26,615 bases of DNA from a virus. Below, piece by piece: positions 1 through 26,615 of this stretch. The stretch spans positions 1 through 26,615 of the IMG/VR virus record IMGVR_UViG_3300043448_000748; one strand, written 5' to 3'. The notes beneath the pieces were generated by a model that worked only from the letters and a program-made list of their open reading frames with translations, was not told the origin of the DNA and made no database searches. A program made the position numbers and the translations under genes. Positions within the stretch are counted from its first letter, which is position 1; the number at the start of each line of letters is the position of its first letter.

Positions 1-1348
1 TAGTATTTTCCATGGTACTTAAGAAAGAATCTGTACCATATAAACCAGTTTCCAAATCATCAGGAACTGATCCAAGAAAATCTAATCTATTAAAGAAACT
101 TTCAATCTTATTATCTTCTTTCTCACCCTCTTTAGTAGTGTACTCTCCAATTCCTAAGAAGCATGAAAGATTTCCATCACAAAACTGTTTTATAAAATCA
201 CCAACTTTTTTAAGTATTGATCCTGCATAGTCACCTTTTGCAGAGACAATAGAAATTGCTGCACCAACAGCACTCAACGCAGTTTGTAAAGCACTATTAA
301 TTTGCGAAGCAACTGATTTTAATATGTTTGCAATCAAACAAAACGCAGAGTTTAAAAGTTGCTCAATGATTCCAATGACTAAATCCAAAAAGAAATTAAG
401 AAGTTTCTCAATTATAGTTTTGAAGATACACTTAATGATTTCAAATATCGTATCAAATATTTTACCAGTTGCCCATATAACTTCTGGTTTCTTTTGTTTA
501 GATAAACTTAAAGCGTCTGTAACTGGTTTGATAACATACTTTTGGAAGTATCTTTTAAGTTCATAAAGTATTAGTTGTTTCAGATCACCAAGTAATCCTT
601 CAGCAATCGCAGCAAATCTACTGACATAAGATCCAACTAAGGTTACTGTTTTAATTGCTTTACCAGTTACTTTATCTACAAATAAACTTCCTATCTTTTC
701 ATTTTGATCTACAAATTTAAACAAATCATTTAGTACTCTTGCTACTTCACTTTCTGGTCTAGGTCCACACTTACCATTAGCAATAGCATATGTTTGTTTT
801 TCATTTTTCTTTTGCTGTAAATCATTTGCTGATTGAGTTCCAGCCTTCGATCCTCTACCTGAAGGACCATTATTTTCAACCCCACCTGGCTTGTTATTAT
901 CTCTTAACTCTGAACGTTCTGGTTGAAAATTATTACTCCATGCCTCAGTTACACTAACCAATCTATCCTCATATGCCTGTCCCTTTTCAGTGATTCCAAT
1001 AGACCCAAGGATCAATGGCTGCTGAGCACTTTCTCCATCTAAGAATGTTCCAATAACCCAGGATCCATTTTGAATACCATGGACGGTGCCTGCATTTCTA
1101 ACTACAGATACATCTGTAGGTATCATGATAGTAGCCCAAGGAAGATCCTTTGGAGGCAATTCCTTTCTACTTCTAGAATGATATCCTACAATTCTAACTT
1201 TAACTCTGTTAGATGCAGTTATATCTACTAACTTACCACCAAGTATATCCGTCTTACCATCACCCTCTACCTGCCCAATCCAAAATCCATTGCCTTGGGC
1301 ACCGATGACGTAATTAGATTCTAATGTAGTTTTACCAGTATCAATCAT
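1..1348 (-). CDS. 5: Baseplate hub protein gp5-like (OB-fold), C-terminus beyond window
   Basis: Open from an ATG at 1348 to the left edge, so about 448 residues are visible and the C-terminus is missing. Residues about 40-118 look like the gp5 OB-fold: VRIVGYHSRSR, then DLPWATIMIP, then GSWVIGTFLDGE and QQPLILGSIG, the same order as in T4 gp5. A Ser/Asn/Lys-rich linker follows, then a long amphipathic helical stretch (KIFDTIFEIIKCIF onward). T4 gp5 carries a lysozyme domain after the OB-fold; nothing lysozyme-like is visible here. In the virion it should form the central hub with the gp27-like protein encoded just upstream. The start overlaps the stop of the 70-aa gene by 8 nt (ATGATTGA), which suggests translational coupling. 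The family call is firm; the role of the C-terminal part is unknown. Confidence 0.85.
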   Translation of the reverse strand, partial: MIDTGKTTLESNYVIGAQGNGFWIGQVEGDGKTDILGGKLVDITASNRVKVRIVGYHSRSRKELPPKDLPWATIMIPTDVSVVRNAGTVHGIQNGSWVIGTFLDGESAQQPLILGSIGITEKGQAYEDRLVSVTEAWSNNFQPERSELRDNNKPGGVENNGPSGRGSKAGTQSANDLQQKKNEKQTYAIANGKCGPRPESEVARVLNDLFKFVDQNEKIGSLFVDKVTGKAIKTVTLVGSYVSRFAAIAEGLLGDLKQLILYELKRYFQKYVIKPVTDALSLSKQKKPEVIWATGKIFDTIFEIIKCIFKTIIEKLLNFFLDLVIGIIEQLLNSAFCLIANILKSVASQINSALQTALSAVGAAISIVSAKGDYAGSILKKVGDFIKQFCDGNLSCFLGIGEYTTKEGEKEDNKIESFFNRLDFLGSVPDDLETGLYGTDSFLSTMENT

Positions 1349-1553
1349 CGTACACTTTACATTCTAATGCATCTGGATTTAATTCACAATAAAGTTCCAG
1401 TGATGTAGGATCTTTCTCTTCATTTGGATGATTTGTTTTATATACTTCAAGTTGACTTAATTCATCTTGAGTATGTCGTCTTCTTTGAGGAGACACTGTA
1501 GGATCATTTAATATTTGTTTGTTATATTCAATGTGAGTATTAATATCTTTCAT
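1341..1553 (-). CDS. Small conserved hypothetical protein between hub genes
   Basis: A 70-residue, highly charged protein (starts MKDINTHIEYNKQ, ends CKVYDD) with no signal peptide or membrane segment. The N-terminal half looks helical (QRRRHTQDELSQLEVYK), and the C-terminal half has two cysteines in an acidic context. I do not recognise the family. It begins 2 nt after the gp27-like stop and its last codons overlap the gp5-like start by 8 nt, so it is embedded in the hub operon and tightly coupled to gp5. A small baseplate or assembly component is plausible from context only. Confidence 0.8.
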   Translation of the reverse strand: MKDINTHIEYNKQILNDPTVSPQRRRHTQDELSQLEVYKTNHPNEEKDPTSLELYCELNPDALECKVYDD

Positions 1554-1555
1554 TG

Positions 1556-2830
1556 TTATGCTCCGAATGAATCTCTAACTAAAGTTAATTTGGTTTGGAG
1601 TTTACCTTCTCCACCTCTCTTAGTAAAAATATGATGGATACCAAATATAATATACTTCCCACTATATGTAGTATCTTTTTTAATATCAGGATCAATAAAA
1701 TCTATGGTCACTAAATTACCAACTTGCAATCCCAGATTTCCATAGGCAGTAGCAGTAACTACCTGACTAGTAAAGGTTCCGTATCTTGTAATTGACTGAC
1801 TAACTATTTGCTCAAATGCTATTCTATTTTTTGTTATAAGTTTATCAGATTCTAAAAACAAATCATCATTATAAACTACAGACATCAATCTAGTAGATGA
1901 TTTTGATAATACATCTCTATAAACCTTTGGCAGATTGTCTTGGTTTCCCAGTTTATTCCACTTATCATATTGATCTTTTATATTGTAATCTTTACGAATA
2001 ACTTCACAGTTAACGATATCAAAAAAATCAATTCTACCAGAGTAGAATCCTTTCTCAAAGTTCTCAAATAAATTCAATCCGTTAGCTTTAATTGATGTCA
2101 ATCTATAGATTTCATCTGCAGAATTTGTACCATTAGAAGTAACAAATTTATAAGATACTCTACTTTGCTTGGATAATGAATCAATAGAAACAAAATTATA
2201 ATTATAATAATCTTCATAAAAGAAATATCCAGCACTCAAATAACTTCCACCAGTTTTTTGATCCTTCTGATCTTTACCGATGTACTTGTTTCTTGCCCAA
2301 GTCAATACATCATATGGTTTGGAATTTGGTGGAACAAAAGAAAGTTTATTAATACTATCATCAACCTTTATAGTTTTTTTACTTTTCAATACTCCAGCAA
2401 GAACATCATTACATAATTTTGTTGCAGAAACTGATTTAAATGCTCTAGTAACTCTTAAACTATAGTTATCAATAGCATCACCTCTACACATTTCTAATGT
2501 AAATACCTTCTGCTTATCAATTACTTCTTTATCATGTATTTCATACACATATAATGGTCCATTGTTAGAACCTTTAGTGAATTCATAAACAACTTTATTA
2601 ACATTATCAGTTACAACTAATTCAACTTGCTCCATTCCATACAGAGCTTGAGAAAACATTGATGTAGTATCAATTAATTTTACAGTTACAGTCAAATACT
2701 TACTCATCAAACTTTCAACGTACTCTACATTTGCAATAGATGCACTATCAACATTGACTTTCTTACCATTGTTAAGGGTAACTGAAAGTTTATTTACTGT
2801 AAAATTATTAACTAATAAAGGGTTAGACAT
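1556..2830 (-). CDS. 27: Baseplate hub subunit, gp27-like
   Basis: A 424-residue protein with the features of the gp27/gpD-type hub family: an N-terminal beta-rich domain (FTVNKLSVTLNNGK...VKLIDTTSMFSQ), a middle segment with SVSATKLCNDVLAGVLKSKK and LSFVPPNSKPYDVLTWARNK followed by FFYEDYYNYNFVSIDSL, and a C-terminal beta domain (GLQVGNLVTIDFIDP...GKYIIFGIHHIFTKRGG). In T4, gp27 trimers form the torus that connects the tail tube to gp5. Position agrees: the gp5-like gene lies two genes downstream. The start is ATG four bases after the stop of the SleB-domain gene. Divergence from T4 is high, so the assignment rests on motif order and synteny. Confidence 0.75.
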   Translation of the reverse strand: MSNPLLVNNFTVNKLSVTLNNGKKVNVDSASIANVEYVESLMSKYLTVTVKLIDTTSMFSQALYGMEQVELVVTDNVNKVVYEFTKGSNNGPLYVYEIHDKEVIDKQKVFTLEMCRGDAIDNYSLRVTRAFKSVSATKLCNDVLAGVLKSKKTIKVDDSINKLSFVPPNSKPYDVLTWARNKYIGKDQKDQKTGGSYLSAGYFFYEDYYNYNFVSIDSLSKQSRVSYKFVTSNGTNSADEIYRLTSIKANGLNLFENFEKGFYSGRIDFFDIVNCEVIRKDYNIKDQYDKWNKLGNQDNLPKVYRDVLSKSSTRLMSVVYNDDLFLESDKLITKNRIAFEQIVSQSITRYGTFTSQVVTATAYGNLGLQVGNLVTIDFIDPDIKKDTTYSGKYIIFGIHHIFTKRGGEGKLQTKLTLVRDSFGA

Positions 2831-2833
2831 TTA

Positions 2834-5245
2834 TTATAATCCTGGTTGTAAAGTAAAGTAATCAGCAGTGTTTGATCTAGAAGTAGTTCCAAATGTAGGC
2901 AGTGTAAATGATGGAGGAGGAGTTTGATTTGGAAGACCCAATATATTATTTACCGATTGCTCAAACTGTTGCTTAGGTGTTTGTCCAATTGGTGGAGTTG
3001 TTTTAGGTGCTGGTTTTATTTGTGCTCCTGGTACAAGCATCTTATAATTACCAGCAGTATTGAATTGATGGTCACCTAATCGTGAAGTATTTACATCTTG
3101 ACTTGCATCATATCCTGCATCAAATCTTCTAAATCCAGTAGCAGCCATAATTTTATTAACTTCTGCTTCAGATTTTCCCAAAGCAAGTAATTGCTGTCTC
3201 ATAAGTTGTGGATTTCTAGCAAGATTTAATGCTTCCAAAGCAGCTGCTCTTTGTTGAGGAGTCAATGCACGATTTAATTTTCCTTGACGTACTGGTTGAT
3301 ATTGCCCTGGTGCATTAATTATATCGCTTATGCTACCACTACTAGCATTGAATTGTCCAGCATTAATGTTACCAGATTGAACTAATCCAGCACGGTTTAA
3401 TACAGATCTGCCCACTGCTGCCATTCCTAGTTTACCTTGACCTCCAGCTTCAGCATTAATTAATCTCAATAAAGTTTCTTCTTCACTTCCAGATACACTA
3501 GGAGATCCTAAAGCACCACCAGAACTACCAGGACCACCAGGACCAGGAGTTCCTGGATTTCCAGGATTGGTGCCAAATGCACCTTGCAATGCTTTCTTTA
3601 ACACATCAATAAAACTATCACCAGATAGTTGAAAGTTAACTCCATTCAATCCAGCAGTATCTGATATGTTTTTAAATATATTATTAATAAAAGATTTAAC
3701 TGGGGGTGGCATAAACATTGCAAATGGATTTACAATGGCATGTGCAAAGGAAAGCATTGCTCCAGCACCAACTTTAATAGGCAATTGTACAGCACCCAAC
3801 AAAGGTTTAATTGCTTTAGATAACCCCTCATTATTTTTAGTTACCTTATTTAAAGGTAAATTTAATGGTTTAAGTGGTTCAGATTTCTTCCTTTCAAATT
3901 TTCTACCCTCTGCAGCAGGTTGTAATTTAACTGGGGGTGGAAGGACAGGTGCTGGTGGTGCTACTCCTGTTGGTGGAGGTAACACAGGTGCTGGTGGCAC
4001 TTCCCCATCAGGTGGAGGAAGAATAGGCGCTGGAGGTGCTTGTCCTTCAATAGGTTGTTCTGGTGGTGCTAATGAAGATTCATCAGGTGTCCCTTCTGGT
4101 TTAGTATCATCTATTACGTTATCACTTTCTGCAGCATCACGATTCTGCATGAATGGACCAAGTAATGACAAGAATAATGGTGCTAATGCTCCAACTAACC
4201 CAGTAATAACACCTTTTTTAACAGATGATTTAAGTGACTTTTGTAATTCACTTTCCTTCTTTTCATCTTTAGTTTTTTCTTTTTCCCCATCTGGAGAAGA
4301 TGGTTTCTCAAGTTGGGATTCTCTTCTCTTTGAAGATAATCTTTGTGTTAAAGTTTTATCAATATTCTTTTTAAATTCAAAACTCTTTTTAGTGATTTGG
4401 TACAGATCAAGTAATGCATTTTTTGCTTCAATAACATTATCCATTACTTCTGCAAGTGGAGATCCAACATGCATATCACTATAACGTGGCTTACTTCTCT
4501 TTACAGTTTTACCTTTAGTTCTTTTTCTCCTATCCCCAGAAGGTTTTGGAAGTGGTTCTGTGCGAACTGCATCAATAAGTTCATCTAATTTAGTTCCAAG
4601 TTGATCAGGTACTTCTGATTCCCAGTCCTCATCTTTCTCTGGAGCAACTGTTTTTCTTGGTGGTTCTTTTGGTCCTTGAATAGGTGGTTCAACTGGTCCT
4701 TGAATTGGATCTGGTCCAATTGGAGTTGGATATTGATTCTCTCCTTCCTTTCTCTGCTGCCTTTCTTCTTCTTGTTTTCTTTTAAACTCTTCAAAATCTT
4801 TCTTTTGCTTTTCAATTAAAGCATCAACAGCATCCATTATTTGATTAGAAGTTTCTTCTAATTTTTGATCAAGATTCTCCATCATATCATCTACAGATTT
4901 ATCCTCTGGTCTGTAGACAGTTGTTTCTCCAGTTACTACTTTTGGTAGTGTAATTTTACTTGAGTTATTATCATCAAGTCCATAAAATTTTCTTAGAGCA
5001 TTTCTAATGTAGATGATACCAGCAGTTTCTCTGCCAGTCATCAAATCACTTTCAATATCATCATAATAATTTGGAAGTCCAGACGGTGCTAACCAAGTTT
5101 CTCTGCCTGCAATAAGACGTTCTGCATTAGCAATCCCCTCATTGGTACGTGGAAAAAGACCATAGGCAATGAGAATACCAACAGCAATTTCCCTATGTGT
5201 TGGGTTTTTAATCTTTTTTACTGCTGATGCTGGATAATCTGCCAT
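2834..5245 (-). CDS. Large virion protein with C-terminal SleB-type cell-wall hydrolase domain
   Basis: 803 residues. N-terminal part: helical, then a charged coiled-coil region (KQKKDFEEFKRKQEEERQQRK) and Pro-rich linkers. Middle: a hydrophobic stretch (GVITGLVGALAPLFLSLLGPF), then three 13-residue PPAPxLPPP repeats and a second hydrophobic segment. A short collagen-like Gly/Pro run (GTNPGNPGTPGPGG) leads into a domain at about 587-735. This resembles SleB-type cell-wall hydrolases: LLRLINAEAGGQGKLGMAAV with the likely catalytic Glu near 599, then SVLNR, and later DHQFNTAGN. It is encoded between the tape-measure-like protein and the gp27-like hub, so it is probably carried in the tail and cuts host peptidoglycan during DNA entry. 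SleB members can be amidases or lytic transglycosylases; the bond cut is not decided by sequence. The start follows an AGGA ribosome site. Confidence 0.75.
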   Translation of the reverse strand: MADYPASAVKKIKNPTHREIAVGILIAYGLFPRTNEGIANAERLIAGRETWLAPSGLPNYYDDIESDLMTGRETAGIIYIRNALRKFYGLDDNNSSKITLPKVVTGETTVYRPEDKSVDDMMENLDQKLEETSNQIMDAVDALIEKQKKDFEEFKRKQEEERQQRKEGENQYPTPIGPDPIQGPVEPPIQGPKEPPRKTVAPEKDEDWESEVPDQLGTKLDELIDAVRTEPLPKPSGDRRKRTKGKTVKRSKPRYSDMHVGSPLAEVMDNVIEAKNALLDLYQITKKSFEFKKNIDKTLTQRLSSKRRESQLEKPSSPDGEKEKTKDEKKESELQKSLKSSVKKGVITGLVGALAPLFLSLLGPFMQNRDAAESDNVIDDTKPEGTPDESSLAPPEQPIEGQAPPAPILPPPDGEVPPAPVLPPPTGVAPPAPVLPPPVKLQPAAEGRKFERKKSEPLKPLNLPLNKVTKNNEGLSKAIKPLLGAVQLPIKVGAGAMLSFAHAIVNPFAMFMPPPVKSFINNIFKNISDTAGLNGVNFQLSGDSFIDVLKKALQGAFGTNPGNPGTPGPGGPGSSGGALGSPSVSGSEEETLLRLINAEAGGQGKLGMAAVGRSVLNRAGLVQSGNINAGQFNASSGSISDIINAPGQYQPVRQGKLNRALTPQQRAAALEALNLARNPQLMRQQLLALGKSEAEVNKIMAATGFRRFDAGYDASQDVNTSRLGDHQFNTAGNYKMLVPGAQIKPAPKTTPPIGQTPKQQFEQSVNNILGLPNQTPPPSFTLPTFGTTSRSNTADYFTLQPGL
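3929..4036 (-). repeat. 39-nt coding repeat, three PPAPxLPPP units
   Basis: In the 803-aa gene, a 13-codon unit occurs about 2.8 times (PPAPILPPPDGEV, PPAPVLPPPTGVA, then a shortened PPAPVLPPPV). It encodes an extended proline-rich spacer between the hydrophobic region and the part leading to the hydrolase domain. Unit number could vary between relatives by slippage or recombination. Confidence 0.85.
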
Positions 5246-5248
5246 ATA

Positions 5249-7531
5249 TTATTTCCTGTTTGGTGTGGTTCCCCACGTAGAATATATCGAATTCATTCTC
5301 GTTCCACCAGATGATGTTGGAATAGGAACTGGTACGGGAACATATTGTGTAGTTGGAACAATAGTTGTCATCCCATTCATCAATCCCAAATTAGATTCTG
5401 GTGTTGGTAGTATAGCATTTCCCATCATATTTAGTCCCATAGGAGAGGGTAATGCCAATGGATTTGATGGTGGATTTAAATTCCCTAGTAAATTTCCAGA
5501 TCCAGATACTTTAGGAGCATCTGTTGTTTTTGGATCAGGTTTTGGTGTTACTTTTGTTCCACCTCCTCTAAAATAATCCTTTGCATGTGGTTCTGGATTT
5601 ATATGATTTTTTATCACACCATTCCATCCAGATCCCATTTCAAAGTGAAGATGTGGTCCTTCACTTCTTCCAGTATTTCCCAATGTACCTATAACTGGAG
5701 CATTGCCAGCAGCATCTGGTTCTAATTTTTGTCCAACACTGACATTAATAGAATTCAAGTGACCATATAGTGTAAATCTACCGTTGTTATGCTTAACTAC
5801 AACATGTTTTCCCCAACTTGTATTGCCATGATCACCAACATGATGCACAACACCTGGCATTATGACAGAAATAGGAGTTCCTATTTTAGAAAAAGGTCCT
5901 CCAGAGTAATCTACTCCATTATGCCCAGGTCTATTTGAAGTTCTAAATCTACTATAAACATAGGCATCTGGATTGACACCTCCTCTTGTTAAGTATGGAC
6001 TCGCACTTACTTCTGGAGCGTCACCATTAAATAAATTGTTTGCTCCTTGTACTAATCCATTGACTCCATTGAGTAATGCTTTAAGAGGAGCAGGTAAAAG
6101 ATTTGGTAGATCTTTAATTAGATTTTTAAATCCCTCTACAATCTGATCAATTATAGATCTACCCAGATTAAATTTAGGAGTACCCTTTATATCTGGGGCA
6201 ACTGGTACTTTAACATCAGTTTCTGGTAATTGTCTTTCTAAATTAAATTCAGGTATTGAAGATATTATTTTAGAATCAAGTCCTATCGACTCAACAAGTT
6301 TTCTAATGCCACTGAATATTGGTTTTGCCCCAGCATTTATCAATCCAATTCCAGTAGAACCACTTAAGAAATATGCAAGTTTACTTTCAGGAACAACATA
6401 CTCTGGTTCACCACCTTCACCTATAAATGCAAGTTGAGGTCCAGTTACTTTACCACCCTCTGCATATTTTTGATCTGCTCCAGTAGCAACATCAGCTACC
6501 TTTCCACCAGCAAAAGCACCTCCTGTACCACCAATTAAAGATCCAAGGATACCTCCTATAAGAGCGCCAGGAGCGGCACCAACGCCACCAAACATTGCTC
6601 CTATGGCAGCACCAGCAACAGCACCCGCCTTGCCCCCTGCAGCGGCGCCTGCAAGTCCTCCAGCAACACTTCCAGCAGTTCCGACACCAGCTTCAACATT
6701 GCTTTGTCCTTCTGATTTTCTGCCAGCAAATTCAAACCCAGCAAACAGTGCTGAAAAGATTCCCCCCTTAGGTCCAACTGGCATTTTAGGTAGTTTCACA
6801 CCTTTAGGTAAACTTGGAAGTTTAAATCCAGAAGGTTTTGGTGCGGCAGCAGGTTTAGGTCCCTTTGCCATTTGGATTGATCCACCTACAAATTTTCTAA
6901 TTTGATTTGCAGTACTTGCTATTCCCTTAATACCTTTCCATGCTTTCTTAGGAATAGATTTAGCAAATCTAGTAACTTGCCTAAATGGTCTCGTTAAATT
7001 TCTTCTAAATCTTTTTAATCCAACTTTAGTTGTTCTAACAAATCTTCTAAATTTTTTTATTCTTAATCTATTCTTTCTCCCAATAGATCTTCTAAACTTT
7101 ATAGATATTCTTCTTCTTAAATTACCAAATAAACTTTCAAATAAATCCTTTAAAAATCCTTCCGACTGTTGTTCTTCTTCCTTCTCCTGCTTTTCTTTCT
7201 TTGAAGATTCTTCTGCTTTTCTTTTCTTTGGTTCAAGATCTAACAGGTCAGAGGTTAACTGTTTTAATCTATCCTGTTCATATTCAAATATTCTTTTTGC
7301 TAAAGATAAATTAAGTAACGCTGCCTTCTTTAACTTTAAAGTTTCAGTAAACAGAGTTCCTTTTTTTATTCTTCTTTCTTTTTTTGATGGAGCGTCGGTA
7401 GTCAGTTCCTGGGTTTCACTACTAGCATCTTCATCATCTGATGGAGCAGTCATCTGAACAATAGGATTTGCGCCATACACACTAAGTATGGCGTCATTGT
7501 AATCTTGCAATCCTATTTGTTTTGCGTCCAT
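5249..7531 (-). CDS. Tape-measure-like tail protein with M23 metallopeptidase domain
   Basis: 760 residues. N-terminal part: helical and strongly charged (coiled coil near 60-125, then a very Arg/Lys-rich stretch with repeated RR and FRR). Next comes an Ala/Gly-rich hydrophobic region (GSVAGGLAGAAAGGKAG...), then KYAEGGKVTGPQLAFIGEGG, an element often seen near the C-terminal part of tail tape-measure proteins. Residues about 518-650 are an M23 (lysostaphin/LytM) peptidase: His537 and Asp541 in HNGVD, GKHVVVKH, LYGHL, and HLHF at 627-630. The zinc ligands are therefore intact. It follows gp26/gp51, the position a tape measure has after its chaperones. Likely role: sets tail length inside the tube and digests peptidoglycan at entry. 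The tape-measure call is inference; the peptidase call is strong. The start ATG overlaps the gp51 stop (TAATG). Confidence 0.8.
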   Translation of the reverse strand: MDAKQIGLQDYNDAILSVYGANPIVQMTAPSDDEDASSETQELTTDAPSKKERRIKKGTLFTETLKLKKAALLNLSLAKRIFEYEQDRLKQLTSDLLDLEPKKRKAEESSKKEKQEKEEEQQSEGFLKDLFESLFGNLRRRISIKFRRSIGRKNRLRIKKFRRFVRTTKVGLKRFRRNLTRPFRQVTRFAKSIPKKAWKGIKGIASTANQIRKFVGGSIQMAKGPKPAAAPKPSGFKLPSLPKGVKLPKMPVGPKGGIFSALFAGFEFAGRKSEGQSNVEAGVGTAGSVAGGLAGAAAGGKAGAVAGAAIGAMFGGVGAAPGALIGGILGSLIGGTGGAFAGGKVADVATGADQKYAEGGKVTGPQLAFIGEGGEPEYVVPESKLAYFLSGSTGIGLINAGAKPIFSGIRKLVESIGLDSKIISSIPEFNLERQLPETDVKVPVAPDIKGTPKFNLGRSIIDQIVEGFKNLIKDLPNLLPAPLKALLNGVNGLVQGANNLFNGDAPEVSASPYLTRGGVNPDAYVYSRFRTSNRPGHNGVDYSGGPFSKIGTPISVIMPGVVHHVGDHGNTSWGKHVVVKHNNGRFTLYGHLNSINVSVGQKLEPDAAGNAPVIGTLGNTGRSEGPHLHFEMGSGWNGVIKNHINPEPHAKDYFRGGGTKVTPKPDPKTTDAPKVSGSGNLLGNLNPPSNPLALPSPMGLNMMGNAILPTPESNLGLMNGMTTIVPTTQYVPVPVPIPTSSGGTRMNSIYSTWGTTPNRK

Positions 7532-7719
7532 TAACCTCTAGAGTTTTGTTTTTCTATTCTTGCCTTTTCCTCTTCCAAAAATTTCAAAACCATTGCAACA
7601 TATATTTCACGTTCCCAAGGTATCATATTATCTAGTTCAGTTAAACTGTATTTGTGATGCTGCATTAAACCAAAGTTAGTTCTATAATAATTCTCTAAAG
7701 AATTATGGAAGAGGGCTAT
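7531..7719 (-). CDS. 51: Baseplate hub assembly protein gp51-like, with no normal start codon
   Basis: An open frame in -1 register to gp26, ending in TAA at 7531-7533. It reads IALFHNSLENYYRTN, then LTELDNMIPWEREIYVAMV and LEEEKARIEK, a pattern I associate with the short gp51 proteins of cyanophages. Those usually start with Met-Ala-Leu-Phe; here that codon is ATA (7717-7719). The frame closes at TAA at 7729-7731, and the only ATG (7665) would remove the first 18 residues. So either ATA is used, or ribosomes enter from gp26 by a -1 shift on the slippery site at 7722-7728, or a short form is made from 7665. The coordinates give the ATA version (62 aa). Context suggests a tail-assembly chaperone acting before the tape-measure protein. 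Confidence 0.7.
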   Translation of the reverse strand: MALFHNSLENYYRTNFGLMQHHKYSLTELDNMIPWEREIYVAMVLKFLEEEKARIEKQNSRG

Positions 7720-8423
7720 GCGAAAAAATTAGACAGACCTTCAATAGTATAGTCACTCGTAACTTTTGTTGCTGGATTCTTAATCTTAATCGTATGTTTT
7801 AGTGTAGGCATCGTCTCAAAGAATTTTTGTATGTTAGAGAATTGCTTATTGTTCATGTTCTCAACAAAACTAATAAACTCATCTTCACTGGTTGTTGATT
7901 TATCCCAGACATCATCTTCATTATAAATTTTATCAATAGATCTAGCAACAAGTTTAAAAGTATTTTCTGGATTCTCAGCATCTTCAAGAAGTTCAAATGA
8001 ATCTAGATTTGGATACTTCATTTCAACCCAAAGGTCATCAGTAATTTGTATCTGATTAGTATGTCCTTCTGGAAATTGAACCTGAATATCATCGATGTTA
8101 ATTGCTACAGAAACTTCAGTTTCATTATCATCAGGACACTTCAAAAGCAATTCAATTCTTTCTCCTACAGATTTACCTCTGATGTTTAAGAACAAATATT
8201 CAATGTCAAATGTTGCTAAAGAATCAACATCGATTCCCTTTGTTTGTACACACGCAGAAATGATATCTTTCATTGCCGAAGCAATTTGAGTTTCATCTTC
8301 AGATTCTAAAGCCATCAAAAGAATCTTCTCTTCTTTAACTAGGAATGGACGATATTTAATTTTCTTTTTAGTTGAGGGAATAACCAATTCATAAGTTGGG
8401 TTATTCAAAACAGGTAATGCCAT
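7716..8423 (-). CDS. 26: Baseplate hub subunit gp26-like
   Basis: 235 residues, all soluble. N-terminus: LPVLNNPTYELVIPSTKKKIKYRPFLVKEEKILL, with the KxxKYRPFxVKEEKxLLMA pattern of T4-type gp26. It continues with MKDIISACV, then DIEYLFLNIRGKSVGE, FDIEYLFL being a conserved block. The C-terminal half is acidic (EDAENPENTFKLV, SEDEFISFVENM). In T4, gp26 is needed to assemble the baseplate hub. Here it is followed in -1 frame by gp51 and then by the tape-measure-like gene, an arrangement like the G/T chaperone pairs of other tailed phages. It sits 26 nt after the gp54-like stop. Confidence 0.8.
   Translation of the reverse strand: MALPVLNNPTYELVIPSTKKKIKYRPFLVKEEKILLMALESEDETQIASAMKDIISACVQTKGIDVDSLATFDIEYLFLNIRGKSVGERIELLLKCPDDNETEVSVAINIDDIQVQFPEGHTNQIQITDDLWVEMKYPNLDSFELLEDAENPENTFKLVARSIDKIYNEDDVWDKSTTSEDEFISFVENMNNKQFSNIQKFFETMPTLKHTIKIKNPATKVTSDYTIEGLSNFFA
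7722..7728 (-). promoter_or_regulatory. Candidate -1 ribosomal frameshift heptamer (T TTT TTC)
   Basis: Reading gp26 in frame, the last codons are AAT TTT TTC GCA TAG. The heptamer T-TTT-TTC fits the X-XXY-YYZ rule for -1 slippage exactly and lies one codon before the gp26 stop. After slipping, the next codons read CGC ATA GCC CTC, joining gp26 directly to the gp51 frame as one protein of about 295 residues. Tail chaperone pairs in many tailed phages use such a shift; for T4-like gp26/gp51 this is my inference. Confidence 0.5.
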
Positions 8424-8449
8424 AGTTATCTACAAAAAAATTACAATTA

Positions 8450-9121
8450 CTATAATCTATCTAGGTACTCAAAATAAAAGGATACTTGAATTCTTACTGG
8501 TTGGTTTGGTCCATTAGAAAATGACAAATTATTCATGCTGTATGGAAAGGCTTTATGTGCAACAACAGTATTCACTACACTATGAGTGTTTCTAGAACTT
8601 ACTTTACCATCTATATTAAAAAATTCTCTCACACCTAAATCTCTTCTGTTTGGTTCCAACTTAGATATTACAATATCTGCACAATAATTATCATAATATT
8701 GCATAGATGAATAAGATTCCTTACTATATCCAGCTGGTCCTTGTCTATTGAAAATGTAATCAGACCAATTTTGGAACACATTATAAGTTGTATGTGACAT
8801 ATCTAAAAGAAAAGTCAAACTCAATTCATTGAATACTTTAGTGTGAGCATGACGAATATTAATTCCCGTTGATAATCCCTTTACATCTCCAGTAGCAAAG
8901 CTAAATCCAGGTATATTGCATTCATCACAGAGATAACTTAACTTTGTTGCTGCTCTTCCTGCTGATGCCTCAAGTTCAAATACAGATGGATCTGAAATAT
9001 TATCTAAACCAAGAGTTGTTCCCAATCCAACTCCCATATTTGAAATAGAAACATGGTATTTATTAGATGAAGCTAGTCCGTAATTACCAACAACATTTTT
9101 TAGTATTGTATCTATTTTCAT
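8450..9121 (-). CDS. 54: Tail-tube-fold baseplate protein, gp54-like (tube initiator)
   Basis: 223 residues. The order of elements matches the tube fold shared by T4 gp19, gp54 and gp48: an N-terminal strand, AATKLSYLCDECNIPGF, then STGINIRHAHTKVFNELSLT with FLLDMSHTTYNVFQNWSDYI, and a C-terminal ARG-type segment ending RIQVSFYFEYL. The middle block resembles the strand-helix region 'vsFrmd...yramqdWvn' of gp54. In T4, gp54 sits on gp48 and starts tube polymerisation. It is first in the minus-strand tail operon, directly below a late promoter motif. It could instead be a gp19-like tube paralogue; the length and the baseplate neighbours favour gp54. Confidence 0.6.
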   Translation of the reverse strand: MKIDTILKNVVGNYGLASSNKYHVSISNMGVGLGTTLGLDNISDPSVFELEASAGRAATKLSYLCDECNIPGFSFATGDVKGLSTGINIRHAHTKVFNELSLTFLLDMSHTTYNVFQNWSDYIFNRQGPAGYSKESYSSMQYYDNYCADIVISKLEPNRRDLGVREFFNIDGKVSSRNTHSVVNTVVAHKAFPYSMNNLSFSNGPNQPVRIQVSFYFEYLDRL

Positions 9122-9128
9122 CTAAATA
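9121..9128 (+). promoter_or_regulatory. Late promoter motif for the gp4-gp53 operon
   Basis: TCTAAATA, a T4-type late promoter variant, lies 35 nt upstream of the gp4 ATG at 9164. Its first base is shared with the start codon of the divergent gp54-like gene. With the opposing motif at 9147-9154 it forms a compact divergent late promoter pair. Confidence 0.55.
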
Positions 9129-9146
9129 AGTTGGGGAAGTTATTAA

Positions 9147-9154
9147 TATTTATT
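9147..9154 (-). promoter_or_regulatory. Late promoter motif for the minus-strand tail operon
   Basis: On the minus strand the gap reads AATAAATA, one base from the T4 late consensus TATAAATA. It lies about 25 nt before the gp54-like ATG. Late transcription in these phages uses gp55/gp33/gp45, and gp33 is encoded in this window. No sigma-70-type promoter is seen in the 42-bp gap. Confidence 0.6.
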
Positions 9155-9163
9155 GTATATATC

Positions 9164-9595
9164 ATGGCATATTCAGGAAAATATAGACCATCTTACCCCA
9201 AAAAATATAAAGGTGATCCCACAAACATAATCTATAGAAGTTTGTGGGAATTAAAATTTATGAAATACTGTGACTTGAATGAAAATATTTTAGAATGGGG
9301 TTCTGAAGAAATAATAATACCATATAGATCTCCAGTCGATAACAGGTATCATAGATACTTTCCAGATTTTTATATCAAAGCACGTACTAGTACTGGGGTG
9401 AAAAGATACATCATTGAAATAAAACCTCAGAACCAAGTTGATGAACCTAAGGTTCAAAAGAAAAGAACTAAAAAATATATCAATGAAGTGGTTACTTATG
9501 CAGTAAATCAAGCTAAGTGGAGTGCCGCTAGAGAATATTGTGCTGATAAACAATGGGAATTTAAAATCTTAACAGAAAAGGACTTAAGGATATGA
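9164..9595 (+). CDS. 4: Head completion protein gp4
   Basis: 143 residues, close to T4 gp4 (gp50): MAYSGKYRP, KYKGDPTNIIYRSLWE, ILEWGSEEIIIPY, RYFPDFYI, YIIEIKP, RTKKYINEVVTYAVNQAKW and FKILTEKDL all follow T4 order. The E..D..ExK arrangement (WELKF, PDFYI, EIKP) suggests a nuclease-like fold. In T4 the protein completes DNA-filled heads before tail joining. The start at 9164 is chosen because MAYSGK is the family N-terminus; the frame is open 11 codons further upstream, but those residues overlap the late promoter region. Its stop overlaps the next start (ATGA, 9592-9595). Confidence 0.93.
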   Translation: MAYSGKYRPSYPKKYKGDPTNIIYRSLWELKFMKYCDLNENILEWGSEEIIIPYRSPVDNRYHRYFPDFYIKARTSTGVKRYIIEIKPQNQVDEPKVQKKRTKKYINEVVTYAVNQAKWSAAREYCADKQWEFKILTEKDLRI

Positions 9596-10050
9596 GCGTC
9601 CTAAAAGAAATTAAAAAAGAAAATGCATCAAATAGAAACGAACAAAGAAAGATAGCATTCAATTATCTATTTGATAATGCAATTGAGTTCGACGATATTG
9701 AAGTAGGAACTTTTTACTTATTTGAATACAAACCAAAGTATTTAAAACAATTAAAACATTGGGACAGATATCCAATGGCATTGATTCTTGAAAAATATAA
9801 CGATGGTGTTCTTGGTGCTAACTTACATTATACAACTCAAAAAAATAGAATTCTATTGGCGCAATCATATCTAAATAAAAATATAAAAATAAAAGAACAT
9901 CTACTACATAGATATATTCCAGAAAAAGCAGACAATATCTTTTTTAAAATAGAAGATAAAGATCTTGTTGATTATGCTGCTCTAAATATTGAACAGTTTT
10001 ATGATTCCAATAATAGATTCTTAAGTTCCACGAAAATACAGAAGGTTTAA
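9592..10050 (+). CDS. Conserved T4-like phage protein of unknown function
   Basis: 152 residues, soluble and charged. The core is FDDIEVGTFYLFEYKPKYL, then WDRYPMALILEKY and GVLGANLHYTTQKNRILL. This 'FxYxPK...WDRYP...GxNxHY' pattern recurs in tailed marine phages next to morphogenesis genes, but I cannot name a function. It shares ATGA with the gp4 stop and ends 3 nt before gp48, so it is translated with virion proteins. A small structural or assembly protein is the best guess from context. Confidence 0.8.
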   Translation: MSVLKEIKKENASNRNEQRKIAFNYLFDNAIEFDDIEVGTFYLFEYKPKYLKQLKHWDRYPMALILEKYNDGVLGANLHYTTQKNRILLAQSYLNKNIKIKEHLLHRYIPEKADNIFFKIEDKDLVDYAALNIEQFYDSNNRFLSSTKIQKV

Positions 10051-10053
10051 TAA

Positions 10054-11196
10054 ATGCCAATAGGTTATACACCTGCAGATCTATACGGACCAGCTACTAG
10101 ATTTACTCCAGGAGAATTAGGGTTACCTTCTGCAACTCCAGGGGGTCAAGCGACTGGGGTTGGTAATGGAACCGATAGAGCAGGGCAAGCAGGAACTAGA
10201 AGACAAGATAGAAGTCCCAGTGGTGCTGGTGGTAAACCAATATCTACAAATAATAAAAAAGATTCTGCAGAAACAATAGTAATAAAAAAATCATTAAAGG
10301 ATGCTGTTAATGTTGACACCCTTTATTACCCAAGAAATGCAGCAGGGTATAATTATTTAATTTTTGAAATTTTCAATTACAAAGCTGCTTCTGCATTGGA
10401 AGTAAATGACATAAGACAAGGATTAATAAAAGGTGGATCTGGTCTTACGCAATTTCTTCCAAACTTTGAAGGTGAAGATACACAATCTGGATTAACAACA
10501 GGAAATAATAATAACAATCCAACTGCAAATTCAGGTAAAGGAAAAATATTTTTATATGTTCCTCCAAGATTAGAATATAATTATGGAGCAGGATGGAATA
10601 AAGTTTCTTTTGGTTTATTAGGAGCTGCAATTGGAAATGGAGGTCTTGATGTATTTACAAGTTTAGCAGCAGGAGCATCTCAAGCAGCAAATAATTTCAC
10701 AAATGATATTCTAAATCAAGCTGGTAATATACCAAAGACAGAGGGTATAAGTTTAGATTCAGTTATAGGTGGTGCATTTGGTGTTACATTTAATGACAAT
10801 ACTCTGCAAACATTTGATAGGATGTCAACTAGATCATTCAATTTTGAATATGTAATGCTAGCTAGAAATGCAACGGAAGAAGCAGACATCAAAAATATCA
10901 TACTGAAATTCAAACATGCAATGCACCCTGGAGCGAAACGAGATAATAGTAACGTAAGTTTATTCTTAGATTACCCATACATTTTTAGAATAACTCCTGC
11001 CACAAGTAAAAATAATATCCATGAATACATACCAAAAACAAAGTATTGTGCATTAACAAGAATGTCTGTTGACTATACACCAAACAATACTTTCAATCCA
11101 ACTCCTGGATCATTTGTACATGCAGTGAGATTAAGTTTGGCATTTGAAGAACTGACTACACTAACTCAATTAGATCTTTTAAACGATACTTACTAA
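10054..11196 (+). CDS. 48: Baseplate tail-tube cap protein gp48
   Basis: 380 residues. A low-complexity N-terminus rich in Gly, Thr and Asn (residues about 1-75) precedes a tube-fold region with LYYPRNAAGYNYLIFEIFNY and IFLYVPPRLEYNYGAGWNKV. The C-terminal half has RSFNFEYVMLARNATEEADI, ILKFKHAMHPG, then MSVDYTPNNTF and VRLSLAFEELTTLTQ, the strand-helix-strand and terminal pattern of gp48. In T4, gp48 caps the baseplate and templates the tube with gp54. Placement between head completion gp4 and wedge gp53 fits other cyanomyoviruses. The next gene starts 1 nt after its stop. Confidence 0.85.
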   Translation: MPIGYTPADLYGPATRFTPGELGLPSATPGGQATGVGNGTDRAGQAGTRRQDRSPSGAGGKPISTNNKKDSAETIVIKKSLKDAVNVDTLYYPRNAAGYNYLIFEIFNYKAASALEVNDIRQGLIKGGSGLTQFLPNFEGEDTQSGLTTGNNNNNPTANSGKGKIFLYVPPRLEYNYGAGWNKVSFGLLGAAIGNGGLDVFTSLAAGASQAANNFTNDILNQAGNIPKTEGISLDSVIGGAFGVTFNDNTLQTFDRMSTRSFNFEYVMLARNATEEADIKNIILKFKHAMHPGAKRDNSNVSLFLDYPYIFRITPATSKNNIHEYIPKTKYCALTRMSVDYTPNNTFNPTPGSFVHAVRLSLAFEELTTLTQLDLLNDTY

Positions 11197-11197
11197 G

Positions 11198-11812
11198 ATG
11201 TATTTCACAAAACTTCCAGAAATATTATACTTAAAGTATAATAAAAATCCATATGATGGAAACTATATTTTAATTAAAAATATATTTTCAAGGATCAAAA
11301 TCATTGACAATATAAAACCATCTGCTACTATATTTGATGATTACTTTGTAAAGAGTTGGGAAAGACCAGATACAATAGCAATGGACTATTATGAAAATCC
11401 AAAATATGATTGGGTAATTATACTATTAAATAATATTACTAACATATATTCTGATTGGGTAATGCCTGATGGTGTCTTCAATCAATATGTAAATAAAAAA
11501 TACCAGAACGTCGATGATATACATCACTATGAAACTTTAGAAATTAAATATAAGGATAAAATCATCATGCCTTCTGGCAAAATAGTTGAAGAATCTTTTC
11601 AATTCCTAATGCCCACTGGTACATTTTTAAGTAAATCCCAATCAAGAATCGGAGTTTCAAATTACCAGTATGAAGTAAATTTGAATGAAAAAAGAAAAGA
11701 AATAATATTATTAAAACCAGAATACCTGTCTGAGTTTGAAGAGATCTTCCAGAAGGAAATTCAATACACTCCAAGTACAGAATACATAGATAGGAAATTA
11801 ATCCTAGCATAA
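11198..11812 (+). CDS. 53: Baseplate wedge subunit gp53
   Basis: 204 residues. The N-terminal half carries the gp53 signature: LKYNKNPYDGNYILIKNIFSR, then FDDYFVKSWERPDTIAMDYYENPKYDWVIILLNN and NIYSDWVMPDGVFNQYVNKKY, which parallels T4 'rPEeLA...YGNPQLYWVLLMCN...YYGWITSQ'. The C-terminal half is charged (VNLNEKRKEIILLKPEYLSEF), resembling the part of the family that contacts the wedge. In T4, gp53 joins neighbouring wedges around the hub. It is last in the plus-strand operon; the terminator hairpin begins 2 nt after its stop. Confidence 0.9.
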   Translation: MYFTKLPEILYLKYNKNPYDGNYILIKNIFSRIKIIDNIKPSATIFDDYFVKSWERPDTIAMDYYENPKYDWVIILLNNITNIYSDWVMPDGVFNQYVNKKYQNVDDIHHYETLEIKYKDKIIMPSGKIVEESFQFLMPTGTFLSKSQSRIGVSNYQYEVNLNEKRKEIILLKPEYLSEFEEIFQKEIQYTPSTEYIDRKLILA

Positions 11813-11814
11813 AA

Positions 11815-11836
11815 AAAGGGGGCATATGCCCCCTTT
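11815..11836. terminator. Bidirectional terminator between gp53 and gp32
   Basis: A perfect palindrome: AAA, GGGGGCATATGCCCCC (11818-11833), TTT. The stem is GC-rich, flanked by A-run and T-run, so it can work on both strands. It separates the convergent gp53 and gp32 genes, whose stops lie 2 and 3 nt away. Confidence 0.85.
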
Positions 11837-11839
11837 GCT

Positions 11840-12727
11840 TTAGAAATCTTCTTCAGCAAGTCGATTGAAGTAACTGAAGTTATCCTCATCATCACTGGCG
11901 CTAGGCGTGATACTAGGAAGATCAACGCTAGAACGTCCAACTTCTTGCTCCATGAATTCAGTTTCATAGGTTTCTCGATCAACGCGAGGAGTACCTTTCT
12001 TACCGAGAACCAGATCAAGACGATTCTGAAGTTCCTCATAACTCTTGAATTGATCAGGAGCAGTGAACTCATTCAGATCATAGATTTGATTGAAGATCTT
12101 TTCAAGTTTATCATCACTGAAGTTACCAAGAGTACCAGGACGAGCGAACTCTGACTTGTCATAATTCCAGTAACCAGCAACCTTAGTGATCTTCAGTTTG
12201 AAGTCAGCACCTTCCCAGAAGTTAAAGGGATCGATTGCAACTTCATCAGCGAAGGATGGTTTCATTGCTTCACAAATCTTGTCATGGATCTTTTTACCAT
12301 ACTTATAGATGAAAACCTTTCCTTCGTTATCAGGATTTGCAGGATCAGAGATCACATAGATGTTGCTGTAGTAAGACAGTTTACGCTTCTGCTTACGAGC
12401 AATCTCTTTGTCAGAATCAAGACCGCTGTTCCAGAGTTGGCGATTCATTTCTCCAACAGGATCTTGCTTACCGATAGTAGTCAGCGAATTCTCAATGTAC
12501 CAACCACCAGGACCCTGGAAAGCATGGGACCAAACTTGTGCCCAAGGAAGATCTTCTGTGGTCTTAGCAGGAAGGAAACGAATCACTGCATAACCGTTAC
12601 CAGATTTGTCCATCTGGGGTTTCCAGATTCGATCATCAATGTAACTGCCGCCTTCGTTGAGTTTATCTACTTCCTTGGTGAGTTTATCAAGAAGGGAACC
12701 TTGCTTTTTGAGTGTTGCGAAAGACAT
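11840..12727 (-). CDS. 32: Single-stranded DNA-binding protein gp32
   Basis: 295 residues. The core fits T4 gp32: MDKSGNGYAVIRFLPAK, AFQGPGGWYIENSLTT, RKQKRKLSYYSNIYVISDPA, EGKVFIYKYGKKIHDKI, then FWEGADFKLKITKVAGYWNYDKSEF and DQFKSYEELQNRL. An acidic C-terminus (ASDDEDNFSYFNRLAEEDF) matches the partner-binding tail. The zinc-binding His/Cys set of T4 gp32 is absent: the corresponding region has one His and no Cys. It coats ssDNA during replication and recombination and works with gp59, encoded two genes away. It has its own strong sigma-70-type promoter at 12778-12806, and its mRNA leader contains three AATACG repeats. Confidence 0.95.
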   Translation of the reverse strand: MSFATLKKQGSLLDKLTKEVDKLNEGGSYIDDRIWKPQMDKSGNGYAVIRFLPAKTTEDLPWAQVWSHAFQGPGGWYIENSLTTIGKQDPVGEMNRQLWNSGLDSDKEIARKQKRKLSYYSNIYVISDPANPDNEGKVFIYKYGKKIHDKICEAMKPSFADEVAIDPFNFWEGADFKLKITKVAGYWNYDKSEFARPGTLGNFSDDKLEKIFNQIYDLNEFTAPDQFKSYEELQNRLDLVLGKKGTPRVDRETYETEFMEQEVGRSSVDLPSITPSASDDEDNFSYFNRLAEEDF

Positions 12728-12777
12728 GTGTTTGTATTCTCCGTATTAAACGTGTGGTGTGTCGTATTGACCGTATT

Positions 12778-12806
12778 ATCATAGCAGAGGGGGAGGGTCC
12801 TGTCAA
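12778..12806 (-). promoter_or_regulatory. Sigma-70-type promoter for gp32
   Basis: On the minus strand: TTGACA (12801-12806), 17 nt, TATGAT (12778-12783). The -35 box overlaps the stop codon of the upstream DUF1825-like gene. The predicted start lies about 45 nt before the gp32 ATG. Confidence 0.85.
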
Positions 12807-13159
12807 GCGTCTTCCCCGTCGTTGAGGGGATCAAAATCTAGGGACTCTCTCATCATTTGGATTGAACGCTTTGCATTTTTAAATACATCAGGTCCAATCA
12901 TATGAGATGGGATGCCCATCTCTTTTGCTTGTATTCTAAATTGTTCTTTGAACTCTACAGCTTCTTCATCATCAGAAAGACATACTCTTGTATAAAGTAT
13001 CTCCTGTTTATCTATCAATGCATCTATTTGATTTACAATTTGTTCTCGTTCTTCCCTAGAAAGAAATGGGAATACATACATCTTCTTTGCAATCTCTTGA
13101 TAAAGAGCTTGCATGTTTTTCATTTCATTTTTTACTATTTCGGAAGAGAAGAAACTCAT
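12803..13159 (-). CDS. DUF1825-like protein
   Basis: 118 residues, mostly helical. The N-terminus MSFFSSEIVKNEMKNMQALYQEI and the block SREEREQIVNQIDALIDKQEILYTRVCLSDD match the DUF1825 family of cyanobacteria and cyanophages. The C-terminal part (IGPDVFKNAKRSIQMMRESLDF) also fits. Function is unknown. Its start overlaps the gp59 stop by 4 nt, and the downstream gp32 promoter begins in its stop codon, so it is read with the replication and late-regulation genes. Confidence 0.8.
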   Translation of the reverse strand: MSFFSSEIVKNEMKNMQALYQEIAKKMYVFPFLSREEREQIVNQIDALIDKQEILYTRVCLSDDEEAVEFKEQFRIQAKEMGIPSHMIGPDVFKNAKRSIQMMRESLDFDPLNDGEDA

Positions 13160-13734
13160 GAAAGTATTTGATTTGCTATAGTGGACATAGATTTCATATT
13201 CAAATTTAAGAATGGATCATATTTTTTGATGAGGAGTGAAACCTCATTCCAAATAAAATCATTCTCTAATATTCTATCATATCTATTTACAAAGTTTGTA
13301 ATCCTATTCAGAATTACCAATGTCTCTAGCATGATTGACTTACCCAAATACATCCTCAATACTAAAGGGTGCTGAGTTGTTTTACATCTGAATGCTTCGT
13401 TGATATCAGAAACATTCATCATTAACTTCTCTAGATCAGATCTAAACAAATAAGAAATACTTTGTACTTTCCTCTGCCATTCCAGATAATTATCATCTGT
13501 CATGGAACCAATCCAAAGATTTGAATTGGCAACAAAGTTTGATACAAAGTATTCCTTTACTGTTTGCCTATTATATTTTTTGGAGATCTTTTCAAAAAAG
13601 TAACGGTCATTTCTTTTTAAAAAGTTTTCAACCGTTACTTTTGTTTTTCCATCAAATTTAAAGTAGTCATACTTTTTAGAACCAAAGTGTAATTTGATTC
13701 CAGTATACACTTGATACGAATCAAATGCAGTCAT
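13156..13734 (-). CDS. 59: Helicase loader gp59
   Basis: 192 residues, similar in length and layout to T4 gp59 (217 aa). Visible blocks: YDYFKFDGKTKVTVENFLKRNDRYFFEKISKKY, SNFVANSNLWIGSMTDDNYLEW, then MYLGKSIMLETLVILNRITNFVNRYD and FIWNEVSLLIKKYDPFL, matching T4 'RRDKYFFQKLSEKY', 'FISNLVANQDAWIGDI' and the C-terminal helices. gp59 loads the gp41 helicase on gp32-coated DNA. It lies next to gp33 (3 nt gap) and in the same operon direction as gp32, its binding partner. Confidence 0.88.
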   Translation of the reverse strand: MTAFDSYQVYTGIKLHFGSKKYDYFKFDGKTKVTVENFLKRNDRYFFEKISKKYNRQTVKEYFVSNFVANSNLWIGSMTDDNYLEWQRKVQSISYLFRSDLEKLMMNVSDINEAFRCKTTQHPLVLRMYLGKSIMLETLVILNRITNFVNRYDRILENDFIWNEVSLLIKKYDPFLNLNMKSMSTIANQILS

Positions 13735-13737
13735 AAT

Positions 13738-13995
13738 TTAAAAAGATAAGATTCCTCTAGTTGTTTTCTTAATGTAATTAAGTTTGAGAGCTTCTGCTCT
13801 AATTTTTTCTTTTAGTGTTGGTCCAATTAACTTGGCAACTGATTCAATTTCAATGTCTTTATTTTCACAGAAGTATACTACTGCGTCAATATAATTCATT
13901 GACTTGTCACTCTCCTTAACCATTGTTTCAATAGTTAAGGAAAATTTATTCTTATCCATAAAGTTATCATCAAGTAATTTGTCTATGTCTGTCAT
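13738..13995 (-). CDS. 33: Late transcription co-activator gp33
   Basis: 85 residues. The pattern FSLTIETMVKESDKSMNYIDAVVYFCENKDIEIESVAKLIGPTLKEKIRAEALKLN is read in pieces against T4 gp33: 'IIEKMVEEFGMSYLEATTAFLEEN', 'AKFIP..IIEKIQSEAI'. The C-terminus ends in a short hydrophobic tail (GILSF), where T4 gp33 has its sliding-clamp contact. gp33 bridges host RNA polymerase and the clamp at TATAAATA promoters, of which several motifs occur in this window. Its start lies 26 nt inside the end of the upstream exonuclease gene. Confidence 0.85.
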   Translation of the reverse strand: MTDIDKLLDDNFMDKNKFSLTIETMVKESDKSMNYIDAVVYFCENKDIEIESVAKLIGPTLKEKIRAEALKLNYIKKTTRGILSF

Positions 13996-14659
13996 TCTTT
14001 TCTTTGTACTCTTTTATGTAATCTACTAAAAGAGGCACATAGTCATCAGGATTTTTAATGAATACCTGAGGTTCTCCGCTTTGACAAGCGATGATAGTAA
14101 CAATCTGATCGACCTTAATTCCAGATCGTTCCTCATACATTTTAACATATCCTGTCTCTTGGACAAAATAATTTTCAATCCATTCTTCTTTCTTTTCTTT
14201 GCTGGATGTTTTGAAATCAATTACAGATAGTTTACCATCAAACTCTGCAATACAGTCAACTCTACCAGCAATCTCATATTCATGACTAAAAAGAGGTGCC
14301 TCTTGAAAATGTATATTGTTAATCCGATTAAGGATTGGTTTTGCTTGAATAAACAAAACCTTCGCCATATATTTATCTTTGAACTTTTCCAAGTTCAATT
14401 CATTATTTAGGTAATCTTCCGCCATACTATGAAAAGATGTACCTACAGAGGCAGCTTGTGTTGATATTTTATTTGCCTGTTGATCTCCTACACGCTGTCT
14501 CCATTCTTTAATAGTATGACGTTTCCGATAGGAGGTAATTGTAGTGATAGATGTATAGAATTTATCCTCACCAACAGGATAAACCCGTTCACCGTCAACT
14601 GTGGTTGCAACCATCTCGTTGAGGGTGAACGGAAGTTTCACATGATTAAAGTTCATCAA
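13970..14659 (-). CDS. PD-(D/E)XK exonuclease
   Basis: 229 residues. Motifs of the RecB/MGME1-like nuclease fold are in order: AASVGTSFHSMAEDYL (motif with His), GRVDCIAEFDGKLSVIDFKTSSK (Asp, then D-x-K catalytic core at about 135-155), then VQETGYVKMYEERSGI (Q..Y motif). It should degrade DNA ends, perhaps host DNA or recombination intermediates. Exonucleases of this type are common in T4-like cyanophages in the position next to phoH. The start overlaps the phoH stop by 14 nt; a second in-frame ATG follows at once. Substrate polarity cannot be read from sequence. Confidence 0.8.
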   Translation of the reverse strand: MMNFNHVKLPFTLNEMVATTVDGERVYPVGEDKFYTSITTITSYRKRHTIKEWRQRVGDQQANKISTQAASVGTSFHSMAEDYLNNELNLEKFKDKYMAKVLFIQAKPILNRINNIHFQEAPLFSHEYEIAGRVDCIAEFDGKLSVIDFKTSSKEKKEEWIENYFVQETGYVKMYEERSGIKVDQIVTIIACQSGEPQVFIKNPDDYVPLLVDYIKEYKEKNDRHRQIT

Positions 14660-15407
14660 GTCCCAAATGTAGTTTGCTAAGAATGTAACTCTTGATCAGA
14701 CCAGAACGTACAATGTCATCAATACCAAATTCAATGTTGGCAAATTCATCCATGAGTTCAAGAATCCTCATGAAATCTAAGATTCCATTCTTTTCATTGG
14801 TCTTTACAAGATCGGTTTGCTTAACATCTCCACAGAAAATAATTTTAGTATCAGTACCAACACGGGTGATGATAGAATCAAGTTCATGGAAGTTAAGATT
14901 TTGACATTCATCAACCAAAATGATTGCGTTGTCAAGGGTAGTTCCACGGAGGAACGAAGTGCTCCAGAATGAAATAGTATTCTGTGCCTTTAGGTTATCA
15001 TACAGCATATCGAATGCTGGATCATCTGGCATTTTGAACATGTACTTAACCATGTTCTTATATGGGATCTGATAAAGGTTTGATTTATCCTCATGATCCC
15101 CTGGTAAAAATCCAATCTCTCTAGTTGGAACAAGAGAGCGAACGATATAAAGTTTTTCGTAAGGAGTATTCCCAGAAAGAATCTCTCTTAGTGCAAGATA
15201 GATTGCAACAAATGATTTACCAGTTCCTGCACACCCATACATGAAGAGATTTTTACCTTCATTGTATGCCTCAAATACTTTCTCTTGTGTTTCAGTAAGA
15301 GGTTCTACATCTTTAAGATGTTCAATGTTGATTGGCTTTTTGCGTCTCATTTGTTTAGGAGTGCTATTTACAAAATCAAAACTGGTGTCCTTTCTTCTTC
15401 TTGCCAT
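14646..15407 (-). CDS. phoH: PhoH-like P-loop ATPase
   Basis: 253 residues. Walker A is MYGCAGTGKSFVAIYLA (Lys near 64), Walker B is AIILVDECQNLNFHEL, and IIFCGDVKQTDL is the sensor-like motif typical of PhoH. PVPTREIGFLPGD is also characteristic (here LVPTREIGFLPGD). Cyanophages nearly always carry this gene; expression has been tied to phosphate stress in some hosts but the biochemical role is unclear. The order phoH-exonuclease-gp33-gp59 is tight, with overlaps at two of the three joints. Confidence 0.93.
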   Translation of the reverse strand: MARRRKDTSFDFVNSTPKQMRRKKPINIEHLKDVEPLTETQEKVFEAYNEGKNLFMYGCAGTGKSFVAIYLALREILSGNTPYEKLYIVRSLVPTREIGFLPGDHEDKSNLYQIPYKNMVKYMFKMPDDPAFDMLYDNLKAQNTISFWSTSFLRGTTLDNAIILVDECQNLNFHELDSIITRVGTDTKIIFCGDVKQTDLVKTNEKNGILDFMRILELMDEFANIEFGIDDIVRSGLIKSYILSKLHLGLDEL

Positions 15408-15413
15408 ATAGAT

Positions 15414-15644
15414 TTAAGTTTCGATAGTAGATCCGTAGTTTGCTTTTTTGATTCCTTTTAGGACATCTCGCCATCCATCAGGACGTTTATCTCTGATGCC
15501 AGCATCACTTACAACTCCAGGAAAATTATTATGAAATTGTTGTAGGTGCGGATTGTCTTGTTTGTATTTATCGAGATCATGGATACTCATGAAGATTTCA
15601 AATTCTTCATCAGTTTCTATATTTCTAAAGTTATAAGTTGGCAT
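15414..15644 (-). CDS. Small FmdB-like protein lacking zinc cysteines
   Basis: 76 residues starting MPTYNFRNIETDEEFEIFMSI. The opening 'MPTYxFR...EEFEIFMSI' recalls FmdB zinc-ribbon proteins (usually MPTYEYRCxxC), but no cysteine is present, so a zinc ribbon cannot form. The remainder (LDKYKQDNPHLQQF, KRPDGWRDVLKGIKKANYG) is basic and polar. The start at 15644 lies 1 nt after the thyX stop; a longer frame upstream only repeats the other-strand reading of thyX. Role unknown. Confidence 0.75.
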   Translation of the reverse strand: MPTYNFRNIETDEEFEIFMSIHDLDKYKQDNPHLQQFHNNFPGVVSDAGIRDKRPDGWRDVLKGIKKANYGSTIET

Positions 15645-15645
15645 G

Positions 15646-16278
15646 TTACCACTCCAATGCTTCAGAAACTGTTGGGAACTGTTCTTTAAATACCTCTTTG
15701 CATTGCTCAGCAATAATCATGTGTTCCTTCTGGGTGCCATGAGCAGAGCGGAGATCAATGTAATGGATCCACGAACGGCAGGAGCCAGTCATGTAGATCC
15801 TTGTGGGGGTTGCTAGGGGGAGAACAAAACGAGCACACTCTTTGGCAACTCCCTGATTCAAAAGACGATTATAAAGTTGTTGTGCTTTCCCAAAGTGTTC
15901 TTGGATCTCAGATTCCAAAACAAGTTTAACATATCCATCAAGATCATCAGTAGAATTTTGACGGTTCTTTGTATCCTGACGACGAAGTTCTGGAACAGGA
16001 ATATGCTGCGACAAAAGATTTGTATCAGCATATCGTTGGGAAAATTCTTGAAATGTGAATGAACGGTGACGAAGGATCTGAGCTGCGATACCTCTAGTAG
16101 TTTCAATCTCAAGTGTCATATGAGATTGTTCAAACACAGACCAATGATTATGCTTAATGCAATAACGAAGTAACCCTGCATAGTTTTCGTTATCTTGGTT
16201 ACTAGGGTTAGACACTCTAGCAACGTATGCCATTGTCTGTTCTGCATCTGGAGTAACTGAAATAAGTTTAACTGTCAT
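15646..16278 (-). CDS. thyX: Flavin-dependent thymidylate synthase ThyX
   Basis: 210 residues. It carries the ThyX signature RHRSFTFQEFSQRY (RHR-x7-S) near residue 75, VARVSNP at the start, HWSVFEQ, and MTGSCRSWIHYIDLR with AHGTQKEHMIIA toward the end. It makes dTMP from dUMP using FAD and methylene-tetrahydrofolate, supplying phage DNA synthesis. ATG at 16278 is chosen because it follows the stop of the 56-aa gene by 1 nt; an in-frame GTG at 16308 would overlap that gene. It is in a series of tightly packed genes with a promoter at 16917-16945. Confidence 0.95.
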   Translation of the reverse strand: MTVKLISVTPDAEQTMAYVARVSNPSNQDNENYAGLLRYCIKHNHWSVFEQSHMTLEIETTRGIAAQILRHRSFTFQEFSQRYADTNLLSQHIPVPELRRQDTKNRQNSTDDLDGYVKLVLESEIQEHFGKAQQLYNRLLNQGVAKECARFVLPLATPTRIYMTGSCRSWIHYIDLRSAHGTQKEHMIIAEQCKEVFKEQFPTVSEALEW

Positions 16279-16279
16279 A

Positions 16280-16450
16280 TCAGTAACCAAATCCCCCTTT
16301 TTGTTCACGTTTGTATTGAATGAGTTGTTCTTGTGCAGTCCTAAGTTCTCTCTTCATGTGCTGCAGTTCTCTGTCACTGTAAAGATAATCAAGCTTTAAT
16401 GCTTTCTTAATCAATTTGATTTCTTTAGTCAAAGTAATACTTTGTGTCAT
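16280..16450 (-). CDS. Small coiled-coil protein
   Basis: 56 residues, not long enough for routine ORF cut-offs: MTQSITLTKEIKLIKKALKL, then DRELQHMKRELRTAQEQL and a KREQKGGFGY tail. The heptad-like spacing of Leu/Ile suggests a single amphipathic helix or coiled coil. It overlaps the upstream gene by ATGA and is 1 nt from thyX, which supports translation. Function unknown. Confidence 0.7.
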   Translation of the reverse strand: MTQSITLTKEIKLIKKALKLDYLYSDRELQHMKRELRTAQEQLIQYKREQKGGFGY

Positions 16451-16887
16451 TTTGCTACCACCTCATTAGACCATTTGATTTCGGGGAATGCTTCTTTAAC
16501 TACAGCAAAAGTAATTCTATACTTATCCTGAAGTTTCTTGTCTTTTACCAAACAAATAATTTCTGCTTCAGATTCATGCAATCCTTCAAGCAGTTGGATG
16601 AACATTTGTTCTCGCTTAAATCGAGTAAGTGTATTTGCTCCTTTGATAAATCTCCAGAGTCCTTTTGCTTCTCGTTCAAGAACAGTATGTTCAGTTCCAA
16701 TGGGAGCATCATTTGCGTTGAATGGAACTTCTCCTTCTGGAAGATCGGAGATGATACCAGCATCAAAGTTCCATTTCAAAATAGAACGAAGTGCTTGGGT
16801 ATTGTTGTCACGCAGAATCTTAATCTTTTCTGCTTTTGTTTTTGCGTTGGATGCTTTTTTAATAATTTCTGAGATCAAGAGTTTCAT
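16447..16887 (-). CDS. Conserved cyanophage protein (DUF6433-like)
   Basis: 146 residues. MKLLISEIIKKASNAKTKAEKI, then LPEGEVPFNANDAPIGTEHT, MFIQLLEGLHESEAEIICLVKDKKL and AFPEIKWSN are blocks I associate with a conserved T4-like phage family (DUF6433). No catalytic motif is evident; the protein is helical and soluble. It is first in the unit driven by the promoter at 16917-16945 and shares ATGA with the next small gene. Function unknown. Confidence 0.8.
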   Translation of the reverse strand: MKLLISEIIKKASNAKTKAEKIKILRDNNTQALRSILKWNFDAGIISDLPEGEVPFNANDAPIGTEHTVLEREAKGLWRFIKGANTLTRFKREQMFIQLLEGLHESEAEIICLVKDKKLQDKYRITFAVVKEAFPEIKWSNEVVAK

Positions 16888-16916
16888 TTGTATTCAGCAA
16901 GTAATAAGAAAACCTA

Positions 16917-16945
16917 AGTATAGCACAGATTGCTATCTTAGGCAA
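16917..16945 (-). promoter_or_regulatory. Sigma-70-type promoter
   Basis: On the minus strand: TTGCCT (16940-16945), 17 nt, TATACT (16917-16922). It lies 30 nt upstream of the 146-aa gene and should drive that gene, the 56-aa gene, thyX and perhaps phoH onward. Confidence 0.7.
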
Positions 16946-16948
16946 GTG

Positions 16949-17209
16949 TCAGATGTCTTCATCCTCAAATGGATCAAGATCAAATTCGTCAGTGGGTTCA
17001 AAGTGAACACTGATTAACTTGGCAGTTTGGAATGGAATCATGTTTCCATCATCATCTAACATTTCTGGATGGGGTGTTAACGAAACTTGAGATTTGCTTT
17101 CAAGATATGAATCTACATATGCATTAGCAAACCATCCAAACAAAAATCCGATCAGTAAACCACCAATAGAAATCAAAGTTGAAAAATAAATGATTAAAGT
17201 CGTGTTCAT
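16949..17209 (-). CDS. Single-pass membrane protein with acidic tail
   Basis: 86 residues from ATG at 17209: a membrane segment near 5-30 (LIIYFSTLISIGGLLIGFLF) and then a soluble tail that ends in a very acidic run (DEFDLDPFEDEDI). The start is chosen for the strong ribosome site AAAGGAGGGA about 8 nt upstream. The frame stays open up to an ATG at 17323 (38 more residues, MGMSESEINKG...), which overlaps the glutaredoxin stop by 14 nt, so a longer form is possible. Function unknown; the topology suggests a host inner or thylakoid membrane target. Confidence 0.7.
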   Translation of the reverse strand: MNTTLIIYFSTLISIGGLLIGFLFGWFANAYVDSYLESKSQVSLTPHPEMLDDDGNMIPFQTAKLISVHFEPTDEFDLDPFEDEDI

Positions 17210-17309
17210 GACTGCTCCCTCCTTTGGAAGATTACTTTTTTCTTTGGATAAAGTTTGTTTATTCTTCCTCCTTAATGTCATGAATTCATCACCTTTATTT
17301 ATTTCAGAT

Positions 17310-17549
17310 TCAGACATACCCATTTTCTTTCAAGTAACGAACCGTGTCTGTAGATCCTCCAATTACTTTGTCATCAATAATAACTTGAGGAAATGTAGAT
17401 CCTTCACCAAACTCTTTAATAAATTGATCTCTATCAAAATCAACATCAAGAGTATATGTGACATGAACAATATTCAATTGTTCAAAAAGCATTTTGACCT
17501 TTTCACAATAAGGACAATCAGGTTTTGAATAAATTACAGCATTAATCAT
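17310..17549 (-). CDS. grx: Glutaredoxin
   Basis: 79 residues with the CPYC active site at about 12-15 (YSKPDCPYCEKVKMLFEQL), the cis-Pro segment STFPQVIID and the glutathione-binding GGSTDTVRYL. It probably supplies electrons to ribonucleotide reductase or repairs disulfides. T4 has a homologue, nrdC. It overlaps the 58-aa gene by 8 nt and belongs to the unit transcribed from 17749-17777. Confidence 0.92.
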   Translation of the reverse strand: MINAVIYSKPDCPYCEKVKMLFEQLNIVHVTYTLDVDFDRDQFIKEFGEGSTFPQVIIDDKVIGGSTDTVRYLKENGYV

Positions 17550-17718
17550 AAACTACTTCTCCAGATATGTGGTTAATTTTCTCCCAAATGTCCTCATATG
17601 CAAGGTTATTATAGAAACCAGTTCTGTACATATGATCTAGCATGTTGGGATCATATCCAAACTCATCAAAAAGATGGAACAGCAGTTTTCGTATCAGTTG
17701 TTCTTTTGATTCTGACAT
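17542..17718 (-). CDS. Small hypothetical protein
   Basis: 58 residues from ATG at 17718 (MSESKEQLIRKLLFHLFDEF). It is helical and acidic, with no membrane segment or cysteine. The ATG further upstream at 17790 lies in the promoter hairpin and is rejected as start. The predicted mRNA start is about 24 nt upstream. It overlaps the glutaredoxin start by 8 nt. I do not recognise the family. Confidence 0.72.
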   Translation of the reverse strand: MSESKEQLIRKLLFHLFDEFGYDPNMLDHMYRTGFYNNLAYEDIWEKINHISGEVVYD

Positions 17719-17748
17719 GACTGGTAAAGCGAAGAGGGGGACCAATGA

Positions 17749-17777
17749 ATTGTAGCAAAAGGAAAGGGGTCTGTCAA
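17749..17777 (-). promoter_or_regulatory. Sigma-70-type promoter with -35 box in a hairpin loop
   Basis: On the minus strand: TTGACA (17772-17777), 17 nt, TACAAT (17749-17754). The -35 box is exactly the 6-nt loop of the terminator hairpin at 17764-17785. It drives the 58-aa gene and glutaredoxin. Confidence 0.8.
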
Positions 17778-17785
17778 GACCCCTT
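17764..17785 (-). terminator. Hairpin terminator whose loop is the next promoter's -35
   Basis: An 8-bp stem (AAGGGGTC / GACCCCTT) with loop TTGACA, followed on the minus strand by a T-rich stretch (TTTCCTTTT). It ends the 121-aa gene unit. A CTAAATA late-like motif lies just upstream at 17793-17799. Confidence 0.75.
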
Positions 17786-17813
17786 GGCAATTTATTTAGA
17801 ACAAAATTAATAA

Positions 17814-18179
17814 TTAATCTTTCTTAGATTTTTTTACTTGTTTAGCACTCCAAGCAGCAAGCATCATGATGGCAAAATAGAACAGATAGTCATCAATCAT
17901 TACCAGAAAGAAAACTACCGAACCACCAATTCTCAAGTAATCTGGCATTGGAATCTTACTACAGACCCAACGAACTTGTTTCTCAAAGATAAAGTATAGT
18001 GGTATGAGTGCAGTGACTACAAACTCACTATACGGAACAACGAAATACAGAGAGAGCAATACAAAGATTGGAAAGTATTGTCTCTCTGGTATCCTCTTCA
18101 AGTATGAAACATACAAATCAATCCACCCTTGACGGGTTCTTGGTCTATTTTTCCAACGCTTGAAGAGTTTTTTCATCAC
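17814..18179 (-). CDS. Multi-pass membrane protein
   Basis: 121 residues. A basic N-terminus (MMKKLFKRWKNRPRTRQGW) precedes about three hydrophobic segments: near 40-65 (FPIFVLLSLYFVVPYSEFVV), near 66-75, and 85-110 (IGGSVVFFLVMIDDYLFYFAIMMLAAW). The C-terminus is Lys-rich (KQVKKSKKD). Positive ends suggest both termini are cytoplasmic. No family recognised. It starts 3 nt after the outer-membrane-type gene and shares its promoter, so the two may act together on the host envelope. Confidence 0.72.
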   Translation of the reverse strand: MMKKLFKRWKNRPRTRQGWIDLYVSYLKRIPERQYFPIFVLLSLYFVVPYSEFVVTALIPLYFIFEKQVRWVCSKIPMPDYLRIGGSVVFFLVMIDDYLFYFAIMMLAAWSAKQVKKSKKD

Positions 18180-18182
18180 TTA

Positions 18183-18545
18183 TCAGAAAGAGTAACGAAC
18201 TTTCAGTTCTCCACCGAGACCAAACACTTCGGAATCAAAACCATACTCACCAGCAACTTTGAACTTACCAGTCAGTTGATTAGCGATAGGGAAATTGATA
18301 CCCACTTCACCAACGGCAACTCCTTGACCATCTTGTCCATTACGCCATTCATAACCAGGACCAATTTCTCCAAACACAGTCACACCACCACCAACGGCAG
18401 CGTCATATCCAACACGCAGTTCGGTTTGAGCGCCAGTGTAATCACCATCAACCAGAGCGGTAGTGGTCTTGGACTCCACATAAGGAGATGCCATAGCAGG
18501 TGCTGCGATCAGAGGAAGTGCAGCAAGAGCAAAAATAGTTTTCAT
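18183..18545 (-). CDS. Secreted small outer-membrane beta-barrel-like protein
   Basis: 120 residues. A signal peptide is clear: MKTIFALAALPLIAAPAMA with cleavage likely after AMA (19/20). The mature part alternates polar and hydrophobic residues (TELRVGYDAAVGGGVTVFGEI, GVAVGEVGINFP, TGKFKVAGEYGF) and ends in ELKVRYSF; a final Phe is the usual beta-signal for outer-membrane insertion. About 100 residues would give 6-8 short strands, as in OmpX-size barrels. Base composition is richer in GC than the structural genes. A phage-encoded envelope protein may block superinfection or alter the host surface; that role is inference. It has its own promoter and 5' hairpin. Confidence 0.8.
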   Translation of the reverse strand: MKTIFALAALPLIAAPAMASPYVESKTTTALVDGDYTGAQTELRVGYDAAVGGGVTVFGEIGPGYEWRNGQDGQGVAVGEVGINFPIANQLTGKFKVAGEYGFDSEVFGLGGELKVRYSF

Positions 18546-18571
18546 GAATTTGTTATTTAATAAACGACAAT

Positions 18572-18590
18572 GCTTAATTATTTGTTAAGC
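18572..18590 (-). promoter_or_regulatory. 5'-end mRNA hairpin of the outer-membrane-type gene
   Basis: Inverted repeat GCTTAA / TTAAGC with a 7-nt loop, placed at the predicted transcript start (about 18590). It lies 26 nt before the ATG. It may shield the mRNA 5' end. Confidence 0.45.
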
Positions 18591-18596
18591 AAGAGT

Positions 18597-18625
18597 ATCA
18601 TACCACAGTCAAGAGAGGTTGTCAA
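18597..18625 (-). promoter_or_regulatory. Sigma-70-type promoter for the outer-membrane-type gene
   Basis: On the minus strand: TTGACA (18620-18625), 17 nt, TATGAT (18597-18602). The -35 box lies within the last codons of speD. Confidence 0.85.
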
Positions 18626-18953
18626 GCGATCTGTCGATGAATTTTTTCTGAATCTCTGACGCTTCAAATTCTTCCTTCATATAATCAGCTGCTTTTTCTG
18701 GATCAGTATGATCTCCACAAGTGAATACATCACATACAGCAGTATTATTCTCTGGCCAAGTATGAATGCTGATATGACTTTCAGCAAGCATGGCAACACA
18801 CGTCACTCCTTGTGGTTCAAACTTATGAGAGTTAAGTGCCAGTAGTGTCGAATTGCATACTTTTGCTGCCTGATATACGACATCTCTGACGAATCCTTCA
18901 TCATCAATCAGATCAGATTTGCAACCAATAAGAGTGAAAAGAATATGTTTCAT
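18609..18953 (-). CDS. speD: S-adenosylmethionine decarboxylase proenzyme SpeD
   Basis: 114 residues, the length of bacterial class 1B proenzymes. MKHILFTLIGC opens the protein, LAESHISIHTWPE holds the self-cleavage site (Glu-Ser, Ser becomes the pyruvoyl group), and CDVFTCGDHTDPEKA is the catalytic Cys region. It makes decarboxylated AdoMet for spermidine synthesis and is a known cyanophage auxiliary gene. The start at 18953 is required because residues further upstream come from reading through tRNA-Ser. It is co-transcribed with tRNA-Ser from 19069-19098. Confidence 0.93.
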   Translation of the reverse strand: MKHILFTLIGCKSDLIDDEGFVRDVVYQAAKVCNSTLLALNSHKFEPQGVTCVAMLAESHISIHTWPENNTAVCDVFTCGDHTDPEKAADYMKEEFEASEIQKKFIDRSLDNLS

Positions 18954-18970
18954 TTTAAATAAATTTAAAA

Positions 18971-19055
18971 CGGAAAGGGTGGGATTTGAACCCACGGATG
19001 CTTGCACATCGCCTGTTTTCAAGACAGGTGCCTTAAACCACTCGACCACCTTTCC
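18971..19055 (-). tRNA. tRNA-Ser (UGA)
   Basis: 85 nt with acceptor GGAAAGG/CCTTTCC, discriminator G, a long variable arm and T-arm TTCAAAT. The anticodon loop CTTGAAA gives UGA, reading UCA. The long variable arm and G73 fit serine. CCA is not encoded. It is 17 nt before speD and about 7 nt after the predicted transcript start. Confidence 0.95.
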
Positions 19056-19068
19056 AATTGTTCGATAA

Positions 19069-19098
19069 ATTATACCATAAAAAAGGGGGTTTTGTCAA
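19069..19098 (-). promoter_or_regulatory. Sigma-70-type promoter for tRNA-Ser and speD, -35 in hairpin
   Basis: On the minus strand: TTGACA (19093-19098), 18 nt, TATAAT (19069-19074, perfect). The -35 box overlaps the loop and one arm of the terminator at 19085-19103. Confidence 0.85.
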
Positions 19099-19103
19099 CC
19101 CCC
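19085..19103 (-). terminator. Terminator hairpin overlapping the tRNA-Ser promoter
   Basis: Stem GGGGGTT / AACCCCC, 5-nt loop, then six T on the minus strand (19079-19084). It ends the small-gene unit 28-aa/45-aa/51-aa. A late-like motif AATAAATA lies just upstream (19109-19116). Confidence 0.8.
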
Positions 19104-19114
19104 TAGATTATTTA

Positions 19115-19201
19115 TTATCCAAGCGTTGCCATATGATATTGGGCTTCTTGGAGTTTTCTTTGCTTTTGAATTTGTTTACGGATAACATTCAACCAATTCA
19201 T
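19115..19201 (-). CDS. Very small basic protein (28 aa)
   Basis: 28 residues: MNWLNVIRKQIQKQRKLQEA followed by QYHMATLG. It is a single amphipathic, basic helix. The start shares ATGA with the stop of the DUF4278-like gene, and an AAGGAGGGG ribosome site lies 7 nt upstream, which is the main support. Function unknown. Confidence 0.6.
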   Translation of the reverse strand: MNWLNVIRKQIQKQRKLQEAQYHMATLG

Positions 19202-19335
19202 TTGTGCCCCTCCTTTACAAACTTAACACCACGATAGGTTTCGTTGTATTGTTGGGGTTGTTGCATCATCTGCTGTTGATATTCTAAACGCTTTTGCGTA
19301 TCATATTCAACACCACGGTATACTACTTTTGACAT
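19198..19335 (-). CDS. Small DUF4278-like protein
   Basis: 45 residues with two copies of the YRGV motif: VVYRGVEYD at the start and TYRGVKFVKEG at the end, joined by a Gln-rich stretch (YQQQMMQQPQQ). Proteins with repeated YRGxxY motifs (DUF4278) are common in cyanobacteria and their phages; function is unknown. A ribosome site AAGGAGAAA lies 5 nt before the ATG. Confidence 0.7.
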   Translation of the reverse strand: MSKVVYRGVEYDTQKRLEYQQQMMQQPQQYNETYRGVKFVKEGHK

Positions 19336-19374
19336 TAGGTTTCTCCTTAGTTGTTTAGGTTAAAGAGCGTTCCT

Positions 19375-19530
19375 TCAGTCAACTTTTGCGTCTAGGAAAC
19401 AACCTTTTTTAGTAACTTGCTTTACTTCCCAAACAATATCATTTTTTTGTTGGGCATCTAATCTTGGATGAGTGACTACTCTTCCAATAATAAAATTTGC
19501 CTGAAGACAAGTTAATAAAATTGCTTCCAT
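19375..19530 (-). CDS. 51-aa protein downstream of a glutamine-riboswitch-like leader
   Basis: 51 residues: MEAILLTCLQANFIIGRVVT, HPRLDAQQKNDIVWEVKQVT, KKGCFLDAKVD. Helical with two Cys; no membrane segment. The family is known to me only as a hypothetical cyanophage peptide. It is the first gene after the element at 19535-19595, which resembles the 'Downstream-peptide' class of glutamine riboswitches, named for the short peptide gene that follows it. If glutamine controls it, the product may act on host nitrogen or glutamine metabolism; this is inference. No Shine-Dalgarno sequence is seen, consistent with control by RNA folding. Confidence 0.75.
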   Translation of the reverse strand: MEAILLTCLQANFIIGRVVTHPRLDAQQKNDIVWEVKQVTKKGCFLDAKVD

Positions 19531-19534
19531 AGAT

Positions 19535-19595
19535 GAACGATCCGTTCCGAGTCGGCTTACTTCCGTTCGCTATTCGCAAATAGCGAATGAACGTT
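19535..19595 (-). promoter_or_regulatory. Glutamine-riboswitch-like element (Downstream-peptide class)
   Basis: On the minus strand the leader has P1 5' strand CGTTC (19589-19593), a 9-bp hairpin TTCGCTATT / AATAGCGAA (19566-19587), the purine-rich core CGGAAGTAAG (19556-19565) and the P1 3' strand GAACG (19543-19547). CGTTCA...GAACGGAAGTA...GGAACG is the hallmark order of glnA/Downstream-peptide RNAs. A second CGTTC (19535-19539) can pair with the same GAACG strand, making a rival hairpin five nt before the ATG. Ligand-stabilised P1 would free the start region. The class call rests on recalled consensus; the switching model is inference. Confidence 0.75.
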
Positions 19596-19601
19596 AGGAT
19601 T

Positions 19602-19630
19602 ATTTTATCATCCTGATCGTATATAGTCAA
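19602..19630 (-). promoter_or_regulatory. Sigma-70-type promoter for the riboswitch-like leader
   Basis: On the minus strand: TTGACT (19625-19630), 17 nt, TAAAAT (19602-19607). Predicted transcript start is about 19595, at the first base of the folded leader. Confidence 0.75.
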
Positions 19631-19661
19631 GTAGTTTTGTAATTTTTGATACAAAAAAAAA

Positions 19662-19680
19662 CCACCCCTTTTTGGGGTGG
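19662..19680 (-). terminator. psbA terminator
   Basis: Stem CCACCCC / GGGGTGG with a 5-nt loop and then nine T on the minus strand (19653-19661). It lies 25 nt after the psbA stop and separates psbA from the riboswitch unit. Confidence 0.92.
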
Positions 19681-19705
19681 CAGTACTCAATCTATGGGTG
19701 ATCGA

Positions 19706-20785
19706 TCAACCGATTGCAGGTGCAGTGAGAGCAACAGGAGTTACATCAGCAGCAGCAAGGTCAAGAGGGAAGTTGTGAGCATTACGCTCATGCATTACTT
19801 CAAAACCAAGGTTAGCACGGTTCAGAATATCAGCCCAGGTGTTAATCACACGACCGTCAGAAGACAGCAGTGACTGGTTGAAGTTAAATCCATTCAGATT
19901 AAACGCCATAGTAGATACGCCAAGGGCAGCGAACCAAATACCAACCACGGGCCAAGCAGCAAGGAAGAAGTGAAGGCTACGGCTATTGTTAAAAGAAGCA
20001 TATTGGAAGATAAGACGACCAAAATAACCGTGAGCAGCGACAATATTATAAGTTTCTTCTTCTTGTCCAAACTTGTATCCATAGTTTTGAGATTCTACTT
20101 CCGTGGTTTCACGAACGAGGGAACTAGTGACCAGAGATCCATGCATAGCAGAGAAAAGAGAACCGCCGAATACACCAGCCACCCCAAGCATGTGGAAGGG
20201 GTGCATGAGGATATTATGTTCCGCCTGGAAAACAAGCATGTAGTTAAATGTACCTGAAATTCCAAGAGGCATGGCGTCAGAGAAGGAACCTTGCCCAAAG
20301 GGATATACGAGGAACACTGCAGAAGCAGCAGCCACGGGTGCGCTATAGGCAACACAAATCCAAGGACGCATACCCAGTCGGTAAGAAAGTTCCCATTCAC
20401 GACCCATGTAGGCATAGATACCAATCAGAAAGTGGAAGACGACCAGTTGAAATGGTCCACCATTATATAGCCACTCATCGAGAGAAGCAGCTTCCCAGAT
20501 GGGATAGAAGTGAAGTCCAATAGCATTGGACGAAGGAACAACAGCACCAGAGATGATGTTGTTTCCATACATGAGTGAACCAGCAACTGGTTCACGGATG
20601 CCGTCGATATCGACAGGAGGTGCGGCGATGAATGCAACGATGAAACAGATAGTAGCGGCGAGAAGGGTAGGAATCATTAAGGTTCCAAACCAACCAACGT
20701 AAAGACGATTGTTGGTAGAAGTCACCCACTCGCAGAACTGTTCCCAAGTGTTGCTTCCACGCTGTTGAGCAATGGTTGCAGTCAT
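19706..20785 (-). CDS. psbA: Photosystem II D1 protein PsbA
   Basis: 359 residues, full-length D1. Five membrane helices are present. Glu130 ([11 protein letters not shown]) is the high-light D1:2-type residue. The manganese and chlorophyll ligands are visible (DAMPLGISG with Asp170; the histidines of HNILMHPFH, and [11 protein letters not shown]), and QB-site residues lie in the [16 protein letters not shown] block. The C-terminus [22 protein letters not shown] keeps the processing site after Ala344. No intron interrupts the gene. It replaces damaged host D1 in the thylakoid during infection. Start at 20785 is the conserved MTATIAQQ; the upstream extension lies in the leader. It has overlapping early and late promoters and a leader hairpin. 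Confidence 0.98.
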
Positions 20786-20816
20786 AGTAGAAATCCGTTT
20801 GTAAAGTTTTAAGTAC

Positions 20817-20849
20817 AAGTGTTAAGAAACATTACGTTCCTTAACACTT
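20817..20849 (-). promoter_or_regulatory. psbA leader hairpin (photoRC-like position)
   Basis: Two 14-nt arms (20817-20830 and 20836-20849) pair with one G-U pair and a 5-nt loop. The predicted transcript start is near 20847, so the mRNA begins with this stem. It ends 32 nt before the ATG. PhotoRC-II RNAs, described as conserved structures ahead of phage psbA, occupy this place; whether it matches that consensus was not tested. Confidence 0.65.
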
Positions 20850-20856
20850 ATTTATA
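20849..20856 (-). promoter_or_regulatory. Perfect late promoter motif before psbA
   Basis: TATAAATA, identical to the T4 late consensus, overlaps the sigma-70-type -10 (together TATTATAAATA on the minus strand). psbA could thus be transcribed by both early and late machinery. Confidence 0.6.
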
Positions 20857-20882
20857 ATACCACGGTTTCCCGAACCTGTCAA
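20854..20882 (-). promoter_or_regulatory. Sigma-70-type promoter for psbA
   Basis: On the minus strand: TTGACA (20877-20882), 17 nt, TATTAT (20854-20859). It begins 9 nt after the stop of the 81-aa gene. Confidence 0.88.
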
Positions 20883-20891
20883 GCCCCCTGC

Positions 20892-21137
20892 TCAACGAGT
20901 TTTGTAATCATCCATATCCTTAGTAAACTTGTCAACAAATTGTAAACGTTTCTCCCAGGTATCTCCTCCTTCTCTTCCTCTACACGGATTGATACATGTT
21001 TCATCCCCAAACTTATTACAAACTAAACCAGCTAAGTCAATAGGATTTCCTGGTTTACCTGTGCCTGACCAATAGTGTTGATCCTCTATAAATCTAGTTC
21101 CACACTTTGGACAGATTTGTATGTTTAAATTTTCCAT
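20892..21137 (-). CDS. Zinc-ribbon-like conserved cyanophage protein
   Basis: 81 residues. CPKCGTRF at 9-16 is a zinc knuckle; three further cysteines follow (LVCNKFGDETCINPCRG), so one or two metal sites are possible. QHYWSGTGKPGNPIDLAGLVCN is a striking, rigid-looking block. Function unknown. A TATAAT (21162-21167) lies 25 nt upstream, but no good -35 box is found. An inverted repeat AATAGGAT / ATCCTATT (21145-21164) overlaps that -10. psbA follows with its own promoter. Confidence 0.8.
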   Translation of the reverse strand: MENLNIQICPKCGTRFIEDQHYWSGTGKPGNPIDLAGLVCNKFGDETCINPCRGREGGDTWEKRLQFVDKFTKDMDDYKTR

Positions 21138-21207
21138 TTTAGAAAATAGGATTTACATCCTATTATAGTGGGACATTCAAAGATGTCTGTGCTTTTTAAT
21201 ACTGAGT

Positions 21208-21339
21208 TTATATTTCTTTTGAAAATAAAATAAGATTTCCAGATTTTCGTAATAAATCTAAATGATACTTCCCCCACGGTATCGTAACCCATTCTGTTTT
21301 TTTATCTGGTCTAAGTATTAAAACCGATAGATATCTCAT
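21208..21339 (-). CDS. Possible 43-aa protein after the hli terminator
   Basis: Open frame of 43 codons from ATG at 21339: MRYLSVLILRPDKKTEWVTI then PWGKYHLDLLRKSGNLILF. The sequence looks protein-like. An in-frame ATG at 21354 inside the terminator hairpin is preceded by AGGGGGAG and would give 48 residues. A late-like motif GATAAATA at 21366-21373 lies just upstream, so a late transcript could carry it. Support is only composition and context. Confidence 0.4.
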   Translation of the reverse strand: MRYLSVLILRPDKKTEWVTIPWGKYHLDLLRKSGNLILFSKEI

Positions 21340-21345
21340 AAAAAA

Positions 21346-21364
21346 GGGGAGCATTTTGCTCCCC
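21346..21364 (-). terminator. Terminator after the 39-aa hli gene
   Basis: Stem GGGGAGCA / TGCTCCCC with a 3-nt loop and then six T on the minus strand (21340-21345). It ends the ferredoxin-hli unit. Confidence 0.88.
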
Positions 21365-21371
21365 CTATTTA

Positions 21372-21491
21372 TCACCAGACACCAGGAATAATTTGCCCTG
21401 TTGTCATATAAGTACCAACAGCAATGACGAAACCGAGCATTGCCAGACGAGCGTTGAGGATCTCTGCCTCAGGGGTGAATCCGAATTTCAT
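21372..21491 (-). CDS. hli: High-light-inducible protein (short form)
   Basis: 39 residues: FTPEAEILNARLAMLGFVIA then VGTYMTTGQIIPGVW. The ExxNARLAMLGF motif is the chlorophyll-binding helix of the Hli/ELIP family, with one membrane span. It lacks the longer N-terminus of the other hli gene at 22040. Such proteins bind pigment or protect photosystems in the thylakoid during stress. Its start shares ATGA with the stop of the 53-aa gene, so ferredoxin, the 53-aa protein and Hli are translationally coupled. Confidence 0.92.
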   Translation of the reverse strand: MKFGFTPEAEILNARLAMLGFVIAVGTYMTTGQIIPGVW

Positions 21492-21649
21492 TTTTGTGTC
21501 CTCTTAGTAGTGTTTTGAATAACAATAAATTTATCTTTGGGTAACGTGCCAGCGATACAAACTTTTAGTTCATCATCTCTATCCCAGGCACCACTTTCTA
21601 TGAGTTCTTGAAGGGCAAGGTTGAATTGCCCAAGCATGTTAGCACTCAC
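21488..21649 (-). CDS. Small protein between ferredoxin and hli
   Basis: 53 residues from GTG at 21649, which overlaps the ferredoxin stop as GTGA; an ATG at 21637 would give 49. It reads [20 protein letters not shown], then [20 protein letters not shown] and ends in TTKRTQK. Soluble, with one Cys. Not recognised. Coupled at both ends by 4-nt overlaps, which is strong evidence that it is translated. Confidence 0.72.
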
Positions 21650-21939
21650 AGGTTCTCTTCCTGTTCAGTCAGAATCACACAGTCGCTGGTAGGATATGCC
21701 ACACAGGTTAGCACCCAACCGTCAGCGAGTTGATCATCATCAAGGAAGGATTGCTCCTCATTATCAACAGTGCCGCTGATAAGTTTGCCAGCACAAGCAG
21801 AGCAAGCACCAGCACGGCAACTAGAAGGAAGGTCAACACCTGCCTCTTCAGCAGCTTCAAGAATGTATTGGTCATCAGGACACTGAATAGTTTGCTCAGT
21901 GCCGTCAGGGGATTGAAGGGTAATCGAATAGGTAGCCAT
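21646..21939 (-). CDS. petF: Plant-type [2Fe-2S] ferredoxin PetF
   Basis: 97 residues. The cluster ligands are all visible: [15 protein letters not shown] (three Cys) and VLTCVAYP (fourth). [18 protein letters not shown] is the usual N-terminus; the start at 21939 is chosen on that basis, five codons after a longer frame. It accepts electrons from photosystem I and may feed ribonucleotide reductase or bilin reductases during infection. Promoter at 22003-22031. Confidence 0.96.
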
Positions 21940-22002
21940 CAATAAGTTTCGCAAAGTTTTTCGATAGATTTTGCCAGTGTTACGAAGAACACGACACTAA
22001 GC

Positions 22003-22031
22003 ATTGTAAAGAAAAGAGTAGTCATTGTCAA
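22003..22031 (-). promoter_or_regulatory. Sigma-70-type promoter for ferredoxin
   Basis: On the minus strand: TTGACA (22026-22031), 17 nt, TACAAT (22003-22008). It starts 9 nt after the hli stop at 22040; predicted leader about 57 nt. Confidence 0.82.
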
Positions 22032-22039
22032 GTCCTATG

Positions 22040-22243
22040 TCAGAAAATGCCAAAAAAGAGTTTGCCTGTGGCAACGTAGGATACCGCACCAGCAATGATG
22101 CCAAGCATTGCCCAACGCCCATTATACATCTCAGTCATCTGCATGGGAGTAAGGAGACCTTTGCGATTGTATTCTTGATAAACCATGTCTGGTTCCTTTG
22201 CCCACATGTTTTGTTGCCCATACTCATTTGTAGTAACAGTCAT
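22040..22243 (-). CDS. hli: High-light-inducible protein (long form)
   Basis: 67 residues. MTEMYNGRWAMLGIIAGAVSYVATGKLFFGIF is read in parts: ExxNGRWAMLG is the pigment-binding helix and the C-terminal GKLFFGIF closes the span. The N-terminal 35 residues are polar (YGQQNMWAKEPDMVYQEYN). It differs from the 39-aa Hli in the helix motif (NGRWAMLG against NARLAMLG). Thylakoid membrane, photoprotective role by family. Promoter 22270-22298 precedes it. Confidence 0.94.
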   Translation of the reverse strand: MTVTTNEYGQQNMWAKEPDMVYQEYNRKGLLTPMQMTEMYNGRWAMLGIIAGAVSYVATGKLFFGIF

Positions 22244-22269
22244 TTCAATTTATTAAGATTTACAACAAT

Positions 22270-22298
22270 AGTATATAGCAGAAACGGGGACCTGTCAA
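22270..22298 (-). promoter_or_regulatory. Sigma-70-type promoter for hli, -35 in hairpin loop
   Basis: On the minus strand: TTGACA (22293-22298), 17 nt, TATACT (22270-22275). The -35 box is the loop of the hairpin at 22283-22307. Confidence 0.85.
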
Positions 22299-22307
22299 GT
22301 CCCCGTT
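22283..22307 (-). terminator. Hairpin ending the fibre unit and holding the hli -35
   Basis: A 9-bp stem AACGGGGAC / GTCCCCGTT with 7-nt loop TTGACAG, followed by TTTCTG on the minus strand. The T-run is short, so termination may be partial. Confidence 0.7.
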
Positions 22308-22340
22308 TGTTATGGTTGATACCAGTTTAGATAAAATATT

Positions 22341-23210
22341 TTAATATACTAACATTGGATCAGGTACTCTATAAGTTGTTGAATATTTACCTACACCTAT
22401 GTAATATCTAAAGTCCTGAATATATACACCAACTGGCATTCTTCCTTTATCAAAATTTCTAGCAAAGAAATTATAATTATATCCAGTAAAATCTTTGGTG
22501 TTTGTTGCAGAGTTTAAAATAGTTCCTCTGGCACCAATAGTATCAGAAGTAGTGAGACCATCTACTGCAACTCCTGTACCTGAAGATTCTTTAGAACCAA
22601 CTGCAATATGAAAGGTATTACCAACTCTGGAAACTGCAATATGATACCAAAGTTTTGGAGAAAATATTTGACTTGTCGTTTTTACAATTTCAGTTGATGT
22701 ATTAAGACCAGTTCCATATCTAACTTGAACTCCCCTACGTTCTGCAGCAACTGGCCAAGAATCTCCCGTAATAACAATATAAGGGACATCATTCGCTGCA
22801 TTTTGATTATCAATAAAAGTTGGGTACATGATATCAAATTGATTAGAAAAATCAAACGAATCAAATTTCATCCAACATTCAACCGTAAAATCACTAGTAC
22901 CTAAGTCAATTAAATTTCCTGGTATATTAAAGGCATCAATTTTCAATGAATTTTGATATGGAGTATAAGGAGCTCTTAAGCATGAATCATAAAAACAAGA
23001 TTCATGCCCTATTATATTTGATTCTGAATATCTAACATAACTAAATCCAGTATATTCACTTCCAGAACCCCTAATTAAATGTGAAATATCCCTTAAACCA
23101 TACTCTTTATTAAATGGCATTGCCAATACTAAATTAGCAGCATTTGAATCTGATCTCAAAGTATAGTTTATTGGATTACTATCTCTATAATTACTTAATT
23201 TGCGTGGCAT
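22341..23210 (-). CDS. LamG/concanavalin A-like fibre or decoration protein
   Basis: 289 residues from ATG at 23210. The middle and C-terminal parts have the jelly-roll lectin pattern: LGTSDFTVECWMKFDSF, PYIVITG, GVQVRYGTG, PKLWYHIAVSRVGNTFHIAV and GVYIQDFRYYIGVGKYSTTY (the 'iqDfRyy.G.gkY' ending is typical of phage LamG domains). It probably binds sugars or sits on the virion surface. The start overlaps the previous stop as TGATG; the longer frame upstream is rejected for that reason. It is last in the unit before the hairpin at 22283-22307. Confidence 0.78.
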   Translation of the reverse strand: MPRKLSNYRDSNPINYTLRSDSNAANLVLAMPFNKEYGLRDISHLIRGSGSEYTGFSYVRYSESNIIGHESCFYDSCLRAPYTPYQNSLKIDAFNIPGNLIDLGTSDFTVECWMKFDSFDFSNQFDIMYPTFIDNQNAANDVPYIVITGDSWPVAAERRGVQVRYGTGLNTSTEIVKTTSQIFSPKLWYHIAVSRVGNTFHIAVGSKESSGTGVAVDGLTTSDTIGARGTILNSATNTKDFTGYNYNFFARNFDKGRMPVGVYIQDFRYYIGVGKYSTTYRVPDPMLVY

Positions 23211-23545
23211 CAGTTTATTCTCCAACCGCTAGTAGTATTGTATACAAAAATAACAGACGTATCATTAACATCAATTACAAAATCATCAGTCAATCCTTCA
23301 ATTGTTTCAGTAGAAGGGGTAGCAACGATTATATTTATTTTTCCTCCAACATAATCTAATGCAGAAGTAACATCGGAACTAATTAATACTTTACTTCCAT
23401 TTGTAGGAGAAGATGGTAAAGTTATTGTGCAATTTCCATTAGTTACTACACAGTAGTCAAGATTAGATAACGTAGTATTGGTATTAACTACTCTATACCT
23501 TGCAAATTCTGTTGGTCTTAAACTAGAAAGATTAAAATCTGCCAT
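23210..23545 (-). CDS. Fibre-type structural protein, beta-rich (111 aa)
   Basis: 111 residues, beta-rich: FARYRVVNTNTTLSNLDYCV, NCTITLPSSPTNGSKVLI, GGKINIIVATPST, SVIFVYNTTSGWRI. The order 'TITLPS...G..V.I......IN/III...V..VY...W.I' repeats that of the next upstream gene's C-terminal half, so the two are paralogous domains. This type of domain is common in phage tail fibres and head decorations. Stop overlaps the LamG gene start by 1 nt. Confidence 0.72.
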   Translation of the reverse strand: MADFNLSSLRPTEFARYRVVNTNTTLSNLDYCVVTNGNCTITLPSSPTNGSKVLISSDVTSALDYVGGKINIIVATPSTETIEGLTDDFVIDVNDTSVIFVYNTTSGWRIN

Positions 23546-23546
23546 T

Positions 23547-24023
23547 TTAGAATACCCTCTCTACAATTTCCCAGTTATTAGATCCAGCATATACTAAAGT
23601 GACAGTAGAATTATCAATATCTAATCTTAATCTATCTCCATTAGTATTATTATTAATAGATGATCCTGCTCCTGGATCAATAATAATATTGTTTGTACTT
23701 GCTGATCCAGAAACACTACAAACTCTTACCCAATCACCAACCAAAACTCCACTTGCAGTAGATGGCAAAGTAATAGTTCTAGATGTAGTAGAATCCACTA
23801 ACAGAATTGAATTCAAATCTCCAGATCCAAGTGATATATTAGAAGTAATTACTTGTCCAGTATGTGCATCAAATCTTCTTCCTGTATAAGATAACTTATC
23901 AAATGAAACGGCACCATTTTCTATGGTGGTTTCCTTTACTGCATTCAGTGTAAGTTTATCATTAGTAACACTTGTATTACTATAAGATCCAGTTACTAAT
24001 CTGGAAATAGCTTGTGCCGACAT
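23547..24023 (-). CDS. Fibre-type structural protein, beta-rich (158 aa)
   Basis: 158 residues. N-terminal part: SAQAISRLVTGSYSNTSVTNDKLTLNAVKET, a segment with Asn/Ser/Thr turns and 'I.nGaVsfdKLs', a repeat style of tail fibres (…GAVSFDKLSY). C-terminal half: LLVDSTTSRTITLPSTASGV, NNIIIDPGAGSSINN, TVTLVYAGSNNWEIVERV, paralogous to the 111-aa protein. Ribosome site AAGGAC lies 11 nt before the ATG. Probably virion-associated. Confidence 0.74.
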   Translation of the reverse strand: MSAQAISRLVTGSYSNTSVTNDKLTLNAVKETTIENGAVSFDKLSYTGRRFDAHTGQVITSNISLGSGDLNSILLVDSTTSRTITLPSTASGVLVGDWVRVCSVSGSASTNNIIIDPGAGSSINNNTNGDRLRLDIDNSTVTLVYAGSNNWEIVERVF

Positions 24024-24030
24024 TTTTTAG

Positions 24031-24471
24031 TTATTGTCCTTCTAGAGTATTTATAACTTTGTCAAATATAAAAGGACCATTGGTTGATCCCCAAACCTGT
24101 TTTCCTGTCTGAGGATCTAGTCCTGCATCAATAACCATGTAATAATTTTCACCCAATTCAATTCTACTCATCAATATAGTATCTTTAAAGATGCATCCAG
24201 GAACGGTTGTTCCCCTATAGACATTTCCAACTTTATAAAACAACAAATTACATTGATCATTTTCTATAGTTATTGGATTACCTGGAACTACTTTGATTAT
24301 TTTATCTCTATATGGTTTTTCTTCATGGGAATATCTTTGCATACAGTGAAACTCATACTCACTGATGCGAGTATGAGTCAAAATAATATGTGCAAATGAT
24401 GTTGGTCTAGAAGATGCTTGATTCCAATTATTAAAACTGCCTTCAAACCAAGTTAAAAATTCATCAATCAT
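24031..24471 (-). CDS. cpeT: CpeT-like chromophore lyase family protein
   Basis: 146 residues. Family blocks: MIDEFLTWFEGSFNNWNQAS, FAHIILTHTRI, FHCMQRYSHEEKPYRDKII, CNLLFYKVGNVYRG and VIDAGLDPQTGKQVWGSTNG. CpeT/CpcT proteins attach phycobilins to phycobiliproteins or scaffold that step; phage versions are frequent and their activity is debated. The ATG at 24471 overlaps the previous stop as ATGATTGA; another in-frame ATG two codons upstream (24477) is equally possible. It lies directly above the fibre genes. Confidence 0.85.
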   Translation of the reverse strand: MIDEFLTWFEGSFNNWNQASSRPTSFAHIILTHTRISEYEFHCMQRYSHEEKPYRDKIIKVVPGNPITIENDQCNLLFYKVGNVYRGTTVPGCIFKDTILMSRIELGENYYMVIDAGLDPQTGKQVWGSTNGPFIFDKVINTLEGQ

Positions 24472-24673
24472 TTCCATATGTAGGTGGATGATACTTAAGA
24501 TACTCAAAGAATGTTAGTTTCATTTCTTTTTGGGTCATACCACAATGTTTTGCCGCACTAGGTAAAGTCATTTTACAATTAAACAATCCTTCATTTGCTT
24601 CTTGAACATTTTGTGGGGTTGTTTTCACAGGAATTTCAATCAAGTTGTGATAAGAGATTGGGATAAGATTCAT
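24464..24673 (-). CDS. Small HTH-like protein
   Basis: 69 residues. After an N-terminal polar segment (MNLIPISYHNLIEIP), LPSAAKHCGMTQKEMKLTFFEYL resembles a helix-turn-helix (helix, turn at GM, second helix). It ends KYHPPTYGND. A DNA-binding or regulatory role is a guess. It starts 19 nt after tRNA-Gly in the same direction and overlaps cpeT. Confidence 0.72.
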   Translation of the reverse strand: MNLIPISYHNLIEIPVKTTPQNVQEANEGLFNCKMTLPSAAKHCGMTQKEMKLTFFEYLKYHPPTYGND

Positions 24674-24692
24674 AGGTAATTGCCAAATGGCA

Positions 24693-24763
24693 AGCGGGTG
24701 ACGGGGATCGAACCCGTGACTACAACTTGGAAGGATGGTATGTTACCGCTACACCACACCCGC
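24693..24763 (-). tRNA. tRNA-Gly (UCC)
   Basis: 71 nt; acceptor GCGGGTG/CACCCGC, discriminator U as expected for glycine, T-arm TTCGATC. Loop CTTCCAA gives UCC. The anticodon stem has two mismatches (C27-U43 and U30-U40), so folding may be weak. CCA is not encoded. Confidence 0.85.
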
Positions 24764-24983
24764 AGAAAGGGGGGCGTCACTCCCCCGTGCTAGGCTCGCC
24801 ACCAATTTTTTGACTGGAAATTGGAAACCAGGCGGAGAAAGAATTTCCCCATCCGCACCACTTGCTCTTAGGAAAAGCAAGAAACCTTATAGGGTCATAT
24901 TGACTCCACCAGTTCTGTTATAGTCCATCCGTGACTGAGGGGGTTCTCCCGACCAGGGTTTTTAACGTCTCTCCATGACGGTG
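24764..24983 (-). other. 220-bp gap with several possible hairpins; candidate structured RNA
   Basis: No convincing gene is seen. On the minus strand there are inverted repeats CTTGCT / AGCAAG, GCGGA / TCCGC with an inner GGGAAA / TTTCTC, CTGG / CCAG, and GGGGG / CCCCC next to tRNA-Gly. The stretch is richer in GC than its surroundings. It may be a long leader of the tRNA-Gly transcript, a terminator region for the 75-aa gene, or a small RNA. Confidence 0.4.
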
Positions 24984-25211
24984 TTACACATAAACACCTG
25001 CCTCAATCAGGTCAGCTTCAATTTGATCAAGAATGACATTGTAGTCATCCTCAGGATCATCATACAGTTGAATACCACGATCTTCATAATATCGAATAAC
25101 TTTTTGATAAAGTTTAGGATATTCTTCATCAAGAGCAATGTTACCCTCGACTGCAGAAGTAAGTTTCTTCAGATCAGATTTGAACTTGGAAACAAAATTA
25201 GAACGAGACAT
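24984..25211 (-). CDS. Small acidic hypothetical protein (75 aa)
   Basis: 75 residues, helical and acidic: MSRSNFVSKFKSDLKKLTSA, YPKLYQKVIRYYEDRGI, DPEDDYNVILDQIEADLIEA. No cysteine or membrane segment. Family not recognised. Promoter at 25236-25264; the leader is about 18 nt and lacks a clear Shine-Dalgarno sequence. Confidence 0.75.
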   Translation of the reverse strand: MSRSNFVSKFKSDLKKLTSAVEGNIALDEEYPKLYQKVIRYYEDRGIQLYDDPEDDYNVILDQIEADLIEAGVYV

Positions 25212-25235
25212 TGTTGGACGTAATTTACACAGATA

Positions 25236-25264
25236 AGTTTACATGTTTGAGGTTGTTTTGTCAA
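25236..25264 (-). promoter_or_regulatory. Sigma-70-type promoter, -35 in hairpin
   Basis: On the minus strand: TTGACA (25259-25264), 17 nt, TAAACT (25236-25241). The -35 spans one arm and the loop of the hairpin at 25247-25270, which directly abuts tRNA-CAU. Confidence 0.8.
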
Positions 25265-25270
25265 CCTCAA
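25247..25270 (-). terminator. Hairpin after tRNA-CAU overlapping the next promoter
   Basis: Stem TTGAGGTT / AACCTCAA with an 8-nt loop. It begins at the base after the tRNA discriminator. No strong T-run follows, so it may act as a processing or attenuation signal rather than a full terminator. Confidence 0.5.
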
Positions 25271-25343
25271 TGCTCGATGAGAGGATCGAACTCTCCTGGA
25301 ACCGATTATGAGTCGGGTGCTTTCACCAGATAGCTAATCGAGC
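25271..25343 (-). tRNA. tRNA with CAU anticodon (Met, or Ile2 if modified)
   Basis: 73 nt; acceptor GCTCGAT/ATCGAGC, discriminator A, T-arm TTCGATC, anticodon loop CTCATAA. CAU reads AUG as elongator Met, or AUA if lysidine-modified as tRNA-Ile2; sequence alone does not decide. C27-U43 is mismatched. CCA is not encoded. Confidence 0.9.
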
Positions 25344-25353
25344 AGACCAGAAT

Positions 25354-25382
25354 ATGGTAACACCATTGCTGATCGTTGTCAA
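25354..25382 (-). promoter_or_regulatory. Sigma-70-type promoter for tRNA-CAU
   Basis: On the minus strand: TTGACA (25377-25382), 17 nt, TACCAT (25354-25359). It lies in the 44-nt gap after tRNA-Pro. Confidence 0.72.
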
Positions 25383-25387
25383 GGGCA

Positions 25388-25461
25388 TCGGGGTGACAGG
25401 ATTTGAACCTGCGACTTCTCGCTCCCAAAGCGAGTGCTCTACCAAACTGAGCTACACCCCG
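25388..25461 (-). tRNA. tRNA-Pro (UGG)
   Basis: 74 nt; acceptor CGGGGTG/CACCCCG, discriminator A, standard D-arm and T-arm TTCAAAT, anticodon stem CTCGC/GCGAG with loop TTTGGGA, anticodon UGG. CCA is not encoded. Its 5' end overlaps the 3' end of the 40-aa gene by 10 nt. Confidence 0.95.
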
Positions 25462-25574
25462 TTTTTGCCCTTGTGTATGTACATTATACCATAGATGGGA
25501 AGAATGATCAATGCCCCACCCATTAGTCCTACTAATGCTGGGGTCTCCATAACTGAAACAATCAAATGAATCAT
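25452..25574 (-). CDS. 40-aa single-span membrane protein overlapping tRNA-Pro
   Basis: 40 residues: MIHLIVSVMETPALVGLMGG then ALIILPIYGIMYIHKGKNGV. One membrane helix with a basic C-terminus (HKGK), so N-out or N-in/C-in by the positive-inside rule. The start shares ATGA with the stop of the 88-aa gene; the stop TAG falls in the tRNA-Pro acceptor region. Size and topology resemble small photosystem or cytochrome subunits, but no such family is matched. Confidence 0.7.
   Translation of the reverse strand: MIHLIVSVMETPALVGLMGGALIILPIYGIMYIHKGKNGV
25483..25511 (-). promoter_or_regulatory. Sigma-70-type promoter for tRNA-Pro inside a small gene
   Basis: On the minus strand: TTGATC (25506-25511), 17 nt, TATAAT (25483-25488, perfect). 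It lies wholly in the 40-aa reading frame at 25452-25574. Confidence 0.7.
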
Positions 25575-25837
25575 CTCACTTCAAAATCAAGTTTGCGTAC
25601 TTTACGTTGTTTTCTTTGCTCTTGGAATTCCAAATCTTGTCTAGTCAAGAGTTGGTCCGTCATCTTCATCTGTTTTTTCAAAGGTGCGTTGATTATCTCC
25701 ACCAACGACAAGTCCACACCGCTGATATTGCCACCACGGATGGACGTAAGGTTGGGGCACTGACAGCATCTCAGTTGTGATGGGTGCTCCTCTAATTGCT
25801 TCCCGCAATTCTTGCATCTGATAGTTAACATTTTCAA
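25571..25837 (-). CDS. Zinc-ribbon protein with conserved CCxCPN motif
   Basis: 88 residues. MLTIRCKNCGKQLEEHPSQL then RCCQCPNLTSIRGGNISGVDLSLVEII: CxxC and CxC pairs spaced by about 15 residues form a zinc ribbon, followed by a strand-rich segment; the motif is familiar from marine phage proteins. The C-terminal 30 residues are charged and helical (MTDQLLTRQDLEFQEQRKQRK). It overlaps the 84-aa gene out of frame for 197 nt. Function unknown; nucleic acid binding is plausible. Confidence 0.75.
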   Translation of the reverse strand: MKMLTIRCKNCGKQLEEHPSQLRCCQCPNLTSIRGGNISGVDLSLVEIINAPLKKQMKMTDQLLTRQDLEFQEQRKQRKVRKLDFEVR

Positions 25838-25895
25838 TCATTCCTTTTATATTATCAAGTTCTTTACGAATTTTTAAATACTTTTCTGTATCCAT
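25641..25895 (-). CDS. 84-aa protein overlapping the zinc-ribbon gene
   Basis: 84 residues. An N-terminal coiled coil (KYLKIRKELDNIKGMIENVN, YQMQELREAI) leads to a Pro/Trp segment (SVPQPYVHPWWQYQRCGLV) and an acidic tail (EKTDEDDGPTLD). It starts 17 nt after tRNA-Val and is the first gene of that unit. The last 65 codons share bases with the 88-aa gene in another frame. The N-terminal part has no competing reading frame, so its translation is likely; the C-terminal part is less certain. Confidence 0.65.
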   Translation of the reverse strand: MDTEKYLKIRKELDNIKGMIENVNYQMQELREAIRGAPITTEMLSVPQPYVHPWWQYQRCGLVVGGDNQRTFEKTDEDDGPTLD

Positions 25896-25912
25896 GCTAT
25901 TTATTTGGATAA

Positions 25913-25984
25913 TGGGCGATGACGGGATCGAACCGCCGACATACTCGGTGTAAACGAGGCACTCTACCGCTGAGTTAATCGCCC
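25913..25984 (-). tRNA. tRNA-Val (UAC)
   Basis: 72 nt; acceptor GGGCGAT/ATCGCCC, discriminator A, T-arm TTCGATC, anticodon stem CCTCG/CGAGT with loop TTTACAC, anticodon UAC. CCA is not encoded. First element of the unit from 25994-26022. Confidence 0.95.
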
Positions 25985-25993
25985 AATAAACAA

Positions 25994-26022
25994 ATTATAA
26001 TACACAATCAATAATTTGTCAA
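25994..26022 (-). promoter_or_regulatory. Consensus sigma-70-type promoter for tRNA-Val
   Basis: On the minus strand: TTGACA (26017-26022), 17 nt, TATAAT (25994-25999): both boxes perfect. It begins 3 nt after the stop of the right-edge gene. Confidence 0.92.
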
Positions 26023-26025
26023 GCC

Positions 26026-26615
26026 CTATTGAAATGTGGATTCAATTTGCTTTATGTATGTTTCTCTTATCTCTTCACCATAGGATTGATTTGCATCCTT
26101 TCTTCCTTTGCAACTGCCAACTCCACAAAATCCACAATTCTTACCAATGATTAAATAATTTCTTACTATATTTTTATATACATCTAATGGAGAACCATTA
26201 TAGAGATGCTTGACATCAACTTTATTCCTAGAGAGTAATGATAAAGTATTAAAAATAAATCCCATTTGATTAGGGTGATTTAAATTATTGTAGGAACAAA
26301 AATTCAAATACTCTTGCATATTATTATTTGCTAAGCTGTATAGTATAGAATATACGCTGCCAATTTTATGGTATAGTTCTTTAGAATAGAATAAATCTGC
26401 TACGTCTGTGACTTTTGCTTCTCCATTTAAATCAGAAATACTATTCTTATCCCAAGGAAAATTCCAATTAGATTGAATCATATAATCTAAAAGTTCTCTT
26501 AATGATTTTGAAGAAGGAGAATTTAAATATTCAGTTCTACCTCCAGGGTAAAGAACTTTCAAATAATACTGCTGATGTTGCTCATCAATAGTAACATACT
26601 CTATTGCTTCAATAG
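26026..26615 (-). CDS. Partial hypothetical protein cut by the right edge
   Basis: About 196 residues visible; the frame is open to the window end, so the true start lies outside (a TTG at 26560-26562 is not a convincing start). It is soluble, with helical segments (SLRELLDYMIQSNWNFPW, NTLSLLSRNKVDVKHL) and a Cys-rich motif near the C-terminus (GKNCGFCGVGSCKGRK) that could bind metal. LKVLYPGGRTEYLN near the visible N-terminal end looks like a beta hairpin. Family not recognised. Confidence 0.7.
   Translation of the reverse strand, partial: IEAIEYVTIDEQHQQYYLKVLYPGGRTEYLNSPSSKSLRELLDYMIQSNWNFPWDKNSISDLNGEAKVTDVADLFYSKELYHKIGSVYSILYSLANNNMQEYLNFCSYNNLNHPNQMGFIFNTLSLLSRNKVDVKHLYNGSPLDVYKNIVRNYLIIGKNCGFCGVGSCKGRKDANQSYGEEIRETYIKQIESTFQ

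Follow-up and report, generated by a model that had tools for sequence, protein, structure and literature searches.

A conserved slippery heptamer probably unites gp26 and gp51 of marine T4-like phages in one frameshifted tail assembly chaperone gene

The gp26 and gp51 reading frames of a marine T4-like phage (IMG/VR record IMGVR_UViG_3300043448_000748) very probably constitute a single tail assembly chaperone (TAC) gene, whose two products, TAC-N and TAC-NC, would be made by programmed -1 frameshifting. The window examined here is the whole 26,615-nucleotide stretch of DNA from this record. Under the proposed mechanism, the majority of ribosomes would end translation at the TAG stop codon of gp26 to yield the 235-residue TAC-N, and a fraction would slip back by one base while two phenylalanine tRNAs occupy the heptamer T_TTT_TTC. 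The slipped ribosomes would generate TAC-NC, a 297-residue fusion in which residues 1 to 234 of gp26 are followed by RIALFHN and the remainder of gp51. The short and long forms might then associate jointly with the tape measure protein and bring in tail-tube subunits before departing, as in the lambda G/GT system. We infer the occurrence and frequency of slippage, its stimulator, and the chaperone role from the observations described below. The use of frameshifting to produce TACs is already known from other phages. Here it would mean that the puzzling 'hub assembly' genes gp26 and gp51 are really a single chaperone gene, with gp51 as the frameshift extension of gp26, and it would provide a compact recoding site, open to direct testing, in a large group of marine phages.

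All of the features discussed are located on the minus strand. The gp26 ORF (7716-8423, 0 frame), which is proposed to encode the short TAC-N, ends with AAT TTT TTC GCA TAG. The slippery heptamer T_TTT_TTC (7722-7728) is of the canonical -1 type, and the stop codon (7716-7718) lies three bases beyond it. The initial annotation had proposed that a -1 shift at this heptamer enters the gp51 frame directly, and the sequence bears this out. In the -1 frame, a TAA codon abuts the T run on its 5' side and is followed by TTT TTT CGC ATA GCC CTC TTC CAT, such that translation beyond this TAA reads FF-RIALFHNSLENYY... and continues up to another TAA at 7533-7531. The gp51 segment (7531-7722), which is the proposed C-terminal part of TAC-NC, thus includes 63 open codons (7722-7534) and this final TAA, which shares one base with the ATG (7531-7529) of the next gene. 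The predicted fusion has 234 + 63 = 297 residues, close to the earlier estimate of about 295. A start codon had been expected at 7717-7719, where the gp51 frame carries an ATA that overlaps the gp26 stop codon. Counting from this ATA, the first ATG, GTG or TTG in the gp51 frame of the window is residue 19, or codon 20 if the count begins at the shift, and the lack of any earlier start codon had been noted correctly.

Two samples of relatives were compared, one with 80 sequences fetched by gp26 (81 with the window) and the other with 80 fetched separately by gp51. These provide 160 relatives over both samples, with one (L182) common to both; two truncated sequences (L137 and L138) were left out of the analysis. 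A smaller set of 49 representatives was defined from the gp26 sample at 80% nucleotide identity. The initial annotation had called for a check of both the heptamer and the start codon among relatives, and both outcomes favor the frameshift. The heptamer T_TTT_TT(C/T/A) occupies the corresponding position, and gp51 follows in the -1 frame, in 81/81 and 80/80 sequences of the gp26 and gp51 samples, respectively, or in 161 of 161 when the window is included and L182 is counted twice. An ATG at the position corresponding to 7717-7719 is found in 0/81 and 0/80. The Met-Ala-Leu-Phe-His start that the initial annotation had expected from related proteins is thus not supported.

The T run is composed of exactly six T nucleotides followed by another base in 78/81 and 71/80 sequences. 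The codon that precedes TTT varies (AAT, AGT, GAT, TCT or GCT), yet its third base is T in 81/81 (log10 P of -13.9 for the 81 sequences and -8.5 for the 49 representatives). The next codon is always TTT and never TTC (log10 P of -12.6 and -8.4), and all four of these P values overstate the evidence because the sequences are treated as independent. The last codon of the heptamer can be TTA, and therefore a Phe-Phe dipeptide is not the conserved entity. The T run is kept at the nucleotide level while neighboring residues change. The stop codon is located 3 bases from the heptamer in 65/81 sequences, 24 bases in 11/81, and 0 bases in 5/81.

A separate gp51 protein would be an alternative to a frameshift, produced either by termination and reinitiation at a non-canonical codon (ATA in the window) or from the ATG that lies 20 codons beyond the shift, but we consider such an origin very improbable. 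In favor of reinitiation, 45/81 sequences of the gp26 sample and 41/80 of the gp51 sample have ATA as the codon that overlaps the gp26 stop, but this codon is CTA (16), GTA (13) or TTA (5) in another 34/81, is GTG and CTG in one sequence each, and is never ATG. Annotators favored a separate start: among 18 named split-gene records, 13 assign gp51 a start codon of its own, placed at the gp26 stop or beyond it, 5 have no CDS for it, and none has a joined CDS. The frameshift reading would correct these annotations. Moreover, V07 and BUCT608 carry an ATG that overlaps the stop, and an ATG, GTG or TTG occurs within four codons in 14/81 relatives. The first eight codons after the shift have none of these start codons in 65/81 and 56/80 sequences; a possible start falls within this distance in the other 16/81 and 24/80, and therefore separate initiation is possible in those relatives. 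However, separate initiation leaves the invariant T run unexplained. Patterns of selection also argue against it. The stretch ahead of the first ATG in the window is under strong protein-level purifying selection in the gp51 frame, where dN/dS is 0.072 compared with 1.58 and 2.22 in the other two frames, and the value after this ATG is equivalent (0.087).

Homopolymer runs can slip during transcription, and RNA polymerase might therefore slip on the T run, adding a base to the mRNA or omitting one. Transcriptional slippage usually requires longer runs in the known cases. The run here is held at six T nucleotides followed by another base in nearly all sequences, in register with X_XXY_YYZ, and the Shine-Dalgarno (SD)-like element upstream of the run is better suited to a ribosome. 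Thus, we judge this explanation to be highly improbable. Finally, a gene frame without a start looks broken in a single genome, but the possibility of a decaying pseudogene or a sequencing error is refuted by the presence of the same junction in all 160 relatives of the two samples (one being common to both) and by gp51-frame dN/dS values below 0.1; a sequencing slip is also unlikely because the identical junction is shared by L001 and L002, whose gp26 proteins are 100% and 89% identical to that of the window.

In the window, the SD-like sequence GAAGG (7738-7742) ends 9 nucleotides 5' of the heptamer and is a candidate stimulator of the shift. The family mean for anti-SD pairing before the heptamer is -5.6 kcal/mol, versus -1.1 elsewhere in gp26. 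Synonymous resampling gives a mean of -4.8, and most of the pairing derives from conserved residues. Nonetheless, the observed pairing is stronger than the resampled pairing in 65/81 sequences (P = 1e-7) and 35/49 representatives (P = 9e-4). The same holds for 56/74 sequences of the gp51 sample (P = 1e-6), where the 74 are those left of the 80 after the removal of L182, repeated cores and short contigs. The element of the window itself is weak (-3.9). An excess of GGG/GGA at the glycine codon in representatives of the gp26 sample (35/49 versus 103/306) was not repeated in the gp51 sample (31/72 versus 176/497, P = 0.24), in which 2/74 sequences have no glycine there.

A family-wide conserved structure downstream of the heptamer was not found; like the weakness of the window's own SD-like element, this speaks against the frameshift reading. 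RNAalifold predicted no structures for four stretches among the 49 representatives, and this test has little power because a column-shuffled control likewise gave none. Folding of single sequences yielded a z score of -0.96, versus -0.68 in control stretches of gp26. The window could form an A/T-rich hairpin of eight base pairs 15 nucleotides past the heptamer; RNAalifold retained it with the 5 closest relatives, lost it with 8, and predicted no structure with 12. Only 4/49 representatives keep seven or eight of its pairs, and we do not take the hairpin as evidence because it overlaps conserved codons. Thus, it was dropped as a candidate stimulator. Scans for promoters and terminators (6900-8600) and for Rfam families (the window) returned nothing at the junction. 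The arrangement can be compared with dnaX of E. coli, which carries an SD-like sequence about 10 nucleotides before a slippery heptamer with an A run, and a downstream hairpin. The upstream SD-like sequence is shared, whereas the phage junction uses a T run and has no family-wide hairpin that we could find.

The flanking genes are consistent with a chaperone role. The gene directly upstream of gp26 (8450-9121) encodes a tail tube protein (phrog_45, E = 3.3e-32). On the other side, a 760-residue ORF (5249-7531) carries an M23 peptidase domain (PF01551, E = 7.3e-19), and its weaker matches include several tape-measure PHROGs, making it a candidate tape measure gene. The gene order is thus tail tube, gp26/gp51, and a long tape-measure-like ORF. 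The gp26 protein matches PF12322 (T4_baseplate, E = 1.9e-70) and phrog_150 (E = 2.3e-74), and the gp51 segment matches phrog_634 (E = 7.5e-29) and also the end of phrog_150. A Pfam scan of a 55-member gp26 alignment found PF12322 in 55/55 members and otherwise only scattered weak matches. When PDB sequences were searched with a profile, a single match was returned (E = 0.38).

A fold model of gp26 resembles the HK97 TAC. Among 793 aligned chains, the four best cover residues 1-96 of the model, with Z scores of 8.0 (3fgx), 7.8 (HK97 TAC, 2ob9), 7.1 (3klu) and 5.1 (5ir0), and the next chain scores 3.3. The alignment with 2ob9 includes 84/107 residues. We regard this match as resemblance only, since Z scores near 8 can come from common arrangements, and Foldseek found nothing for the model at E <= 0.001 (2ob9 has E = 0.61).

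The T4 homologs provide additional support for the fusion. In alignments with 10 T4-type sequences (L119 and L125 were left out), cyanophage gp26 aligns with T4 gp26 (99.2%), and the predicted fusion aligns across the junction with T4 gp51 (98.8%), which is a single reading frame. The gp51 tail aligns with the end of T4 gp51 (95.0%) and hardly at all with T4 gp26 (0.2%). Thus, T4 gp26 and gp51 belong to the same protein family as cyanophage gp26 and the fusion. However, T4 has two separate, complete genes on opposite strands, whereas gp51 in the window is startless and corresponds to the C-terminal part only. The heptamer is absent from gp26 of T4 and from 10/10 T4-type gp26 genes, where no shift is needed. 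Vladimirov, Gautam and Davidson reportedly treated gp26/gp51 of T4-like phages as tail assembly chaperones in 2022 (Virology 566:9-15).

The initial annotation had suggested a G/GT-type chaperone pair, a view that gains support from the HK97 TAC resemblance, the gene order and the colinearity of T4 gp51 with the fusion. Lambda G/GT yields a short product and a longer -1 product from genes between tail tube and tape measure. The phage junction similarly would extend a short product from the 3' end of its frame, between tail tube and tape-measure-like genes. In contrast, its protein family differs by sequence, its C-terminal part is smaller (63 residues), and the lambda slippery heptamer is not the T run heptamer found here. 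Lambda G/GT and other frameshifted TACs were reportedly described by Xu, Hendrix and Duda in 2004.

One report also mentions lambda G/GT and other frameshifted TACs (PMC10885494). PolyT -1 signals are mentioned for TAC-N genes of T4-like phages in another (PMC12846349), which also includes a TAC frameshift in the Vandenendeviridae and Andersonviridae; these are other phage families, and their motif is GTTTTT. Our literature searches pointed to no openly available paper on this particular cyanophage junction, which we do not claim to be unpublished.

More tentatively, a single chaperone family might have reached its long form by three routes, although we favor this broader reading far less than the frameshift itself. 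Cyanophages and several other lineages would use -1 slippage on T_TTT_TTN, aided by an internal SD-like element rather than by downstream RNA structure. T4 would use two genes, one of which encodes the long form in frame. The Ackermannviridae would rely on an unexplained event without a heptamer. If this is true, two cases would count as new forms of recoding, namely that of the Ackermannviridae and the SD-driven one that lacks a downstream structure. Ackermannviridae relatives have no T run at the junction, a point against the frameshift reading, and carry no ATG there in 15/18 loci, and their junction sequence is an invariant ATT TTC AT(T/C) TAA.

The gp26 and gp51 reading frames are best read as a predicted pair of tail assembly chaperones (TACs), a short form (TAC-N) and a longer fusion (TAC-NC), produced by -1 frameshifting. 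The 26,615-base virus record reads as a T4-like cyanomyovirus on the basis of its head, tail and baseplate genes, five tRNAs and a psbA-like ORF. The latter (19706-20818, minus strand), identified by eye from its translation, presumably encodes photosystem II D1, and psbA is an auxiliary gene typical of cyanophages. A wcaG RNA motif (RF01761; 24788-24889, minus strand, 91.7 bits) is located near a tRNA-Gly gene (24693-24763). On the minus strand, the tail tube gene (9121-8450, phrog_45) is followed by gp26 (8423-7716, PF12322), the gp51 frame (7722-7531, phrog_634) and a 760-amino-acid ORF (7531-5249) that carries an M23 peptidase domain and also gives tape-measure-like matches. The gp51 segment also aligns with the last part of phrog_150, the profile of the gp26 family (positions 231-278, E 9e-7), an indication that in-frame long forms are already among the members of this family.

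The 3' end of gp26 in the window is AAT TTT TTC GCA TAG. Relative to gp26, gp51 is read in the -1 frame, closed by a TAA immediately 5' of the T run, which forms the putative slippery heptamer T_TTT_TTC (7728-7722, minus strand). IMG/VR loci chosen through gp26 only (the best 80 of 596 confirmed) gave, with the window, 81 sequences and 49 representatives after clustering at 80% nucleotide identity. All 81 carry a heptamer in the gp26 frame (T_TTT_TTC in 78, T_TTT_TTT in 3) and have gp51 in the -1 frame relative to gp26. The gp26 stop lies 3 bases beyond the heptamer in 65 of the 81, 24 in 11 and 0 in 5. A second set was chosen through the gp51 peptide only (the best 80 of 596); its locus L182 has a core common to the first set, and 73 of the 80 have distinct 120-nucleotide cores. 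The heptamer is exactly at the junction in all 80 (T_TTT_TTC in 63, T_TTT_TTT in 9, T_TTT_TTA in 8), and the upstream gp26 frame is open for at least 90 codons in each.

The residue before TTT varies among the 81 sequences because the codon there is AAT, AGT, GAT, TCT or GCT, with a third-base T every time, and the next codon is always TTT and never TTC. Given the codon usage of each locus, the third-base T has a log10 P of -13.9 (-8.5 for the 49 representatives) and TTT over TTC one of -12.6 (-8.4), values from which relatedness among sequences is only partly removed. The final codon is TTA (Leu) in 8 of the 80 loci of the second set, and therefore it is not the Phe-Phe pair that is conserved. 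For T4-like phages, PMC12846349 credits Vladimirov et al. 2022 with polyT -1 signals in the TAC-N genes, and the window's genes are therefore a well-supported case of an already known kind of system.

ATG, GTG and TTG are absent from the window's gp51 frame until the 20th codon after the shift. No ATG occurs at the codon overlapping the gp26 stop in any of the 81 or 80 sequences. From the preceding -1-frame stop to codon 8 past the shift, 65/81 and 56/80 lack all three start codons, as do 54/81 and 44/80 when the stretch runs to codon 17. The remaining relatives have a possible gp51 start, and the annotated start in P-SSM2 is an ATG soon after the shift. Codons 4-18 after the shift, upstream of the window's first ATG, have a dN/dS of 0.072 in the gp51 frame (42 pairs of representatives), while the two alternative frames give 1.58 and 2.22; codons 20-50 give 0.087 in the gp51 frame. 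As a consequence for annotation, none of the 18 gp26/gp51 split-gene records examined has a joined CDS.

An SD-like GAAGG/GAGGG that ends about 9 nucleotides 5' of the heptamer is a candidate stimulator. Its pairing is stronger than under synonymous resampling in both samples, one codon-choice test was not reproduced in the second sample, and the window's own element is weak. A test of limited power found no family-wide conserved structure downstream of the heptamer, and one downstream hairpin is common only to the window and its closest relatives.

In T4, gp26 (208 amino acids, minus strand) and gp51 (249 amino acids, plus strand) are separate genes. Profile comparison aligns residues 14-287 of the cyanophage fusion with 8-251 of T4 gp51 right through the junction (98.8%). 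Cyanophage gp26 matches T4 gp26 (99.2%), the gp51 tail matches the end of T4 gp51 (95.0%) and T4 gp26 hardly at all (0.2%), and the two T4 proteins match each other (99.3%). T4 gp26 ends in GAG TTC TTT GAG TTA CTA TAA, and the heptamer is absent from all 10 T4-type gp26 genes. These alignments and the heptamer-free gp26 indicate that in T4 the short form and the long form each have a gene, whereas gp51 in the window lies in the -1 frame behind gp26. The two-gene arrangement of T4 agrees with the account of some T4-like phages that the PRFect paper (PMC10885494) gives from Vladimirov et al. In locus L125, a T4-type gp51 frame stops after 120 residues, versus 249-253 in most of its relatives, which may reflect an interruption or a sequence error.

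The predicted gp26 model (pLDDT 87.8) matches four structures over residues 1-96. These are 3fgx (Z 8.0), 2ob9 (7.8), 3klu (7.1) and 5ir0 (5.1), with 3fgx and 5ir0 resembling gp26 in fold; the next structure scores 3.3. The HK97 tail assembly chaperone is 2ob9, matched over 84 residues, and 3klu belongs with the TACs. In Foldseek, 2ob9 comes second (probability 0.82, E 0.61), and no match reaches E <= 0.001. A review of T4 (PMC3004832) classes both gp26 and gp51 as chaperones of hub assembly, with gp51 described as essential and of unknown function.

T_TTT_TTN is present in 9 of 13 named split-gene phages (P-SSM2, pf16, V07, Aeromonas 65, RHph_Y68 with TTG, C48C1, Melnitz-2, BUCT608 and D479), in 5/5 additional cyanophages, and in 2/2 V07-like and 10/10 C48C1-like loci, two incomplete loci being left out. 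It is absent from the junctions of Dickeya PP35, Salmonella Maynard, Klebsiella May and Vibrio K444. All 18 Ackermannviridae-like loci (L099-L116) lack a slippery T run and read GA(A/G) ATT TTC AT(T/C) TAA at the junction, and in these and L087, L088 and L096 the gp51 tail is likewise in the -1 frame behind gp26. The junction codon is ATT (TAATT) in 15 of the 18 and ATG (TAATG) in 3, and either initiation at AUU or a non-canonical frameshift may give access to this tail. In Vibrio phage K444 (L093), which lacks the heptamer, a gp51-frame ATG overlaps the gp26 stop (TAATGATGG), an arrangement that would suit reinitiation.

Follow-up and report, generated by a model that had tools for sequence, protein, structure and literature searches.

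A probable glutamine-I riboswitch of T4-like cyanophages split around a small protein gene

The DNA analysed here, a virus record of 26.6 kb (referred to as the window), carries an RNA element that is probably a split, or composite, glutamine-I riboswitch of T4-like cyanophages, folded around a small gene. Sequence comparison supports an arrangement in which two glutamine-I halves flank the small gene and would pair across it through an outer P1, loop E and P3. As a member of this family the folded RNA would be expected to bind L-glutamine, and by analogy with the host riboswitches glutamine would presumably switch on the DUF4278 gene that follows. All parts of the element lie on the minus strand and are arranged as below.

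19602..19630 (-): sigma-70-like promoter, TTGACT-17 nt-TAAAAT, about 8 nt upstream of the aptamer, from a sequence scan
19593-19588 (-): CGTTCA, present as letters
19589..19593 (-): P1 5' strand, CGUUC1, with its partner at 19372-19368
19566..19587 (-): P2-1 hairpin of 9 bp, directly after CGUUCA; in other phages (L013 etc.) its loop is a second small gene
19565-19556 (-): block CGGAAGTAAG, present as letters
19558..19565 (-): J2/3 and 5' loop-E strand CGGAAGUA (half 1), from the Rfam alignment
19550..19557 (-): P3 5' strand AGCCGACU (half 1), pairing with 19384-19377 and backed by two-sided changes
19548-19543 (-): GGAACG, present as letters
19535..19547 (-): hairpin H, GAACG1-GAT-CGUUC2, a helix internal to the composite fold, from linker length and energy
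19539-19535 (-): second CGTTC, preceded by the loop GAT, present as letters
19525..19533 (-): P2-2 5' strand UCUAUGGAA, holding the start codon of the 51-aa gene, with covariation across the gene
19375..19530 (-): nested 51-aa gene, ATG at 19530, in the P2-2 loop
19391..19399 (-): P2-2 3' strand UUUCCUAGA, with one mismatch in the window phage
19392-19368 (-): half 2, GACGCAAAAGTTGACTGAAGGAACG, at the end of the 51-aa gene and overlapping its stop codon
19377..19390 (-): half 2 junction CGCAAA and P3 3' strand AGUUGACU (19384-19377), coding for the C-terminus DAKVD
19374..19376 (-): 3' loop-E strand GAA, overlapping the stop codon UGA (19377-19375)
19368..19372 (-): P1 3' strand, GAACG2, with compensation to CGUUC1
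19343..19348 (-): Shine-Dalgarno sequence AAGGAG of the downstream gene, from the letters
19198..19335 (-): 45-aa DUF4278-like (YRG) gene, Pfam PF14105 E = 0.0017, proposed as the main riboswitch target

The motifs named in the initial annotation (CGTTCA, the 9-bp hairpin, CGGAAGTAAG, GGAACG, the second CGTTC with its GAT loop and the ATG at 19530) were all confirmed as letters, and the promoter that it placed just above the leader was found as TTGACT-17-TAAAAT at 19630-19602. A strong terminator after psbA, located by scan, sets the riboswitch unit apart from psbA. The second aptamer half (19392-19368) lies outside the coordinates of that annotation and was missed there. The leader had also been likened to both the glnA and the Downstream-peptide RNAs, with a search by the two Rfam models as the suggested check, and the first likeness holds while the second falls away. 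The glnA (glutamine-I) model RF01739 matches 19595-19539 (-) with 34.2 bits (E = 7.8e-6, lowered cut-offs, 371 bases searched), which is just under its curated cut-off of 35 bits, and the leader is absent from a whole-window Rfam scan at gathering cut-offs. This match stops short of spanning the 51-aa gene. The Downstream-peptide (Glutamine-II) model RF01704 found nothing in the window even at E values as high as 10, and its matches in compact relatives are weak or marginal. Compact relatives with short loops exceed the RF01739 cut-off (38.8, 38.1 and 40.2 bits), and in locus L129 a single RF01739 match (40.2 bits) covers the composite, its P3 being interrupted by a 43-nt insert. Folded as a single sequence, the window leader does no better than shuffles (z = -1.1), so a fold computed from the window by itself is no proof.

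The comparison set comprised about 185 related T4-like cyanophage loci. Viral-contig searches by protein and DNA patterns supplied more than 170 distinct loci, and 12 phage records were examined in detail besides. Loci selected by pattern are biased towards conserved cores; 41 loci selected by protein are free of that bias. A nucleotide search of phage records located the leader, with a 41-nt core that hardly varies, in phages of Synechococcus and Prochlorococcus. A 34-nt core query matched 44 phage records, and the carriers include P-SSM2, P-SSM4, P-SSM7, P-HM1, P-HM2, S-SSM7, S-PM2, Bellamy, S-SRM01 and S-CREM1. Among the loci selected through the nested protein alone, half 1 is present in 41/41 and half 2 in 40/41, so the block is not due to chance; in the remaining locus, L036, half 2 occurs as an AAACG variant. 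Some phages, S-PM2 and S-CREM1 among them, have a short hairpin in place of the gene between CGTTCA number 2 and half 2, and this compact, gene-free element, which Bellamy shares with S-PM2, is 85-117 nt in total. The contents of the P2 slots in 173 loci were hairpin/gene (91), gene/gene (39), hairpin/hairpin (26), gene/hairpin (13) and undetermined (4). That small genes move between the slots and get replaced by hairpins would agree with a conserved DNA cassette boundary that swaps small genes and has no RNA function. Two-sided compensatory changes in P1, P2 and P3 (see below), the promoter directly upstream and the match to a known riboswitch family make such a boundary barely credible. The split pattern was found in none of the 386 cyanobacterial genomes searched, which gives no support to the idea that the split form came from a host.

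Some neighbouring arrangements were also recorded. Locus L185 (6526-7000) has three CGUUCA-P2 units in series, of which the central unit contains a gene and an AGUA of its own, giving a three-part element. The L129 contig carries two composite glutamine elements that are separate from each other, and a strong manA RNA (RF01745, 175.6 bits, 1299-1496) lies near them. In the window itself, a wcaG RNA (RF01761, 91.7 bits) lies at 24788-24889 (-) beside a tRNA-Gly gene, and three more tRNA genes are close by.

Glutamine-I aptamers require P1 (CGUUC/GAACG), P2, and loop E (AGUA plus GAA) at the base of P3. In all 173 loci AGUA is confined to half 1, and GAA (148/173) or AAA (25/173) is confined to half 2 as the 3' loop-E strand. 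When P1 is built from the outermost strands all parts fit, with P1, P2-1, loop E and P3 across the halves and with H and P2-2 inside. The window element has a P1 that closes the junction, a P2 after CGUUCA and a loop E beside P3; in place of the short P3 hairpin, a non-essential feature in a family whose P3 length varies, there is an enlarged cross-gene domain. The crystallised glutamine-I RNA reads CGGAAGUAAGG...CCUGAAG, its strands CGGAAGUAAG and CUGAAG match the phage strands, and the 5' loop-E strand of half 1 is also present in it (PMC5393176).

The initial annotation had formed P1 between the first CGTTC and the neighbouring GAACG (19547-19543), and this pairing had to be given up. In L036, CGUUC1 has become CGUUU and GAACG2 has become AAACG, while GAACG1 and CGUUC2 are unaltered. 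A second search used half 2 with the L036-type changed position and was blind to the first strand. It returned six stretches: the L036 contig, a new compact riboswitch locus (L356) and four without half 1. L356, found through its changed 3' strand, again has CGUUU as its first strand. These two-strand changes from C-G to U-A show that the partner of CGUUC1 is GAACG2 at 19372-19368, not 19547-19543. Consequently, the GAACG-GAT-CGUUC hairpin, which exists as annotated, is not a rival structure but one of the helices within the folded aptamer, and its linker is 3-5 nt long in 172/173 loci. P1 is otherwise invariant, its compensation comes from these two independent loci, and scans for other P1 changes yielded no additional riboswitch loci. 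Comparison of the bases flanking P1 between the composite and the tandem pairing gave mixed results that do not discriminate. A half-2-like string ending ...AAAGCCGACTAAAGAAACG was seen at 3788-3806 (-) of L351, without any half 1.

The same changes bear on a short single aptamer at 19593-19543, whose P1 would compete with GAACG-GAT-CGUUC to open the 51-aa start. The letters are present and RF01739 matches them, but this unit is without the GAA strand of loop E, covariation of P1 and P3 contradicts it, CGUUC1 covarying with GAACG2, and the 51-aa start lies inside P2-2; we consider it very improbable. The initial annotation had proposed that ligand-stabilised P1 opens this start. With the start codon inside the P2-2 helix of the split riboswitch, ligand binding should close the region instead.

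P3 was scored across the halves. There are 115 standard pairs against 106.5 in shuffles (P = 5e-5, 19 distinct sequence combinations), although most loci have two non-standard C-A positions in this helix. Two-sided changes include A-U to C-G in S-SRM01, U-A to G-C in S-CREM1, U-A to A-U in P-TIM68, S-SSM7 and AG-345-P14, and G-C to A-U in several loci. There is also a class that lacks three bases in both halves, pairing AGUC(A/G) with (U/C)GACU (L129, L185, L031, Bellamy, S-B05 and P-TIM40). In an alignment of 46 sequences, where the gene and the outer hairpin loops were swapped for a short spacer to allow pair counts, three P3 pairs of the composite fold have two-sided changes. The whole composite structure scores far above slid controls, which remove the relatedness among sequences that the shuffles retain.

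These data separate the split riboswitch from an arrangement of two glutamine-I aptamers in tandem, in which each would have a P1 of its own and a P3 of 2 bp, and the gene would occupy the P2 loop of the second. Tandem glnA RNAs are already known (PMC2864571), RF01739 picks out each single unit in compact relatives with up to 38.8 bits, and the invariant P1 letters suit both folds in most loci. However, the local P3 hairpins have zero two-sided changes in the 46-sequence alignment, and on each side five rows disrupt them while keeping the cross-half pairs. Neither unit owns both loop-E strands, and a C-A mismatch would be required in the second P1 of L036 and L356. The composite fold, moreover, lies below the tandem fold in energy in 29/29 sequences tested, by 1.9-7.4 kcal/mol, and is the energy minimum or within about 1 kcal/mol of it. 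Two tandem aptamers are, as a result, quite improbable. A bistable RNA, in which the tandem and composite folds share the four P1 strands and glutamine or a ribosome shifts the balance, is rather unlikely: GAACG1 and CGUUC2 each have two possible partners and the 3-5 nt linker favours the hairpin, yet conservation marks the composite fold only, and loop E is complete only there.

The composite fold also draws on the P2 helices, since two-sided compensation backs P1, P3 and both P2 helices. For P2-2 we scored end pairs with 140-200 nt of gene between the ends. Positions 3, 4 and 5 are paired in 66, 59 and 54 of the 66 distinct end pairs, against 52, 30 and 28.5 in shuffles. Examples of the ends are TCTTATG/CATAAGA, TCCTCATG/TTGAGGA and TCCCTATG/TAGGGA. 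In the window the P2-2 stem consists of 4 bp, a mismatch and 4 bp.

The nested frames begin in P2-2 and finish in half 2 in 133/134 cases, with the stop codon at the border of P3 and loop E. Their dN/dS among relatives is about 0.25-0.27 (median about 0.26), which indicates that they are protein genes. No Shine-Dalgarno sequence precedes the nested gene in any of the 41 protein-selected loci. Proteins of both slots have a hydrophobic start, and exactly two cysteines were counted in 136/137 and 54/54 of them; the 51-aa protein of the window also has two. This protein matches the PHROG 504 family (E = 8.8e-6). Nested proteins match PHROG 504 or 6471, neither with an assigned function, and Pfam has no family for them. 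The predicted structure of the 51-aa protein consists of two helices arranged as a hairpin (mean pLDDT 85), and a PDB fold search with it gave nothing significant. One small two-cysteine protein type occurs in either slot (P2-1 of L051 and P2-2 of L106), its C-terminus, DAKAD or GRK, being dictated by the RNA core. In L013 the gene in P2-1 has its ATG about 10-15 nt from the predicted transcript start, so its message would be nearly leaderless.

The gene whose Shine-Dalgarno sequence fits the host regulon is the DUF4278 gene further downstream, not the 51-aa gene. Downstream genes start at a median of 33 nt past P1, 159/161 scored relatives have a Shine-Dalgarno sequence there, and 153/159 distinct downstream phage genes encode a YRG (DUF4278) protein. 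The window copy scores 19.1 bits with PF14105, under the gathering score of 25.3, and homologous phage genes in the same place reach 28, 29.5 and 44.2 bits. Among host glutamine-I aptamers, 41/119 precede a YRG frame. Cyanobacterial glutamine riboswitches are mostly associated with DUF4278 genes, both types activate genes upon glutamine in cyanobacteria, and DUF4278 spans the N-terminal portion of IF17, a factor that inactivates glutamine synthetase (PMC6316151). A local anti-SD hairpin over the DUF4278 Shine-Dalgarno sequence showed no excess pairing (0.64 vs 0.62 in shuffles).

From this anatomy, the folded aptamer would hide the start codon of the nested gene within P2-2, and a ribosome that translates the gene and reaches its stop codon would open the 3' half and disrupt P3 and loop E. 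Translation of the nested gene and the glutamine-bound fold would then be mutually exclusive. We tentatively suggest a reciprocal switch, which is possible though doubtful at present: high glutamine would silence the nested gene and turn on the IF17-like DUF4278 gene, and low glutamine, or an aptamer held by the ribosome, would give the two-cysteine protein.

Group I introns and other RNAs can carry a protein gene in a peripheral loop. The phage element resembles them in having a protein gene in the loop of a structured RNA; unlike them it is no intron, and its start and stop codons overlap conserved helices of a ligand-binding domain. With glutamine-I (glnA RNA, RF01739) it has in common P1 CGUUC/GAACG, P2, CGSAAGUA, loop E AGUA/GAA, P3 and the downstream DUF4278 gene. 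It differs in that its P3 is built from two halves lying far apart, with a hairpin, a P2-like helix and an entire gene enclosed between them, and in that its P2 may hold another gene. With glutamine-II (Downstream-peptide, RF01704) it shares the CGUUCA-P-CGCA strands, a nearby short gene and the picocyanobacterial setting, whereas no downstream pseudoknot was found and its loop E and P3 are of glutamine-I type.

Glutamine riboswitches in cyanophages are known, being reported in PMC9964418 and PMC9602691, and one in a methylophage has been published (PMC9004378). The glnA RNA annotated in S-CREM1 (PMC9964418) is the compact version of the phage element, with a 99-nt match that spans both halves; it has no gene inside, and the accessible part of that source does not describe the composite fold. 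No earlier report of folding around a gene was found: a literature search that covered few subscription papers returned no aptamer, for glutamine or for another metabolite, whose halves flank an entire gene.

Ordinarily a riboswitch aptamer is a compact leader that precedes the genes under its control. Here the helices that define the aptamer would span a protein gene that is intact and conserved, and its start and stop codons would lie within the structure, so that translation of the enclosed gene and sensing of the ligand would be directly interdependent. The split form occurs in much-studied phages such as P-SSM2, P-SSM4, P-HM1 and S-SSM7. If the reciprocal switch is true, one riboswitch would drive the enclosed and the following genes in opposite directions. 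The phage DUF4278 protein, related to an inhibitor of glutamine synthetase, is pointed to as a part of how cyanophages handle host nitrogen, and the element could enable the virus to couple its genes to cellular nitrogen status, in viruses of both ocean and freshwater cyanobacteria.
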